Below are positions 1-64,000 of a DNA stretch of 64,000 nucleotides, piece after piece. The position numbers and the translations under genes are program-made. The notes under the pieces were generated by a model that saw nothing but the letters and a program-made list of their open reading frames with translations, was not told the DNA's origin and did no database searches. The stretch's first letter is position 1. Every line of letters begins with the position of its first letter. Source of the DNA: Candidatus Zixiibacteriota bacterium (GTDB lineage: Bacteria > Zixibacteria > MSB-5A5 > GN15 > FEB-12); the NCBI GenBank assembly GCA_040753875.1, contig JBFMDV010000002.1, positions 1 through 64,000 of the forward strand, given 5' to 3'.

Positions 1-80
1 TGGCGAATCTCTCTGGCGTTGACCGCCTCGACCGCTTCCGGATTCTTTACGAGGTCCGATTTCTCGATAGCGGACAACAA
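1..80 (-). CDS. Possible 5' fragment of an unidentified gene (partial)
   Basis: Reading leftwards from a TTG at 80, the reverse strand stays open to the window edge and gives 26 residues beginning LLSAIEKSDLVKNPEAVEAV (first residue would be Met). The charged, amphipathic composition looks protein-like, and an in-frame stop lies eight codons upstream, so 80 or 77 would be the start. A weak purine-rich stretch precedes it. It would be divergent from rlmN. Too short to assign to a family; it may be spurious. Confidence 0.25.
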   Translation of the reverse strand, partial: MLSAIEKSDLVKNPEAVEAVNAREIR

Positions 81-230
81 CTCGCCTGTACCCTCATCCT
101 GCTAAAGCAATTTTGAGATAGGTTCTAACCTGGTCGGTTGTTGGTGACCGGATTTCGACTCTAACTGAGTCTGCGGTCGGCTCCCCCTTGTCCCTTGCCA
201 AACGACAGATTTCTCTTAGATTATTCAGCC
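81..230. promoter_or_regulatory. Upstream region of rlmN, no clear element
   Basis: About 150 bases between the possible leftward fragment and the rlmN start. I see no convincing sigma70 hexamer pair, terminator or RNA gene here. It must hold the rlmN promoter unless transcription enters from outside the window. Confidence 0.3.
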
Positions 231-1271
231 ATGTCTCGACAGAACCTGATGGGATATACCATGCCCCAAATGGAGAGTCTTGTGGTCTCTCTTGGCGGCA
301 AGCCGTTCGGCGGGAGGCAACTGTTCAAATGGTTGTACAATACCCGGTTGTACGACTTTGATCTGATGACCGACCTGACCAAGGAGTTGAGGCGACGGCT
401 CAGCAGCGAGTATGCATTTGGCCATCTGCGTTTGGCTCATAGCGCCCGGTCGGTTGACGGTACCGAGAAGTTCTTGTTCCGACTGGAGGATGGCCGTCCG
501 GTCGAGACAGTGTTGATCCCCGACGATGGCCGCCGGACACTCTGCATATCATCGCAATCCGGCTGCGCCCTGGCCTGTCGGTTCTGCGCCACCGGCACGA
601 TGGGGTTACTTCGCAATCTGACAGTGGGAGAGATTGTCGGTCAACTTATGTATGTGCGCGATCTGCATGGCGATGAGGCATTCAGCAATGTTGTATTTAT
701 GGGAATGGGGGAACCGCTGCAAAACTATGACAACATGATCGAAGCGATCAGGATCATGAAAGAGCCGCGTGGGCTGGGACTGGCCGCCAAGAAGATCACC
801 GTTTCGACATCGGGAATAACGCCCAAGATAAAGAAGCTTGCGGATTCGGGTCTTAAGGCGCGGCTGGCGCTCTCGCTTCACGCAGCCACGCAGGCCAAGC
901 GGCGGAAGATCATGCCGGTGGCCGAGACGTTCGGTCTGGAGAAGCTGATGGAAGCGGTTCGCTATTTCGCGGAGAAGAGTGGCGACCGGGTCACTTTTGA
1001 ATATATCCTCTTCGATGGATTTAACGACACACTGGAAGACGTTAGAGAGCTGTCGCAACTGATCCGGGGGATTCCCTGCAAGATCAATATTCTCGCGTAT
1101 AATGAAGTTCCGGGCCTTCCGTTCAAGCGGCCCTCAGACGAAAAAGTCGACTGGTTTGGACGGCAGCTGTACCCGCGGGCTCCTGCGGTTACGGTGCGGA
1201 AAAGCCGCGGCCGGGATATTGCCGCCGCCTGCGGTCAACTGGCGGCGCGCCATGTGGCAGAGGAGGTTTGA
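231..1271 (+). CDS. rlmN: Dual-specificity 23S rRNA (A2503)/tRNA (A37) C2 methyltransferase RlmN
   Basis: Radical-SAM methyltransferase that adds a methyl group to C2 of adenine 2503 in 23S rRNA and A37 in some tRNAs. The radical-SAM cluster motif CxxxCxxC is present as SGCALACRFCATGTMG, followed by the family's GMGEPLQNYDN motif and a SAM-binding VSTSG segment. The C-terminal mechanistic cysteine that accepts the methyl group is seen in the AAACGQ segment. The length (346 aa) is normal. The frame is open from a TTG at 195, but the ATG at 231 is the more usual start; neither has a good Shine-Dalgarno. The stop is immediately followed by the next gene, so the two are probably co-transcribed. 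Confidence 0.95.
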   Translation: MSRQNLMGYTMPQMESLVVSLGGKPFGGRQLFKWLYNTRLYDFDLMTDLTKELRRRLSSEYAFGHLRLAHSARSVDGTEKFLFRLEDGRPVETVLIPDDGRRTLCISSQSGCALACRFCATGTMGLLRNLTVGEIVGQLMYVRDLHGDEAFSNVVFMGMGEPLQNYDNMIEAIRIMKEPRGLGLAAKKITVSTSGITPKIKKLADSGLKARLALSLHAATQAKRRKIMPVAETFGLEKLMEAVRYFAEKSGDRVTFEYILFDGFNDTLEDVRELSQLIRGIPCKINILAYNEVPGLPFKRPSDEKVDWFGRQLYPRAPAVTVRKSRGRDIAAACGQLAARHVAEEV

Positions 1272-2678
1272 TTGCGGTTTCAAAACGTTATCGGGTCGGC
1301 GATTCTTTTCGCAGCGTTTGGCTTTGGACAATCGTGGGGACAATCGCCGGACGTTGAAGTCGGCGAGATCAGCACCCCCACGCTTCGATGGGGGCGCCAG
1401 TCGGCCGTGTTCGATCTCACGAACAAGACCGAAAATCTCAAATTCATCACGGTTGAGACGCGCATGAAGTTCGAGGGGACCTACCTGAACGCTTCGCGCA
1501 CCGCCCGCACTCATTACATCCTCGAACCCATGAACACAATTAACGTGAAGGCGACCGTTGATATACCGGGCAATTTCGGCCGGGCGACGATGACGGTGGC
1601 GTTGTATGATGTGGTGGACACGCTGGATCCCTTGATGGCGCAGCAGAAGATATACGAACAGCCATTCACCCTGATGTTTCATATCCCTGACCCACTGATG
1701 CCGTATCTGCAGTCAAAGGTAACAATGCCCCCCATGGTGGGCCGGAATCCTGATTTTGACAATGAGTTCTCGCGCGTATTGCTCGAACTGCTGGCCGAAC
1801 GGAAGACGCCATCGGAGATCGCCGCCATGGCGCTGGCGGACTCGGCGTTTGTCGCTGAGGCGATCGCCAATCTGAAGGTCAAGACATATCTCACCGACGA
1901 CTCAGGCACGCTGCGTTTGAATGTTCCAGTGATCCGCGCAGCCGAGGCCGATGAGGCATTGGCTCTGGCAAAACAGGGCGCAGCCGACCTGGCGGCGCAG
2001 ATAAAAAAGAACATGCCCGCGTTCCTGAGAGTGCGCGACTCGCTGGCGGTGATCGGCAAAATCCCCAAAGACACCAACGCGTTCATGAGCGGGGGGGTCA
2101 TTCTCTACAAGCTGTATCCGGCGGTCGGAGCGCTGCTTCTGTGGCACGATTACGGCCAGGGGTTTATTGCGGGGCGTACGCCCCTTGATATCTTCGCGGG
2201 TACCGACCCCTGCAATGCTTTCATGCCGTCGTACATGTACGCGGTGGAGGGGGGCGAAGTGGTGAATGGCACGCAATACTACAATATGACCATCGCGAGG
2301 AATCGTCTGGTTCTCACCTGGGGAGACCGGGTGCCGGACGTGGATTGTCCGGAGAAGCTGAATTTCACCCAACCGCTGGCCGAGCGCACGGAGTGGAACT
2401 ATGTCCGGGGCGACATCCCGGATGTTTATATGTTCGACACCAGTCTCACGTATCCGTCGATGCGCATACTTGCCGGCGGCGCCAATGACAGGCTGCAGAA
2501 GCTGTACGATGATTACAAGAAGATCTCGGAGAAATATCGCCCCGGTCAGTTCACGATGGGGTGCAGGTACTGGTTCTGGAATCTGGTGGCTACGCACGCG
2601 CTCAGACAATTGCTGATCGAGAATGTCGTGCATCGGGGACCGATCAACGGACAATTCCGACTGGAGTTGATACCGTGA
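1272..2678 (+). CDS. Exported protein of unknown function
   Basis: A 468-residue protein with an N-terminal hydrophobic segment (about residues 5-22) typical of a signal peptide. Residues about 30-130 are rich in beta-type sequence and may form an Ig-like domain. Around residues 160-220 there is an alternating helical/strand stretch reminiscent of a winged helix, odd in an exported protein. The C-terminal half is rich in aromatic residues and Asp. I do not recognise a family. The start is a TTG directly after the rlmN stop, with an AGGAGG ribosome-binding site at 1261-1266 inside the rlmN end. It overlaps the next lipoprotein gene by four bases, so rlmN and the two exported proteins probably form one transcript. 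Confidence 0.75.
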   Translation: MRFQNVIGSAILFAAFGFGQSWGQSPDVEVGEISTPTLRWGRQSAVFDLTNKTENLKFITVETRMKFEGTYLNASRTARTHYILEPMNTINVKATVDIPGNFGRATMTVALYDVVDTLDPLMAQQKIYEQPFTLMFHIPDPLMPYLQSKVTMPPMVGRNPDFDNEFSRVLLELLAERKTPSEIAAMALADSAFVAEAIANLKVKTYLTDDSGTLRLNVPVIRAAEADEALALAKQGAADLAAQIKKNMPAFLRVRDSLAVIGKIPKDTNAFMSGGVILYKLYPAVGALLLWHDYGQGFIAGRTPLDIFAGTDPCNAFMPSYMYAVEGGEVVNGTQYYNMTIARNRLVLTWGDRVPDVDCPEKLNFTQPLAERTEWNYVRGDIPDVYMFDTSLTYPSMRILAGGANDRLQKLYDDYKKISEKYRPGQFTMGCRYWFWNLVATHALRQLLIENVVHRGPINGQFRLELIP

Positions 2679-3088
2679 AGCACATCGCGACGATAGTCAT
2701 GCTGGCAGTATTCGCCGTCATCTCCTGCAAAGAGAAGACGCCCAACCGGGACTATATCCCGGTTCTCAAGCAGCAGCTCTACCTCTTGCAGGAGGCGGTG
2801 AAAGCTGGAGACCGGACCGTTCTGGATTCGCTCTTGAGCGATGACCTCCGTGCCGAGAACGGGGCGGATTCCCTGTTTTGGTTTGTGTCGGCGCCCGGCG
2901 GCGAATTTGCATTCGCACAGTTCGGAAACTGCGAAATTTATTACAATGACGACAAAGCGCGCGCCGACTGCGTGCTCGTGGACACGGCCGGCCGGGAGGG
3001 TGCAGCGGTTACGCTGACGATGGTCAATGAAGGGGGGAAATGGCTGTTGAAGCGGTTCGAGTCGAAAACGCCGGCCCCCGGCCGCTAA
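2675..3088 (+). CDS. Small lipoprotein of unknown function
   Basis: 137 residues from a GTG at 2675 that overlaps the upstream stop (GTGA). The N-terminus is a short signal peptide ending in a lipobox-like VISC, so the mature protein should be lipidated on that Cys. The rest is a compact alpha+beta domain of about 115 residues (a helix containing LKQQLYLLQEAVKAGD, then strands with a terminal WLLKRFES), which resembles SnoaL/NTF2-like lumazine-binding folds such as DUF4878; this is only a fold-level guess. Translational coupling to the preceding exported protein suggests they work together in the envelope. Confidence 0.7.
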   Translation: MKHIATIVMLAVFAVISCKEKTPNRDYIPVLKQQLYLLQEAVKAGDRTVLDSLLSDDLRAENGADSLFWFVSAPGGEFAFAQFGNCEIYYNDDKARADCVLVDTAGREGAAVTLTMVNEGGKWLLKRFESKTPAPGR

Positions 3089-3117
3089 GGACTTTCTCCG
3101 GTGAATTGAAAAAGAAA

Positions 3118-3140
3118 AGCGCCGGCAATCTGCCGGCGCT
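3118..3140. terminator. Bidirectional rho-independent terminator
   Basis: A perfect 10-bp stem (AGCGCCGGCA / TGCCGGCGCT) with a 3-base loop between two convergent genes. The forward side is followed by TTCTGTC and the reverse side by a run TTTCTTTTT, so it is best suited to end ctp on the reverse strand and probably serves both. Confidence 0.8.
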
Positions 3141-3173
3141 TCTGTCAATTGATGGTGAACTCGAAAGCCCCGA

Positions 3174-4979
3174 TCAGATTTTGTCTTTCTTTTGACCTTC
3201 GAGTATCATCCGCGAGTATTCTTTGGGCTCGCTTAGAATCTCAACTGCCTTTTGTACGGCCTTGTCGTCTTTCAGCACGATCTGTTCGTATACGCCGCGC
3301 TCGCCGGAGATTGAGGAGACGATCTCCCGTTTAATGGCGCGCTTGATGTAATCGACGGATTGGTCGAAGTCGGCCGTCTTTTCTTTCTCTATCAGCGATG
3401 ACATCTGATTGAATTGGCTTTGGAACAAGGTGTCCTTGTTTTCGGCCTTCACCGTCTTTTCCATATCTTCGAGCGCCACCTGGAGGGCCGACTTGTACGT
3501 GAAATCTTTCTCCTTGATGAATTTCCTGAATTCACTCAAGACCTGATCGGTGATTTCGAAATCAGGCTTGACATCGGGGTGATCTGCCACGTACTGGACG
3601 GCGAAGTCGAAGAACATGGATTTGCGCTCGAGATTGATCTCGATTGGTTTCCAGGTCTCGCGATCCATGACGATGTCGGGCACGATGCCGCCCCCGCCGT
3701 ACACCACGCGGCCGCCGTTCGTGTAGTATATCTCCTTGTCGGTGACTTTCATCGTGTCGGCGGTGCTGTCTTCTGCATCGAAATCATCGGCCATTGATCC
3801 CGGATGGTCTTTCCCCTGTTTGTCGGCTTTCTGGATACACCGGCCGGAGGGAACATAGTACTTGGCTGTGGTCAGCTTGAGGGCCATCGAGCCGTCATTG
3901 GAGATCGGGAAAATCTGCTGCACGAGGCCTTTGCCGTAGGTGGTGTTGCCGACGATCAGCGCTCTATCCCAGTCTTGAAGTGCTCCGGCCACGATCTCAG
4001 AGGCCGACGCGGTCCCCTCGTCAACCAGCACCACGAGTGGTTTGTCCGGGAAGATTGGCGGGCGGTCGGACTTGTAATGCCGCTCGCTGTCGGCGTAGCG
4101 ACCGCGGGTATAGACAATCTCGCTGCCCTGTTTCAGAAACAGTTCCGACGTCTCTTTGGCCTGATCGAGCAGGCCGCCGCCGTTGGAGCGGAGATCGAAT
4201 ACGAGGGCTGAGGCATTTCGATTATTCAGGTCGTTGATCGCAGCGCGGAGCTCGGCGGAGGTCTCCTCGGCAAACCGCGACAGTCGGATATATCCGATAT
4301 TCGTGCCCGGGACCACGCCGGCGTAATTCACCGACTTCAGTTCGATCTCGGCCCGTTCGATCTCGAACTCCTGCAATTCCGGAAGTCCCTGTCGTTTGAT
4401 GACCAGTTTGACCGAGGTACCGGCCTTCCCACGCATCAGCTTGGAGGCATCGGCCGATTTCATGCCGTCGGTGGAGTGACCGTCAATTTCCCAGATTATA
4501 TCTCCTGCGTGCAGGCCGCGCTTGTAGGCTGGGGTTCCTTCTATCGGCGAGATGATGACAATGCGGTTATCGCGCGCGTCGATCATCATCCCCAGACCTT
4601 CGTACTTGCCGTGGGTGCTTTCCATGAGCGCGTCATACGAGGATTTTTCCATTACCACCGAATAACGATCCAGGTCGGTCAGCATGCCGGAGATGCCGGC
4701 TTTGACGATCTTGTCGATATCCACATCTTCCATGTACTGATTGCGGATATTGAAAGCCGTCTGAGTGAGCTTCTTGACGGCGCGGAGAAAATTGTCGTTG
4801 CTGCGTGAAACGGAATCCTGACTGCGCGGAAGTTCCTCGACGTTTAGTTCAACCGTATCCGCGTAGAGAACCGGCTCGGACGCCTTGGAGAGTTGCCCGG
4901 CATCACCTGGTCCGGCGAACCAAATCATGGCCAGAGCGAAAATGGTGATACCGAAAAGTTGTGCCGTGTAGCGCATCAT
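3174..4979 (-). CDS. C-terminal processing peptidase (S41, CtpA/Prc type)
   Basis: Periplasmic serine protease that trims or degrades exported proteins at hydrophobic C-termini. A signal anchor lies at residues 5-23. A PDZ domain follows around residues 110-200 (KYEGLGMMI...GD...IDG). The S41 catalytic domain holds the Ser/Lys dyad, which I place at Ser325 in GTASASEI and Lys350 in YGKGLVQ, spaced as in E. coli Prc. The C-terminal ~150 residues are charged and helical. The 601-aa length is at the long end for CtpA. The start has an AGGAGG site six bases upstream and a sigma70-like promoter before that. Confidence 0.93.
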   Translation of the reverse strand: MMRYTAQLFGITIFALAMIWFAGPGDAGQLSKASEPVLYADTVELNVEELPRSQDSVSRSNDNFLRAVKKLTQTAFNIRNQYMEDVDIDKIVKAGISGMLTDLDRYSVVMEKSSYDALMESTHGKYEGLGMMIDARDNRIVIISPIEGTPAYKRGLHAGDIIWEIDGHSTDGMKSADASKLMRGKAGTSVKLVIKRQGLPELQEFEIERAEIELKSVNYAGVVPGTNIGYIRLSRFAEETSAELRAAINDLNNRNASALVFDLRSNGGGLLDQAKETSELFLKQGSEIVYTRGRYADSERHYKSDRPPIFPDKPLVVLVDEGTASASEIVAGALQDWDRALIVGNTTYGKGLVQQIFPISNDGSMALKLTTAKYYVPSGRCIQKADKQGKDHPGSMADDFDAEDSTADTMKVTDKEIYYTNGGRVVYGGGGIVPDIVMDRETWKPIEINLERKSMFFDFAVQYVADHPDVKPDFEITDQVLSEFRKFIKEKDFTYKSALQVALEDMEKTVKAENKDTLFQSQFNQMSSLIEKEKTADFDQSVDYIKRAIKREIVSSISGERGVYEQIVLKDDKAVQKAVEILSEPKEYSRMILEGQKKDKI

Positions 4980-5010
4980 GCAATCCTCCTATGGCGACTT
5001 GTCATAGCGC

Positions 5011-5038
5011 AATCTATATGCTGTTTACCTGCTGTCAA
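5011..5038 (-). promoter_or_regulatory. Sigma70-like promoter of ctp
   Basis: On the reverse strand TTGACA (5038-5033) is followed after 16 bases by TAGATT (5016-5011). A consensus -35 and a 4/6 -10 sit about 30 bases before the ctp start. Seen by eye only. Confidence 0.55.
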
Positions 5039-5321
5039 GTTGGCCGGCGTTTGTCGGCGACCCGTATCTCATTGACACTTTAACACTTATACGGCCCCGC
5101 TGGTTTCATCGAACCGTATCATTCAGCGATGTCTTGTCGTAACCTCATTCTCTGAAGGCGGTTAGCCATTTCCACGCGTTCCAATCGGCAACTTTTGTGA
5201 GTGTTCCGCCGTCTCATTACTTGATAACACCAAAATAAGTTGTTCATTGTTATCGGCTTAAGGCCGACCGGGTCGTATCAATGGCGTGCAGATTGTACGT
5301 AAATCGAACAGGTGAGTTGCA
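5039..5321. other. Divergent intergenic region, no gene seen
   Basis: About 280 bases between the ctp promoter and the next forward gene. I see no RNA gene, no repeat and no open frame with coding character. It is somewhat AT-richer than the neighbours around 5215-5255. It presumably carries the promoter of the 5322 gene, but no clean hexamer pair stands out. Confidence 0.4.
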
Positions 5322-6107
5322 GTGAAACCCGGCGTTCCCAAACGGATTTCAGTCGCATGGCTGCTGAATCTTCTCTTGCCGGGACTCGGGCACGCTCTAT
5401 GGCGGGAATGGTTATTTGGCCTATTTATCTTTCTCATCATGCTGATCGCGGTGGTGTTGTTTGTCGTGACGTTGCTTGTCCCCTTATCGGCGGTGGTGAA
5501 GGTGCTGCTTCTGGGTCTGCCGCTCGTGTTCTATCTCTTTTCCTTCGTAGATCTGGCGCGCACCGTCCGCATGCGTCGTAGCAATGTCATGATATCGTCG
5601 AGACGGATGCTCATCTGTCTGGCAGTTGGCATAGCGTATCAGTTCCTGTCACCCTCGGCACCGCTTAATATCGGGCTCAATAATTTGCCGGAGTTGTATC
5701 GACAATCGGACAGTCGACTGACCCCGCTTTTTCATCGGGGGGATCTGCTCGAAGCCAGTCACATGTCGTACTTCGTCAAGCTGATGTTCTTTGAACGACC
5801 GATCATGCATTCGCTCCCACAGCGATACGATATCGTTCGGTTTGAGGCGCCCGACAAGGTTCGGCACGCGGGTGTCGTGCTGGGGCGATCCGGTGAGTCG
5901 ATCGAAATGGCCGAGGGGGTCCTGGTCGTCAACGGCCTGCCGGACCTTACGAATGGTCCCGAGGGTATTAGCCTCACCGGTGACTGTCCGTTGACAGTAG
6001 TACGCGACTATTCTATTTTGGTCGCCACTATGAACTCCGGCGCGGTTGACAAGCTTTACCAGGTACCGTTCTCGGATATTGTGGGAAAGGTTAGCCGGCT
6101 CCCTTGA
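5322..6107 (+). CDS. Membrane protein with a degenerate signal-peptidase-I-like (S26) domain
   Basis: 261 residues. Three hydrophobic segments occupy roughly residues 10-115, followed by a soluble domain with the S26 layout: a GDLLEAS segment like the GDxVLV of LepB, a RYDIVRFEAP strand, then GVVLGRSGESIEM followed by VLVVNG, matching the family's VIGLPGDxIEI...VYVNG. The catalytic Lys that normally precedes IGLPGD is replaced by small residues (AGVVLG), and the Ser before the first GD is not at the usual spacing, so it is unlikely to be an active peptidase. The start GTG has a weak site, GGTGAG, upstream. The end overlaps the HAD gene by four bases (TTGA). Confidence 0.65.
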   Translation: MKPGVPKRISVAWLLNLLLPGLGHALWREWLFGLFIFLIMLIAVVLFVVTLLVPLSAVVKVLLLGLPLVFYLFSFVDLARTVRMRRSNVMISSRRMLICLAVGIAYQFLSPSAPLNIGLNNLPELYRQSDSRLTPLFHRGDLLEASHMSYFVKLMFFERPIMHSLPQRYDIVRFEAPDKVRHAGVVLGRSGESIEMAEGVLVVNGLPDLTNGPEGISLTGDCPLTVVRDYSILVATMNSGAVDKLYQVPFSDIVGKVSRLP

Positions 6108-6763
6108 CCTCCGTCGACACCCTCATATTTGATCTTGACGGCACGCTCATCGATTCTTCCGACGGTGTGGTGGAGGCCGTGAATTTTGCCCTGCGACAAC
6201 TGGGAGAAGCCGAACGGTCGCCGGATGAGATCAAGCCGTATATCGGATATCCGCTGCACAAGATGTTTGCCGATTTCACCGACGCACCTCCGGATGAGTT
6301 GTACCGGCAGTTCCAGGTGCGGGCGGCATTGACAATCGTCGCCTCGGCTGTGCCGCTCGACGGAGTCGAAAGTGTGCTGTTGGAACTTCATCGACGTGGT
6401 TATCGCATAGCAGTAGCGACAACCAAGGTGCGTGCGCATGTCGACGGCATTCTGGCAAAGCTCGGATGGACCAGGTTCTTCGAGGCGACTGTCGCCGGGA
6501 ACGAAGTTCCCCGATTCAAGCCGGACCCTGGTGCCTTTCTGCTGGCTTTGGAGCGACTGAACGCTCGAGCCACACAGGCTCTGGTGATCGGCGATACCGA
6601 AAACGACATCCTGGCGGCCCGGGCCATACCCATCAGGATAGCGGCGGTGTTGTCTCCCTATGGCGGACATGACAAGGTCCGCGCCTTGCGACCGGATTAT
6701 GTGATTGCGACCCTTGGCGAGCTGCCGAATATTCTCTCCAACCGTTCACGAGAGAAAGGGTAA
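6104..6763 (+). CDS. HAD-superfamily hydrolase, phosphoglycolate-phosphatase-like
   Basis: 219 residues with all HAD motifs: FDLDGT with nucleophile Asp10 and general acid Asp12, motif II Thr near 106 (VATTK), Lys139 in FKPDP, and GDTENDI with Asp164 and Asp168. A helical cap lies between residues 17 and 80, the arrangement of Gph-type phosphatases that dephosphorylate small sugar or organic phosphates such as 2-phosphoglycolate. The exact substrate cannot be read from the sequence. The start is a TTG overlapping the previous stop, so it is translationally coupled to the S26-like protein. The next gene starts four bases after its stop. Confidence 0.88.
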   Translation: MTSVDTLIFDLDGTLIDSSDGVVEAVNFALRQLGEAERSPDEIKPYIGYPLHKMFADFTDAPPDELYRQFQVRAALTIVASAVPLDGVESVLLELHRRGYRIAVATTKVRAHVDGILAKLGWTRFFEATVAGNEVPRFKPDPGAFLLALERLNARATQALVIGDTENDILAARAIPIRIAAVLSPYGGHDKVRALRPDYVIATLGELPNILSNRSREKG

Positions 6764-6767
6764 TGCC

Positions 6768-7280
6768 ATGAAGGTTGTTTACGTACATTCGTTCCGGACC
6801 CGTTTCGGGACCATCCATACTGCCTCGACGGACGACGGCCTGGCGCTCGTTACGCTGCCGGGTGATTCTGAGGGGCGCTTTCATACGATCGTAAGGAAGC
6901 ACTTCCCTGACAGCATTGTCGAGCCGGGAGGGCCCGAAAGCGAACAAGTTGAGCGTCAGTTGCTTGCTTATTCTGAAGGGAAACTCAAGAAGTTCACCCT
7001 CAAGCTGGATTTGATTGGCTCTTCGTTTCAAAAACGGGTGCTGACGGAAGTGGCGCGGATACCGTACGGACAGACCCGCACCTACCGCGAGATCGCGGCA
7101 GCCGTGGGGAATCCGAAAGCTTCACGTGCGGTCGGTGGGGCCAACGCGCACAACCCGATCCCATTGGTCGTACCGTGCCATCGGGTCGTGGCTGCGAACG
7201 GTTTGGGCGGATACGGTGGAGGGCTGACGATGAAAAAGAAACTACTGGCATTGGAAGGCGCGCTGCAGGCTGGCGAGTGA
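6768..7280 (+). CDS. ogt: Methylated-DNA-[protein]-cysteine S-methyltransferase
   Basis: Suicide DNA-repair protein that takes the alkyl group from O6-alkylguanine onto its own cysteine. The active-site motif VPCHRV is complete (Cys137) and is followed by GGYGGGL; the helix-turn-helix recognition region GQTRTYREIA...ASRAVG precedes it. The 170-aa length fits single-domain Ogt/MGMT proteins. I chose the ATG at 6768 because it follows an AGAAAGGG site; an in-frame extension to 6705 would lie inside the HAD gene. It belongs to the short run 5322-8418. Confidence 0.93.
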   Translation: MKVVYVHSFRTRFGTIHTASTDDGLALVTLPGDSEGRFHTIVRKHFPDSIVEPGGPESEQVERQLLAYSEGKLKKFTLKLDLIGSSFQKRVLTEVARIPYGQTRTYREIAAAVGNPKASRAVGGANAHNPIPLVVPCHRVVAANGLGGYGGGLTMKKKLLALEGALQAGE

Positions 7281-7317
7281 AAGCCGGCCGCAGGCGGCGC
7301 AGATTCGGGAGAGACTC

Positions 7318-8418
7318 ATGGATCCTCGTGTGACGAAACTGGCCAAGGTCCTTCTGCATTACTCGATCAAATTGAAGAAGGGGCAACTGTTCAAGATACA
7401 AGGAGAGCCGGTGGCGCTGCCACTTATCAAGGCGGTGTACGAGGAGGCGGTCAAGATCGGAGCCAATCCGTATGTCATGCTCAAGATTCCCGACAACGAA
7501 GAGATGTTTTTCAAGCACGCGTCCGACGAGCAACTGGCCTACATTTCACCGCTGACCCGTCTGGAGATCGACAAGATCGACGCGCTGCTTTCGATCTGGG
7601 GTACAGAGAACACCCGATATCTGACCGGCACTAATCCCAAACGGCAGGCGTATCAGCGCAAATTCCAGAGGCCAATAGTCGAGAAGCTGTTCACGCGTAT
7701 CGGCAACAAGTCCCTATCATGGGTCGGCACGCAGTTTCCGTCGTTGGCCGATGCCCAGGATGCGGACATGTCGCTGGCGGACTACGAGGATTTCGTCTAT
7801 TCGGCAGGACACATCGACGCCGCCGATCCGGTTAAGCACTGGCAGAAAGTGGAAAAGGAGCAGGCACGTCTGGTGAAGATCCTCAACACGGTCGACCGCC
7901 TGCATGTCCGCTCGAACGACACCGATCTCAAACTTAGGGTGAAAGGTCGGAAGTGGATCAACTGCGCCGGGACGCAGAATTTCCCGGATGGAGAGATTTT
8001 CACCGGTCCGATCGAAGACTCCGCTGAGGGACATATTCGGTACACGTTTCCCGCCGTGTACATGTGGCGCGAAGTTGAGGATGTCCGCCTGGATTTTAGG
8101 AAAGGCAGGGTAGTGAAAGCAACCGCCGCTAAGAATCAGGAATATCTGAACGCCATGCTCGACATGGACAGGGGGGCTCGGTTCGTAGGGGAGTTCGCCA
8201 TCGGGACCAACTATGAGATCAAGCGGTTCAGTCGCAACACGCTTTTCGACGAGAAGATCGGCGGCACGTGTCACCTGGCGGTCGGGGCTTCGATCCCCGA
8301 ATCGGGCGGCAAGAACAAAAGTTCGCTGCATTGGGATATGGTTTGTGACCTCAAGCAGGGGGGAGAGATCGTGGCCGACGGGAAAGTGATCTATAGGAAC
8401 GGCAAGTTCGTCATCTAA
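7318..8418 (+). CDS. M29-family metallo-aminopeptidase
   Basis: 366 residues of the AmpS/PepS/aminopeptidase T family, cytosolic enzymes that release N-terminal amino acids using a co-catalytic metal pair. The family's metal ligands are visible in order: GEIFTGPIED (Glu), GEFAIGTN (Glu), GTCHLAVG (His) and the HWDMV pair (His, Asp) near the C-terminus. The protein begins with the typical KLAKVLLHYSIKLKKGQLFKI segment. The start ATG has a GGGAGAG site. The specific substrate preference is not predictable. Confidence 0.92.
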   Translation: MDPRVTKLAKVLLHYSIKLKKGQLFKIQGEPVALPLIKAVYEEAVKIGANPYVMLKIPDNEEMFFKHASDEQLAYISPLTRLEIDKIDALLSIWGTENTRYLTGTNPKRQAYQRKFQRPIVEKLFTRIGNKSLSWVGTQFPSLADAQDADMSLADYEDFVYSAGHIDAADPVKHWQKVEKEQARLVKILNTVDRLHVRSNDTDLKLRVKGRKWINCAGTQNFPDGEIFTGPIEDSAEGHIRYTFPAVYMWREVEDVRLDFRKGRVVKATAAKNQEYLNAMLDMDRGARFVGEFAIGTNYEIKRFSRNTLFDEKIGGTCHLAVGASIPESGGKNKSSLHWDMVCDLKQGGEIVADGKVIYRNGKFVI

Positions 8419-8443
8419 AGTGACCTCGCAATCAGTTCGAAAA

Positions 8444-8473
8444 AAGGGACCGAGTTTCGAAGCTCGGTCCCTT
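8444..8473. terminator. Bidirectional rho-independent terminator
   Basis: An 11-bp perfect stem (AAGGGACCGAG / CTCGGTCCCTT) with an 8-base loop. A-runs precede it and TTCTGTCT follows it. It lies between the convergent M29 peptidase and the reverse-strand subtilase and can stop both. Confidence 0.8.
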
Positions 8474-8485
8474 CTGTCTATTCGA

Positions 8486-10885
8486 TCATGGATTGGTCGG
8501 CGGCGGCCCACCGAAGAAGAGAAAATCGACCGCCATCTGCAGATCACTGATATCCTGCAGAAAATCGTGTGTCCAGTCGCCCGATTGGATCGTCACGGCG
8601 GGTGGTCCGCCGAAGAAGAGGCGGTCGACTATAAACTGCAGATCCGAAATGTCCAGCAGAAAGTCGTAGTTGCAGTCTCCCCGAAGAATGTTCTTGGTAG
8701 CGATCACGCCAGTATTAACCACCGGCTTGTAGGTCAGCGCGGGTGAATAGAGATTGAGCTTATTGGTGAAGACATCCGTCGTATCCACGACATTGGCCAG
8801 ACCACCGAAGGCGAACTGGTTGGTCGTGCAGTAGATTTTCAACACTTCGCCGTTGCCGGTCGTGAGGTCCGGAGCGCCGCCGCCGTTGTCGGCTTTTAGC
8901 TCGATCGTGTACCGCTTGTTGGTCGGATCGAAATTGAGATAATTGAGCGCCTCGAAATACGAGGTCCTACTGCCGAGCGACACGGAATCGAAGGTGATAT
9001 TGAGGGGAGTCGAAGCGAGTTTGAACGGGATGACGATGCGGCTCAACGGCTGCGAATTGGCGAGATACACCGAGTTGACCACCTGCTGACCCGCAAACGC
9101 GGAATCGAGACCGAAGTTCAGCGTGTCGCCGAGAGCAACAATATAGGCGGTCTTCAGATTCGTGATCAGGCCGTAGGTGGTCATCACGCTCAGCGAGACA
9201 TCATACAGGCCGGGCACCGTATAATTGTGCGATGGGTTCTGAAGAGCTGAACTGTCACCATCGCCAAAATGCCAGAGCCATGAACTGGCGGCCAGGGCAC
9301 TGCTGCCGGTGAAATTCACGGTCATGGGTGCGTTGCCTTGCGTGATGTCCGCGGAGATCGCGATCGGCCAGCCCAGCGCCGCTTCGATATTCACGATGCC
9401 CCAGCCGTAGTTGTTGTCCGGAATGGATGCGCGCGATGCGGTCTGCATGACGGCATCGCGGATCATCTGCGGTGTGAAATCGGGATGCGCCTGTACCATC
9501 AGGCATACCGCCCCTGCCGCCAGCGGACAGGCGGCCGAGGTTCCGCTGAAGCTGGAACTGTAGGCAACGTCGCCCGACGACGAAGCAGCGTACGTGTTGA
9601 TACCTTGAGCGCAGATCTCCGGCTTGGTGCGGCCATCGAAGGTCGGCCCGCGCGATGAAAAACTGGCGATAGTGCCGGTCGAGGAGACTGCGCCCACGGC
9701 CAGGATATTGAAGGCATCCGCAGGCGCTGTCAGAGTGCCTGCGCCCGGTCCGGAGTTCCCCATGGAATTGCAGACGATGATGCCGAGACCGTCGGCGGTG
9801 TTTGCCGCCAGCGTGATAATAGCCGTGTTGCCGTCCATGTCCGCATAAGTATATGAGTAGGTGCTGTCATCGAACACGCCGTAACCGAGCGACGACGTGA
9901 CCACATCGGCGCCGATGGAATCGACCCATTCCAGCGCGGCAACCCAGTTGTCCTCTTCCATGTGCGATTCCATGCGGACATCTTCGGTCTTGCAGAGAAT
10001 GAAATTCGCCTTGTACGCCCCACCGTACATCGTACCGTCTTTCATCCCTCCGGCCAGTGACCAGGTCGAGGTGCCGTGACTCCAGGCGGACGAGACATCG
10101 CCAGGCTCATTCGCCGTGTTGCCGTCGTTGAAAACGAAATCATATTCGGCGAGCACCCGACCCTCCAGATACGCCTGTGCGAACGCTTCGTGCGACTTGC
10201 GGAAACCGGTGTCGAAAACGGCAAGTGTCACGCCCTGACCGTTGTATCCCTGGTCGTGAACCTGCGGCACGTTCATCTGGGTCAATTGACCTAACGATGA
10301 TCCGTAGTTGAGAGCATCCGGCTGCATCGGAGCTGTCGGTGCCGACGGAAGCTCGCTTTCGATAACCGGCTCAGGCTCCCGTACAAATCTGGCAACCGGT
10401 TTGATCTGCGCCACGTACGGCAAGGAAGCGACATCATTAAGTCGATCCATGGGAAGGTCAAAGCTGGCCGCGTTCAACCACCGCGATTCGCGCCGAAGTT
10501 TGCCGCCCAAAGATTCAATGCCACGGAGATAAGTTGATTCCACAGGGAGGTCGACAAACAACACGTTCTCGTGTCCCACCTTGGCCCGTCGTGCTCGAGC
10601 CCGCTCGGTGAGATGTACAGCCGCCGCTTTTTGTGTATAGCCCGGTCGATCGGTGACTCCCTTGTCAGTGAAGAAAATCCAGACCGTGGCGGACGAGGGA
10701 TTCCGATGTTCAAGGATCTGGCGGGTTCTCGCGCTGACGACTTCGGTCGATTTCGCGATGACGACCGGCTCCGGTGATAGCTGCGCGGTCGCAGCGGAAA
10801 TGGAAACCGAATCAATGATAAAAATGGCGGTTACAATGCAGACGGAAGTGAGGGAGGCTGAAAACGTGACAACGCGACTGCTCAT
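8486..10885 (-). CDS. Secreted S8 subtilase with PKD domain and dockerin-like C-terminus
   Basis: 799 residues counted from the ATG at 10885, which has an AAGGA site; a GTG two codons earlier is possible. Order: signal peptide (about 5-35); an inhibitor-like propeptide (about 65-165, WIFFTDKG...); the S8 catalytic domain with Asp225 (AVFDTGF), His270 (SHGTST) and Ser450 (FSGTSAACP); a PKD domain (about 510-585) with the WLWHFGDGDSS signature; a domain resembling cohesin-like or PKD-associated beta modules; and two Ca-loop repeats at the very end (GDCNYDFLLDISDLQ and GDWTHDFLQDISDLQ), each followed by FFGGPP. The last element is dockerin-like. It is probably an extracellular protein-degrading enzyme. 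Confidence 0.92.
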   Translation of the reverse strand: MSSRVVTFSASLTSVCIVTAIFIIDSVSISAATAQLSPEPVVIAKSTEVVSARTRQILEHRNPSSATVWIFFTDKGVTDRPGYTQKAAAVHLTERARARRAKVGHENVLFVDLPVESTYLRGIESLGGKLRRESRWLNAASFDLPMDRLNDVASLPYVAQIKPVARFVREPEPVIESELPSAPTAPMQPDALNYGSSLGQLTQMNVPQVHDQGYNGQGVTLAVFDTGFRKSHEAFAQAYLEGRVLAEYDFVFNDGNTANEPGDVSSAWSHGTSTWSLAGGMKDGTMYGGAYKANFILCKTEDVRMESHMEEDNWVAALEWVDSIGADVVTSSLGYGVFDDSTYSYTYADMDGNTAIITLAANTADGLGIIVCNSMGNSGPGAGTLTAPADAFNILAVGAVSSTGTIASFSSRGPTFDGRTKPEICAQGINTYAASSSGDVAYSSSFSGTSAACPLAAGAVCLMVQAHPDFTPQMIRDAVMQTASRASIPDNNYGWGIVNIEAALGWPIAISADITQGNAPMTVNFTGSSALAASSWLWHFGDGDSSALQNPSHNYTVPGLYDVSLSVMTTYGLITNLKTAYIVALGDTLNFGLDSAFAGQQVVNSVYLANSQPLSRIVIPFKLASTPLNITFDSVSLGSRTSYFEALNYLNFDPTNKRYTIELKADNGGGAPDLTTGNGEVLKIYCTTNQFAFGGLANVVDTTDVFTNKLNLYSPALTYKPVVNTGVIATKNILRGDCNYDFLLDISDLQFIVDRLFFGGPPAVTIQSGDWTHDFLQDISDLQMAVDFLFFGGPPPTNP

Positions 10886-10948
10886 CGGCACTTCCTTTCC
10901 ATGGTGTATGAACGCCGTGGCGCTTGGGTAAGTAACTATCTTGCAATC

Positions 10949-10982
10949 AAGTTACATCAATCGCCGATTTTGTCAATGTCAA
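10949..10982 (-). promoter_or_regulatory. Possible promoter of the subtilase gene
   Basis: On the reverse strand two TTGACA hexamers lie back to back (10982-10977 and 10976-10971). The second is followed after 16 bases by TAACTT (10954-10949). The -35 is consensus, the -10 is weak. Confidence 0.4.
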
Positions 10983-11245
10983 CCTGAGGCCCCCCTACAG
11001 GTGAGGGAAAGCGCCCATACTGTACTCCAATGTCGGCAACTTCTGGCAGGTTCCCCAGTTCGCTCGAAACTGTGGACGTAAACCTAACTGTTTCGGGTTC
11101 ATCGCCTTGAATCTTAAGGACGCTGTGGGGACAATTTCTCCCCTGCAAGGCATGCCGAATGCATCGGTTGTGGCAGGTAAAACCTTCGGCTGGAGCTGGG
11201 GAAGGCCGTTTGCGGGCCGCCGGCCGCGGTGAAAGGAAAGTAGCC
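10983..11245. other. Long leader upstream of the pilin gene
   Basis: About 260 bases between the subtilase promoter and the pilin start. It holds several short complementary segments, for example CAGTT with AACTG near 11055-11075 and GC-rich inverted stretches near 11205-11230, but I cannot fit it to a known riboswitch. It ends in a GAAAGGAAAG ribosome-binding site (11231-11240). Confidence 0.3.
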
Positions 11246-11758
11246 ATGAACACAACGTTTCGTGTACGATCAGTCCAGGGTATCACGTTGATCGAGTTGA
11301 TGACGACGGTGGTCATTATCGGTCTGGTGGCCGGGATGGCGGCGCCGAAGTTTGAACGCGCCTACAAGCGGATTCAGTTCCGCTCGACTACCCGGGATAT
11401 TACCTCGACTATGAAGCTGGCCAGGTCCATGGCAGTCGCCAGCAAAGACCAGTACGGCATCTTCTTCGATCCGGCCCAGCGCACGGTTACCCTGTTTCGC
11501 GACCAGGTCAATCTGTCGAATTTTGCGTTCGAGTCGGGTGACTCAACCATCCGTGTCGATACGCTGCCGACGGAATTCGTGTACATGTCGACCGATGTCG
11601 GGAATAACGTGATCGCGTTCAGAGCCAATGGCTCAGCCGGATTCACGGGCGGCGGAAATATTTATACGATGGCTCTCAGCGATGATATTGTCGGCATCCA
11701 GACACTGAACGTCCTTGCCTCCACCGGGCGTGTTCACAGCGACCAGTGGTACTACTAA
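11246..11758 (+). CDS. Type IV pilin / GspH-FimT-like pseudopilin
   Basis: 170 residues with a class III prepilin leader: basic N-terminus, a cleavage-site Gly, then ITLIELMTTVVIIGLVAGMA, with the Glu at mature position 5. A C-terminal beta domain of about 110 residues follows, containing a segment (SMAVASKDQYGIFF) typical of GspH/FimT minor pilins. A prepilin peptidase would cut after the Gly, and the hydrophobic helix would pack into a pilus or pseudopilus. The ATG at 11246 was chosen for its ribosome-binding site. It is separated from pilM by a terminator, so it is expressed on its own. Confidence 0.88.
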   Translation: MNTTFRVRSVQGITLIELMTTVVIIGLVAGMAAPKFERAYKRIQFRSTTRDITSTMKLARSMAVASKDQYGIFFDPAQRTVTLFRDQVNLSNFAFESGDSTIRVDTLPTEFVYMSTDVGNNVIAFRANGSAGFTGGGNIYTMALSDDIVGIQTLNVLASTGRVHSDQWYY

Positions 11759-11795
11759 CAAGAGACCCTCCTTCTCTCCTTTCTTTGGCTGATTT

Positions 11796-11820
11796 CCCCG
11801 GGGTCACCCCCCGGGGTTTT
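11796..11820 (+). terminator. Rho-independent terminator after the pilin gene
   Basis: CCCCGGGG, a TCACC loop, CCCCGGGG and then TTTT. It lies 38 bases after the pilin stop. Confidence 0.85.
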
Positions 11821-12063
11821 CATTTGCGGGGCAATGCGTTGGACTGTCCGGCACTACAATTACAGTAAAGTCCGTCCCGCTTGGGACCGATAGCAGGATT
11901 GTTGGCCCGGAAGGGAGGCCGCGACCCCCTATGGTGATATATGGGCGTCCGGCCAAGGTTTTTTTGCCGGTCCGGTTAATTCGCCTGGCGGCATGCCGAT
12001 AAAGAAAGCAGTTGCATAGGCACACGAGTCGGAAAAAGGATACCTGCAAATAAAGAGTTGGCT
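11821..12063. other. Upstream region of pilM
   Basis: About 240 bases with GC-rich inverted segments (for example GTCCGGCC near 11949 and GGTCCGG near 11970) separated by a T-run at 11960-11966. No gene or known RNA motif recognised. The pil operon promoter should be here; I could not identify its hexamers with confidence. Confidence 0.3.
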
Positions 12064-13116
12064 ATGTTGTTCTCACGCAAAAGCACAAGCACCGTTGGGC
12101 TCGACGTCGGCGCCAGTTCGATCAAGCTGGTCAAGCTGGATCATTCCCGCAACGGGCACTCGGTGTCGGCGATCGGCATCCGCGAGTTGCCGCCGGAAGC
12201 GATTGTGGCCGACGAGATTCGCGACCGCGAGGCGGTCATTTTCAACATCCAGTCGTTGATCGATCAGACCGACCCCAAGATCAGGGACGTGGTGGTGTCC
12301 ATCTCCGGGCACGGGGTGATCACGGACAAGTTCACGATCGACAAGAAGACCGGGCCGGAAGCGGAGCAGGCGATTCTGTTCGAAACCGAACAGCGGGCGC
12401 CGTTCGATGTCGACGACGTCACGCTGGATTACCATATCATCAAGACCGATGACGACATCAACAAGATGGACGTCCTCCTGGTGGCGGCCCGCAAGGAATA
12501 TCTGCGCATGTACCTCGGGTTGATCGAAGATTGCGGTCTGAGGCCGGTGGTGGTTGATGACGATGCGTTCGCCATCCTGAACGCGTACGAATACAACTAC
12601 GAGGCGGACCCCACCAAAGTCACGGCCCTGGTGAATGTCGGGCACGATGTCACCAATATCACCTATCTGGCCGAGGGGTTGTTCAAGGCCACGCGTGACG
12701 TGTCGGCCGGAACGCGTGAGATTTACAACGCCATTCAGCGTGAATTCCGTCTCAGCCCGGAACTGACCAGCAAGGCCATGAAGGGGGAGATGACGGACTC
12801 GGTCGACCAGGACATGCTCAAGGCGACCATCACGTCGGCGTGTGACGAACTGATATCCGGTGTCGAGCTGGCCTTCTCGTATTTCAAGTCACAGGCCAAG
12901 CTTGACCGGATCGACTGGCTGGTGCTTTCCGGTGGCGGCGCGCTGGTGCCGTACGTGCCGGAGTACCTGCAGTCCAAGTTGAACATACCTCTGGAACTAT
13001 CCAACCCGCTGCGCACCGTGGATTACGATCCCGAGCTGTTCCAGTATCTGCAGCCGGAGAAAATCGCGCCGCTTCTGGCAGTGTCGGTCGGTCTGGCCAT
13101 GCGGAAAGTGAGGTAA
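12064..13116 (+). CDS. pilM: Type IV pilus inner-membrane platform protein PilM
   Basis: About 350 residues of the actin-like ATPase family. The N-terminal phosphate-1 motif GLDVGASSIKLVKL is clear, and the nucleotide-binding loop near the C-terminus reads LVLSGGGALVPYV. PilM is cytoplasmic, binds ATP and the N-terminus of PilN, and links the pilus motor to the alignment complex. The PilM-binding motif INLLPKD is indeed present at the start of the next gene. An in-frame TTG at 12058 is an alternative start. It is the first gene of a pilM-N-O-P-Q operon; the motor genes pilB, pilT and pilC are not in this window. Confidence 0.92.
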   Translation: MLFSRKSTSTVGLDVGASSIKLVKLDHSRNGHSVSAIGIRELPPEAIVADEIRDREAVIFNIQSLIDQTDPKIRDVVVSISGHGVITDKFTIDKKTGPEAEQAILFETEQRAPFDVDDVTLDYHIIKTDDDINKMDVLLVAARKEYLRMYLGLIEDCGLRPVVVDDDAFAILNAYEYNYEADPTKVTALVNVGHDVTNITYLAEGLFKATRDVSAGTREIYNAIQREFRLSPELTSKAMKGEMTDSVDQDMLKATITSACDELISGVELAFSYFKSQAKLDRIDWLVLSGGGALVPYVPEYLQSKLNIPLELSNPLRTVDYDPELFQYLQPEKIAPLLAVSVGLAMRKVR

Positions 13117-13123
13117 TAGGACT

Positions 13124-13918
13124 ATGATAGAGATAAACCTACTTCCCAAGGATTACCTCAAGGGGTCCCGCAGCTTTGCGCTCGGCAAAGGCGGGCTGTA
13201 TGGCGTCGCCGGAGCGGTGGCGGTGGTGGTGATGTTGATCACCGTCACGTTCTACCAGATCCGCCAGTTGAGCTCGCTCCAATCCAATATCGAACGGGCA
13301 TCCGAACGAGCGGCCATGCTTCAGCGCGATATAAAGGTGGTCGACGCCCTCACCGACGTGAAGACGAAGATCAACCGCCGGATGGAAGCGGTGGAGCGAC
13401 TCGATCGTCACCGCACTGTCTGGGTCCGTATTCTCGAAGACGTGGCGGCCGATGTTCCGGATTTCGTCTGGCTGGCCGGGTTCAAAGAGAAGAGGTCCGA
13501 GCCTCCGAAGAGTGCGGAGAAGAAAGCCGGACAGGACAAGGGCGCGGCGAGTCCACAGCAGGCCGCAGCCGTGCCGGATTCCATGCCGGCGTTCCGACCG
13601 GTCGAGATCGAAGGATATGCATACACTCTCAACGCGCTGGCAGCGTTCATGATCAGCATGATGCGGTCGGATTTCTTCGACGGTGTCGAGTTGGTCAAGT
13701 CTGAGGAGACCAAATTCCAGAGCCAGAACGACGAGCGCGCATACAATTTTGTGGTAGCGGCGAACGTTCATTACCTCTCCGACAAGGATCTCACCAACCT
13801 GGTGGCGAACGCGGACGAGGAGTCGGAGTTCAATGAGGCGGATTTTGACGAGGCCGATGAGCCGGTGACCAGTGATGCGCCGGCAACCGTCGCCGCCCCT
13901 GACGGCAAACGCAATTAG
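13124..13918 (+). CDS. pilN: Type IV pilus alignment protein PilN
   Basis: 264 residues. It begins with the signature MIEINLLPKDY, by which PilN binds PilM, followed by one membrane helix (about 25-45) and a periplasmic coiled coil (about 50-95) leading to the PilN ferredoxin-like domain. An insertion rich in Lys, Ala, Pro and Gln (about 125-155) and an acidic tail of about 35 residues are not usual for PilN. It lies seven bases after pilM and 12 before pilO. Confidence 0.88.
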   Translation: MIEINLLPKDYLKGSRSFALGKGGLYGVAGAVAVVVMLITVTFYQIRQLSSLQSNIERASERAAMLQRDIKVVDALTDVKTKINRRMEAVERLDRHRTVWVRILEDVAADVPDFVWLAGFKEKRSEPPKSAEKKAGQDKGAASPQQAAAVPDSMPAFRPVEIEGYAYTLNALAAFMISMMRSDFFDGVELVKSEETKFQSQNDERAYNFVVAANVHYLSDKDLTNLVANADEESEFNEADFDEADEPVTSDAPATVAAPDGKRN

Positions 13919-13930
13919 GAGTAATGGGCT

Positions 13931-14560
13931 ATGGACTTCAAGGATTCCAAGACACAGAAGATTGCGATCGCCGTCCTGGCGTTTTTCATCGTCGTGTATT
14001 TCTGGTATTCACGGGTGTACACCCGCTACGACAACCAGATCGTCCAAAAGAGCCAGGAATTCGAGACGATCACCACCAATCTCAAAAACGTCGAGATGAA
14101 AGCCAAGTCGCTGGATGCGCTGCAGACAGAGTACGCGGCGCTGGTGGAACGGTACCACGACATCGAAGCGCTGCTTCCGGAAGTGAAGCAGATTCCGTCG
14201 ATGCTGGTCCAGCTCCACACGGCGTCCTCGCTGTCCGGCACCAAGATTACGAAGATCCAGCCCAAGCCGGTGGCGTCGGAGGAGTTTTACAATATCGCGT
14301 CATTCGAGATCGAGATGACCGGGACGTACCACGACTTCGGCAATTTTGTCAGTTATGTCGCCAATTTCCCGTTTATTGCCAACCTTTCCGAAATGGATAT
14401 CAAGGCGACCAATGTTGCCATCTCAGCCGCTCCGGCAAATCAGGAGACCATGACCGGGCGATTCGAAGTTGGCAAAAAGAAGCCGACCATGACGGCCACG
14501 TTCGTCCTCTCCACCTATTATGTACAGGAAGGGGAGCGGCTCAAGGAACTGGTCTTATAG
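13931..14560 (+). CDS. pilO: Type IV pilus alignment protein PilO
   Basis: 209 residues with a short cytoplasmic N-terminus, a membrane helix (about 11-29), a coiled coil (about 35-85) and a C-terminal ferredoxin-like domain containing the PilO-typical FEIEMTGTYHDFGNFVSYVA. PilO pairs with PilN in the periplasm to connect the inner-membrane platform to PilP and the secretin. Confidence 0.88.
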   Translation: MDFKDSKTQKIAIAVLAFFIVVYFWYSRVYTRYDNQIVQKSQEFETITTNLKNVEMKAKSLDALQTEYAALVERYHDIEALLPEVKQIPSMLVQLHTASSLSGTKITKIQPKPVASEEFYNIASFEIEMTGTYHDFGNFVSYVANFPFIANLSEMDIKATNVAISAAPANQETMTGRFEVGKKKPTMTATFVLSTYYVQEGERLKELVL

Positions 14561-14579
14561 GATAGGAGATGAGGAGACG

Positions 14580-16400
14580 ATGAAAGCAGTATTGTCAATC
14601 ATGTTGTTGGGGACGCTGGCTCTTGCCGGGTTGGCGTCGGCCTCGACCGTCACCAACGTCAGCCTGTCCTACGAGAACGGCGCTACCGTGGCCCGGATCG
14701 AGGTGCAGGGACCGATTCGGTTCACGCACCAGACCGAGATTCCCAAGGACGGCAAGCCGGACCGGATGATCCTGGACGTCATAGGCGCGACCAATGAGAT
14801 GGCGGCCAAATCGTTCAGCAATCTACCTGCTTGCGGCATCAGTGGCATCCGTACCAGCCAGTACGCGGTGACGCCGGAGAAGATCGCGCGCGTCGTGTTC
14901 GACATGCTGAAAGCGCCGATCTACCGTGTGGAGTCCGAAGGAACCAACATCAAAGTGATATTCACCGACAACACGGTGAAGCAGTTCAGCGCCTGGTCTG
15001 CCGCCAAAGCCACACCGACGACAACGGCTCCGAAGCCAACAGCGTTGCCGACAGTAGCTCAGCAGACAACTACGCCGGCAGTGAGCCCAGTCAGCCCAGC
15101 ACAGCAGGCCAAAGCAATGGAGCAGGACCGTCAGGCGAGTCTGTCAGGCAGCGAACCTAAGCCGGCTGCGCCCGCCGTCACGGCAGCGTCACGCACAGCC
15201 AAGACTGAGCCAAAGCCGGTCGCGGTGACGCCTGCTACTCCGAACACTGTGCCAAAGGTCGAAGTGAAGCCGCCAACGCCTGTGACTCCCGCAACCCAGT
15301 CGCCTGTAACGTCGCAGATTGCAAAGGCCGATCAGAAACCACCGACCCCCGCCACTCCTTCTTCGACTACTAAACCCGAAGCGAAGCCGGGCACACCGGC
15401 GGTGGCGTCGACTCCAGTCGAACCCAAGCCGATAGTCGCAACTCCGAAGGCGGAGACAAAACCCGTTGCGCCGACTGCCACGCCAACGACCCCGCCCACT
15501 GCGACCACGCCGTCGATGACTCAAACGCCCAATCAGGCCGCTGTGAAGCAGACGGTTCCGACAACACCGGCGTCACCTCACGCAAAGAAAGATACGCCCG
15601 CGCAGACAGACGCATCCAAACCGTCGACTACTGGTGCACCGACACCGGCTTCACCAGCGGTTAGCAAAGCAGAGCCCAAACCGTCACAGACTGTTGCCAC
15701 CGGCACTCAGCCGGCGGTGACGAAGGTCGAGCCAAGTCCGATAAAGGGCCCGGCACCGGCCGTCTCCAAGGTGGAAACACCTCAGACGGTTACACCGACT
15801 GAGACGAAGCCTATAGCGCCATCCTCTACCCCCAGCGTTGCCAAAGTGGAGACCAAGGGGACCGAGCCACTGAAATCGGCTGTGACCGATTCCGCCAAGG
15901 CTCTAGCGGCGAAGCCAGACAGCGGCGCCGAGAAGCCGCAAAAGCCGGCCCAGGTGGCCCAGAATGATGAGCAGTTCGCGCCAACCGATACGACCAAGTC
16001 GACCGCGCGGTTCCGCCGCAGCCCCGCCAGCCAGGCAAAGATCAAAGGGACGATGGTGGCTGAATTCCCGCAGCGGCTGGTCGTGAAGTACGAAGCGCAG
16101 GAGTATCGCGACCCGTTCGCGCCATTGCTTGACGATACGCGCACGTTCAACAATCCGGTCAAGGCGCGCCTCCCCAATGTCGAGGGGCTCAAACTGGTCG
16201 GTATCATCGAGTCAAGCGAGGGGGACAACCGGGCGTTGTTTGAAGACAAGAACGGCTACAGCTACATGTTGCAGTCCGGGGATAAAGTCCAGAAGGGGTA
16301 CGTGCTGCGAGTCGAACGCGACCGCGTGTACTTCCAAATTTTCGAGTACGGCTGGAGCCGGACCATTGCGCTCACGATCGTCGACGAGTCCGAACGATGA
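14580..16400 (+). CDS. pilP: AMIN-domain / PilP-like fusion protein
   Basis: 606 residues from an ATG preceded by GAGGAG. Signal peptide (1-22), then an AMIN domain (about 25-135: VTNVSLSYENGATVARIEVQ and the ARVVFDM strand), which in other bacteria sits at the N-terminus of PilQ and binds peptidoglycan. Residues about 140-480 are a low-complexity linker of Pro, Thr, Ala, Lys and Val. The C-terminal ~110 residues hold a PilP-like beta domain: YRDPFAPL, then LKLVGII and a conserved DKNGYSYMLQSGD. It is therefore a lipid-free PilP joined to the AMIN module. The position between pilO and pilQ supports PilP. Confidence 0.85.
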   Translation: MKAVLSIMLLGTLALAGLASASTVTNVSLSYENGATVARIEVQGPIRFTHQTEIPKDGKPDRMILDVIGATNEMAAKSFSNLPACGISGIRTSQYAVTPEKIARVVFDMLKAPIYRVESEGTNIKVIFTDNTVKQFSAWSAAKATPTTTAPKPTALPTVAQQTTTPAVSPVSPAQQAKAMEQDRQASLSGSEPKPAAPAVTAASRTAKTEPKPVAVTPATPNTVPKVEVKPPTPVTPATQSPVTSQIAKADQKPPTPATPSSTTKPEAKPGTPAVASTPVEPKPIVATPKAETKPVAPTATPTTPPTATTPSMTQTPNQAAVKQTVPTTPASPHAKKDTPAQTDASKPSTTGAPTPASPAVSKAEPKPSQTVATGTQPAVTKVEPSPIKGPAPAVSKVETPQTVTPTETKPIAPSSTPSVAKVETKGTEPLKSAVTDSAKALAAKPDSGAEKPQKPAQVAQNDEQFAPTDTTKSTARFRRSPASQAKIKGTMVAEFPQRLVVKYEAQEYRDPFAPLLDDTRTFNNPVKARLPNVEGLKLVGIIESSEGDNRALFEDKNGYSYMLQSGDKVQKGYVLRVERDRVYFQIFEYGWSRTIALTIVDESER

Positions 16401-16430
16401 AAGGTTGGTGCTGATATGATATGGAGTAGT

Positions 16431-17702
16431 ATGAAGAGGCCCATTGCAGCTTTGTTGATGCTGGCGCTGGTAACTGCACTGGCGCTGCCGGTCGGAGGCG
16501 CCGAGGAACGTAAAGACCCGACGCAACCGATCAAGAACCTGCAGTTCCAGTCCGCCGATATTCGTGCGGTCCTGACGTTCCTGGCCGATTACGGCGGCGT
16601 CAATGTGGTTGTCGCTCCGAGTGTACAGGGGACAGTGACCATCAAGCTGCAGGACGTCATGTGGCGGAACGCCATGGACATTATCGGCCGGACGTACGGC
16701 CTGTCGGTTGTGGAAGAGAAGGACTATATCCGGGTGCTTCCCCAGGACGACTATCGCAAGGAAGTGACTGAGCTCGAGAAACACAACCAGGAACAGCGAC
16801 AGTTGGCGGCCCTCGAGACCAAGATCATCAAGATCTCCAACTCGACGTCCGACGATATCGTCAGCGCCGTCAAGTCGCTGATGACCGAGCGCGGCAAAGC
16901 GACCAGCGACGCTCGCTCCAATTCGATAATCATCCAGGAAGTCCCCACCAACATGCAAAAGGTGCTGGACTATATTGCCGAGTTGGACAAGCCGGCGCGG
17001 CAGATCAAGATCTCCGCGCAACTGGTGGAAGTCTCTTCCAACGACCTGCGCGAACTCGGTATCAAGTGGACGGCCGAGGGGACCTACACCTCTGAGAAGG
17101 GGAACACCTACACGCAGACCGCCGAAGTTCTGGCCAACCGGAACAGCGACGTGGCTGCCCGGTACAGCGTGACGGCTCTCACCGGCGACTGGACTGCTTC
17201 GGCCATCGTCGAGGCGCTTGAGAAGTCCGGTAAGGGGAAGATCATCGCCCATCCGGAAATCACCACCATTGACAATAAAGAAGCCAAGATCCAGATGGGA
17301 CAGAAGGTGCCGATCAAGCAGTTTGACCAGTCCGGTAACGTGGTCACTCGTTTCGAGCAAGTGGGTACCATTCTTACCGTGACTCCCCATATCACTGCCG
17401 AGAACCAGATCCTCATGAATCTGGCGCCAGAGCGGTCAACCTATGAATTCGACCCGAACGGCGTCATCATCAATACCAGCAACGCAGCCACTCACGTGAT
17501 CGTCGAGGACGGCCAGACGGCTGTCATAGGCGGGCTGACGACTCAGGATGAAGTCGAATCAGTGACCGGCATACCGGTGCTCAAGGACGTACCGTTGTTG
17601 GGCGCGTTGTTCCGCTACAGTAACAAGCGGACAGAGAACCGGGACCTGGTGATCTTCGTGACGCCGACCATTGTGGACAAGGATCTGGCGTCGAAGAATT
17701 AG
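16431..17702 (+). CDS. pilQ: Type IV pilus secretin PilQ (short form)
   Basis: About 423 residues from the ATG at 16431, which has GGAG four bases upstream and gives a clean signal peptide; an in-frame ATG at 16416 is an alternative. Domains: an STN/N0-like domain (about 30-100, LQFQSADIRAVLTFLADYGG), one N1/NolW domain with TERGKATSDARSNSIII and VLDYIAELDKP, then the secretin beta-barrel with VPIKQFDQSG and the terminal VPLLGALFRY...LVIFVTPTIV. It forms the outer-membrane pore for the pilus. It lacks the AMIN domains usual in PilQ, which are on the preceding protein. Confidence 0.92.
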   Translation: MKRPIAALLMLALVTALALPVGGAEERKDPTQPIKNLQFQSADIRAVLTFLADYGGVNVVVAPSVQGTVTIKLQDVMWRNAMDIIGRTYGLSVVEEKDYIRVLPQDDYRKEVTELEKHNQEQRQLAALETKIIKISNSTSDDIVSAVKSLMTERGKATSDARSNSIIIQEVPTNMQKVLDYIAELDKPARQIKISAQLVEVSSNDLRELGIKWTAEGTYTSEKGNTYTQTAEVLANRNSDVAARYSVTALTGDWTASAIVEALEKSGKGKIIAHPEITTIDNKEAKIQMGQKVPIKQFDQSGNVVTRFEQVGTILTVTPHITAENQILMNLAPERSTYEFDPNGVIINTSNAATHVIVEDGQTAVIGGLTTQDEVESVTGIPVLKDVPLLGALFRYSNKRTENRDLVIFVTPTIVDKDLASKN

Positions 17703-17722
17703 GACCTTCTAAAAAGACCGTC

Positions 17723-17758
17723 AAAACGGCCTTTCTCCACAGGGAGAGAGGCCGTTTT
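17723..17758 (+). terminator. Rho-independent terminator of the pil operon
   Basis: A 16-bp stem (AAAACGGCC plus TTTCTCC pairing with GGAGAGA plus GGCCGTTTT, one G-U) around an ACAG loop, ending in TTTTCGTCT. It lies 20 bases after pilQ. Confidence 0.85.
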
Positions 17759-17858
17759 CGTCTAAAACCGCGGCGAAATCTTCCGATACATACAGAAAAA
17801 GCGCAGGTACAGCTATTCCTGAAAAAAAACAACAGATAGCCATATGTCAGGAGAGACC

Positions 17859-19955
17859 ATGTTTACACACAAAACTCTGCGGGTAGCATCGTCGCTGCTG
17901 CTGTTGCTCGCCCTCGCGCTGCTCGGCCTGAGCGGCTGCGATTCCAAGAGCAAGCAGCCCGATGTTCCGGCCAACAGCGACATCAGTTTGTCGGCTCCGT
18001 CCACCATGAACACCGGCAGCACCTCGGTGGTGGTAGCGACAATAACGGCCGGTACTTCGCCGGTAGCCGACGAAGTAGTTACGTTCACGGTCAGTCCGCC
18101 CAACGCCGGGTACTTTACTCCGGCTGTCGACACGACTGACGCCAATGGTGAAGCGGCTACGATCTTCACCGCCTCCACATCGGGTGCAGCCACGATCACC
18201 GCGTCGGTATCCGGGTCGACGTTGTCGGCCACGTCGGGATTGGCCATCCAGCAGGACCAGAGCCAAACCGGGTCGGGCAACGTTAACGTGTCGGTGGCGC
18301 CCAGTCTACTCCTTGCCAACGGTGCGGACACGGCCACGGTGAATATCACCGTTCGTGATGCCGTCGGCGCGCTCGCCCCGGATTCAACGGTCGTGTTGAT
18401 CGTGGCGGGAGAGAAGTTCGTCGACAACGATGACAACGGATTCTGGTCACAGGGGATCGACTCGCTGGTGTTCGATGCCAACGCCAACGGCCGGTGGGAC
18501 GCTCTCGGCATTATCCAGTCGACAGCCATGACCTCCGGCGGCACCGGCCAGGTCAGCGTTCAGTACATATCGGGCAACGATGCTCTGACTGTCTATGTCA
18601 AGGCGACGGTGAACAGCAATGGGATCACTGGTTTTGGCGAAGTGCCGCTCCAGTTGTCGCCGAACGCGACCATCGCCTCCATTTATCTTGCTTCTGATTC
18701 CATGAATCTGGCGGTCAAGCAGACCGGTGGTATCGAGACCGCGCTTCTGCGCGCGACGGCATATGATCCAAACGGCAACCCTGTGCCCGAGGGCCTGACA
18801 GTCAACTTCATCATTACCGACGGCCCAGGTGGCGGCGAGCATCTCGCCAATGTTGGCATGGGTCCTTTTGCAGCGGTTACTAACAGCCAGGGGACCGCGA
18901 TTACTACCATTCATTCAGGTACAGTATCCGGAACGGTCAGGATCCGCGCCTATGCCGATACCGTGCTTTCTGAGGCAACCCAGGTGCTAATCTCCGCCGG
19001 TCCGCCGCAGTATATCGTGGTGGGAGCAGAAAAGTGCAACGTGGCGTACTGGGACAATGTTGTCGGTGAGAATATCGTTAGCGCCATCGTGTCGGATGTC
19101 TACCTCAACCCGGTGAACGACTCAACCGTCGTCTATTTCTCCACCGATGAAGGTACGATGAAATCGCACGAGGAGCGCACGAAAGACCACGAAGGTATCG
19201 CGTTGTCTAAATGGTTCTCAGGCAATAACGTGACCACGGCCAACGGCCGGGTGCTGGTGATCGCCGAGACCAATGGCGGGACTGTTGTCGATACCAGCAT
19301 GTTCTACAACTCCCATTATACTGACACGCTTACCGTGATCGGTGCACCAGCCACAATGTTGGCCGACGGTACCTCGAAAGCGGTGGTCATTCTGAGAGGC
19401 GTCGACTTGAACGGCAACCCGGTGATTGGTGGGACACTGTTCAAAGCTGACGCTAATTATCTGACTGTACAGGGCGGGACACTGGAAGACGGTTGTCTTT
19501 CTGCGACGTCACGCGCCACGATCGAGTCAGCGGTGCTCGATATGGATCAGTCACGCACGTTCGGTAACGATGACGGCATCGGTGCCACCGATTACGTCCA
19601 GTTCTGGTGCGAGCCGGGCGCCGGAGTGGTGGTGGCTATCCAGATGTTGACCGGCAACGCATACGCCGGGCGGTCGACCGTCAATTGCGTCTCTTCCGCG
19701 GCTCCGCTCGAGACCATTGATATCGGGGCCTCCATCAAGGATCGCTGGGGCAATCCGCTGGGCGACCACACGCTCAACGTCTCGGTCGGCGCGACCGCGC
19801 TTGGCAGCATGGAATCCGATTCCTATGGCGAAGCGTACGGCGTCACCTGGACACCGGCTGCCTCCGACACCGGTTCGTTCACCGTCCGGGTGGTCGATGC
19901 CGATCCTCGAGGTGGCATCACCATCACCAAGAAGGTGACGGTGCAGTCCAACTAA
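17859..19955 (+). CDS. Large lipoprotein with bacterial Ig-like (Big-1) repeats
   Basis: 698 residues from the ATG at 17859, which has AGGAGAG five bases upstream. A signal peptide ends in the lipobox LSGC (Cys about 27). The rest is a chain of Ig-like domains of the Big-1/invasin type, recognisable by repeats such as VVVATITAGTSPVADEVVTF with TTDANGEAATIFTA, and VNITVRDAVGALAPDSTVV. Asp/Asn-rich stretches (DNDDNGFW, DANANGRWDA, and another near residue 565) between domains look like Ca-binding loops. Probably a surface-exposed adhesive or structural lipoprotein. It lies just after the secretin operon but is separated from it by a terminator. Confidence 0.85.
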   Translation: MFTHKTLRVASSLLLLLALALLGLSGCDSKSKQPDVPANSDISLSAPSTMNTGSTSVVVATITAGTSPVADEVVTFTVSPPNAGYFTPAVDTTDANGEAATIFTASTSGAATITASVSGSTLSATSGLAIQQDQSQTGSGNVNVSVAPSLLLANGADTATVNITVRDAVGALAPDSTVVLIVAGEKFVDNDDNGFWSQGIDSLVFDANANGRWDALGIIQSTAMTSGGTGQVSVQYISGNDALTVYVKATVNSNGITGFGEVPLQLSPNATIASIYLASDSMNLAVKQTGGIETALLRATAYDPNGNPVPEGLTVNFIITDGPGGGEHLANVGMGPFAAVTNSQGTAITTIHSGTVSGTVRIRAYADTVLSEATQVLISAGPPQYIVVGAEKCNVAYWDNVVGENIVSAIVSDVYLNPVNDSTVVYFSTDEGTMKSHEERTKDHEGIALSKWFSGNNVTTANGRVLVIAETNGGTVVDTSMFYNSHYTDTLTVIGAPATMLADGTSKAVVILRGVDLNGNPVIGGTLFKADANYLTVQGGTLEDGCLSATSRATIESAVLDMDQSRTFGNDDGIGATDYVQFWCEPGAGVVVAIQMLTGNAYAGRSTVNCVSSAAPLETIDIGASIKDRWGNPLGDHTLNVSVGATALGSMESDSYGEAYGVTWTPAASDTGSFTVRVVDADPRGGITITKKVTVQSN

Positions 19956-19976
19956 AGACACCTCCTTACACGGGTC

Positions 19977-20015
19977 AAACCGCCGGTGAGCCCTTAGCGA
20001 CTTGCCGGCGGTTTT
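19977..20015 (+). terminator. Rho-independent terminator
   Basis: AAACCGCCGG pairs with CCGGCGGTTT across an 18-base loop and ends TTTTCGTTT. It follows the Ig-like lipoprotein by 21 bases. Confidence 0.8.
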
Positions 20016-20070
20016 CGTTTGGCGGAGACCTGACTGGACCCCAATTCCACTTCCGAAACGGGAGTCGCCG

Positions 20071-21795
20071 GTGTACATTCCAGACATGTCGGAGGCAAGC
20101 AGGACTCAGGTTTTCGCTTCGCCCAATCTGGTTGAGGCCTTCGCGGAGCGAGTACCCCAGTGGCCGAATCAAGTGGCTATTCTGGGAGATGGCGGTAACG
20201 GGCGGAGTTTCACCTATGCCGAGCTGTTGCAGGCGGTGAGCAGGCTTTCGGCCGGACTCCGGGACCCTGCCTTCGCAGCAGTCGAATCGGTGGCTATCCT
20301 ATCGGAAAACCGACCTGAATGGCCGCTGGCGTATCTGGCGGTCTTGGCGGCGGGGAAGACAGTGGTGCCGATCGACTCGTATCTCAAACCACTTGAGATT
20401 CTCTATGTCTTGAACCACTCAGGAGCGAAATTGGCGTTTGTATCCGGCAGGTTTGAGGAGGAATTGTCACAATTGGCGCCATCGGTGCTGATCTACTCGC
20501 TCGAAAGCGACTCACGACAAACCTGGCGTTCGCTTTTCCGTGACGAATCCAATGGCGATTCCGGCAAGACCGAGCGGCCGGCGGTTGTGATCTATACCTC
20601 GGGCACAACCGGGAACCCGCGAGGCGTTCTGTTGAGCCATCGGAATCTGTTGTCTAATCTCGAGGGGATTCAGGCGGCGCTGTCGTTTGGGCAGTCAGAC
20701 CGGTTTCTGTCTGTCCTCCCCCTGCACCACGCGTTTGAGGCTACCTGCGGCTTCCTCACTCCCTTGATGGCCGGTGCGACTATTGTCTACGCCCGTTCGT
20801 TTCGATCAAAGGAGATTCTTCAAGACATCGCGACCAACCGTATTACCCTAATGTGCGGGGTGCCGCTGTTATACGACAAGATGTACCACGCCATGCGGCG
20901 CGGGATCAACGCAGCGCCTCGGCATCGACGGTGGCTGTTTCGCTTTCTGTATGTGGTATCCAGCGTCGGCTGGAAAGCTGGTTTTCGGTGGGGAAAACCG
21001 TTGTTCGCAAAAGTTCGGCAGAAAGCCGGATTGGGGACAATCCGGATGCTTGTTTCCGGTGGCGCGGCCATACCGCCTGAGATCGCCCGTTTTTTCAATC
21101 TCCTGGGGATCGATTTCATACAGGGATACGGCATGACGGAGTGTTCGCCGGTCATATCGGTAAATCGTCCGAGCGATATCACGTTCGCCTCAGTTGGTCC
21201 GCCGCTTCCTAATGTGGAGGTGAAGATCGACCAGCCCGATGATACCGGGGTTGGTGAGATCATGGTTCGCGGCGGGTGTGTCACGTCCGGATATCGCGCT
21301 AATCCCGCCAAGACCGCCGAGCTGCTTCGCGACGGCTGGCTGCATACGGGCGATATAGGCTGTATCAGGGACAGGCATCTTTATATCACCGGCCGAAGCA
21401 AGAATGTCATCGTGTCTGCTGCCGGCAAGAATATTTACCCGGAGGAGATAGAGGAAAAGCTGCTCGAATCCCCCTATATTCTCGAGACTGTTGTTTTCGG
21501 TCGCAAGAAAGAGGGGAGGCAAGGTGAGGAAGTACGCGCCATAATTGTGCCGGACCTGGAGCAGTTTCGCGCCGAATACGACCTCGTCACGGCCGATTCG
21601 GATCCGGACTTGCTGAAGCGGGTCATTGGCGAAGCAGTGGAGACCGTCAACGGCCAGATGGCAGAGTTCAAACGGATAAGCAGCTATATTGTGCAGGTCC
21701 AGGAACTCGAAAAGACTTCCACCAAGAAGGTGAAGCGATACGTGTACAACCGGTCGGATGCTGATGGTTCTCCCGCGGGCGGAGGAGTTGTTTGA
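20071..21795 (+). CDS. AMP-forming acyl-CoA synthetase (long-chain fatty acid-CoA ligase type)
   Basis: 574 residues from a GTG at 20071 with a GGGAG site; the ATG at 20086 is also possible. The adenylation core motifs are complete: YTSGTTGNPRGVLLSHRN (P-loop), GYGMTECSP, and TGDIGCI...GRSKNVIV with AGKNIYPEEIE. The family activates fatty acids as acyl-AMP and transfers them to CoA (or a carrier protein). The early LPLHHAFE segment and overall length resemble long-chain ligases, but chain length cannot be inferred. The stop overlaps the start of mtnA, so the two genes are coupled. Confidence 0.9.
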   Translation: MYIPDMSEASRTQVFASPNLVEAFAERVPQWPNQVAILGDGGNGRSFTYAELLQAVSRLSAGLRDPAFAAVESVAILSENRPEWPLAYLAVLAAGKTVVPIDSYLKPLEILYVLNHSGAKLAFVSGRFEEELSQLAPSVLIYSLESDSRQTWRSLFRDESNGDSGKTERPAVVIYTSGTTGNPRGVLLSHRNLLSNLEGIQAALSFGQSDRFLSVLPLHHAFEATCGFLTPLMAGATIVYARSFRSKEILQDIATNRITLMCGVPLLYDKMYHAMRRGINAAPRHRRWLFRFLYVVSSVGWKAGFRWGKPLFAKVRQKAGLGTIRMLVSGGAAIPPEIARFFNLLGIDFIQGYGMTECSPVISVNRPSDITFASVGPPLPNVEVKIDQPDDTGVGEIMVRGGCVTSGYRANPAKTAELLRDGWLHTGDIGCIRDRHLYITGRSKNVIVSAAGKNIYPEEIEEKLLESPYILETVVFGRKKEGRQGEEVRAIIVPDLEQFRAEYDLVTADSDPDLLKRVIGEAVETVNGQMAEFKRISSYIVQVQELEKTSTKKVKRYVYNRSDADGSPAGGGVV

Positions 21796-22808
21796 CGGTC
21801 CAACCTTTACAGCGTATTGGCAACCAGGTTCGATTGCTTGACCAGACAAAGTTGCCGACTGAGGTGCTTTATCGGGATTTGGGGGATTATCGGGAGATAA
21901 TTCAGTCGATCAGGAGACTCGAGGTTCGGGGCGCTCCGCTCATCGGAATAACTGCGGCCTATGCGCTCGCGGTTGCAGTAGCTCAGTCTGGCAGCGCCGA
22001 CATAGACGTCATCCATCGTTTGGGGGAAGAAATACGTGCCGCGCGACCGACCGCGGTAAATCTGTCCTGGGCCATAGATCGGTGCCTTCGTAAACTTGAA
22101 GAATCATCACCGGTCGGTCATTCACAGACGGTGAACTTGCTTTGGGATGAAGCTGAGGCGATTCACGAGGAAGACCGCCAGATGTGCCGTCGTATCGGCG
22201 AGTTTGGTGCTTCGCTGATCAGAAAGGGGGATACCATCCTCACTCACTGCAACACCGGAGCGCTGGCCACCGGTGGAATCGGCACGGCTCTTGGGGTAAT
22301 CTATGTCTGCCACGAGCAGGGGAAACGTGTCAAGGTAGTTGCCGATGAGACCCGCCCGCTTTTGCAGGGAGCCCGATTAACCGCCTGGGAACTGCAGCAG
22401 GCCGGTATCGATGTCACTCTGATCTGCGACAACACTGCGGGCGTATTGATGCGGCGGGGAAGAATTGCGCACGTGATCGTGGGGGCGGACCGGATCGCCC
22501 GCAATGGCGACACGGCCAACAAGATTGGAACCTATTCTGTCGCCGTGCAGGCGAAATGGCACGGTGTGCCGTTTTATGTGGCGGCGCCGATGTCGACGTT
22601 CGACGATTCGACTCCTTCCGGTGATCAGATAGTCATTGAGGAGCGCTCGGCCCGGGAAGTCACGAACGGGTTCGGACGACAGACGGCTCCGGAGGGGATC
22701 GACGTCTATTCTCCGGCCTTCGATGTCACGCCGAACGAATTGATCAACTGCTTCATCACCGACCAGGGGATCAAGCCAGGGGGCCGATTCGATGAGTTGA
22801 AGCATTGA
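21792..22808 (+). CDS. mtnA: S-methyl-5-thioribose-1-phosphate isomerase MtnA
   Basis: 338 residues. MtnA isomerises methylthioribose-1-phosphate to methylthioribulose-1-phosphate in methionine salvage. The key segments are intact: RGAPLIGI, THCNTGALATGG with catalytic Cys153, RPLLQGARLTAWEL, and GADRIARNGDTANKIGTY with catalytic Asp233. The start is TTG, overlapping the acyl-CoA ligase stop, with GGAGGAG at 21781-21787. No other methionine-salvage gene is visible nearby; in some bacteria MtnA-like proteins also act on other pentose phosphates. Confidence 0.95.
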   Translation: MTVQPLQRIGNQVRLLDQTKLPTEVLYRDLGDYREIIQSIRRLEVRGAPLIGITAAYALAVAVAQSGSADIDVIHRLGEEIRAARPTAVNLSWAIDRCLRKLEESSPVGHSQTVNLLWDEAEAIHEEDRQMCRRIGEFGASLIRKGDTILTHCNTGALATGGIGTALGVIYVCHEQGKRVKVVADETRPLLQGARLTAWELQQAGIDVTLICDNTAGVLMRRGRIAHVIVGADRIARNGDTANKIGTYSVAVQAKWHGVPFYVAAPMSTFDDSTPSGDQIVIEERSAREVTNGFGRQTAPEGIDVYSPAFDVTPNELINCFITDQGIKPGGRFDELKH

Positions 22809-22878
22809 TCGGTCGAACTGAAGCAGTTTGCCGTTGACGCCGATACTCAATACAAGTTTGTTCCAATTCGAAACGGCT

Positions 22879-23499
22879 ATGGCAAAGACAGTTCGGCAAC
22901 AGAAAGCGCTGGCTCGACTTAATTACGACTTGTTTCAGCATCCGGGAATGGTCCCACCGGCGCCGGCTACACTGTATACGGTCATTAAGCAACATGCCGA
23001 GCGGCTGCCGGAGGCGGTGCGCGAGCCAGTTAATCCCGCGATAACATCATTGCCCACCGAAGATGAGCTTTCGCGCTGGTTCGACGAGTTCAACTGGCTC
23101 TATTTTGCCGGCAAGCTGCCGCGAGTTCGGATAGAGTACTCCGCGCGCATGACATCGGCCGGTTCGTATACGCCAAATGAGCGACTGATCCGCATCAGCC
23201 GCAAATACCACCAGGTATTTCCGGACGAAATCCATGACACCCTCAAGCACGAAATGATCCACATTCTGCACGAACACCACGATGCTTCCTTCAAACGGGA
23301 AGCGGCCCGGATAGGTGCCTCGATTCGCGCAAAGTCGCATCCCTCGCTTCGCCGGCCGCCGCGGTATCTGTATGTTTGCCCTGCTTGTGGCTACGAATAT
23401 CCGAGACAGAAGCGGCTTCGTATGGCTTCATGCGGCCGATGTTCCAAGGGGGGATATGACGAGCGGTACAAACTACGGGCGGTTCGGTCAAAGGCCTGA
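22879..23499 (+). CDS. SprT-like zinc metalloprotein
   Basis: 206 residues. The core has the HExxH motif HEMIH (His124, Glu125, His128) followed by HEHHDASFKREA, which supplies the third zinc ligand, preceded by the SprT-type FNWLYFAGKLP and RLIRIS strands. The C-terminus carries a zinc ribbon (CPACG ... CGRCS). SprT proteins are related to the Spartan protease that removes DNA-protein crosslinks; bacterial functions are largely unknown. The ATG at 22879 gives the usual N-terminus. The frame is open to a TTG at 22828. It lies about 70 bases after mtnA. Confidence 0.85.
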   Translation: MAKTVRQQKALARLNYDLFQHPGMVPPAPATLYTVIKQHAERLPEAVREPVNPAITSLPTEDELSRWFDEFNWLYFAGKLPRVRIEYSARMTSAGSYTPNERLIRISRKYHQVFPDEIHDTLKHEMIHILHEHHDASFKREAARIGASIRAKSHPSLRRPPRYLYVCPACGYEYPRQKRLRMASCGRCSKGGYDERYKLRAVRSKA

Positions 23500-23617
23500 C
23501 ACGTCACTGCGCAGTTACGTAACGCCACAACTGACTACCAAACAATAAGTTACGTGATTTTTGTCCTGTGGGCTTAGTGCCCCCATATGAATGCAGATAT
23601 AATTTTGGTAGTTCTCC

Positions 23618-23645
23618 TTGACTTTGGAGAGTGAGACCCTATTTT
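23618..23645 (+). promoter_or_regulatory. Sigma70-like promoter of rplM
   Basis: TTGACT, a 16-base spacer and TATTTT, followed by a leader of about 40 bases to rplM. It lies in an AT-rich gap after the SprT-like gene. Confidence 0.6.
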
Positions 23646-23690
23646 GTGTGTCTTTGTTGGATGAATCCCAAGCAGTTTGGGGAATTATAT

Positions 23691-24128
23691 ATGACGAAGA
23701 CATTTGTGCCGAAAATCGAACCGAATAGCCGCAAGTGGTGGGTGGTGGACCTTCATGACGCTACGCTGGGGCGGGCAGCCGTGAAAGTCGCAACGATCCT
23801 TCGCGGCAAGAACAAACCGATCTTTACGCCGCATCTGGATACCGGCGACCACGTTATCGCGGTTAACGCCGGTGGGATGCGGGTGAGCGGCAATGCCAAG
23901 CCGGCCGCCAAGATGTACTATCATTACACGGGGTATCCCGGCGGACTTCGAGGCATCTCCTACAACGACTGGATGAAGCAGAAGCCGGAAGACGTGTTCA
24001 GTATTGCGGTTCGACGGATGTTACCTAAAAATCGCCTCGGGCGGAAGATGTTCAAGAAGCTCCACGTGTATTCGGGGGCGGAGCATCCGCATAAGGCGCA
24101 GAAGCCGGAAATTCTGAAGCTTAGCTAA
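23691..24128 (+). CDS. rplM: 50S ribosomal protein L13
   Basis: 145 residues. The family signature is clear: RKWWVVDLHDATLGRAAVKVATILRGK at the N-terminus (positions about 14-40), GDHVIAVNA, and the C-terminal HVYSGAEHPHKAQKPE. L13 binds 23S rRNA early in large-subunit assembly. The ATG at 23691 is the family start. It is followed 11 bases later by rpsI, the universal bacterial pairing. Confidence 0.98.
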   Translation: MTKTFVPKIEPNSRKWWVVDLHDATLGRAAVKVATILRGKNKPIFTPHLDTGDHVIAVNAGGMRVSGNAKPAAKMYYHYTGYPGGLRGISYNDWMKQKPEDVFSIAVRRMLPKNRLGRKMFKKLHVYSGAEHPHKAQKPEILKLS

Positions 24129-24139
24129 GTATAGAGACG

Positions 24140-24532
24140 ATGGAGCAAACCGTTTATTCAGCTACAGGACGACGCAAGGAGGCAACTGCCCGCGTCCTGA
24201 TCATGCCGGGCAAGGGTTCCTTCACGGTCAACGGCAAGCAGGTGGTGGATTATCTCCAGCGCGAAACGCTGGTAGACCAGGCCCGCGAGCCGCTGCAAGT
24301 GACGGAGCTGGCCGGGCGACTCGATGTTGTCTGTTCGACAACTGGCGGCGGCAAGGCCGGCCAAGCGGGCGCGATCTGCCTCGGCCTCAGCCGGGCGCTG
24401 GTAGCGTACAATCCAGAACTGCGTTCGCCGCTTCGCCAGGAAGGGCTGCTTACGCGCGACCCACGCAGTGTGGAGCGGAAGAAATACGGGCGTCCGAAAG
24501 CCCGCAAACGCTTCCAGTATTCGAAGCGATAG
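24140..24532 (+). CDS. rpsI: 30S ribosomal protein S9
   Basis: 130 residues with the typical start YSATGRRKEATARVLIMPGKG, the GGGKAGQAGAICLGLSRAL core and the basic C-terminus ending in FQYSKR, whose terminal Arg reaches the P-site tRNA. Directly downstream of rplM. Confidence 0.98.
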   Translation: MEQTVYSATGRRKEATARVLIMPGKGSFTVNGKQVVDYLQRETLVDQAREPLQVTELAGRLDVVCSTTGGGKAGQAGAICLGLSRALVAYNPELRSPLRQEGLLTRDPRSVERKKYGRPKARKRFQYSKR

Positions 24533-24664
24533 TCCGACAATGAACTCCCGGCGGTGACGCCGGGAAATGAGCAGTCCCGGCTGACCCAGCCAGCGGTCCC
24601 AAATCATCGGGTGCCGGTTGGGGATGACGCCGGGGTGAAGTACAACCGTGAGATCAGGAAGAGT
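24533..24664 (+). promoter_or_regulatory. rpsI-rpsB spacer with hairpin (possible S2 leader)
   Basis: 132 bases. A strong 7-bp hairpin (CCCGGCG, GTGA loop, CGCCGGG) lies at 24547-24564, 15 bases after rpsI, with no U-run. Further GC-rich segments (GCCGGTTGGGGATGACGCCGGGG near 24610) can pair with parts of it. Ribosomal-protein leaders that bind S2 are known in several bacteria; whether this is one is a guess. It may instead be an attenuator. Confidence 0.35.
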
Positions 24665-25441
24665 ATGATCACACCCAAAATCAAAGAGTTCCTCGAGGCC
24701 GGAGTACATTTCGGTCACCAGACCCGCCGCTGGAACCCCAAGATGAAACCGTTCATCTTCGCGGCGCGCAACGGCATTTACATCATCGATCTGCAGAAGA
24801 CCATCAACGCGCTCGAGCAGGCCAAGAAGAAAGTGCGCGAAATTGTCTCCGGCGGCAAGTCGATACTGTTTGTCGGCACCAAGAAACAGGCCCGCGAGGT
24901 GATCATGGAACTGGTCCCGCGGTGCGGCGGCTTCTATGTGACGGAGCGCTGGCTTGGCGGGATGCTGACCAATTTCGCGACCATCAAGAACTCCATCAAG
25001 AAGCTCAAAGATATCGAGCGGATGCGCGAGGACGGCACGTACGAAAAATTCACCAAAAAAGAGCGTGCCGGAATGGATAACGAAGCCGCCAAACTCACCA
25101 AAGTGCTGGCCGGCATCAAAGAAATGAATTTCCTGCCCGGTCTGGTGATTGTGGTGGATGCCCGGAAAGAAAAGATCGGCGTGTCGGAGGCGCGGAAGCT
25201 GGGGATACCGATTATCGCCATCCTGGACACCAACGCCGATCCGGACCCGATCGATTTTCCGATCGCGGCGAACGACGATGCTATCAAGTCGATACGCATC
25301 ATTCTCAAGGAGCTTGTGGACACCGCCGTCGAGGCCTCCACTCAGGTTGACCAACGGGCGCTTGAAGCGACCGTCGAAGCGGGGCGGTCGCAGTCGCTGA
25401 GCACCTACGTATCGGACGACAAGGCCGATAACAAGCCCTAA
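24665..25441 (+). CDS. rpsB: 30S ribosomal protein S2
   Basis: 258 residues. The N-terminus EFLEAGVHFGHQTRRWNPKM and the YIIDLQKT, FVGTKKQA and RWLGGMLTNF segments are diagnostic. The Zn- or helix-containing middle (residues about 110-150) and DTNADPDPIDFPIAANDDA near the C-terminus are also typical. Start ATG at 24665 with AGGAAG upstream. It precedes tsf, as in most bacteria. Confidence 0.98.
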   Translation: MITPKIKEFLEAGVHFGHQTRRWNPKMKPFIFAARNGIYIIDLQKTINALEQAKKKVREIVSGGKSILFVGTKKQAREVIMELVPRCGGFYVTERWLGGMLTNFATIKNSIKKLKDIERMREDGTYEKFTKKERAGMDNEAAKLTKVLAGIKEMNFLPGLVIVVDARKEKIGVSEARKLGIPIIAILDTNADPDPIDFPIAANDDAIKSIRIILKELVDTAVEASTQVDQRALEATVEAGRSQSLSTYVSDDKADNKP

Positions 25442-25459
25442 CGCTAAGGACTGACAACG

Positions 25460-26329
25460 ATGGACATATCTGCCAAAATGGTAAAAGAGCTCCGGGAGAA
25501 GACCGGGGCCGGAATGATGGACTGCAAATCCGCCCTCGGCGAGACCGGCGGCGATTTTGAGAAAGCGATTGCGCTCCTGCGCGAGAAGGGGATCGCCAAA
25601 GCGGGTTCCAAGGAGGGGCGCACCACATCGGAGGGGATCATTGCCTCGCAGATCGGCCAGGCCGATAAGCTGGGCGTGCTGGTGGAAATAAACTGCGAAA
25701 CTGATTTTGTCGCTCGCACTGAGCAGTTCAAGGCGTTTGCCAGAGAGATCGCCAATCAGGTAGCGTCGACCGCCGTCAAAAGCGTGGACGAGCTCCTGAA
25801 TTCCAAGTTGATCTCCAGCAACGCGAAGACGGTATCGGAACATCTGAAGGGACTTATTGGCTCGCTTGGCGAGAACACGCAGATCAAGCGGTTCGTGCGT
25901 TTCGAGGGGGGCGGCTTGGTGACGGCCTATATTCATCCCGGCGACAAGCTGGGGGTGATCGTCGAGGTCGCCACCACCAAGTCACCATCCGACATGGACA
26001 AATTCCGCACCTTCTCGCGCGATATCGCCATGCAGGTGGCGGCGATGAGTCCCAAGTGCGTTCGGCGTGAAGAACTTGATCAGACTGCGGTGGCATCAGA
26101 GCGCGAGATTTACCGGCATCAGGCTCAGAACGAGGGGAAGCCGGCCAACATCGTCGACAAGATCGCCGATAGCAAGATCGAGAAGTGGTATGCCGAAGTG
26201 GTCCTGATGGAGCAGCGTTTCGTGAAGGACAACGACAAAACGATCGGTGACGTGGTGAAAGAGCACTCCGCGGCCGCCGCCGACAATTTCGTGATCAATA
26301 GATTTGCGCGTTTCCGTCTGGGCGAATAA
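25460..26329 (+). CDS. tsf: Translation elongation factor Ts
   Basis: 289 residues. The N-terminal UBA-like module reads VKELREKTGAGMMDCKSALG, the conserved TDFVARTEQFKAFA core follows, and the dimerisation and C-terminal module end in VNRF-like INRFARFRLGE. EF-Ts is the guanine nucleotide exchange factor of EF-Tu. An AAGGA site precedes the ATG. Confidence 0.98.
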   Translation: MDISAKMVKELREKTGAGMMDCKSALGETGGDFEKAIALLREKGIAKAGSKEGRTTSEGIIASQIGQADKLGVLVEINCETDFVARTEQFKAFAREIANQVASTAVKSVDELLNSKLISSNAKTVSEHLKGLIGSLGENTQIKRFVRFEGGGLVTAYIHPGDKLGVIVEVATTKSPSDMDKFRTFSRDIAMQVAAMSPKCVRREELDQTAVASEREIYRHQAQNEGKPANIVDKIADSKIEKWYAEVVLMEQRFVKDNDKTIGDVVKEHSAAAADNFVINRFARFRLGE

Positions 26330-26332
26330 CCC

Positions 26333-27058
26333 ATGGAATCGGATAGTTCCAAGCCGATTTATAAACGTGTCCTGGTGAAAATCTCCGGGGAAGCCCTCAT
26401 GGGTCCCGGAGAGTACGGCATTCACACGCCGACCGTCGAATTCATAGCCCGACAGATAAAAGAAATCAAGGACCTCAAGCTGGAGATCGGCCTAGTAGTC
26501 GGGGGCGGCAACATCTTTCGCGGCATGCGAGCCGCCGAGCGCGGCATGGACCGCGTTACCGGCGACAATATCGGCATGCTGGCGACGGTCATGAATTCGC
26601 TGGCGCTCATGGATACGCTGGAGAAGCTGGGGATATACACGCGGGTCATGTCAGCCGTCAAGATGGAGTCGTTCGCCGAGCCGTATATCCGCCGCCGGGC
26701 GGTGCGCCATATGGAAAAGGGGCGGCTTGTGATTCTGGCCGCCGGGACCGGTAATCCGTATTTCTCGACCGACACGGCCGCCTCGCTTCGAGCGATGGAG
26801 ATCGGTGCGGAACTCATGATCAAAGCGACCAATGTGGATGGCGTCTATTCGGCCGACCCGAAGAAACACCCCGACGCCGTGTTTTATCCCGAGCTTAAAT
26901 ACATGGATGTGTTGACGCGTGAACTGAAAGTTATCGATTCCACCGCTATCTCGCTTCTTAAAGAGAACATGATTCCGCTGCGGGTGATCGACCTGAACAG
27001 CCCGGGCGTGCTCAAACGGGTAGTGATGGGCGAGCCGGTTGGGACGTTGATAAGCTGA
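26333..27058 (+). CDS. pyrH: UMP kinase
   Basis: 241 residues of the amino-acid-kinase fold. It phosphorylates UMP to UDP and is usually regulated by GTP and UTP. Recognisable motifs are KRVLVKISGEAL, VVGGGNIFRG, DNIGMLATVMNSLAL and the ATNVDGVYSADP nucleotide-binding segment. It starts three bases after tsf, so it depends on the upstream promoter. Confidence 0.98.
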   Translation: MESDSSKPIYKRVLVKISGEALMGPGEYGIHTPTVEFIARQIKEIKDLKLEIGLVVGGGNIFRGMRAAERGMDRVTGDNIGMLATVMNSLALMDTLEKLGIYTRVMSAVKMESFAEPYIRRRAVRHMEKGRLVILAAGTGNPYFSTDTAASLRAMEIGAELMIKATNVDGVYSADPKKHPDAVFYPELKYMDVLTRELKVIDSTAISLLKENMIPLRVIDLNSPGVLKRVVMGEPVGTLIS

Positions 27059-27093
27059 TTCCGTATAACGGTTTTGGGTAAGGAGAAGCCGCT

Positions 27094-27651
27094 ATGCTCG
27101 ATGAAATCTATAAGCAGACCAAAGAGAAAATGCACAAGACAGTGGAGACAATCCACAAGGAATTAAACGCCATCCGCACCGGCAAGGCCTCGGTCCACCT
27201 TCTGGACACCGTGCGGGTTGATGCCTACGGCACCACCATGCCGCTCAATCAGGTTTCCACGGTGACGGCGCCGGAGCCGCGCCTCCTGATGGTCACGCCG
27301 TATGACAAATCGCTGGCGGGTGAGATTGTCAAGGCGATACAAAAGGCGGACCTGGGGTTCAATCCGCTGGCGGAAAGCGGGCTGATCCGGATCCCGGTGC
27401 CGGCGCTCAACGAAGAGCGGCGCAAAGAGCTCGTGAAACACTGCAAGCACATCGCTGAAGAGGGGAGAGTGGCGGTGCGGAATGTCCGCCGCGACGCCAA
27501 CGAGCATATCAAGAAAGGCATGAAAGAACACGAGATATCCGAGGACGCCGAAAAAGAAGCACACGACAAGATCCAGAAGATGACCGATGACTACATCCGT
27601 CAGATCGACGACATGGTGTCCAAGAAGGAAAAAGAAGTAATGGAGGTGTGA
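27094..27651 (+). CDS. frr: Ribosome recycling factor
   Basis: 185 residues. RRF splits post-termination ribosomes with EF-G. Motifs: ELNAIRTGKASVHLLD, VRVDAYGTTMPLNQV, IRIPVPALNEERRKELVK and RNVRRDANEHIKK. An AAGGAGA site precedes the ATG. It is the last gene of the rplM-to-frr run and is followed by a terminator. In many bacteria uppS would come next; here it is 6.2 kb away. Confidence 0.98.
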   Translation: MLDEIYKQTKEKMHKTVETIHKELNAIRTGKASVHLLDTVRVDAYGTTMPLNQVSTVTAPEPRLLMVTPYDKSLAGEIVKAIQKADLGFNPLAESGLIRIPVPALNEERRKELVKHCKHIAEEGRVAVRNVRRDANEHIKKGMKEHEISEDAEKEAHDKIQKMTDDYIRQIDDMVSKKEKEVMEV

Positions 27652-27696
27652 GGGGGGAGTGCCCGCCCCATCTGTCAATTGAGGAATTGCTTTTTG

Positions 27697-27734
27697 AGAT
27701 TCCGGCCCGGCATTAACCGAGCCGGAGTCTCTGT
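27697..27734 (+). terminator. Terminator after frr
   Basis: A 14-bp stem with one mismatch and one G-U (AGATTCCGGCCCGG / CCGAGCCGGAGTCT), a 6-base loop, then CTGTTTT on the forward strand. The reverse side ends in CAAAAA, which is not a U-tract, so it is mainly a forward terminator. Confidence 0.65.
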
Positions 27735-27750
27735 TTTGGGCATTACACGA

Positions 27751-28229
27751 CTACTTCAGCATGATGATTTTCTTTGTGGCGCTGTAGTCGGATGCCTCAA
27801 GCCTCACGAAGTACACGCCTGAGCTAACCGGATTGTCGACATCGTCGCGACCATTCCATATGACAGTGTGTTTTCCGGATTCGGCGTAGCCCTGATCGAG
27901 TGTCCGCACTGTCTGGCCGAGCAGATTGAAAATCCGCAACTGAACAGGACCGGGAACAGAGACCGAGAATGAGATCACCGTCTCCGCGTTGAACGGATTA
28001 GGATAGCATTCCGACAGAGTAGTCTGCCTCGCAGAATCTGCAGTTTTATAGGGCGGGTTGGGGTCCGGATCAGGACAGTAGTCGAGGTAGCCGGTTTCCG
28101 CCCAGACAAGTGTATCGGACCAGTCGGAGTGCTTGCCGTTCCAATCGGTGACCTCGATCTCGTACCGGTACCACACCCCCAGATTCAGCGGGCTATCTCC
28201 AGGTGTTCGTCCGGAGTAGTGTAATACTC
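27751..28229 (-). pseudogene. Frame-displaced C-terminal part of the adjacent subtilase (Fn3 end plus sorting domain)
   Basis: In this frame the reverse strand is open from the stop near 28229 down to 27751 and begins with the missing half of an Fn3-like domain (LNLGVWYRYEIEVTDWNGK), then TTLSECYPNPFNAETVISFS and a C-terminal domain ending SSGVYFVRLEASDYSATKK plus IIMLK. That ending is the FCB-type sorting/FlgD-like domain. There is no ribosome-binding site; the only starts are weak (a GTG at 28176). It reads as a continuation of the 28185-30488 gene after a frame change, so the two are best treated as one disrupted gene. Confidence 0.75.
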
Positions 28230-30488
28230 AAACATGTAAGGCCCGCTCATATACAATTGCCTTACCTTGTATGTGAGATTTCCCGGTTTTTGTCTCGAGG
28301 ACCTTGTCCAATTGAGTTCCACTTTGTTGGTCAGGCACGGGTCATCTGGCATGGAGTCGGGCGGCGCGGGCGTAGCTATCTTACCGGCCACTTGCTTTCC
28401 AACAGGGATAACGAAGCAACCTGGCGCCATCACGGTACCACCGGTGAATGTATCCGGCCACCGCGGCTTGGCGGTAACGGTCACCTCAGGCGAATACTGC
28501 GGCGTTTCATCTACCGGAAGTGGCCAGATGCGATAGGCATACGTTTCACTCCCGACAAACGACGAATCATAGAATGACGGCGTTAGCATCGGTCCTGTAG
28601 TGTCAAGAGTCTCCCATGAGACAGAGTCCACTGCCCGACGCTGGATCACCCAGCCGCTCTCGAAGCTGTTGGGATCGGTCCACTGCAGGCGAATTGCCTG
28701 ATATCTCCCCTCAGACATTGCGTCGTATACGACAGGAAAGGCGGTAAGGTTGGAGGCTGCTGCAACATGCGGCTTGCCTGCAACCGTGATCTTGAACTTG
28801 ATGTCCGGACCGTTGTTGCATGGTGGATTGTCGCACGGCCACCATTGGTTGTATTGCTGACCGCTAATGTCCCACTTGATGAAATAGGCGAACGATTCCA
28901 CATCGCAGCCGGAGCTTGTTACCGAACCTGGAACGACCTGCATGTACTGTTGTTCGTTGTTAGGATTTGCTGCACTCCATCCATTAGATACTCTGTTCCG
29001 AAGGAGTATTTCTGGTGGGGTAGTGAAATTGTAATCGGCGAAATCAAAATGTGACCTTACGGAATAGGTCTCTACGAAGTAGACTCCGGAAGCTATGTCG
29101 CCGTGGCTATTGATAAACACGTGCCCGTGTAGACCCTGTACCATCTGCCTGTTACCGCCAATAGCTTCCTTTCTGAAGAATGAGTTATTCGCCACAAAAT
29201 GAAGAGCCGCGTCCGCTTTCACAACTCCCCAGCCATAAAACTGATCCCAGCCAGGATCGCCGCGGTCCAAGGCTGTCAATTGCATAATTTGCTCGACTTC
29301 ATCGGCCGTGAGGTCCTTCTTGTATGACAGAATAAGCGAAGCCACACCGGCTGCTATCGGAGTCGACATTGAAGTACCTTGTGTTGACGTGACTCCGCCG
29401 CTTGTCGACGTAGTAACTATGCCTTCGCCGGCTGCCATCAGGTCGAGGTTTGGTCCGTAGTTGCTAAAGGAAGATCGCGCACCTTGGGGAATGCATGCAC
29501 CCACACCGATGACGCCAAACAGGTCCGAGGGATAGTGAGTGGTGGCCGTAGCGTCGTTCCCTTTCGCGGCAAAGAGAAGAATGTCAGACTTCCAGGCGTT
29601 GTAGGTGGCGGCTGCCTCTTCGCCAGCGTATTCACCTCCATAAGTTCCCCACGACATACTGACCACAGATGCATCTCTTCTCCTTGCCCAGTCGATGCAT
29701 CTGACTCCGGCGACAGGGTCCACGGTTGGGTCGGTTCCGGCCTTTCCGTACAGGATGGGGGATTGCCAGTTCACACCGGCAACGACTGCAGCATTGTTTC
29801 CTTCGGCTCCAATCAGTCCTGTGACCAGAGTCCCATGTTCGTCCCCGATTGATACCATGTGAATATTCGTGCTATTGTCGAAGCCGTTGAATCCTTCGGA
29901 GATGCGGTTTATCAGGTCTACATGTCCCGTGTGCACGCCAACGTCGATGACACACAACTTGATGGCGGTGTCCCCCGTAGTATACTCCCAGGCGGAATCG
30001 ACATTCTGAGCGCCCTCGCGTACAGATTGGAGATGCCACTGATACTGGTAGTAGGGATCATTCGGTGTCACTTTGCAAACCTGTCGGTAGTACTTCTGAT
30101 CCACAATTGTAAAAGCGCTGTCCTCGCCATAGGCGGCTGCTAATTCGTGCCACCAGACCGAATCCGCAAACTCCAACGTGTAGTATTCGGCAAGGTTGAT
30201 CAGGCGGACTGTCTCGCCATGTCGATCCGTAGAGATCGTATCGGCAGGATCGAAGTCCGGGAATATCCGACAAATGTTCGTGGCACCAGTTGAGTCCAGG
30301 AAGTGGAGCAGCGTGGTATCGGCAATGGCAGACGAGACAGCCACTTTGCCGGACACTGGTCCGGTCAGTACGGCGTCTTTGATAACAGTGACTACCGTAA
30401 AGGGATCATAGACCGAAGTTGTGTCCCCTTTGCTCACGGGGCATATCAGCAGCCCTGCAAGTACGATAACAATGAGATTGATTTTCAT
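28185..30488 (-). CDS. Secreted S8 subtilase, C-terminus lost by frame change
   Basis: 767 residues. Signal peptide (1-21), then a propeptide-like region, then a subtilase domain with Asp182 (CVIDVGVHTGH), His218 (DEHGTLVTG), the oxyanion Asn311 (AAKGNDA) and Ser373 (TQGTSMSTP). Downstream are a beta-rich domain (about 440-570) and Fn3-like domains (about 575-767), the last of which is cut off at PDEHLEIAR. The following 425 bases in another frame supply the rest. Start ATG preceded by GGGGAG. The catalytic triad is intact, so a truncated but active protease could still be made, though without its sorting signal. Confidence 0.85.
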   Translation of the reverse strand: MKINLIVIVLAGLLICPVSKGDTTSVYDPFTVVTVIKDAVLTGPVSGKVAVSSAIADTTLLHFLDSTGATNICRIFPDFDPADTISTDRHGETVRLINLAEYYTLEFADSVWWHELAAAYGEDSAFTIVDQKYYRQVCKVTPNDPYYQYQWHLQSVREGAQNVDSAWEYTTGDTAIKLCVIDVGVHTGHVDLINRISEGFNGFDNSTNIHMVSIGDEHGTLVTGLIGAEGNNAAVVAGVNWQSPILYGKAGTDPTVDPVAGVRCIDWARRRDASVVSMSWGTYGGEYAGEEAAATYNAWKSDILLFAAKGNDATATTHYPSDLFGVIGVGACIPQGARSSFSNYGPNLDLMAAGEGIVTTSTSGGVTSTQGTSMSTPIAAGVASLILSYKKDLTADEVEQIMQLTALDRGDPGWDQFYGWGVVKADAALHFVANNSFFRKEAIGGNRQMVQGLHGHVFINSHGDIASGVYFVETYSVRSHFDFADYNFTTPPEILLRNRVSNGWSAANPNNEQQYMQVVPGSVTSSGCDVESFAYFIKWDISGQQYNQWWPCDNPPCNNGPDIKFKITVAGKPHVAAASNLTAFPVVYDAMSEGRYQAIRLQWTDPNSFESGWVIQRRAVDSVSWETLDTTGPMLTPSFYDSSFVGSETYAYRIWPLPVDETPQYSPEVTVTAKPRWPDTFTGGTVMAPGCFVIPVGKQVAGKIATPAPPDSMPDDPCLTNKVELNWTRSSRQKPGNLTYKVRQLYMSGPYMFEYYTTPDEHLEIAR

Positions 30489-30535
30489 ATTCTCCCCACA
30501 TGAGAAATGAAGTTTGAGTTATTCTGGTTATCAGA

Positions 30536-31432
30536 TTAGAACGTGATCTGTTTCAAGTTTCCTCCTTGCTGATCGATCAGCCAGATATAGGGTTTGTTGT
30601 CGGTGCCGCGCCGGCTGATGGCGATACGGCTTCCCGAAGGCGCGCACTTTGGCCAATCTCCGACAGCGAGATAGCGGAAGTTGCTGCCATCGGCATTGCT
30701 GATATACAGCTTACCGGTGCGCGCTTTGTTATAGAAAAACCCATACACAATGCTCTGGCCGTCTGCTGTCCAGTCGTATACCTGAGCGTCTGCGGAAACT
30801 CCCGAGAGTTGATTCAGTGTCTGCAAATCGTAGCGAAGCACCGAGTCGTGGCGGTTGACGAGCAGGTAACGTGCATCAGGGGAAGTGGCGGGATACCCCC
30901 CGCCGACTATGTGCACGGTATCACCAGTCTGCAGGTCCATCCGATAGACCGAGGTGGCCCAGTTGTCGGCTACGCCCTGATCCTCGTAGTAGAGATACCT
31001 GCCGGTCGGATCGAGCTCCGGGAAACGGGCATCAACGCAGTCGCAAATGAGTGTAATCTGCATGGCCGGTAGATGCAGCTTGTACAACTTAAATCCACTA
31101 AAGAAGATGAATTCTGAATCGCCGGGAAGCCATACGGCATCGAAGGCATAGCGGCGTAGAAAAATCGGTGAACCTCCCAGAGTATCGACTACGCATAGCC
31201 AGTATCCGATTGAGTCGCCAGAAGCTATAAAACGCGTAAAGGTTATCTTATTTCCTGCTTGTGTCCAGGAAGGGCCGCTGTCATACAACGGTGGCGGCTT
31301 CGTCGGCGGCCCAACATGGTCATTGCCATCACACCCGCCCATGCCAGTGAGCAACACGATGACCATAAATAGTATCACTACGGCCCTGCTATTGCGTGCG
31401 CTGCGCCTGCCATCTGCCCTGATCATGTTCAT
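30536..31432 (-). CDS. Beta-propeller (TolB/PD40-like) lipoprotein, copy 1
   Basis: 298 residues. A signal peptide ends in a lipobox-like GMGGC (Cys about 34), then a proline-rich tether. The rest is a propeller of about six blades with TolB/WD40-like turns: WLPGDSEFIFFSG, ELDPTGRYLYYED, ATSPDARYLLVNR, DWTADGQSIVYG and APSGSRIAISRRG. The family often forms scaffolds in the periplasm. A GGAGGG site precedes the start. It is a tandem paralogue of the next gene: about 315 bases of the 3' end and about 228 bases of the 5' part are almost identical, with a divergent middle. Confidence 0.82.
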   Translation of the reverse strand: MNMIRADGRRSARNSRAVVILFMVIVLLTGMGGCDGNDHVGPPTKPPPLYDSGPSWTQAGNKITFTRFIASGDSIGYWLCVVDTLGGSPIFLRRYAFDAVWLPGDSEFIFFSGFKLYKLHLPAMQITLICDCVDARFPELDPTGRYLYYEDQGVADNWATSVYRMDLQTGDTVHIVGGGYPATSPDARYLLVNRHDSVLRYDLQTLNQLSGVSADAQVYDWTADGQSIVYGFFYNKARTGKLYISNADGSNFRYLAVGDWPKCAPSGSRIAISRRGTDNKPYIWLIDQQGGNLKQITF

Positions 31433-32278
31433 TAGGCCCTCCGTTTTCTATATAGCTCCATTCAAATTGATGCACTCCCGGCGCGGTTTGTCAAAAAGAA
31501 CTTTCTGTTTTGTTTCTAAAACGTGATCTGTTTCAAGTTTCCTCCTTGCCGATCGATCAGCCAGATATAGGGTTTGTTGTCGGTGCCGCGCCGGCTGATG
31601 GCGATACGGCTTCCCGAAGGCGCGCACTTTGGCCAATCTCCGACAGCGAGATAGCGGAAGTTGCTGCCATCGGCATTGCTGATATACAGCTTACCGGTGC
31701 GCGCTTTGTTATAGAAAAACCCATACACAATGCTCTGGCCGTCTGCTGTCCAGTCGTATACCTGAGCGTCTGCGGAAACTCCCGAGAGTTGATTCAGTGT
31801 CTGCAAATCGTAGCGAAGCACCGAGTCGTGGCGGTTAACGAGCAGATACTGGCCATCGGGAGACACGGCTGGAAACCCACCCCCGACGATATGTGCTGTG
31901 TCGCCAGTCTGTAAGTCCATGCGATAGACGGAGGTGGCCCAACCGTTCGCCACGCCCTGATCCTCGTAGTATAGAAAGCGGCCTTTCGGATCGAGCTCCG
32001 GAAAGCGGGAGAAGATACAGTCGCAGATAACGGTTTCCTGCATAGTAGGGAGATGCAGCTTGTACAACTTAAATCCACTAAAGAAGATGAATTCTGAATC
32101 GCCGGGAAGCCATACGGCATCGAAGGCATAGCAGCGTAGAAAAATCGGTGAACCTCCCAGAGTATCGACTACGCATAGCCAGTATCCGATTGAGTCGCCA
32201 GAAGCCATAAAACGCGTAAAGGTTATCTTATTTCCTGCTTGTGTCCAGGAAGGGCCGCTGTCATACAACGGTGGCGGC
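30541..32278. repeat. Mosaic direct repeat of two ~0.75-0.9 kb gene copies
   Basis: Shift of exactly 980 bases. 30541-30855 matches 31521-31835 with a single difference (30570/31550). 31071-31298 matches 32051-32278 with two differences. The 30856-31070 segment matches 31836-32050 only loosely, with many substitutions but no length change. Confidence 0.9.
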
Positions 32279-32412
32279 GGGGTCGGTACAAAGGCCTTGT
32301 TGTCGCCGTCACACCCGGCAATGCCGGGCAGAAGCAACCACAGGCAAAGTGATAGTGAGCTGCCCCAGTTGAATATCTTCCCGTACTTGGGAACTGCGAT
32401 TCGAGTATCCAT
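31516..32412 (-). CDS. Beta-propeller (TolB/PD40-like) lipoprotein, copy 2
   Basis: 298 residues from the ATG at 32412, which has GGAGGG upstream; an earlier ATG at 32424 sits on the ribosome-binding site itself. Lipobox-like GIAGC, a Pro-rich tether (FVPTPPPPLYDSG) and the same propeller as copy 1. The signal peptide and first residues differ from copy 1, which suggests that the copies have separate N-termini with an exchanged body. No promoter was recognised between the copies, so they may be co-transcribed from upstream of this gene. Confidence 0.82.
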   Translation of the reverse strand: MDTRIAVPKYGKIFNWGSSLSLCLWLLLPGIAGCDGDNKAFVPTPPPPLYDSGPSWTQAGNKITFTRFMASGDSIGYWLCVVDTLGGSPIFLRCYAFDAVWLPGDSEFIFFSGFKLYKLHLPTMQETVICDCIFSRFPELDPKGRFLYYEDQGVANGWATSVYRMDLQTGDTAHIVGGGFPAVSPDGQYLLVNRHDSVLRYDLQTLNQLSGVSADAQVYDWTADGQSIVYGFFYNKARTGKLYISNADGSNFRYLAVGDWPKCAPSGSRIAISRRGTDNKPYIWLIDRQGGNLKQITF

Positions 32413-32523
32413 GAATCCCTCCATAGTTAACTTGCTCCAGAAATAGAGACGGGTATGGAGGTAAGATTGTCAAGAGGAATTCGCCGTTTTTTTCAAAAGC
32501 AATAGCGGTCCAGCCAGCCGGTA

Positions 32524-32964
32524 TCAGCCCGGATACGTCCCATTGATGTACTGCCACAAATAGCGGTTCTCGATCTGGGCATCTTCCATCTGCGTCTTCA
32601 CGATATCCCCAACGGAAATCAAACCGACGAGTCGGTCTCCCTCCATGATCGGCACGTGGCGAATGCGATTGGTGGTCATCACACCGGCGATGTAGGGAAT
32701 CTCGTCATCGGGCACGCCGATGATCAGATCGGTGGTCATCAGGTCCCGGACCTGCGTCTGCTGGAAATGAGCCGGCTCGGTGAAAATGCGTTTGAAAATG
32801 TCTTTGTCACTGATGATCCCGACCAGGCTGCCGGTATCATCGACCACCGGAAGAGCGCTAATCTGGTTGACGATGAGAAGCTCCATGGCTTCCATGATCG
32901 CGGTGCTCGGAGCCGTCGTGATAACCGAGCGCATCCGGCTTTCCAGAAGTTCTCTGACTCGCAT
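32524..32964 (-). CDS. CBS-domain-pair protein
   Basis: 146 residues consisting of little but a Bateman module: two CBS motifs (VRELLESRMRSVITTAP...ALPVVDDTGSLVGIISDKDI and VRDLMTTDLIIGVPD...HVPIMEGDRLVGLISVGDI). Such stand-alone proteins sense adenine nucleotides and act on partner enzymes or channels. An AGGAGGG site lies seven bases upstream. Its partner is unknown; the adjacent genes do not suggest one. Confidence 0.9.
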   Translation of the reverse strand: MRVRELLESRMRSVITTAPSTAIMEAMELLIVNQISALPVVDDTGSLVGIISDKDIFKRIFTEPAHFQQTQVRDLMTTDLIIGVPDDEIPYIAGVMTTNRIRHVPIMEGDRLVGLISVGDIVKTQMEDAQIENRYLWQYINGTYPG

Positions 32965-33117
32965 ACCAAACCCTCCTGCTGACAGGTTTTTTGCGTCGAG
33001 GCAACCGGGCCGCCGGAGAAAAAGAGGTTGGAACGGACCGGCGACGGTGCATATCTTCTGATATCCGGCAACGGCCGTGAAAGTCGCCTGCTATAAGAGA
33101 GAGTAAAAAGGTCAAAC

Positions 33118-33774
33118 TTGTCAACAAGAAAATTAGCAGTACTGTTGATTCCGCTTGTGCTTGCGTCAGCGGTGGCGACTCTGGTGGCGCAGAGTGACCA
33201 GATTCTGGCGTATTACTGGAACCGCGCCCATGCGACGCTCAAAGGGCGCGATCCCATTGAAACAGGCGCCCGATTCTCATACGTGGCGCGCAGCTTTCAG
33301 AAGAAGCTCGGTAAGAAGGGGGAGATCGTTTCGGTAGACTCAGCTACGGTGGCGTACTACTACAGTTTCGGTCATCTTGATTCGACAACGGTACTGCGCG
33401 GGGACCCCAAGCGTCTGCACGCAGTTGAGCTTCTGTTTCCCAACATATTCGACTCCAGCTATGTTGTCCATGGTTTCCCAAATGATACAGGGGGCCCATC
33501 AATAGCAATAGGCTTTGATACCGATTCCGCCAAGCATAAGGACCCGGTCGGGCTGGCGCTGATCGACCGACTGACTTACTTGCCGAGGTGGGCATATCTT
33601 TATTACCCGAATAGACCCGGTTATCGGCGCTTCACTCGTTCCTATCGGCTGATCGCGGAGCAGGGGCTCATCTTCCCGGATTCCGTCTGGGAAGTGGCTA
33701 CCAAGGACGAGTTCTTTTTCAGCAGCACCTACCGTCTCGAGACCGGCATCAGTCAGATACAGATTTACCGTTGA
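33118..33774 (+). CDS. Exported protein of unknown function
   Basis: 218 residues from a TTG with AAAAGG upstream. Residues about 5-24 are a hydrophobic signal peptide ending in AVATLVAQS. The mature part is beta-rich and aromatic (DSATVAYYYSFGHLD, YLYYPNRPGYRRF) with no recognised motif. It is divergent from the CBS gene and upstream of uppS, with a 56-base gap. Confidence 0.65.
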   Translation: MSTRKLAVLLIPLVLASAVATLVAQSDQILAYYWNRAHATLKGRDPIETGARFSYVARSFQKKLGKKGEIVSVDSATVAYYYSFGHLDSTTVLRGDPKRLHAVELLFPNIFDSSYVVHGFPNDTGGPSIAIGFDTDSAKHKDPVGLALIDRLTYLPRWAYLYYPNRPGYRRFTRSYRLIAEQGLIFPDSVWEVATKDEFFFSSTYRLETGISQIQIYR

Positions 33775-33830
33775 GGGTCCGCAGGTCAACGCTTGCGGAT
33801 ATTCGACCGGCTCTGTAGTTTGACTTTGGT

Positions 33831-34595
33831 ATGACGGTCAATATCGAACATCTGAAAGCCCGCATTCTTCGACAGCCGGAGCGGATCCCCTCGCACGTAG
33901 CTATCATCATGGATGGCAACGGGCGGTGGGCGGCGCTTCGTAACAAACCCCGTACGTTTGGTCATGAGGCGGGGGTGAAGGCTGTCAAAGACGTTGTGAA
34001 GGCATCCGGCGAGCTTGGGATCAAGTATCTCACACTGTACACGTTTTCGGTCGAGAATTGGAAACGCCCGAAGGCCGAAGTCGACGCGCTGATGTCGCTC
34101 TTGTCCCGCACCACCCGCCGCGAACTAAAGGAGCTCATCAAGAACGATGTTAAACTCATCACAACCGGTCGGATTGGCGCCTTGTCGGCGGCGCGGCGCC
34201 TGGCGCTTAACGATGCCGTCAAACGAACTCGCGACAACCAGGGGCTGGTGCTCAATCTGGCGCTCAATTACGGCGGCCGGACGGAGATACTGGATGCCGT
34301 CAAGGCAATCGCCAACGCCGTGAAAGCGGGCGTGCTGAATATTCATGATATCGATGAGCCACTGTTTTCCGACTTTCTCTACACCGCCAATCTGCCGGAC
34401 CCCGATCTGCTCATTCGTACATCGGGCGAAATGCGAATTTCCAATTTCCTATTGTGGCAGACCAGCTATACGGAGCTATATGTGATCGATACGCTCTGGC
34501 CGGATTTCGGGCGAAAGGAACTCTTTGAAGCGGTCAGCCAGTATCAGAAACGGGAGCGGCGGTTCGGTGAGGTGACCAGGACGGTGGGAGGATGA
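33831..34595 (+). CDS. uppS: Isoprenyl diphosphate synthase (undecaprenyl type)
   Basis: 254 residues of the cis-prenyltransferase family. It extends farnesyl diphosphate with isopentenyl diphosphate to the C55 carrier used for peptidoglycan and polysaccharide export. The catalytic Asp lies in IIMDGNGRWA (Asp28), with FGHEAGV, YTFSVENWKRP and the C-terminal LIRTSGEMRISNFLLWQTSYTE. It begins the packed run uppS-cdsA-ubiA, and its stop overlaps the cdsA start. Confidence 0.97.
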   Translation: MTVNIEHLKARILRQPERIPSHVAIIMDGNGRWAALRNKPRTFGHEAGVKAVKDVVKASGELGIKYLTLYTFSVENWKRPKAEVDALMSLLSRTTRRELKELIKNDVKLITTGRIGALSAARRLALNDAVKRTRDNQGLVLNLALNYGGRTEILDAVKAIANAVKAGVLNIHDIDEPLFSDFLYTANLPDPDLLIRTSGEMRISNFLLWQTSYTELYVIDTLWPDFGRKELFEAVSQYQKRERRFGEVTRTVGG

Positions 34596-35473
34596 GTCGC
34601 AATCTAATTATCAGGACCCTTGTAGCGGCTATAGCAATCCCCATTATTCTCTGGATATCGTATCAGGGGGGGGCATGGCTTTTTGGTATGGTGATGCTTC
34701 TGGCCGTCGCTGCCGGGATCGAGTTTCTCCTAAACGAAGGATATGGCACGAGAAGCCCGTTTTTCTGGTTCGCGCTCGCGATGATCGTGGTCTGCCTGAC
34801 GGCGACCCTGGACAGCATTCCGTTCGATGCGGAGACGGAGAGCATTGGCTTCTTTCGCATCCCATTTGTGCTGCTGACTTCGCCGCTCCTGGTCTTGTTT
34901 TTCCTGATAACCAGCATGATGTTTTCAGTCGGCAAACAGCCACCGTCGGAGCTGTTCACCAAACACAGCCGACTGATGTGGGGGATCACCTACCTGGCAA
35001 TGTTGTATCCATTCGTGTATGCGATCGGGAATGATGCCGAACTTGTCGAGACGGTTACCCCGGCCAGTGGGGGTGATCTGCTCTTGTTTCTGTTCGGTCT
35101 TCTCTGGGTGGGAGATACGGCAGCAATGGGGTTCGGTTCCTGGCTGGGGAAACACAAGCTGGCGCCGGGAGTTTCACCCCGCAAGACGATTGAGGGATTT
35201 GTCGGCGGTGTTGTCGGTGCGCTCGCTATCGCGCTCCTGATGCACTTCTGGAAATTCCCTGAACTGCGAATCGGGCATCTGCTCGTCCTCGGGCTGGGAT
35301 GCTCCATTTTCGGCCAGCTTGGCGATCTGGTGGAATCGATGTGGAAGCGCTCACTGGCCATCAAGGATTCGTCAGCCATCATCCCGGGGCATGGCGGCGT
35401 GCTGGACCGGTTCGACTCGCTTCTGTTCGCGGCTCCGTTCATGTACGGCTACATCTACTTCGTTCTGGCATGA
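34592..35473 (+). CDS. cdsA: Phosphatidate cytidylyltransferase CdsA
   Basis: 293 residues with about eight hydrophobic segments. It makes CDP-diacylglycerol from phosphatidic acid and CTP. The C-terminal CTP-transfer signature is intact: MWKRSLAIKDSSAIIPGHGG followed by VLDRFDSL. ATGA overlap with uppS; the stop overlaps the next start in the same way. Confidence 0.96.
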   Translation: MSRNLIIRTLVAAIAIPIILWISYQGGAWLFGMVMLLAVAAGIEFLLNEGYGTRSPFFWFALAMIVVCLTATLDSIPFDAETESIGFFRIPFVLLTSPLLVLFFLITSMMFSVGKQPPSELFTKHSRLMWGITYLAMLYPFVYAIGNDAELVETVTPASGGDLLLFLFGLLWVGDTAAMGFGSWLGKHKLAPGVSPRKTIEGFVGGVVGALAIALLMHFWKFPELRIGHLLVLGLGCSIFGQLGDLVESMWKRSLAIKDSSAIIPGHGGVLDRFDSLLFAAPFMYGYIYFVLA

Positions 35474-36381
35474 GGCTGCTGGACTACGTCTTTGCGGCGC
35501 GGCCGCTTTTGCATGTGCCGCTCTGGTCGGTTTATTTGGTATCACTGCGTTATCATCTGCAATTGTCGGGGGAGCGATTCGGCCTGTCAGATTTCCGGCT
35601 TCTGCTCGCCATGAGCCTGATCGCCGCCGGTGCATTCTACTTTAATCAGGTGCACGATGCAGAGTCGGACCGGATCAATGCGAAAGTGGGTTTCCTTCAG
35701 AACGACATTCTGAGCGAGCGTTCGCTCACACGAGCGTACCTGATTGCAAGCGTGTTCGCAATCGCCATCGGTCTCACGCTCTCCTGGCTGACAGTTTGTA
35801 TCCTCATGTTCGCTTTCGTTTTGGGGTACCTGTATTCAGCTCCGCCGTTTCGGCTGAAAGACCGACCTATTGCCGGCCTGCTGGTGAACGCCGCAGGGGC
35901 CGGATTTCTGCCTTCAGTTGCCGTCATGCCGGACCTGACGATGAACAATATCGGACTGATGGGTTGGGACAATCCGTTCTACTTTGCGGCGGCTGTGGGT
36001 GGCGTGTATCTGCTGACCACTGTCCCTGACCTTGCGGGAGATGCCGCTACCGGCAAGAAGACGGTGCCGGTACTTTTTGGATCAAAGGCTGCGGTTGGGG
36101 CGGCTGCCGTGATTTTGGCGTACTCCGGGTTCATCGCGCTCCGATCTGAGCGTCATTTACTTCTCGTAGTGTCTTCGCTTGCCTTCCTGATGGCAGTCAT
36201 AGCATTCTTCAGCTCCTCGTCGAAGATCGTGCTGTTTGCCGCTAAGATTCCCATCCTGATGTTGACATGTCTTGCCGGTTACTTCTTCCCGCTCTATCTG
36301 GTGTTTATGATTGCTCTGATCGCCGGTACCCGTCTATACTATCGCCGTCGGTTTGGCACGGTGTACCCCAGACTCGCATAG
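35470..36381 (+). CDS. UbiA-family prenyltransferase
   Basis: 303 residues with about eight membrane segments. Two Asp-rich motifs bind the prenyl diphosphate: NQVHDAESD near residues 58-66 and PDLAGDAATG near 185. The second motif is preceded by YSAPPFRLKDRP, as in UbiA/COX10 relatives. The first motif is followed by RINAKVGFLQ and lacks the RPIPSG found in many UbiA enzymes, so it is not an obvious menaquinone, heme O or chlorophyll enzyme. ATGA overlap with cdsA suggests a lipid role. The substrate cannot be given. Confidence 0.8.
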   Translation: MRLLDYVFAARPLLHVPLWSVYLVSLRYHLQLSGERFGLSDFRLLLAMSLIAAGAFYFNQVHDAESDRINAKVGFLQNDILSERSLTRAYLIASVFAIAIGLTLSWLTVCILMFAFVLGYLYSAPPFRLKDRPIAGLLVNAAGAGFLPSVAVMPDLTMNNIGLMGWDNPFYFAAAVGGVYLLTTVPDLAGDAATGKKTVPVLFGSKAAVGAAAVILAYSGFIALRSERHLLLVVSSLAFLMAVIAFFSSSSKIVLFAAKIPILMLTCLAGYFFPLYLVFMIALIAGTRLYYRRRFGTVYPRLA

Positions 36382-36384
36382 ACT

Positions 36385-36894
36385 ATGAAGTTCGCTGCCG
36401 TCATTATTGCACTGGTTTTCCTGAGCGGCTGTACGCCGTCCCCTCGATTCGTAAAACAGAAATCGGTTCGCTCAGAGGAGAGGAAGCAACTCGCAACAGG
36501 CATATCGACCAACGAATATCTCCGGCTCGGTGTCATACTCCAGAAATACCTGGGCCGGCCTTACCATGATCGGTTCGATTCGGGCTCCGGCATGGATTGT
36601 TCAGAGTTTACCCGCGAGGTTTATCGTGAGTACCTCCGACGCGAGTTTCCCCGTACGGTCATGGACCAGTACGCTTCCGGCATCGAACTTCGCCGCGGCC
36701 CCCTCCAGTTCGGCGACTTGGTCTTTTTCGAGACCGAACGGGAACGAATATCGCATGTGGGCATTTATATCGACAACGACCAGTTCATACACGCGTCATC
36801 ATCGGAGGGAGTTATTATCAGCTACATCGATGACTCGTATTGGGGCAAGCGGTATGTTGGCGCCCGGCGTATAATCGGTACCGACACCCGCTGA
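36385..36894 (+). CDS. NlpC/P60-family lipoprotein hydrolase
   Basis: 169 residues. Signal peptide with lipobox LSGC (Cys16), then an NlpC/P60 domain with catalytic Cys72 (GMDCSEF), His124 (ISHVGIYI) and a polar His136 (FIHASS). These enzymes cut peptide bonds in peptidoglycan stem peptides. The protein is close to the minimal size for the family. It begins three bases after the UbiA-like gene. Confidence 0.92.
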   Translation: MKFAAVIIALVFLSGCTPSPRFVKQKSVRSEERKQLATGISTNEYLRLGVILQKYLGRPYHDRFDSGSGMDCSEFTREVYREYLRREFPRTVMDQYASGIELRRGPLQFGDLVFFETERERISHVGIYIDNDQFIHASSSEGVIISYIDDSYWGKRYVGARRIIGTDTR

Positions 36895-36916
36895 TTCTTT
36901 CAGACAGTGGCAAGGT

Positions 36917-38758
36917 ATGGTAAAACGGTCCGAAGATTTCGAGCTAAAGCTCAAGAACCTTCCGACCTCTCCCGGCGTCTATCTCTTCAAGAACGCCCAG
37001 GGGAGGATCATCTACATCGGCAAGGCCAAGAACCTGCGCAACCGGGTCCGCACCTACTTTCATCCAAGCGGCCCGGCGGACGCCAAGACAGCGCGGCTGG
37101 TGCCACAGGTAACTGACTTTGAATTGATGCTCACCGCCAATGAAGTGGAGTCGTTGATCCTCGAAGCCAACCTGGTTCACGAGCACAAGCCGAAATACAA
37201 TGTCAGCCTGAAAGACGACAAGCATTTCCCGTACATCAAGGTGACTACCAACGAGTCGTTTCCGCGGGTGATGATCGTCAGGCGCCTGGCCAAAGACGGG
37301 GCGACCTATTTTGGCCCATTCACCCAGGGACAGGGGATGCGACGGACGCTCACACTGCTGACGCGGCTGTTCACCATTCGAAGCTGCGATCTTATTATCC
37401 CGCCTCCGGAAGGAAAGCAATACAAAGTCTGTTTGGACTATCAGATGAAGCGATGCGGCGGGCCCTGTGAGGGGTTGCAGAGTCGCGAGGAATACGCCGA
37501 ACTAGTTAATTCGCTCACCATGGTGCTGCGGGGGAGGACAAAAGAGCTGCGGGAGCGCCTGACCGAGCGGATGCACCGGGCCTCCGAAGAACTGCGTTTT
37601 GAAGACGCCCGACAATTCCGCGATCAGATCGACGCGCTCGGTTCCATCATGATAAAGCAGAATGTGGATGTTGGCGAAGTGGTGGATCGGGACATCGTCT
37701 CGATTGCGCGCGATGGCGTCGATGCCGTAGCGGTGGTCATGCAGCTTCGGGAAGGCGTTTTGATCGGGCGGCAGGATTTTCAATTACACACCGCTGTTGA
37801 TGACAGCAACGAAACGGTTCTGGAGACATTTGTCACACAGTACTACAATCACCAGCCCAATCTCCCCGAGGAGGTGCTACTTCCGTTGGAGCTATCGGAT
37901 GCAGAACTGCTGGCCGCCTGGCTGAAACAGGAAAAGGGTTCGGTGGTGCGGATTCGTGTCCCGAAGGTGGGCGAGAAGGTTCGCCTGGTCGATCTGGCTG
38001 CCCGCAACGCTCAGTTGCTGCTCGACGAGATCCTTATCCAGCGCCGCACCCATGCCGAGCGAACCAGCAAGATGGTAACGAGTCTCAAGGAGGCGCTGCA
38101 TCTGTCAAACTCTCCGCGCACGATGGTCTGCTTTGACATTTCAAATACTGGTGAAACCGATGCCGTGGGGTCGTGCGTTTTTTTCGAGAACGGACGACCG
38201 AAAAAGAGCGAGTACCGGAGATTCCGGATCAAGGGGATGAGAGGGCAGGATGATTTCAGCATGATGCGGCAGGTGGTGGGGCGATATTTCTACCGCCGTC
38301 GGGAAGAAAACAAGCCAATGCCCGACTTGGTGGTGGTCGATGGTGGCAAAGGGCAGTTGTCATCGGCGAAAGCGGAACTGGTTTCGCTCGGACTTGGTGA
38401 CCAGCCGCTGGCGGCACTGGCCAAGCGGCTCGAAGAATTGTATTTGCCGGATCATCAGGAGCCGATCACTATTCGCAAAGGGGCGCCGGCGCTTCTGTTG
38501 CTCAAGCAGATACGAGATGAGGCGCACCGTTTTGCTATTACTTACAACCGCAAAGTTCGCACCAGGCGGACAGTCCGCTCGGTGCTTGACGACATCAAGG
38601 GGGTTGGGCCTTCACGGCGTTCCGCTCTCATGAAACAGTTTGGCTCGGTCGAGCAGATCAGGCAGTCCAACGTTGAGGAAATCAGCCGCGTGAAGGGAAT
38701 AACGGCCGACCTCGCCAGGACAATTCTCCAGCACCTGAATGCCGCACCAGTTGCCTGA
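36917..38758 (+). CDS. uvrC: Excinuclease ABC subunit C
   Basis: 613 residues. N-terminal GIY-YIG nuclease (about 15-95: GVYLFKNAQGRIIYIGKAKN), a UVR motif for UvrB (about 205-240, ELRFEDARQFRDQID), an RNase-H-like endonuclease domain (about 390-500: CFDISNTGETDAVGS and VVVDGGKGQLSSA) and a C-terminal tandem helix-hairpin-helix (KGVGPSRRSALMKQFGS). It makes both incisions in nucleotide excision repair. Start ATG 22 bases after the NlpC gene; no ribosome-binding site of note. Confidence 0.97.
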   Translation: MVKRSEDFELKLKNLPTSPGVYLFKNAQGRIIYIGKAKNLRNRVRTYFHPSGPADAKTARLVPQVTDFELMLTANEVESLILEANLVHEHKPKYNVSLKDDKHFPYIKVTTNESFPRVMIVRRLAKDGATYFGPFTQGQGMRRTLTLLTRLFTIRSCDLIIPPPEGKQYKVCLDYQMKRCGGPCEGLQSREEYAELVNSLTMVLRGRTKELRERLTERMHRASEELRFEDARQFRDQIDALGSIMIKQNVDVGEVVDRDIVSIARDGVDAVAVVMQLREGVLIGRQDFQLHTAVDDSNETVLETFVTQYYNHQPNLPEEVLLPLELSDAELLAAWLKQEKGSVVRIRVPKVGEKVRLVDLAARNAQLLLDEILIQRRTHAERTSKMVTSLKEALHLSNSPRTMVCFDISNTGETDAVGSCVFFENGRPKKSEYRRFRIKGMRGQDDFSMMRQVVGRYFYRRREENKPMPDLVVVDGGKGQLSSAKAELVSLGLGDQPLAALAKRLEELYLPDHQEPITIRKGAPALLLLKQIRDEAHRFAITYNRKVRTRRTVRSVLDDIKGVGPSRRSALMKQFGSVEQIRQSNVEEISRVKGITADLARTILQHLNAAPVA

Positions 38759-38790
38759 GTCACATCGGTCGTCGGGGCAGTTTCTTCTGG

Positions 38791-40044
38791 TTGCACCGCA
38801 GGCGCTACATCGGCTATACTACCAATGTGCGGACCGAATCCAAAGCCTATACCGTTACCGCGATCACGCGGATGATAAAGACCGCGCTGGAGGAGTCGTT
38901 TTTCGACCTCTGGGTGGAAGGGGAGATATCCAACTACCTTCACCATACATCGGGTCATCGATATTTTAACCTCAAAGACGAAAACGCGGTTATCAAGGTA
39001 ACGCTATGGCGTTCGGTGGGGGCATCGCTGCGATTCGAGCCGGAGAATGGTCAGAAGGTGAGGATACTGGGTGACATCTCGGTCTATGAGAAAGGGGGCA
39101 ACTACCAGCTCAATTGCCGGCAGATTCATCCGGTGGGTGTGGGGCCACTCGAACTGGCATTCCGACAACTGCACGAGAAGCTGTCCAAAGAAGGACTGTT
39201 CGATGAATCCCGGAAGCATGAGATCCCACGGTATCCTCAGACAATCGGTATCGTCACGTCGCCGACCGGCGCCGCCATTCGTGACATAATCCAGATCACT
39301 CGTCGCCGCAACAGCTCAGTCCAGCTCATCGTTTATCCGGCCCAGGTTCAAGGGGAAGGTGCGGAACGAACCATTGCAGCCGGATTGGATTATTTCAACA
39401 GCCGGGATGACATCGATGTGATAATCGTAGGACGTGGCGGTGGTTCTCTCGAGGATCTCTGGCCGTTCAACACCGAAATAACAGTCCGCACGATTGCACG
39501 TTCAGGGAAACCTGTCGTCTCGGCGGTCGGGCACGAGATCGACATGACCTTGTCCGACCTTGCGGCCGATTTGCGCGCCCCTACGCCATCGGCAGCGGCG
39601 GAGTTGGTCATTTGGTCGAAGGGGGAGTTTGAAGAGCAGATAAGGTCGCTCGTGTACACGCAGGCGAGTCGGCTCGGGTTTCTGGTGAAACATGCCCGGC
39701 AGCGGTTGTCAGCGCTGTATGTCCGTCCGGCATTTCGGCGGCCATTGGAGAGTATCCTTCAACGACAGCAGTATCTGGACAGTCTGAATCGCCTCCTGGT
39801 TGCTGCCGGCAAAAACCGTTTTGAGCAGCACAAAAATCTCTTATCTTTGTTGCTGGCTCGTCTGCAGGATCTCTCCCCGCTGCGTGTGCTCAGTCGAGGT
39901 TACTCCGTCACAAGGCGGGCCTCCGATGGACTGGTGATAACTAATGCCGGTCAGGTGGCGGCAGGCACGGTGATAGAAACACTGCTGTCGGATGGGCGGC
40001 TGGTGTCGGTGGTGCGGGAGACATCGGCAAAGAAACAGGTGTAG
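38791..40044 (+). CDS. xseA: Exodeoxyribonuclease VII large subunit
   Basis: 417 residues from TTG 38791; GTG 38827 (VRTESKAYTVTAIT) fits the family's usual N-terminus better. OB-fold domain (about 20-115: VEGEISNYLHHTSGHRYFNL), then the catalytic region with IGIVTSPTGAAIRDI, VGRGGGSLEDLWPFN and AVGHEIDMTLSDLAADLRAPT. The C-terminal coiled coil binds XseB. It degrades single-stranded DNA from both ends. Confidence 0.95.
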   Translation: MHRRRYIGYTTNVRTESKAYTVTAITRMIKTALEESFFDLWVEGEISNYLHHTSGHRYFNLKDENAVIKVTLWRSVGASLRFEPENGQKVRILGDISVYEKGGNYQLNCRQIHPVGVGPLELAFRQLHEKLSKEGLFDESRKHEIPRYPQTIGIVTSPTGAAIRDIIQITRRRNSSVQLIVYPAQVQGEGAERTIAAGLDYFNSRDDIDVIIVGRGGGSLEDLWPFNTEITVRTIARSGKPVVSAVGHEIDMTLSDLAADLRAPTPSAAAELVIWSKGEFEEQIRSLVYTQASRLGFLVKHARQRLSALYVRPAFRRPLESILQRQQYLDSLNRLLVAAGKNRFEQHKNLLSLLLARLQDLSPLRVLSRGYSVTRRASDGLVITNAGQVAAGTVIETLLSDGRLVSVVRETSAKKQV

Positions 40045-40048
40045 CGTG

Positions 40049-40297
40049 ATGACGAAGAAGAAATACAAGGACTACGAATCGGCGATCCAACGCCTGGAGG
40101 AAATCACCGGGTTGCTTGAATCGGGCGATACGAAACTCGAAGAAGCCATCGAACTGTACACCGAAGGGCTTGAAATCGCGCAGTTCTGCGACCGAAAGCT
40201 GGCCGAGGCGGAAAAGAAGATCAAGATCATAACGGACAAGAACGGCGTGCCGACCGAAGGGGATTTCGAATCGGACGAGGAAGAGGAAACGCCGTGA
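40049..40297 (+). CDS. xseB: Exodeoxyribonuclease VII small subunit
   Basis: 82 residues. The helical core YESAIQRLEEITGLLESGDT and LEEAIELYTEGLEI is the family signature. The acidic tail (ESDEEEETP) is common. It begins four bases after xseA, and its stop overlaps the ispA start. Confidence 0.95.
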   Translation: MTKKKYKDYESAIQRLEEITGLLESGDTKLEEAIELYTEGLEIAQFCDRKLAEAEKKIKIITDKNGVPTEGDFESDEEEETP

Positions 40298-41181
40298 TGC
40301 CAACAGCGGTCGTCAACGGGCCGGGCTATCTGCAGGCAGGACAGCGCCTGGTTGATTCGCTGCTCAAGTCGTATACCCCATCGGACGATATTGAGCCGAA
40401 GTCGCTTCATGCGGCGATGCGGTACTCGCTTCTCGCGGGCGGCAAACGGCTCCGACCGATCCTGGCTTTGGCGACATATGAATACTGTGGTGGCAGCACG
40501 GCACAAGATTCCGGGCGGATACACTCGGCGATGGCTGCCATCGAAATGGTCCATACCTACTCACTGATCCACGATGACCTTCCCTGCATGGATGATGACG
40601 ACCTTCGCCGGGGCATCCCCACCTGCCATAAGAAGTTCGGCGAAGCGCTGGCGGTTCTGGCCGGCGATGCACTCCATGACGTGGCATTCCGACTGATGGC
40701 CCAGACCGGTTCGATCCCCGCGGTCATAGAGTTGGCGGAGGCGGTCGGTACATCGGGGATGCTCGGCGGCCAGGTGGCGGATATTGAAGCCGAAGGGAAA
40801 CCGGTCACCAAGTCTGATGTTATCAAGATCCATACCCGCAAGACGGGTGCGCTGATCCGGTCTTCCGTGAGAATAGGGGCTATCCTGACGGACGCCGATG
40901 AAAAAAAGCTCGCCCTGCTGACCGCGTATGGGGAACGAATCGGGCTGGCGTTTCAGATCATTGATGATATTCTTGATATTCAGGGAGACCAGCGAAAACT
41001 GGGCAAGAAAGTCGGCTCTGATTGTAAGAACCAAAAGGCAACCTACCCGAGTGCAGTAGGTATCGAAGAAGCGCGTCGGGATGCCGAGCAACTGATTGAT
41101 GAGGCGCTGGCGCTGGTGGATGGCGGCGATGATAACATGCTGAAATTTCTGGCCCGGTTCATCGGCCAACGGGAACGCTGA
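40294..41181 (+). CDS. ispA: Polyprenyl diphosphate synthase (IspA-like)
   Basis: 295 residues of the trans-prenyltransferase family. First Asp-rich motif DDLPCMDDDDLRRG (about 95-108) and second DDILD (about 229). The GGKRLRP and GDALHDVAF segments are typical. The long first motif, with four residues between the Asps, places it with bacterial farnesyl or geranylgeranyl diphosphate synthases; the chain length is not certain. The start GTG overlaps xseB. Confidence 0.92.
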   Translation: MMPTAVVNGPGYLQAGQRLVDSLLKSYTPSDDIEPKSLHAAMRYSLLAGGKRLRPILALATYEYCGGSTAQDSGRIHSAMAAIEMVHTYSLIHDDLPCMDDDDLRRGIPTCHKKFGEALAVLAGDALHDVAFRLMAQTGSIPAVIELAEAVGTSGMLGGQVADIEAEGKPVTKSDVIKIHTRKTGALIRSSVRIGAILTDADEKKLALLTAYGERIGLAFQIIDDILDIQGDQRKLGKKVGSDCKNQKATYPSAVGIEEARRDAEQLIDEALALVDGGDDNMLKFLARFIGQRER

Positions 41182-41199
41182 ACGTAATCGTATAGACTG

Positions 41200-43167
41200 A
41201 TGATGAAGTACCTTCCGAATATTCAAGACCCCTCCGATCTCAAGAAACTATCGGTGGAGGAACTGACCGAACTGGCAGAGGAGATCCGCCAGCAAATCGT
41301 CTCCACAGTTTCGGAGACCGGCGGGCACCTGGCCTCTAATTTGGGGGCGGTCGAACTGACCGTGGCGCTTCATTACGTCTTCGATTTCCTCAAGGACCGG
41401 CTGGTGTGGGATGTTAGTCATCAGACCTACGCGCATAAGATGCTCACCGGCCGGCGGGAACAGATCCATACGATCCGTCAATACGGGGGGTTGGCCGGGT
41501 ATGCCAAGCGGGCTGAATCCGAGTATGATCACTTCGGGGCCGGACATGCTTCGACCTCGATATCCGCAGCGCTCGGATTTGCAGTAGCGCGCGATCTGGC
41601 CGGAGAAGAATACAAAGTCGTTGCGGTGATCGGCGACGGCGCCATGACGGGCGGGTTGGCATTCGAAGGAATGAACAACGCCGGTTCACTCAAGAAGAAC
41701 CTGCTGGTGATTCTTAATGACAACACGTGGTCGATCTCCAAAAATGTCGGCTCCATTTCCAAGTATCTCACCGGCATCATGGCCGATGAGAAGTTCCAGA
41801 AACTGCGGGCCGAGGTATGGGAGTTGACCGGCCGATTCAAACGGCGGGACCGTATCCGCGAGACAATCCGAAGCATAGAGAATTCCATCAAAGGGTTGTT
41901 GGTGCCGGGGATGTTGTTCGAGAAGCTCGGGTTTCGGTATTTTGGCCCTATTGATGGTCACGACCTGCCGCTGGTGGTCCGGACGCTCGAGGACCTCAGC
42001 CATATTAACGGTCCGGTGCTCCTTCACGTGGCGACCAAGAAGGGTAAGGGATACACCCCTGCCGAGGAAGATGCCTTCAAGTATCACGGCATCGGGAAAT
42101 TCGACAAAGTCACGGGTAAAGCGGCCTCATCGGCGAGCCAGCTCCCCTCCTACACGCAGGTGTTCGGCAGCACGATGCTCGAACTGGCGGAGAAAAACCC
42201 GCGCGTGGTCGCGATCACTGCCGCCATGTGCTCCGGTACCGGTCTGGTCGAGTTTTCGGAAAAATATCCGGAACGGTTCTTCGATGTCGGTATCGCCGAG
42301 GCACACGCCACCTGTTTCTCGGCCGGACTTGTGGCGAGCGGGCAGGTGCGACCGTATGTGGCGATCTACTCGACCTTTCTGCAGCGTGCCTATGATCAGT
42401 TGATTCACGACCTCGCCATCCAGAAGCTTCCTGCCGTGCTCTGTATGGACCGGGCCGGTCTGGTGGGGGACGATGGGCCTACGCATCACGGCGTTTTCGA
42501 TCTGGCGTATCTCTCTACGATCCCGAATGTCACGGTCGTGGCGCCGAAAGACGGGAATGAACTTCGCGCGGTCATGCACCATACGCTCGAACATCAGGTC
42601 GATGGGATTGTCGCCGTCCGGTATCCGCGCGACACCGTTCCCACGCCTATTACACCTGAAATTGCGCAACTGGAATGGGGGAGGTGGGAGTGGCTGACAC
42701 CCCAGTCCGAAGCCATCATTCTGGCGGTAGGTACCATGGTGCATAATGCCCTCAGAGCAGCGAAGGCTCTTTCGGAGCGGGGGATTGAAGTGGCGGTTGT
42801 GAATGCGCGGTTCGTCAAGCCGTTCGACCATAATATGCTGGCTGCAATCCGGGCGAACGGACGGCTGATTGTCACTGTCGAAGAAGCTTCTTTGCGGGGA
42901 GGATTCGGCCAGGCGGTGGCGGAGTATCTGTTGTCCGACGGTTACGATGGTCGTTTCAAGGCGCTCGGTATCGGCGATCGGTTCATTACACACGGTAACC
43001 GGGCGCAGTTGCTTCGTGAAGTCGGTCTGGATGCCGATGGGATCGCGGCCACGCTCGAAGAGTTTTTCTCCGACCAGGCGCGGGGCGAAGGAAATCTGTT
43101 CCAGCGTCTGGTCCTTCGCCGTAACGGCGCTGCCAAAAAGCGCGACTTGCTCAAGAACGCCGGCTGA
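41200..43167 (+). CDS. dxs: 1-deoxy-D-xylulose-5-phosphate synthase
   Basis: 655 residues. Dxs condenses pyruvate and glyceraldehyde-3-phosphate, the first step of the MEP isoprenoid pathway. TPP-binding region: SHQTYAHKMLTGR, AVIGDGAMTGGLAFEGMN and ILNDN. The pyrimidine domain with its catalytic Glu is near YPERFFDVGIAEAHA, and the C-terminal domain ends ALGIGDRFITHG. It closes the run ispA-dxs, so substrate supply and prenyl-chain synthesis are co-expressed. Confidence 0.97.
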   Translation: MMKYLPNIQDPSDLKKLSVEELTELAEEIRQQIVSTVSETGGHLASNLGAVELTVALHYVFDFLKDRLVWDVSHQTYAHKMLTGRREQIHTIRQYGGLAGYAKRAESEYDHFGAGHASTSISAALGFAVARDLAGEEYKVVAVIGDGAMTGGLAFEGMNNAGSLKKNLLVILNDNTWSISKNVGSISKYLTGIMADEKFQKLRAEVWELTGRFKRRDRIRETIRSIENSIKGLLVPGMLFEKLGFRYFGPIDGHDLPLVVRTLEDLSHINGPVLLHVATKKGKGYTPAEEDAFKYHGIGKFDKVTGKAASSASQLPSYTQVFGSTMLELAEKNPRVVAITAAMCSGTGLVEFSEKYPERFFDVGIAEAHATCFSAGLVASGQVRPYVAIYSTFLQRAYDQLIHDLAIQKLPAVLCMDRAGLVGDDGPTHHGVFDLAYLSTIPNVTVVAPKDGNELRAVMHHTLEHQVDGIVAVRYPRDTVPTPITPEIAQLEWGRWEWLTPQSEAIILAVGTMVHNALRAAKALSERGIEVAVVNARFVKPFDHNMLAAIRANGRLIVTVEEASLRGGFGQAVAEYLLSDGYDGRFKALGIGDRFITHGNRAQLLREVGLDADGIAATLEEFFSDQARGEGNLFQRLVLRRNGAAKKRDLLKNAG

Positions 43168-43272
43168 TACGTCTTCGCCTTTCCTGCAGAGTTCGTTTTT
43201 AAGTTGCAGGCACCTGCCTTACGCACATAGCTTCACCCATCAAATATGGACCACCCAACATGGAGTTACGTG

Positions 43273-44844
43273 ATGCGTGTACGATACCTTAGTATAAGTG
43301 TTGTCCTGATGTTGGCACTGGCTGTTTCAACCAGCGGTCAGTCCGGTACTGACATCGAAACGGTCGGCAAAATCATGGATTCGGCCATTGCGGTCGAGGC
43401 ACCGGTCTATGCGCCAAAGACATTTGACAAGGCCAAACGAGAATTCGACCAGGCTAAGCAGGCACAGAATCTCAAGCGGGGTCAGAAAGTTATCGACGGG
43501 TACGCCGGCAAGGCGCGCGAGTTCGCGGAGAATGCGCTTAAGACAACCGAAGTCGTCAAGTTATCTTTGAAAGAGTATCAATCACCTCGCGACAAAGCAC
43601 GCGCCGCTCGGGCGCCATCGCTGGTGCCGGCTCTATATGACAAAGCCGAGCAGCAGTTCACGCAAGCAACTGCCAAAGTCGAGAGTGGGGATGTCAAGGG
43701 AGCCCTCAAAGAAGCGGACAAGGCATCGCCACTGTTCGATACAGCCGAGTTCGAGGCGATTCGCGTCGATATTCTCGGTGGCGCCGATATGGCAATTGCC
43801 AAGGCGGTCGCCGACGATGCGCCCAAGTATGCGCTTTCTACGCTGGACAAAGCGCGCACCGCGCGCGAGAAGGCTGATGGGATACTCGTCGCGGACCGCT
43901 ACGCTCGCGAGAAAGCGTCGATCGAGGCGGCGCGAGCCGAGTTCGAGGGGCGCCATGCCTCCAATATTGCGCAATCAGTCCGATCCCTTCCGCGCAACGA
44001 TCAGGCATGGGAAAAGCTCATGCTCCTCTATGAGATACAAATGAGCCGCGTGGGCGAAGCCCTCGGTATCGCGCAGCTCCCATACGACATTGGTGCCCTG
44101 GCCGCGGCCGACACCCTTATCGCTGCCGCCCAGCGCGGCCAGGCATCGAGCAAATCGACCGAAGGGAAGTTGAGCACGCAGCTTGACGAGATTACGAGCG
44201 CATACGATGCGCTGACAACCTCACTTCAGGGGACGGTGCGAAAACTCGATGGTCCTGAGTCGGGTGATGCCGCCGTCCTGGCCAAAACAATCGACAGCGC
44301 CGTCACGGCCATGGTGGCTGAAAGGGGACGGCTGGCAGAACAAATTGCTGCTGAACAAGGGAAAATGAGCGAACTCACCGAGGCACACAAAGAGGTTTCT
44401 GCCGAGCTTGAAGCACGGCAGAAACAGGAAGAGATACTGAATCAGGCCAAGATGATGCTGAACCCTACTGAGGGGGAAGTGCTTCTGAACGCCACCAACG
44501 ATATGGTGCTACGGCTCTCCGGCCTGTCATTCGCTGTCGGCAAGAGTGAGATCACCGAGGAGCATCTCCCACTTTTGGAGAAAGTGAAGGAGATCGTCGC
44601 GCTGTTCCCGGACCGCCAGATTATCGTTGAGGGACACACCGACGACAAGGGGGAACAGATGGGGAATCAGCAGTTGTCCGAAAAGCGCGCGATGGCGGTG
44701 ATGCAGTATTTGAGACAGGCGCTCACTATCGGTGCCGACCGGATCAAAGCGATCGGTTATGGTTCGGAAAAACCGATCGCATCGAACATCTCAGCCGAAG
44801 GTCGCGCTAAGAACCGTCGTATTGACATAGTGATACTTCAATAA
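43273..44844 (+). CDS. OmpA-domain protein with long helical N-terminal region
   Basis: 523 residues from the ATG at 43273 with GGAG upstream. Signal peptide (1-23). Residues about 25-220 contain repeats of an alanine-rich helical module (AVEAPVYAPKTFDKAKREFD and DDAPKYALSTLDKARTARE); this looks like the DUF4398 helical hairpin. A coiled coil spans about 280-400. The C-terminus (about 410-523) is an OmpA/MotB peptidoglycan-binding domain: IIVEGHTDDKG, SEKRAMAVMQYL and GYGSEKPIASN...AKNRRIDIVI. Likely an envelope anchor in the periplasm. Confidence 0.85.
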   Translation: MRVRYLSISVVLMLALAVSTSGQSGTDIETVGKIMDSAIAVEAPVYAPKTFDKAKREFDQAKQAQNLKRGQKVIDGYAGKAREFAENALKTTEVVKLSLKEYQSPRDKARAARAPSLVPALYDKAEQQFTQATAKVESGDVKGALKEADKASPLFDTAEFEAIRVDILGGADMAIAKAVADDAPKYALSTLDKARTAREKADGILVADRYAREKASIEAARAEFEGRHASNIAQSVRSLPRNDQAWEKLMLLYEIQMSRVGEALGIAQLPYDIGALAAADTLIAAAQRGQASSKSTEGKLSTQLDEITSAYDALTTSLQGTVRKLDGPESGDAAVLAKTIDSAVTAMVAERGRLAEQIAAEQGKMSELTEAHKEVSAELEARQKQEEILNQAKMMLNPTEGEVLLNATNDMVLRLSGLSFAVGKSEITEEHLPLLEKVKEIVALFPDRQIIVEGHTDDKGEQMGNQQLSEKRAMAVMQYLRQALTIGADRIKAIGYGSEKPIASNISAEGRAKNRRIDIVILQ

Positions 44845-44857
44845 TGCTCGGCCCGGA

Positions 44858-46912
44858 TCAAAGATATTTCTGAAGTTCGGGATATTGGCTGATTCGTTGC
44901 CTTGTTACAGCGCTGTCCAGCCCGCGCCGAAGCGCTTCCTGATAACAAACAGCCGCATCCTTGAATTCTCTGTTGCGGGCCATATCGTCACCTATGGTCA
45001 CGAAGTATTCTTTCGGGGTGGCCGCCGCGGCCTGCAGCATAGTGAAGAAGACCCGAAAGGCCCCGGTGTCCCCTCGTGAGCGATAAACAGCCGTCAACCC
45101 CTGAATAGGAGGGAGCATCTTAGGGTCCAGGTGATGCGCTTCCAACAACAGTTGCTCCGACTTGGTCGTATCCCCTAAGTTGAAATACACGCGCGCCAGC
45201 TGGACCAGGATCTTGGGATTGTACGGGTTAAGGCCGTCGGCGATACGCAGCATGAGAAGGGCGCTGTCGCGCTGACCCATGCGGTTGAGACAGTATCCGA
45301 TACTTGCCCAGGCGCCCGACCGGAGCGGGTTGAGTCTGATTACCTCTTCTGACAAGGCGATCCCCGTCTCGCAACTGTCTCTGAGGAGAAGGGTGTCGGT
45401 TTTGCTCATCAACTCTGCTTCCGGATAATCCTGTTGCATCAACGCCGCCTCTCGCAGGGCCTCGCTCAGTCTCCCTTCCAGGGCAAGTTGATCGGATAAC
45501 ACTGAGCGGATCGGCGCACTCTTGGCCTTATCCAGGGCGTAATAGGTTCGGACCTGTGTCACTGCGGTATCGAAATCCGCGATCACAATGGCGCGAGGGA
45601 TGAGTGACAGTCCTCCCAGCGCGATCACCAGCGTTGCCGTTCTGTACCTGTAACGGCATCGACGTTGCGACGCGAGCAGTCCGATCGCGGATAGTGCCAT
45701 GATCGGCACGCCCGGGAATGAAAACAGGTCCCAATCTCGCGGCATTCCCGGTTTGGGATCAAGCACAAATGCAGCGACCAGGGTTGGAACCGCCAGTAGC
45801 AGAAGGAAGCGAAACGGTGGCCGAGTCGCCCGTTGCCGCAAGTCGCTTCGATTGAATGCGACGAGCGCTACCAACAGGCCGGGCATCAAGGTAAGAATCA
45901 GGTTTCCGAAATCCAACAAATGGGCTGCCGAAAACAACGTGTACCCCTCGACCGTGAACAGGCTCGACCAGATCGGCACGAAGGCGAACCGGAAGTAGTA
46001 CTCAGTACGATAGAGATATGTGAACAACAGGGCAGCGCCGGTAATGAGGACTAGCGCCGCCCCAGCTCGGAGCAGCCAGTTCCGATCCGCCAGAATTCTA
46101 TGCATTTTCGTTTCCCGAAACAGGATATATGCCGCCGCTGGGATCAGCGTAAGTCCTAAAACGTGAAAGAACAGCGCAAGCACCAGCGGCAAAAGGATCA
46201 GCCACCGCCGAAGCTTCCCGATGGCGATCAACAAACCGGCCAACGTGAAAAGACAGATCGAAAGGCAAAACGAAGCATAGTTCTCCACATAGCCGAAGAA
46301 CAGAAGCATGTAACCACCCGAGAGTATTCCGACAGCGAAAATCAGCCGATCTTTGTGCCGGTCAAACAGCGCGGAAGCAGAAAGAAAGGTCAACGACATA
46401 AACAGAAGCCCACTACCGATCGAGAGCAGTTGGTACGATAGAAGCGCGGCCCGTCTGGTATCGCCGCCGATCAGCGACTTCAGCCACACATGCGTCAACC
46501 CTTCGCCAATGCCACGCCCCTTGACCAACGGGGTCTCTGCCGATAATTCCGACAACAGCGTGTACCCGTCTCCGAGGAAGTAATAACGCGCACGCAGCAA
46601 GTAGAAAAGCGATCCAAGCACTACCACGGTCGCGAAGGCGAACACAAGATATGTCTTTGCTGAAATGTCCTTGTCGGTCATCTCGATCCCGACGGAACGA
46701 AACGTCAGAGTATGTCGAATAAGGAAGGGTATCAGCAGGCCGACCACCAATAAGACCAACCTTCCCCAAGCCGGTAAGAACGCCCAGTGTCCAATTCCCC
46801 ACAACCTCAACTCGGGATAAAAGGAAGCAACGAAGAACAGTGCGAGTGTCGTCAGGTATGCATACATTGCACGGTTGTCGATCTGGACGAACGAGGATTT
46901 ATCTGATGTCAC
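44858..46912 (-). CDS. Multi-spanning GT-C-like membrane protein with C-terminal TPRs, copy B
   Basis: 684 residues. About 11 hydrophobic segments in residues 15-430, with a first large loop carrying YYFLGDGYTLL and a VWLKSLIGGD segment; its Asp sits where GT-C glycosyltransferases have their catalytic Asp. Residues about 500-680 are TPR repeats (RSGAWASIGYCLNRMGQRDS, PKILVQLARVYFNLGDTTKS). This may be a membrane glycosyl- or mannosyltransferase with a protein-interaction tail. The start is a GTG; ATG 46867 is possible. It is adjacent to its paralogue 46950-48983. Confidence 0.75.
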   Translation of the reverse strand: MTSDKSSFVQIDNRAMYAYLTTLALFFVASFYPELRLWGIGHWAFLPAWGRLVLLVVGLLIPFLIRHTLTFRSVGIEMTDKDISAKTYLVFAFATVVVLGSLFYLLRARYYFLGDGYTLLSELSAETPLVKGRGIGEGLTHVWLKSLIGGDTRRAALLSYQLLSIGSGLLFMSLTFLSASALFDRHKDRLIFAVGILSGGYMLLFFGYVENYASFCLSICLFTLAGLLIAIGKLRRWLILLPLVLALFFHVLGLTLIPAAAYILFRETKMHRILADRNWLLRAGAALVLITGAALLFTYLYRTEYYFRFAFVPIWSSLFTVEGYTLFSAAHLLDFGNLILTLMPGLLVALVAFNRSDLRQRATRPPFRFLLLLAVPTLVAAFVLDPKPGMPRDWDLFSFPGVPIMALSAIGLLASQRRCRYRYRTATLVIALGGLSLIPRAIVIADFDTAVTQVRTYYALDKAKSAPIRSVLSDQLALEGRLSEALREAALMQQDYPEAELMSKTDTLLLRDSCETGIALSEEVIRLNPLRSGAWASIGYCLNRMGQRDSALLMLRIADGLNPYNPKILVQLARVYFNLGDTTKSEQLLLEAHHLDPKMLPPIQGLTAVYRSRGDTGAFRVFFTMLQAAAATPKEYFVTIGDDMARNREFKDAAVCYQEALRRGLDSAVTRQRISQYPELQKYL

Positions 46913-46949
46913 CCGCTTCTCACTTGTGTAGTGATTTGGTGGTCGAGTA

Positions 46950-48983
46950 TCAGAAGATCACGTTCAGTGACGGGTACTTTTCGGCGAATTGACGTACTTC
47001 GGCGGTATCCATGCCGCGACGCAAGGCCCGGCTGAGCGCTTCGGCAGCAGCCGGTATATCACCATTCTCAAGACAGACCTGACCAACCTCGCGCGAGATG
47101 TTGTAAGGGGCATCCCGCCGGAGGGAAGCCTCAGTCAGATACTGAAGAAACAGTTTCTTATCCCCCAGCACCTGGTACATCCGGGCAATATTAAACACAG
47201 GCGCGTAGCTGACCGTGTCGATCTGTGAGGAGCGCCCCCACGCCTTGCGGGCGCCGTCGAAATCGTTCAGAAACGAATAGGCCCGTCCCATCTCGTTGAG
47301 ATATCCGGGATTGTACGGATTGAGCCCATCGGCGATCTTGATGCAGGTCAGCGCGCTGTCGAACCGATTTGCCCCGATGAAGTAGGTACAGAGAGATGCC
47401 CAGGCATCCGCGTACTGCGGATTCACGACTAATACATGGTCCAGAGTTGGTTTTGCTTCAGCGCATTTCCCCTGGCGACATAGCATGGACGCGGCTATCA
47501 CCATGCGTTCCTCAGGATACAGTATCTCCCGTTGCTTTTCGATCTGGATGGTCCGGGTCGTATCGGCGCGCTCGTAGTAGTAGTTGCTCAACAAATACCA
47601 GGCGGTACGGCTCCGCTGCTTATCAATCGAGATATAATCGGTGAACTGCGCGATAGCCATGTCCGCCTGCACCTGCCCGATTACTCTCGGACCAAGGGAG
47701 AGAAATCCAAGGAACACGATCAGCACGGTCGCGCCGATAAGATTACGCCTGGACGATGCCAACAAGACGAGCAGGGCAAAGAGGACAATCGGTATTCCTG
47801 GAAGCGAGAACAGATCCCAGTCACGCGGCATGCCCAGCTTGGGGTCGAGTACGAACATCGTCCCCATCGTAACGGCAACTGTGATTAGTACGAACCGGAT
47901 CTCAGCGTGGTGCAGGATTTTCCCTAAAGAAACCTCCGGTAGCAGGGAGAGCAGCACAAGCAGGCCGGGAAAGAGGAGCATCAGCAGATTGAGGTAGTCG
48001 ATCAGGTGTCGCGCGGACAGCAGGGTGTACCCATCGATCGTGAAGCGGTTGGCAATAAATGGCACGAAGGCAAATCGGAAGAAATAGTCGGTCGTGTACA
48101 ATTGTATGAAGATCGCGACGCCGATCACGCCGCAAATCACGATCACACCGGTTCGAGTTTGTCGGCTTATCTGTCCGATCGCCAGGCCCAACGATGTATC
48201 CTTCATGAGGAGGTAGGCGGCCGCCGGCAGCAGGGTCGCGCCGAGGCTGTGGAAAAACAGCGCCAGTGCCAATGGCAACAGGATCCACCACCGGGATATC
48301 CGGCCGCGAGTATGAAGCACTCCCGCAAGCAGGAACAGAGCGATCGAGAGCGTGAACAGCGAGTAATTCTCCGCGTAGCCGAAAAACAGAAGCGCCCATC
48401 CCCCGCCGGCCAGGCCAAGCGTAAACAGTACGCGCTTGAGATTCGAGGTGTAAAGGAATCGCGCCGTTATCGCTGATGCGGCCACGAATAACAAACCAGA
48501 GCCGATTGAGATCATCCGAAAACTGGAGAGTGCGGCGGCTTTGGGGTCTCCGCCCAGCAAGTCTTTCAGCCATACATGCACCATATGCTCTCCCAGATTG
48601 CGTCCTTTTGCGACTGGATTCTGGTCCGCCAGATTGGCCAACAGCGTGTACCCATCACCTAAAAAGTGTGTCCGATTTCGAAGCAGGATAAAACAGACTC
48701 CAAGCGCCACGAGAATCGACGCACTGATAAGCCAGTATTGCGAATCGGATCGGGAAGACTCCGCCGCCCGATCCGTTCTACCGACCACACGCATCGCAGC
48801 GTACAGACCAACCAGACCGCATGTCAGGAGAACGATCCTCGACCACAGCGGGGAATAGGCCCAAACGGCTATTCCCCAAAGGCGCTGGTCGGGGAGAAAA
48901 GATGCACCGGCAAACAGTGCCACGGTGCAGACGTACGCCACGATGCCTGTAGATACTGTCCGGCGGGGCGCGGGGTGTGTCAT
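46950..48983 (-). CDS. Multi-spanning GT-C-like membrane protein with C-terminal TPRs, copy A
   Basis: 677 residues from the ATG at 48983; the frame is open to 49091, but that stretch is polar and would crowd the nadK promoter. The architecture matches copy B: the loop THFLGDGYTLLANLADQNPV with VWLKDLLGGD, 10-12 membrane segments, and TPRs at the end (YADAWASLCTYFIGANRFDS, GYLNEMGRAYSFLNDFDGA). Both copies also share a LDPKLGMPRDWDLFSLPG-type motif (LDPKPGMPRDWDLFSFPG in copy B) near residue 410. Divergent from nadK. Confidence 0.75.
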   Translation of the reverse strand: MTHPAPRRTVSTGIVAYVCTVALFAGASFLPDQRLWGIAVWAYSPLWSRIVLLTCGLVGLYAAMRVVGRTDRAAESSRSDSQYWLISASILVALGVCFILLRNRTHFLGDGYTLLANLADQNPVAKGRNLGEHMVHVWLKDLLGGDPKAAALSSFRMISIGSGLLFVAASAITARFLYTSNLKRVLFTLGLAGGGWALLFFGYAENYSLFTLSIALFLLAGVLHTRGRISRWWILLPLALALFFHSLGATLLPAAAYLLMKDTSLGLAIGQISRQTRTGVIVICGVIGVAIFIQLYTTDYFFRFAFVPFIANRFTIDGYTLLSARHLIDYLNLLMLLFPGLLVLLSLLPEVSLGKILHHAEIRFVLITVAVTMGTMFVLDPKLGMPRDWDLFSLPGIPIVLFALLVLLASSRRNLIGATVLIVFLGFLSLGPRVIGQVQADMAIAQFTDYISIDKQRSRTAWYLLSNYYYERADTTRTIQIEKQREILYPEERMVIAASMLCRQGKCAEAKPTLDHVLVVNPQYADAWASLCTYFIGANRFDSALTCIKIADGLNPYNPGYLNEMGRAYSFLNDFDGARKAWGRSSQIDTVSYAPVFNIARMYQVLGDKKLFLQYLTEASLRRDAPYNISREVGQVCLENGDIPAAAEALSRALRRGMDTAEVRQFAEKYPSLNVIF

Positions 48984-49144
48984 AGTACGTGAATCCGAAA
49001 CACCAGTTGGATGCACCTGGCAGTTGGAAGATAAGAGCTTGGCACTAAGGCTCAAAGCGTTTTCCGATCCTTCTTGGGAACTGTCACACAAGGCGCTTGC
49101 CTTTGTCGGGACAAGTCCCTTATGTTGATCGCGACGAGGATATT

Positions 49145-50011
49145 ATGCGATTCGGCCTGACAGCCAACCTTCATAGAATCGGCGCCCGTGAGGCAATCGA
49201 CGCAGTAGTCGGTTGGGCGGACAAACATGGTCACGATCTGGTTCTCAGTGATTCCCTCAGGTCGGCGGCGCCGGAACGGTTCCGACTTTTCAAGCTAAGT
49301 CACTTGGCCGCACAGTCGGAGATCGTCATTTCAATGGGTGGCGACGGCACACTGCTGTCCACGGCACGGGCGGTCGGGGCATCGGGTAAACCGGTACTGG
49401 GTATCAATCTCGGATCACTTGGCTTTCTCACTCAGCAAACGCCGGAGGAACTGATCTCGAGTCTTGAAGCGGTTGTGGCCGGTAACTTCCAGATCGAAGA
49501 ACGGATGCTGCTGAAAGCGGAGACAGATGGTCGATATCGCCTGACGGAACCATTCGCGCTAAACGACATAGTTCTGGACCGGGGACCTGGCAGTCGCATC
49601 CTGGATATCAACTTGCGGGTGAACGACGAGGATGTGGTCACATACAAGTCGGACGGTTTGATCATAGCCACACCGACCGGTTCCACCGCCTATGCGCTGG
49701 CCGTTGGCGGACCGATCATGCACCCAAAAATGGAGGCAATGATCGCGGCGCCGATCGCCGCGTTTTCTCTTACCACCCGCCCGATGATCTTCGATGGCGC
49801 TGATGTATTGCAGTTGTCGGTGCTCAACAGAAACGAAGAAGCGAACCTGACGCTCGATGGCCAGGTCGGCGTGGCTGTAAACGCGCGCGAGACGGTCACC
49901 ATCAGGCGTGCGGATTTTCGCCTTAAGCTGATCACGTTTCCTGACCGTTCCTTCTATAAGTTGCTTCGCAACAAGCTGCACTGGGGCCGACCGGCCAACT
50001 ACCACATTTGA
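49145..50011 (+). CDS. nadK: NAD kinase
   Basis: 288 residues. It phosphorylates NAD to NADP. Motifs: GGDGTLLSTAR (GGDG phosphate-binding), LGFLT, FALNDIVLDR and DGLIIATPTGSTAYALAVGGP. The ATG at 49145 follows GAGGATATT; the frame is open to 49097 but has no better start. The gap to the reverse-strand gene is about 160 bases. Confidence 0.96.
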   Translation: MRFGLTANLHRIGAREAIDAVVGWADKHGHDLVLSDSLRSAAPERFRLFKLSHLAAQSEIVISMGGDGTLLSTARAVGASGKPVLGINLGSLGFLTQQTPEELISSLEAVVAGNFQIEERMLLKAETDGRYRLTEPFALNDIVLDRGPGSRILDINLRVNDEDVVTYKSDGLIIATPTGSTAYALAVGGPIMHPKMEAMIAAPIAAFSLTTRPMIFDGADVLQLSVLNRNEEANLTLDGQVGVAVNARETVTIRRADFRLKLITFPDRSFYKLLRNKLHWGRPANYHI

Positions 50012-50081
50012 TAGTGGTTCAGCGTCTCGCAAAAACCCCTTGCGACCGACCGCCGTATCCGGTACTATTTCGACGCGACAC

Positions 50082-50154
50082 GCGGGAGTAACTCAGGTGG
50101 TAGAGTCACAGCCTTCCAAGCTGTTGGTCGCGGGTTCGAGTCCCGTCTCCCGCT
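50082..50154 (+). tRNA. tRNA-Gly(TCC)
   Basis: 73 bases. Acceptor stem GCGGGAG/CTCCCGC, anticodon stem ACAGC/GCTGT with loop CTTCCAA (anticodon TCC at 50115-50117), and T-arm GCGGGTTCGAGTCCCGT. CCA is not encoded; the next bases are TTTATT. Confidence 0.95.
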
Positions 50155-50173
50155 TTTATTGCGACCGGTTGGC

Positions 50174-50767
50174 ATGAATATCCGTTACCTTGCTCCGCTC
50201 AGATATCACGCCCTAGCCACGCTGTGGGCGTTACTTCTCCTGTTCGCGAGTTGCATCGAGAGAAAACCGGAGCGCCTCACCAAGCGCGAATCGCCGGTTA
50301 CAGGCGAACTGGCGTCCATGGTTCGGCAGCTTGAGGCCATGCCCGCCGACACACTGTTGTCGCAAGAAGTTCGCATTCGTCAGGAGATGGAGTTTCGCCG
50401 CACGATCTACCAGTTTCTCGCTCAGTCTCTGCTGGTCGAACCGGTCGACCTGTACCGTGCTTCATTGGTGCTTTATGAAACGAGTCGGCCGAGCGAGACA
50501 GAAACACTTTTGCTGGCTCATTTGCTCGCCATGGAGTCTGCACGGAAGGGATACGATGCTGCCAGGCATCTTGCGGCCGCCACCCTGGACCGCTATCTGG
50601 TGCGACAGGGACTTGCCCAAAAGTATGGTACGCAATGCGATAGGGATAGATTTGGGCGGTGGTTCATACCATTTTTCGACACTTTGACGGGCGATTCGGA
50701 ACGCGCCATTTGGGGAGTACCACCGCTGGACAGCCTCAAACTGCTTGTTTCCATTAAGAACAAATAA
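50174..50767 (+). CDS. Lipoprotein with DUF6624-like domain
   Basis: 197 residues from ATG 50174. Signal peptide with lipobox FASC (Cys about 27). The body contains LLLAHLLAMESARKGYDAA, then LVRQGLAQKYGTQ, and the terminal DSERAIWGVPPLDSLK; the KYGTQ...RA..GVPPL pattern is what I recall of DUF6624 proteins, of unknown function. It lies 19 bases after tRNA-Gly. Confidence 0.7.
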   Translation: MNIRYLAPLRYHALATLWALLLLFASCIERKPERLTKRESPVTGELASMVRQLEAMPADTLLSQEVRIRQEMEFRRTIYQFLAQSLLVEPVDLYRASLVLYETSRPSETETLLLAHLLAMESARKGYDAARHLAAATLDRYLVRQGLAQKYGTQCDRDRFGRWFIPFFDTLTGDSERAIWGVPPLDSLKLLVSIKNK

Positions 50768-50839
50768 AGGCTCGCTGGTGGGCGCTGGGTACCGTTGTTA
50801 GAGCTTGCCGGGATTTGACTTAGAGTATCAAAAATAGGC

Positions 50840-50868
50840 TTGACAGCCCGGAGGAGGGGGCATATTTT
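50840..50868 (+). promoter_or_regulatory. Strong sigma70 promoter of the tRNA-Thr/tuf operon
   Basis: TTGACA, a 17-base spacer and TATTTT. It lies about 80 bases upstream of tRNA-Thr, with the predicted transcript start near 50875. The best match to the consensus in the window. Confidence 0.75.
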
Positions 50869-50945
50869 CAGGGTTCGCTCAAAGGAGAGGTCTGTCTCTT
50901 TTTGCGCGTTCTTGGCTTTTTGTTGATAATAAATGATTAACGGAA

Positions 50946-51018
50946 GCCCAGATAGCTCAGTTGGTAGAGCACATCCTTGGTAAGGATGAGGTCACCAGTT
51001 CGATCCTGGTTCTGGGCT
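50946..51018 (+). tRNA. tRNA-Thr(GGT)
   Basis: 73 bases. Acceptor stem GCCCAGA/TCTGGGC, anticodon stem CATCC/GGATG with loop TTGGTAA (anticodon GGT at 50979-50981), T-arm CCAGTTCGATCCTGG. CCA is not encoded. It precedes tuf by 39 bases, a common bacterial arrangement. Confidence 0.95.
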
Positions 51019-51057
51019 TGTGTTGTGATAAGGGTGTGAAGGAAAGGCAGTCCGGCG

Positions 51058-52266
51058 ATGGCAAAAGAGAAGTTCATACGGAAGAAGCCGCATGTGAATG
51101 TGGGGACGATAGGTCACGTGGATCATGGGAAGACGACGTTGACGGCGGCGATCACGATGGTGATGAACAAGTTGACGGGGAGTGCGATCCGGACGTTTGA
51201 TTCGATAGATAATGCGCCGGAGGAGCGGGAGCGTGGGATCACGATAGCGACGGCGCACGTGGAGTACGAGTCGGGGAAGCGACATTATGCGCATGTGGAC
51301 TGTCCGGGTCACGCTGATTACGTGAAGAACATGATCACGGGGGCGGCGCAGATGGACGGAGCGATCCTGGTGGTGAGTGCGGCGGATGGCCCGATGCCGC
51401 AGACGCGGGAGCACATTTTGCTGGCTCGTCAGGTGGGGGTGCCGTACATCATCGTGTTTTTGAACAAGGTGGACATGGTGGATGACCCGGAGTTGCTGGA
51501 TCTGGTGGAGCTTGAGGTGAGGGATTTGTTGACGACGTACCAGTTCCCCGGGGATGATATACCGATCATACGTGGGTCGGCGTTGCAGGCGATGGTGGCG
51601 GGAGCGACGGGGACGTTCAATCCGCAGGATGCGGTGTTCAAGCCGATTTTGGATTTGGTGGAGGCGTGCGACACGTACATCCCGGAGCCGAAGCGAGAGA
51701 TAGACAAGCCGTTTTTGATGCCGGTGGAGGATGTATTTTCGATCACGGGTCGTGGGACGGTGGGGACGGGTCGTGTGGAGCGTGGGGTGATCAAGCAGGG
51801 ACAGGAGGTGGAGGTAGTGGGGATACGGGAGACGCGGAAGACGGTGGTGACGGGGGTGGAGATGTTCCGGAAGTTGTTGGATGAGGCGCAGGCGGGTGAT
51901 AATGTGGGGTTGTTGCTGCGTGGGGTGGACAAGGATGATCTGGAGCGAGGGATGGTGTTGGCGGCGCCGGGGAGTATCACGCCGCACAAGAAGTTTAAGG
52001 CGGAGGTGTACGTGTTGACGAAAGAGGAGGGGGGTCGTCACACGCCGTTTTTCAACGGGTACCGGCCGCAGTTTTATTTTCGGACGACGGATGTGACGGG
52101 GGTGGTGCAGTTGCCGTCGGGGGTGGAGATGACGATGCCTGGGGACAATGTGACGATGGAGATCGAGTTGATCACGCCGATAGCGATGGAGAAGGAGCTG
52201 CGGTTCGCCATCCGTGAGGGTGGGCGGACCATCGGCGCCGGCGTCATCCACGAGATCCTGGAATAG
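51058..52266 (+). CDS. tuf: Translation elongation factor Tu
   Basis: 402 residues. GTP-binding motifs [14 protein letters not shown] and NKVD are present, as are the [19 protein letters not shown] barrel and the terminal [14 protein letters not shown]. It delivers aminoacyl-tRNA to the ribosome. Codon use is unlike its neighbours: GTG, TTG, ACG, GCG and GGG dominate until about 52197, after which the last 22 codons use GCC, GGC, ATC and GTC like the rest of the region. No obvious ribosome-binding site except a GGCAG stretch. Confidence 0.97.
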
Positions 52267-52297
52267 ACGAAAGAGCTAACAAGAAGGCGATACGACA

Positions 52298-52450
52298 GTG
52301 CCAAGAGACAGAATCACCCTGGCCTGCGGCGAGTGCAAACGTCGCAACTACGACACGACCAAGAACAAGCGGTTGCACCCGGAGCGGGTGGAGTTTCGCA
52401 AGTTCTGTCCGTTCTGCAACAAGCACACGGCGCACAAGGAGACCAGATAG
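52298..52450 (+). CDS. rpmG: 50S ribosomal protein L33
   Basis: 50 residues from a [43 protein letters not shown], ending KETR. The two Cys pairs (CGEC, CPFC) make it the zinc-binding form. Too short for most gene callers, but the sequence is unmistakable. It lies between tuf and tRNA-Trp, as in many bacteria. Confidence 0.93.
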
Positions 52451-52467
52451 TCGCAAACTGCCCGAGT

Positions 52468-52544
52468 AGGCCAGTAGCTCTAATTGGTAGAGCGCCGGTC
52501 TCCAAAACCGGTGGTTGGGGGTTCGAGTCCCTCCTGGCCTGCCA
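52468..52544 (+). tRNA. tRNA-Trp(CCA)
   Basis: Acceptor stem AGGCCAG/CTGGCCT, anticodon stem CCGGT/ACCGG with loop CTCCAAA (anticodon CCA at 52502-52504), T-arm GGGGGTTCGAGTCCCTC. The 3' CCA is encoded (52542-52544), unlike the Gly and Thr tRNAs here. Confidence 0.95.
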
Positions 52545-52562
52545 AATCGACTGGTACGGACT

Positions 52563-52763
52563 ATGATAGAGAAACTGAAAAAGTATCTGAAAGAAACGCT
52601 GGCCGAGCTTCAGAAAATGACCTGGCCCACAAAAGACGAACTGGTCGGTTCCACAATCATCGTGATCGTCGTCTCACTCATTGTCGCGGTGTTCATCGGC
52701 GCAGTTGACCGGGGACTGACCTTGCTTGTCCGTACCATTTTTGGTGGCGGGATCGGAGGCTAA
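52563..52763 (+). CDS. secE: Preprotein translocase subunit SecE
   Basis: 66 residues: the helical LKETLAELQKMTWPTKDEL segment (KxTWP is diagnostic) and one membrane helix (about 29-52). SecE clamps SecY in the inner membrane. It is directly followed by nusG at the stop codon. Confidence 0.94.
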   Translation: MIEKLKKYLKETLAELQKMTWPTKDELVGSTIIVIVVSLIVAVFIGAVDRGLTLLVRTIFGGGIGG

Positions 52764-53306
52764 GTGGCGTTACGCTGGTACGTCGCGCACACCTATTCGG
52801 GTCACGAGCAGAAGGCCAAGCGGTATCTGGAGTCGGCGGTGGTGAACGCCGGCCTGCAGGAGAGATTCGGCCAGATCCTCATTCCCACCGAGCAGGTGAC
52901 GGAGATGAAGCAGGGGAAACGTGCCACCAGCACGAAAAAGTTCCTTCCCAGCTACATTCTGGTGCAGATGGATCTGGACAAGGAAACGCAGAACCTGGTG
53001 ACCAACACGCCTGGGATTACCAATTTTGTGGGGCCGAGCGGCAAACCGACGCCGCTAAAAGACGACGAGGTGCAGCGCATTGTGGGTCAGATCGACCGCA
53101 GTCGCACTGAGGAAGTGCAGGAAGTGCCGTTCCAGGCGGGCGACCCTGTTAAAGTGAAAGATGGTCCCTTCATGGATTTCTCGGGCACCGTCGCCGAGGT
53201 CAATATGGAGCGGCGCAAGGTGAAGGTGATGGTATCGATTTTCGGCCGTCCCACACCGGTGGAACTGGATTATTTGCAGGTAGAGTTGGCCAAGGTCAAG
53301 GTATAG
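52764..53306 (+). CDS. nusG: Transcription termination/antitermination protein NusG
   Basis: 180 residues from a GTG next to the secE stop. NGN domain starts RWYVAHTYSGHEQKAKRYL, with FLPSYILVQMDLD and NFVGPSGKPTPL; the KOW domain reads AGDPVKVKDGPFMDFSGTV. It binds RNA polymerase to promote elongation and links it to ribosomes or Rho. Confidence 0.97.
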   Translation: MALRWYVAHTYSGHEQKAKRYLESAVVNAGLQERFGQILIPTEQVTEMKQGKRATSTKKFLPSYILVQMDLDKETQNLVTNTPGITNFVGPSGKPTPLKDDEVQRIVGQIDRSRTEEVQEVPFQAGDPVKVKDGPFMDFSGTVAEVNMERRKVKVMVSIFGRPTPVELDYLQVELAKVKV

Positions 53307-53338
53307 GATAAGATCGTATTTTCGGAGAATAGAGACAC

Positions 53339-53761
53339 GTGGCAAAGAAAGTTGCAGCGTTAGTGAAATTGCAGATACCGGCCGGTCAGGCCAATCCGGC
53401 GCCGCCGGTGGGGCCGGCGCTTGGCCAGCGCGGCGTCAACATCATGGAGTTCTGCAAGGCGTTCAACGCCAAGACGCAGAGCGGCAACGGCCTGCTGACT
53501 CCCGTGATTATCACGGTGTATTCGGACAAGTCGTTTACGTTCATTACCAAGACGCCGCCGGCGTCGACCCTGTTGAAAATGGCGGCCAAAGTGCCCAAGG
53601 GGTCAAGCGTCCCCAACAAAGACAAGATCGGCTCGGTCACCCGTGACCAGGTGCGCGAGATTGCACAGTCCAAGATGGCGGATCTGAACGCCGCCAACGT
53701 GGATACCGCCATCAAGATGGTCGAGGGGACCGCCCGCTCGATGGGAATTGAGATCGTATAG
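53339..53761 (+). CDS. rplK: 50S ribosomal protein L11
   Basis: 140 residues from a [39 protein letters not shown] and the C-terminal [20 protein letters not shown] are diagnostic. L11 forms the GTPase-associated centre. Confidence 0.98.
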
Positions 53762-53829
53762 TACACGCAAAGGTTCACATTCGCTATCACCTGGTGCGGC
53801 ATGTCCGGTTCCAGGGAGAATAGGAGAAC

Positions 53830-54534
53830 ATGAAACACTCTAAGAAATACTTGTCGTTTCGTGAGAAGGTTGACCGGCGAAAGCGGTACCAGTTGCCGGA
53901 CGCGGTCAAGATGCTCAAGGAGAACAAGTACGCCAAATTCGACGAATCGGTCGAGGTGGCCATGCGGCTTGGGGTGGACCCCAAGCATGCGGATCAGATG
54001 GTACGCGGCACAGTGGCATTGCCCAACGGCACCGGCAAAAGTGTTCGCGTAGCTGTGTTCGCACAGGGCGAGAAGGCGGCCGAGGCCAAAGAGGCGGGCG
54101 CCGATTTTGTCGGCTCCGATGACCTGGCCGAAAAGATCAAGGGAGGCTGGACCGATTTCGATGTGGCGGTGGCCACGCCCGACATGATGCGGGTGCTCGG
54201 CCCATTGGGAAAGGTGTTGGGGCCGCGCGGCCTGATGCCGAATCCCAAGACCGGGACAGTGACCATGGACATCGCCCGTACCGTCAAAGAGCTTCGCGGC
54301 GGACGTATTGAATTCCGTGTCGACCGCCAGTCAAACGTGGCCGTCTCGGTCGGCAAGCTGTCGTTCGGCGAACCTCAGATCGTCGAGAATGTTCACGCGT
54401 TCCTGGAGGCAATCATGCGGGCCAAACCGGCATCGGCCAAAGGGACCTATGTGCTCAGCGCGTCGATTTGTTCGACCATGAGCCCGGGTATCAAGCTGGA
54501 CATTTCGGAACTGACCGCGGCGACGAAGAAGTAG
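53830..54534 (+). CDS. rplA: 50S ribosomal protein L1
   Basis: 234 residues. Recognised by [56 protein letters not shown] and the terminal [17 protein letters not shown]1 binds 23S rRNA and commonly represses its own operon. A GGGAGAATAGGAG site precedes it in a 68-base spacer. Confidence 0.98.
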
Positions 54535-54550
54535 AAAGGACGAGCGAGAC

Positions 54551-55075
54551 ATGCCCAAACAGGAAAAAGTAGACGCCGTCACCGAGATCAAGCAGCTCTT
54601 CGGCGAGTCGAGTTCCTATTTTGTGACCGAGTATCAGGGCCTGAACGTGGCCGATATGACGGTGCTTCGGAAGAACCTCCGTGAAGGGAGTGTCCGGTAT
54701 CTGGTTGCCAAGAACACGCTGTTCAAGCTGGCGGCCAAAGAGGCGGGGGCACCGAACCTGGACCAGTTTTTCACCGGTCCGACAGCAGTTGCCTTTGTCC
54801 GAAAGGATGCGTCGGTCGCAGCCAAGATCCTCAACGACTCCTTCAAGGAAAAACAGCTCCCCCGCGTGAAGGTGTTCGTGGTGGACAACCACGTGCACGA
54901 TGGCGCGGACATACAGCGCCTGGCCGATCTGCCGTCGCGCGAGGTGCTTCTGTCGCAGGTGGTGGCGGCGGTCGAATCGCCGCTCTCGGCGCTAGTCGGA
55001 GCCGTCGATGCCGTCTTCACCGAATTGATCGGCACGATCGACGCCCTTGCCGAAAAGAAAAAGACGGCCGCGTGA
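54551..55075 (+). CDS. rplJ: 50S ribosomal protein L10
   Basis: 174 residues with the N-terminal EIKQLFGESSSYFVTEYQGL, RYLVAKNTLFKLA and the TGPTAVAF core. The C-terminal helix (LVGAVDAVFTELIGTIDALA) binds L7/L12 dimers. Confidence 0.97.
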   Translation: MPKQEKVDAVTEIKQLFGESSSYFVTEYQGLNVADMTVLRKNLREGSVRYLVAKNTLFKLAAKEAGAPNLDQFFTGPTAVAFVRKDASVAAKILNDSFKEKQLPRVKVFVVDNHVHDGADIQRLADLPSREVLLSQVVAAVESPLSALVGAVDAVFTELIGTIDALAEKKKTAA

Positions 55076-55212
55076 TGAACTGACCGAGACGTTGGGGACA
55101 GATGCCTCCCTTGCTTCTAAGCGGTTTCGTCTCACCGTTTGGGCAGGCCTGGTCCCGATAGAAAAGTTAAAACGACGAGCAATAGTTGAACGTAGAGTGA
55201 GAGGAATGCGAC
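55076..55212. other. rplJ-rplL spacer
   Basis: 137 bases without a gene, longer than the usual rplJ-rplL gap. It carries weak inverted segments near 55120-55150. No promoter or terminator clear enough to call; the extra length may allow separate control of the four to six copies of L7/L12. Confidence 0.3.
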
Positions 55213-55602
55213 GTGTCAAACGCAGCGATTGTAGAGATTGTTGACAAGATCGCCGGTCTGAGCGCAATGGACCTGGCGGAGTTGTCCAAGGCGATTCAGG
55301 ATAAGTTCGGCGTCAAAGCGGCTGCCCCGATGGCTATGATGCCGGGCATGATGGCCGGCGGCGGCGCTGCCGCTGCCAAGGTTGAGGAGCAGACCGAGTT
55401 TGCGGTCGTCCTGACCTCAGCCGGCGAGAAGAAGATCCAGGTCATCAAAGTGGTCCGCGAGCTGACCAGCCTGGGTCTGAAAGAGGCCAAAGACCTGGTC
55501 GAGGCAGCTCCGGCGAAGGTCAAGGAAGGAGTCTCCAAACAGGAGGCCGAGGCCGCCAAAGCCAAGCTCGAAGAGGTTGGCGGGACTGTCGAGATCAAGT
55601 AG
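55213..55602 (+). CDS. rplL: 50S ribosomal protein L7/L12
   Basis: 129 residues from a GTG. N-terminal dimerisation domain ([20 protein letters not shown]), a Met/Ala/Gly hinge ([17 protein letters not shown]) and the C-terminal domain ([20 protein letters not shown]). Present in multiple copies on the ribosomal stalk. Confidence 0.98.
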
Positions 55603-55620
55603 TCTTGTTGATAACGCCGC

Positions 55621-55644
55621 GCCGGGAACCAACCGGTTCCCGGC
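55621..55644 (+). terminator. rplL-rpoB hairpin (possible attenuator)
   Basis: A 10-bp stem (GCCGGGAACC / GGTTCCCGGC) with a 4-base loop, 18 bases after rplL. No U-tract follows, so full termination is unlikely. It is in the position of the attenuator and RNase III site known from E. coli rplL-rpoB; a role as attenuator or processing site is inference. The rest of the 269-base gap shows no gene. Confidence 0.5.
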
Positions 55645-55871
55645 CGGTTGTACAGCACGAGAGCGAAGGTAGTTACAATTTCCCGGTTTGTTGTTTTTGT
55701 GATGGTTGATTGACTGCATGAACTGGCTCCCCTGATGGCGTGACCGCCGGGGAGACTCATGAAATAAATGGCAGGATCACCAGTCGTTTCGAACATAGTG
55801 CGAATGGCGTCAGCCCGGAGCGGGAATGCCCTGCTTGGCGCGGGCGTTCTGTATTGTAGGAGGGTTCTGTC

Positions 55872-59639
<3,768 letters not shown>

Positions 59640-59705
59640 GGTCCATGGGTGGTGTCGGCGCTGTCGGATGGCGGCGGCGCCGCACAGGAGTTAGAGGAGT
59701 AAGCC

Positions 59706-62700
59706 ATGGTCGATATGTTGAGAGCCCAAGGGCAGCAAAAGAAGCCGTCCGATTTCGCGGCGATTCAGATACAGATCGCCTCGCCGGAGACTATTCTATC
59801 GTGGTCCTATGGTGAGGTGACCAAGCCGGAGACCATCAATTACCGGTCGTTCAAACCGGAGCGCGATGGTTTGTTCTGCGAGCGCATTTTCGGTCCGGTC
59901 AAGGACTGGGAATGCAACTGCGGCAAATACAAGCGGATCCGCTTCCGCGGCATCGTGTGCGATCGCTGCGGTGTCGAGGTTACACAGTCCAAAGTGCGTC
60001 GCGAGCGGATGGGGCATATCGAGCTGGCGGTCCCGGTCTCGCACATATGGTACTTCAAGTCGCTTCCCTCCCGTATCGGCCACATGCTTGACCTCTCTAT
60101 TCGTGAACTGGAGAAAATCCTTTATTACGAGGCATATATCGTCATCGACCCGGGCAACACGTCATTTGACCTGGGGGGTGTGATTTCCGAAGAAGAGTTC
60201 CAGGAACTGGAAGAGGCCGGCAAGCAGTTCGATGCCCGCATGGGCGCCGACGCCATCCGCGAACTGCTCAGGCGTATCGACATGGAAGAAATGGTCGCCA
60301 CGCTGCGCGCGCAGATCAAAGTGGAGACCTCGGCTCAGCGCAAGAAAGACCTGCTCAAAAGGCTCCGCATATTCGAGGCCTTTCGTCAGTCGAACAACCG
60401 TCCGGAATGGATGATCATGAGCATCATCCCGGTGATCCCGCCGGACCTTCGCCCGCTGGTGCCGCTCGAGGGAGGCCGGTTCGCCACCTCCGACTTGAAC
60501 GATCTGTATCGCCGGGTCATCAACCGTAACAACCGGTTGAAGAAACTGATCGACATTCAGGCGCCCGAAGTCATCCTGCGCAACGAAAAGCGCATGCTGC
60601 AGGAAGCGGTCGACGCCCTGTTCGACAACGGACGCCGTACGCATTCGGTGCGCGGGGATTCCAAGCGGCCGCTCAAGTCGCTCTCCGACCTGCTTAAAGG
60701 GAAGCAGGGACGGTTCCGCCAGAACCTGCTCGGTAAACGCGTCGACTATTCCGGGCGCTCCGTGATCGTCGTCGGGCCCGAGTTGAAGTTGCACCAGTGC
60801 GGTCTCCCCAAGAACATGGCCCTCGAGCTGTTCAAGCCGTTCATCATTATGAAGCTTGAAGAGAAGGGGTACGTGCAAACTGTCAAATCGGCCAAGAAAT
60901 TGGTGGAAAAAGAACGTCCGGAAGTGTGGGATATTCTCGAGGAAATTATCGAAGATCATCCCGTGATGCTCAACCGTGCCCCTACGCTGCACCGTCTCGG
61001 TATTCAGGCATTCTACCCGGTGCTCGTGGAAGGCAAGGCGATTCGGCTGCATCCGCTCGTCTGTGCGGCGTTCAACGCCGACTTCGACGGTGACCAGATG
61101 GCCGTGCATGTGCCGCTGTCATTCGAGGCGCAGCTTGAAGCTCAGGTGCTGATGCTTTCCACGCACAACATTCTGGTGCCGTCATCCGGTCGGCCGATCG
61201 CCGTGCCGAACCAGGATATTGTGATCGGCTGTTACTACCTGACCAAGAGCCGCAAGGACGCGAAAGGCGAAGGGATGCACTTCATGAATCCCGAAGAAGC
61301 GCTTTTTGCCTACGATGCAGGTCAGGTGACTCTGCATTCGCTTATCAATGTCCGCCTTGACGGTCAGATGATTCAGACGACCTGTGGGCGACTCAAGTTT
61401 AACGCCATCCTTCCCAAGCAGATGGCCTATTACAACGAAACGACGTCAAAAGGCAAACTCGAAGAGATCGTCAGCCGGTCCTATTGGCTGTACGGTCAGA
61501 ACGAGACCGTGGCTCTGCTGGACAGGATGAAGCAGACCGGTTTCGAGTGGGCCACCAAAGCCGGCGTCACCATCTCCATCGACGACCTGCTGATTCCCGA
61601 GGAAAAGGAGAATCTCATCGAGGCGGCGCAGAAGGAAGTGGCCAAGATCCACAAACGCTACGAGCGAGGTGTGATAACCAGCGGCGAACGGTACAACCAG
61701 GTGATCGACACCTGGACCCGCACGACTGCCGAGGTCGGCGAGGTGATGTTCACCAACCTGGCGGCGCAGAACCAGGGGTTCAACCCTGTCTTCATGATGG
61801 CGGACTCGGGCGCGCGCGGCTCGAAAGAGCAGATACGCCAGTTGGCAGGCATGCGTGGCCTGATGGCCAAGCCGATGAAGAAAATGACTGGTGTGGTTGG
61901 TGAAATTATCGAAACCCCCGTTATTTCCAACTTCCGCGAAGGCCTCAGCGTACAGGAGTACTTCATTTCCACGCACGGCGCCCGCAAGGGGTTGGCCGAT
62001 ACGGCGCTGAAGACTGCCGATGCCGGCTACCTGACCCGTCGTCTGGTCGACGTGGCGCAGGACGTGATCGTGCGCAGTGAGGACTGCGGCACCATTCTGG
62101 GTCTTGACGTCGCCACCCTGAAAGAAGGCGAGGAAGTTATCGAGTCGCTGCGCGACCGTATTCTCGGTCGTACGGCGCTCGACGACGTGTACGATCCGAT
62201 CAGCGAGAATCTGATCGTTGCATCGGGCGATGAGATCAAGGAAGCGGAATCGATAGCCATCGAAGAAGCCGGAATCGAATCGGTCCGTATCCGTTCCGTG
62301 CTCACCTGCGAGGCCAAGTACGGTGTCTGTGCCAAGTGCTACGGTCGTAACCTTGCCACGATGCGGATGGTGGATATCGGCGAGGCAGTTGGTGTGATCG
62401 CCGCACAATCGATCGGCGAGCCGGGTACCCAGCTCACGCTGCGGACCTTCCACATCGGCGGGACCGCTGCGCGCATCGCCGAGCAGTCACAGGTAGAGAC
62501 CAAGTACGACGGCATCATCAAGCTCCAGGATATCCGCCTTATCGACCGTGCTGACAGTACTGCCGTGATCGTCAGCCGCGAAGGGGTCGGCGAAGCGCAT
62601 ATTGTCGACGATCGCGGACGAGTGCGTACCCGTCTCAAAGTCCCGTATGCCGCACATCTCCTGGTCAAAGACGGCCAGACGGTCAAGCGGGGGGACATCA

Positions 62701-63806
62701 TTTATGAGTGGGATCCGTACACGGGTGCGATCGTCACGGAACGCGCCGGCAAGATCCGATACAAAGACCTTGTCAAGGATACCACGTTCCGTGAGGAGAT
62801 CGATGACCAGACCGGTCTGATGCAGCGTAAAGTGGTCGAACATCGTGACAAGACTCTGTTCCCCACGATTGTTGTGGAGGACGACAATGGCAAGACGGTC
62901 GGCAGCTATCGCATACCGACGGAAGCGCAATTGCAGATCCATGACGGTCAAGAGGTGTATGCCGGTGACGTGCTTGTCAAAATGCCGCGCATGATTGCAA
63001 AATCGCGCGATATCACCGGCGGTCTGCCGCGCGTTGCTGAGTTGTTCGAGGCCCGCCGTCCCCATGACCCGGCCGTCATATCCGAGGTCGACGGCACCGT
63101 GGAGTTCGGCAAAATCGTCCGCGGACAACAGCAGATCATCGTCAAAGGGGAACAGGACGAAGTCAAAGAGTACCTGGTCCCACACGGCAAACACCTGATG
63201 GTTCACGACGGCGACTTTGTCCGTGCCGGTGACCGTTTGTGCGAAGGGTCGGTTGACCCTCACGACATCCTCAAGATTCTTGGCGTCTACGAGGTGCAGC
63301 GGTACCTGGTGAATGAGATTCAGGAAGTATACCGTCTGCAAGGAGTGAAGATCAACGACAAGCACATCGAAGTCATTGTCCGCCAGATGCTTCAGAAGAT
63401 CATGGTGGACCGCCCGGGGGAGACCAGCTTCCTTGAAGGTGAGAAGGTTGACAAGATCAAGTTTGTCGAAGAAAACTCGCGGGTGATTGCAGAGGGTGGC
63501 GAACCGGCCACCGCCGAACCGTTGCTTCTGGGTATCACCAGAGCGTCGCTGTCCACCGAGTCATTCATCTCGGCAGCATCGTTCCAGGAGACCACCAGGG
63601 TGCTTACCGAGGCGGCCATTGCCGGCAAGGTGGATTACCTGTTGGGTCTTAAAGAGAACGTGATCATCGGTCACCTGATTCCGGCCGGCACCGGCATCGA
63701 GCGGTACCGCGAAATCAAGGTCGAGCACGATGAGTTGCCACCGGTAGAAGTAAGCGAGAAGACAACAGAGACTACCGTGGCGGACATTTTCAAAGAAAAC
63801 GCTTGA
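59706..63806 (+). CDS. rpoC: DNA-directed RNA polymerase subunit beta'
   Basis: 1366 residues. The N-terminal zinc finger (CNCGKYKRI ... CDRCGVEV), the catalytic [12 protein letters not shown] with its three Mg-binding Asps, the bridge-helix region [20 protein letters not shown] and the second zinc site ([13 protein letters not shown]) are all intact. The ATG follows GGAGTAAGCC. Confidence 0.98.
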
Positions 63807-63830
63807 CAGTTACGCTCGTGCCGGTAAATT
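63803..63830 (+). promoter_or_regulatory. Sigma70-like promoter of rpsL, overlapping the rpoC stop
   Basis: TTGACA, a 16-base spacer and TAAATT. The -35 covers the rpoC stop codon. It would give a leader of about 40 bases to rpsL. Confidence 0.6.
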
Positions 63831-63879
63831 GCGAGTCTCTTTTTGAGGATTTTGGAAAGTAACGTATATCGGAGTAGAT

Positions 63880-64000
63880 TTGCCGACTATTAACCAACTA
63901 ATCCGTATTGGACGGACGCAGGTAGTTGAAAAAACGAAGACCCCGGCGCTGGGCTCGTCGCCGCAGAAACGCGGTGTCTGCACGCGCGTGTACACCTCCA
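63880..64000 (+). CDS. rpsL: 30S ribosomal protein S12 (5' part)
   Basis: The first 40 residues are in the window: after the initiator, [11 protein letters not shown], then [19 protein letters not shown], the conserved S12 start. The start is a TTG with GGAG five bases upstream. The gene runs off the right edge; rpsG and fusA would be expected to follow. Confidence 0.95.

Follow-up and report, generated by a model that had tools for sequence, protein, structure and literature searches.

How can two neighbouring genes appear to be recent copies of one another in some segments and long-separated paralogues in others? The question is raised by a pair of tandem genes on contig JBFMDV010000002.1 of a Candidatus Zixiibacteriota bacterium, of which positions 1 to 64,000 were analysed (hereafter the window). 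Copy A (30536..31432, minus strand) is an ORF of 298 aa that encodes a predicted lipoprotein with a TolB/PD40-like beta-propeller, and copy B (31516..32424, minus strand) is an ORF of 302 aa, a tandem paralogue on the same strand that stands in register with A at a distance of 980 nt. The PD40 model (PF07676) matches B with an E-value of 4.1e-6 and 27.0 bits, which is over the Pfam gathering cut-off of 20.9, and matches A with an E-value of 3.9e-4 and 20.8 bits, which just misses it; in an alignment of nine family members, seven carry PD40 matches (E <= 0.001). The match to TolB (TIGR02800) is weak for both genes, at 21.0 and 27.8 bits against a cut-off of 343.15, and so the cut-off is not reached. 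When the family profile was compared with the PDB, the top match was an uncharacterised Agrobacterium protein (2ojh, E 1.8e-10), followed by TolB chains (best E 1.4e-9). A structure model, for which the input was a two-sequence alignment, was poor (mean pLDDT 48.6), and the limits of the propeller blades were taken from the sequence repeats and not from this model. The signal peptides of A and B each close with a lipobox-like motif followed by Cys-Asp-Gly; the motifs GMGG-C and GIAG-C near the two N-termini are presumably the lipobox with its cysteine, and the proteins are predicted to be lipoproteins on this ground. As judged from sequence, the two products are predicted PD40/TolB-like propellers with lipoprotein-like N-termini and are not TolB itself. 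Long antisense ORFs (30566-31072 and 31510-31914) overlie the propeller genes and are probably incidental to the coding frame.

The extent of the near-identity between A and B was mapped by self-comparison of the window at a shift of 980, and coordinates are given for copy A. The 3' tract (30540..30856, minus strand; partner 31520-31836 in B) comprises 317 nt with a single difference, at 30570, and enters the last codon. The 5' tract (31071..31298, minus strand; partner 32051-32278 in B) comprises 228 nt with two differences, at 31153 and 31226, and starts at the run of prolines that follows the signal peptide. Between the two tracts lies a diverged patch (30857..31070, minus strand; partner 31837-32050 in B) of 214 nt, which contains 58 differences, 30 of them transitions and 28 transversions, and no indels. 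These measurements bear out the preliminary description of the locus, which reported tracts of about 315 and 228 bases with one and two differences at a spacing of 980, separated by about 215 bases that carry many changes without an indel. The patch corresponds to codons 121-192 of A, which cover the end of propeller repeat 2, all of repeat 3 and the start of repeat 4, and it contains 15 amino-acid differences in 72 codons, whereas the two flanking tracts together contain 3 in 181 codons. The longest identical run inside the patch is 20 nt (30972-30991). In the remainder of codons 46-298, A and B differ at four positions only (30539, 30570, 31153 and 31226). The longest identical run between the two copies is 286 nt, and none of 20,000 shuffles of codons 46-298 produced a run as long (shuffle maximum 182); the last 40 codons contain two differences, a count as low as this being reached in 60 of 20,000 shuffles.

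Beyond 31298 and below 30539, the similarity between A and B collapses, with the exception of the lipobox region (31325-31356 versus 32305-32336), which is 75% identical over 32 nt. The diverged N-terminus of A (31299..31432, minus strand; partner 32279-32424 in B), which comprises the lipoprotein-like signal peptide and the linker, gives a dS of about 2.1 and a dN of 0.80 over 36 aligned codons, for which the alignment is doubtful. The signal peptides had initially been called unrelated; they are indeed very different, but the lipobox-like motif, the Cys-Asp-Gly that follows it and the 75% identity of the region are common to both, and the term is too strong in this respect. The non-coding flanks of A and B show no similarity in register, and only 7-nt matches were returned when the upstream stretches were compared by blastn-short. 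Apart from A and B, the only direct repeat of at least 45 nt detected in the window by a repeat finder lies between two tRNA genes. The GC content of the patch is 0.597 and 0.569 in the two copies, against 0.565 for the window, and its GC3 resembles that of the 3' tract and the N-terminus in both copies. The GC3 of the 5' tract (31071-31298) is low, at 0.48-0.49 against 0.65-0.69 over the remainder of both genes, and could hint at another source for this tract.

Synonymous and nonsynonymous divergence along the alignment of A and B was obtained from Nei-Gojobori counts. The dS is 0 over codons 46-120, 1.53 over the patch (codons 121-192) and 0.013 over codons 193-298, and it was the comparison of per-site differences and synonymous rates proposed in the preliminary description that brought out these abrupt steps. 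Within the patch, dN is 0.149 and dN/dS is 0.10 (0.097). Had selection favoured protein variation in a recent duplicate, many amino-acid changes and few silent ones would be expected. Given that its dS of 1.53 contrasts with values of 0 and 0.013 for the tracts and that its dN/dS is 0.10, the patch is old and under purifying selection rather than hypervariable. A second tandem pair, about 40% identical to A and B, is present in a genome of another genus of the same family (G007), and in comparison with this pair the patch is the best-conserved segment of the gene, at 57-64% amino-acid identity, whereas the three remaining segments reach 29-42%. In the segments that correspond to the tracts, pS between the window and G007 is 0.47-0.81, and the silent sites in the tracts are therefore not fixed; on the same values, fixation of synonymous sites, for example by way of the overlying antisense ORFs, was ruled out as a cause of the identity.

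With a probability of about 0.85, A and B are old tandem duplicates between which recent homologous recombination has copied two tracts while sparing the patch and the N-terminus. Segmental gene conversion between old tandem duplicates, which the preliminary description had put forward, is well supported, because dS rises from 0 and 0.013 in the tracts to 1.53 in the patch and because patchy identity is also found in the tandem pair of G007 and, more weakly, in that of a third genome, G035. The companion claim that the locus is not a simple recent duplication was likewise correct.

The distribution of the family was surveyed at several depths. A and B are the sole matches in their own genome at E <= 0.001, and no third copy is present at this threshold. 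Of 41 genomes of the family and order, own genome included, 15 match at E <= 0.001, most of them weakly and partially. A nine-member profile matches 11 of 54 genomes of the family at 1e-10, several of these matches being partial. Across the phylum, where up to 18 candidates were scored in each genome, it matches 8 of 132 genomes at 1e-20. The set used for comparison was drawn from this last search and consists of 13 genes from eight genomes, the two of the window included and weaker partial matches excluded. No relative was confirmed in a collection of named genomes that was searched with copy B and with a four-protein alignment.

Patchy identity is not confined to the window. In the G007 pair, a mid-gene tract of 34 codons (at codons 147-180 of A) contains two differences and the last 40 codons contain six; dS is about 0.17 in the tracts against 1.1-2.4 in the surrounding segments, and the longest identical run, of 83 nt, was reached in none of 20,000 shuffles. 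One of the G007 tracts falls inside the region of the window's patch, which indicates that no fixed functional region underlies the unconverted part. The tandem pair of G035, which belongs to another family of the same order, differs at 167 positions over 276 codons, its first copy being short at the 5' end, near a contig edge. Its dS by segment spans 0.22 (3' end) to 2.19 (patch) and forms a gradient without sharp tracts, so that the contrast is weaker. The last 40 codons account for 11 of the 167 differences, a count matched or undercut in 10 of 20,000 shuffles, the first 20 compared codons are even more alike, with one difference, and the longest identical run is 59 nt (reached in 5 of 20,000 shuffles). 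All three tandem pairs possess significantly long identical runs and few differences at the 3' end (2, 6 and 11 in the last 40 codons), although the 3' end is not the least diverged part in every pair. Among the 78 pairs that can be formed from the 13 genes, the tandem pairs rank at the top for identical runs (286, 83 and 59 nt), and all others have runs of at most 19 nt. Three non-tandem same-genome pairs, in G015 and G035, exhibit no long identical runs (10, 15 and 9 nt); at an identity of only 43-52%, their divergence may be too great for conversion wherever the genes lie, and they constitute a weak control. Conversion thus seems to recur in the family, as the tandem pairs of two other genomes have patches of their own, and inspection of homologous loci, as the preliminary description had advised, revealed boundaries that differ from those of the window.

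The age of the duplication was approached through trees of separate segments. A joins B in all six column sets, with a support of 0.98 in the patch, and A and B are also joined (support 0.94) in the 47 columns presumed to have been left unconverted in the window as well as in G007. Conversion might be expected to make segment trees conflict, with orthologues grouping in the unconverted parts, and this pattern was not found. The G007 pair does not form a clade in the patch or in the unconverted columns, and its copies do not pair with A and B by position. This outcome does not settle the matter against conversion if the duplication took place after the separation from G007; the duplication may indeed be that young, the pairs having arisen separately, or older conversions may have reached the patch as well. 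In a tree of the mature part of the protein the pairs cluster by genome, with synonymous sites near saturation, and the patch dS of 1.53 between A and B compares with 1.0-1.7 from A or B to G007, so that silent sites do not decide the age of the duplication. Orthology by position, in which the residues 'DARF' and 'FSRF' would link A to G007 copy 2 and B to G007 copy 1, was considered and rejected, as the count is 2 versus 0 amino-acid sites and 5 versus 4 nucleotides, and the trees disagree. Where the residues common to A and B agree with just one of the G007 copies, the ratio of copy 1 to copy 2 is 6:6 amino-acid sites in the 5' tract and, over codons 193-258, 7:2; these counts have no orthology anchor.

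Recombination between the direct repeats A and B would have copied sequence from one to the other, either in two events or in a single event with patchy repair, and the patch and the N-terminus, which were not copied, would have kept their old divergence. The ends of the tracts coincide with the ends of homology, namely the last codon and the linker after the signal peptide. When direct repeats recombine, gene conversion copies one repeat into the other, whereas reciprocal exchange changes the copy number instead. The probable route is ordinary RecA-type homologous recombination. In E. coli, RecA-type exchange requires a minimum length, and the 20-nt run of the patch is about at or below it. 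The patch may therefore escape, its longest identical run being too short to start an exchange, whereas the near-identical stretches would stay recombinable and the near-identical 3' end may anchor later events.

The contrast along the gene is symmetric, and two copied tracts are, on this evidence alone, equivalent to one replaced patch. The coding body could accordingly have been duplicated recently, and a diverged homologue could later have supplied a replacement for the patch of one copy, horizontal transfer being one possible route. This history is improbable, as it also requires a recent copy to carry very different signal peptides and flanks, the GC of the patch is near that of the window and its GC3 like that of the 3' tract and the N-terminus, and the genome contains no third copy at E <= 0.001; moreover, the mosaics of G007 and G035 lie in other segments and each would need a replacement of its own. 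It is more improbable still that the pattern is an artefact of assembly or polishing in which the reads of one copy were used for parts of both. Short reads have difficulty with near-identical stretches of this length (228 and 317 nt) and the assembly consists of 39 contigs, but the four differences outside the patch in codons 46-298 mean that one sequence was not simply used twice, the patch and the N-termini reveal two genes with intact frames, and the same kind of mosaic is found in two other assemblies.

Selection acting on the protein offers a further account, in which blades 3-4 form a specificity region where variation is favoured or difference is kept, while the rest is held uniform. 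The excess of amino-acid differences in the patch over the tracts fits this account, and divergence islands between converted tracts have, in one part of a report on another system, been read as possible selection (PMC3728101). Variation in blades 3-4 was also the alternative offered in the preliminary description, and evidence against it comes from the low dN/dS of the patch (0.097 at a dS of 1.53), from the patch being the segment best conserved with respect to G007 and from the position of the near-identical 34-codon tract of G007 (A codons 147-180) within the same region. Selection on the protein also leaves the absence of synonymous change in the flanks unexplained, and of the explanations considered this one is the least probable. 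Selection may merely retain a few of the 15 patch differences against conversion.

Directly downstream of A lies an S8 subtilase gene (28185..30488, minus strand; PF00082, E 1.3e-44). Beyond it is a tail ORF (27751..28176, minus strand), which carries a type IX secretion sorting domain (TIGR04183, E 3.4e-13) and is in a different frame from the subtilase. In G007, a single ORF of 929 aa matches both the subtilase and the type IX sorting tail, with the tail at its end; the split in the window may be genuine, may come from a sequencing error or may be programmed. An S8 subtilase gene is present directly downstream of the propeller gene or genes, and on the same strand, in the window and in 7 of 9 other loci. 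The pairing occurs at L023, L025, L026, L027, L049, L050 and L051, and also where the propeller gene is single, whereas in G012 and G027 the stretch examined yielded no homologue of the window's subtilase. In G026 (L026:3067-6803), the homology to the subtilase is divided between two ORFs and one stop falls within the propeller profile match, and this propeller-subtilase pair may be decaying. Judged solely by gene order, A and B are likely to be surface or outer-membrane lipoproteins that work with the adjacent subtilase. A wider scenario, to which we give only a small chance, is that the tandem propeller lipoproteins and the secreted subtilase constitute a recombining cassette pair, in which conversion that often includes the 3' end would renew both copies while the other blades drift until they escape, each lineage possessing its own blade mosaic that serves the protease.

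A narrow search of the literature, by title and abstract opening, returned nothing on the family of A and B or on the gene pair, which does not show that nothing has been published. Gene conversion between duplicated genes of bacteria is already well described, and A and B are a clean case of this known process. They provide a clear natural example of segmental conversion in short tandem bacterial genes, in which the old patch serves as an internal control and two more pairs allow comparison, and they serve as a warning that near-identity in such tandem pairs does not date the duplication; the analysis has also brought out the conserved pairing of propeller lipoprotein and subtilase genes. A and B differ from TolB in being shorter than the 418-position TolB model, in their lipoprotein-like N-terminus and in the subtilase gene alongside. 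A close parallel is the gene conversion and concerted evolution of prokaryotic duplicates such as tuf and tandem fla; recurrent concerted evolution has been reported for 26 prokaryotic genes in the part of the study by Wang and Chen (2018, PMC6053082) that is drawn on here. As in those genes, paralogues from the same genome are closer to each other than to their counterparts in other genomes, synonymous sites included, and this holds in more than one genome; conversion between A and B, however, is segmental and has left an old patch, and the genes are tandem lipoproteins. For tandem fla, the same part of that study leaves independent tandem duplication open as an alternative explanation of clustering by genome, and this alternative applies equally to the pairs of the window, G007 and G035. 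Conversion and rearrangement between copies have also been described, in a passage on duplicated PE_PGRS genes of mycobacteria (PMC1762029), and the resemblance lies in exchange between duplicated genes of one bacterium. Compared with the PE_PGRS genes as portrayed in that passage, A and B carry no sign of diversification, and their unconverted patch is under purifying selection.
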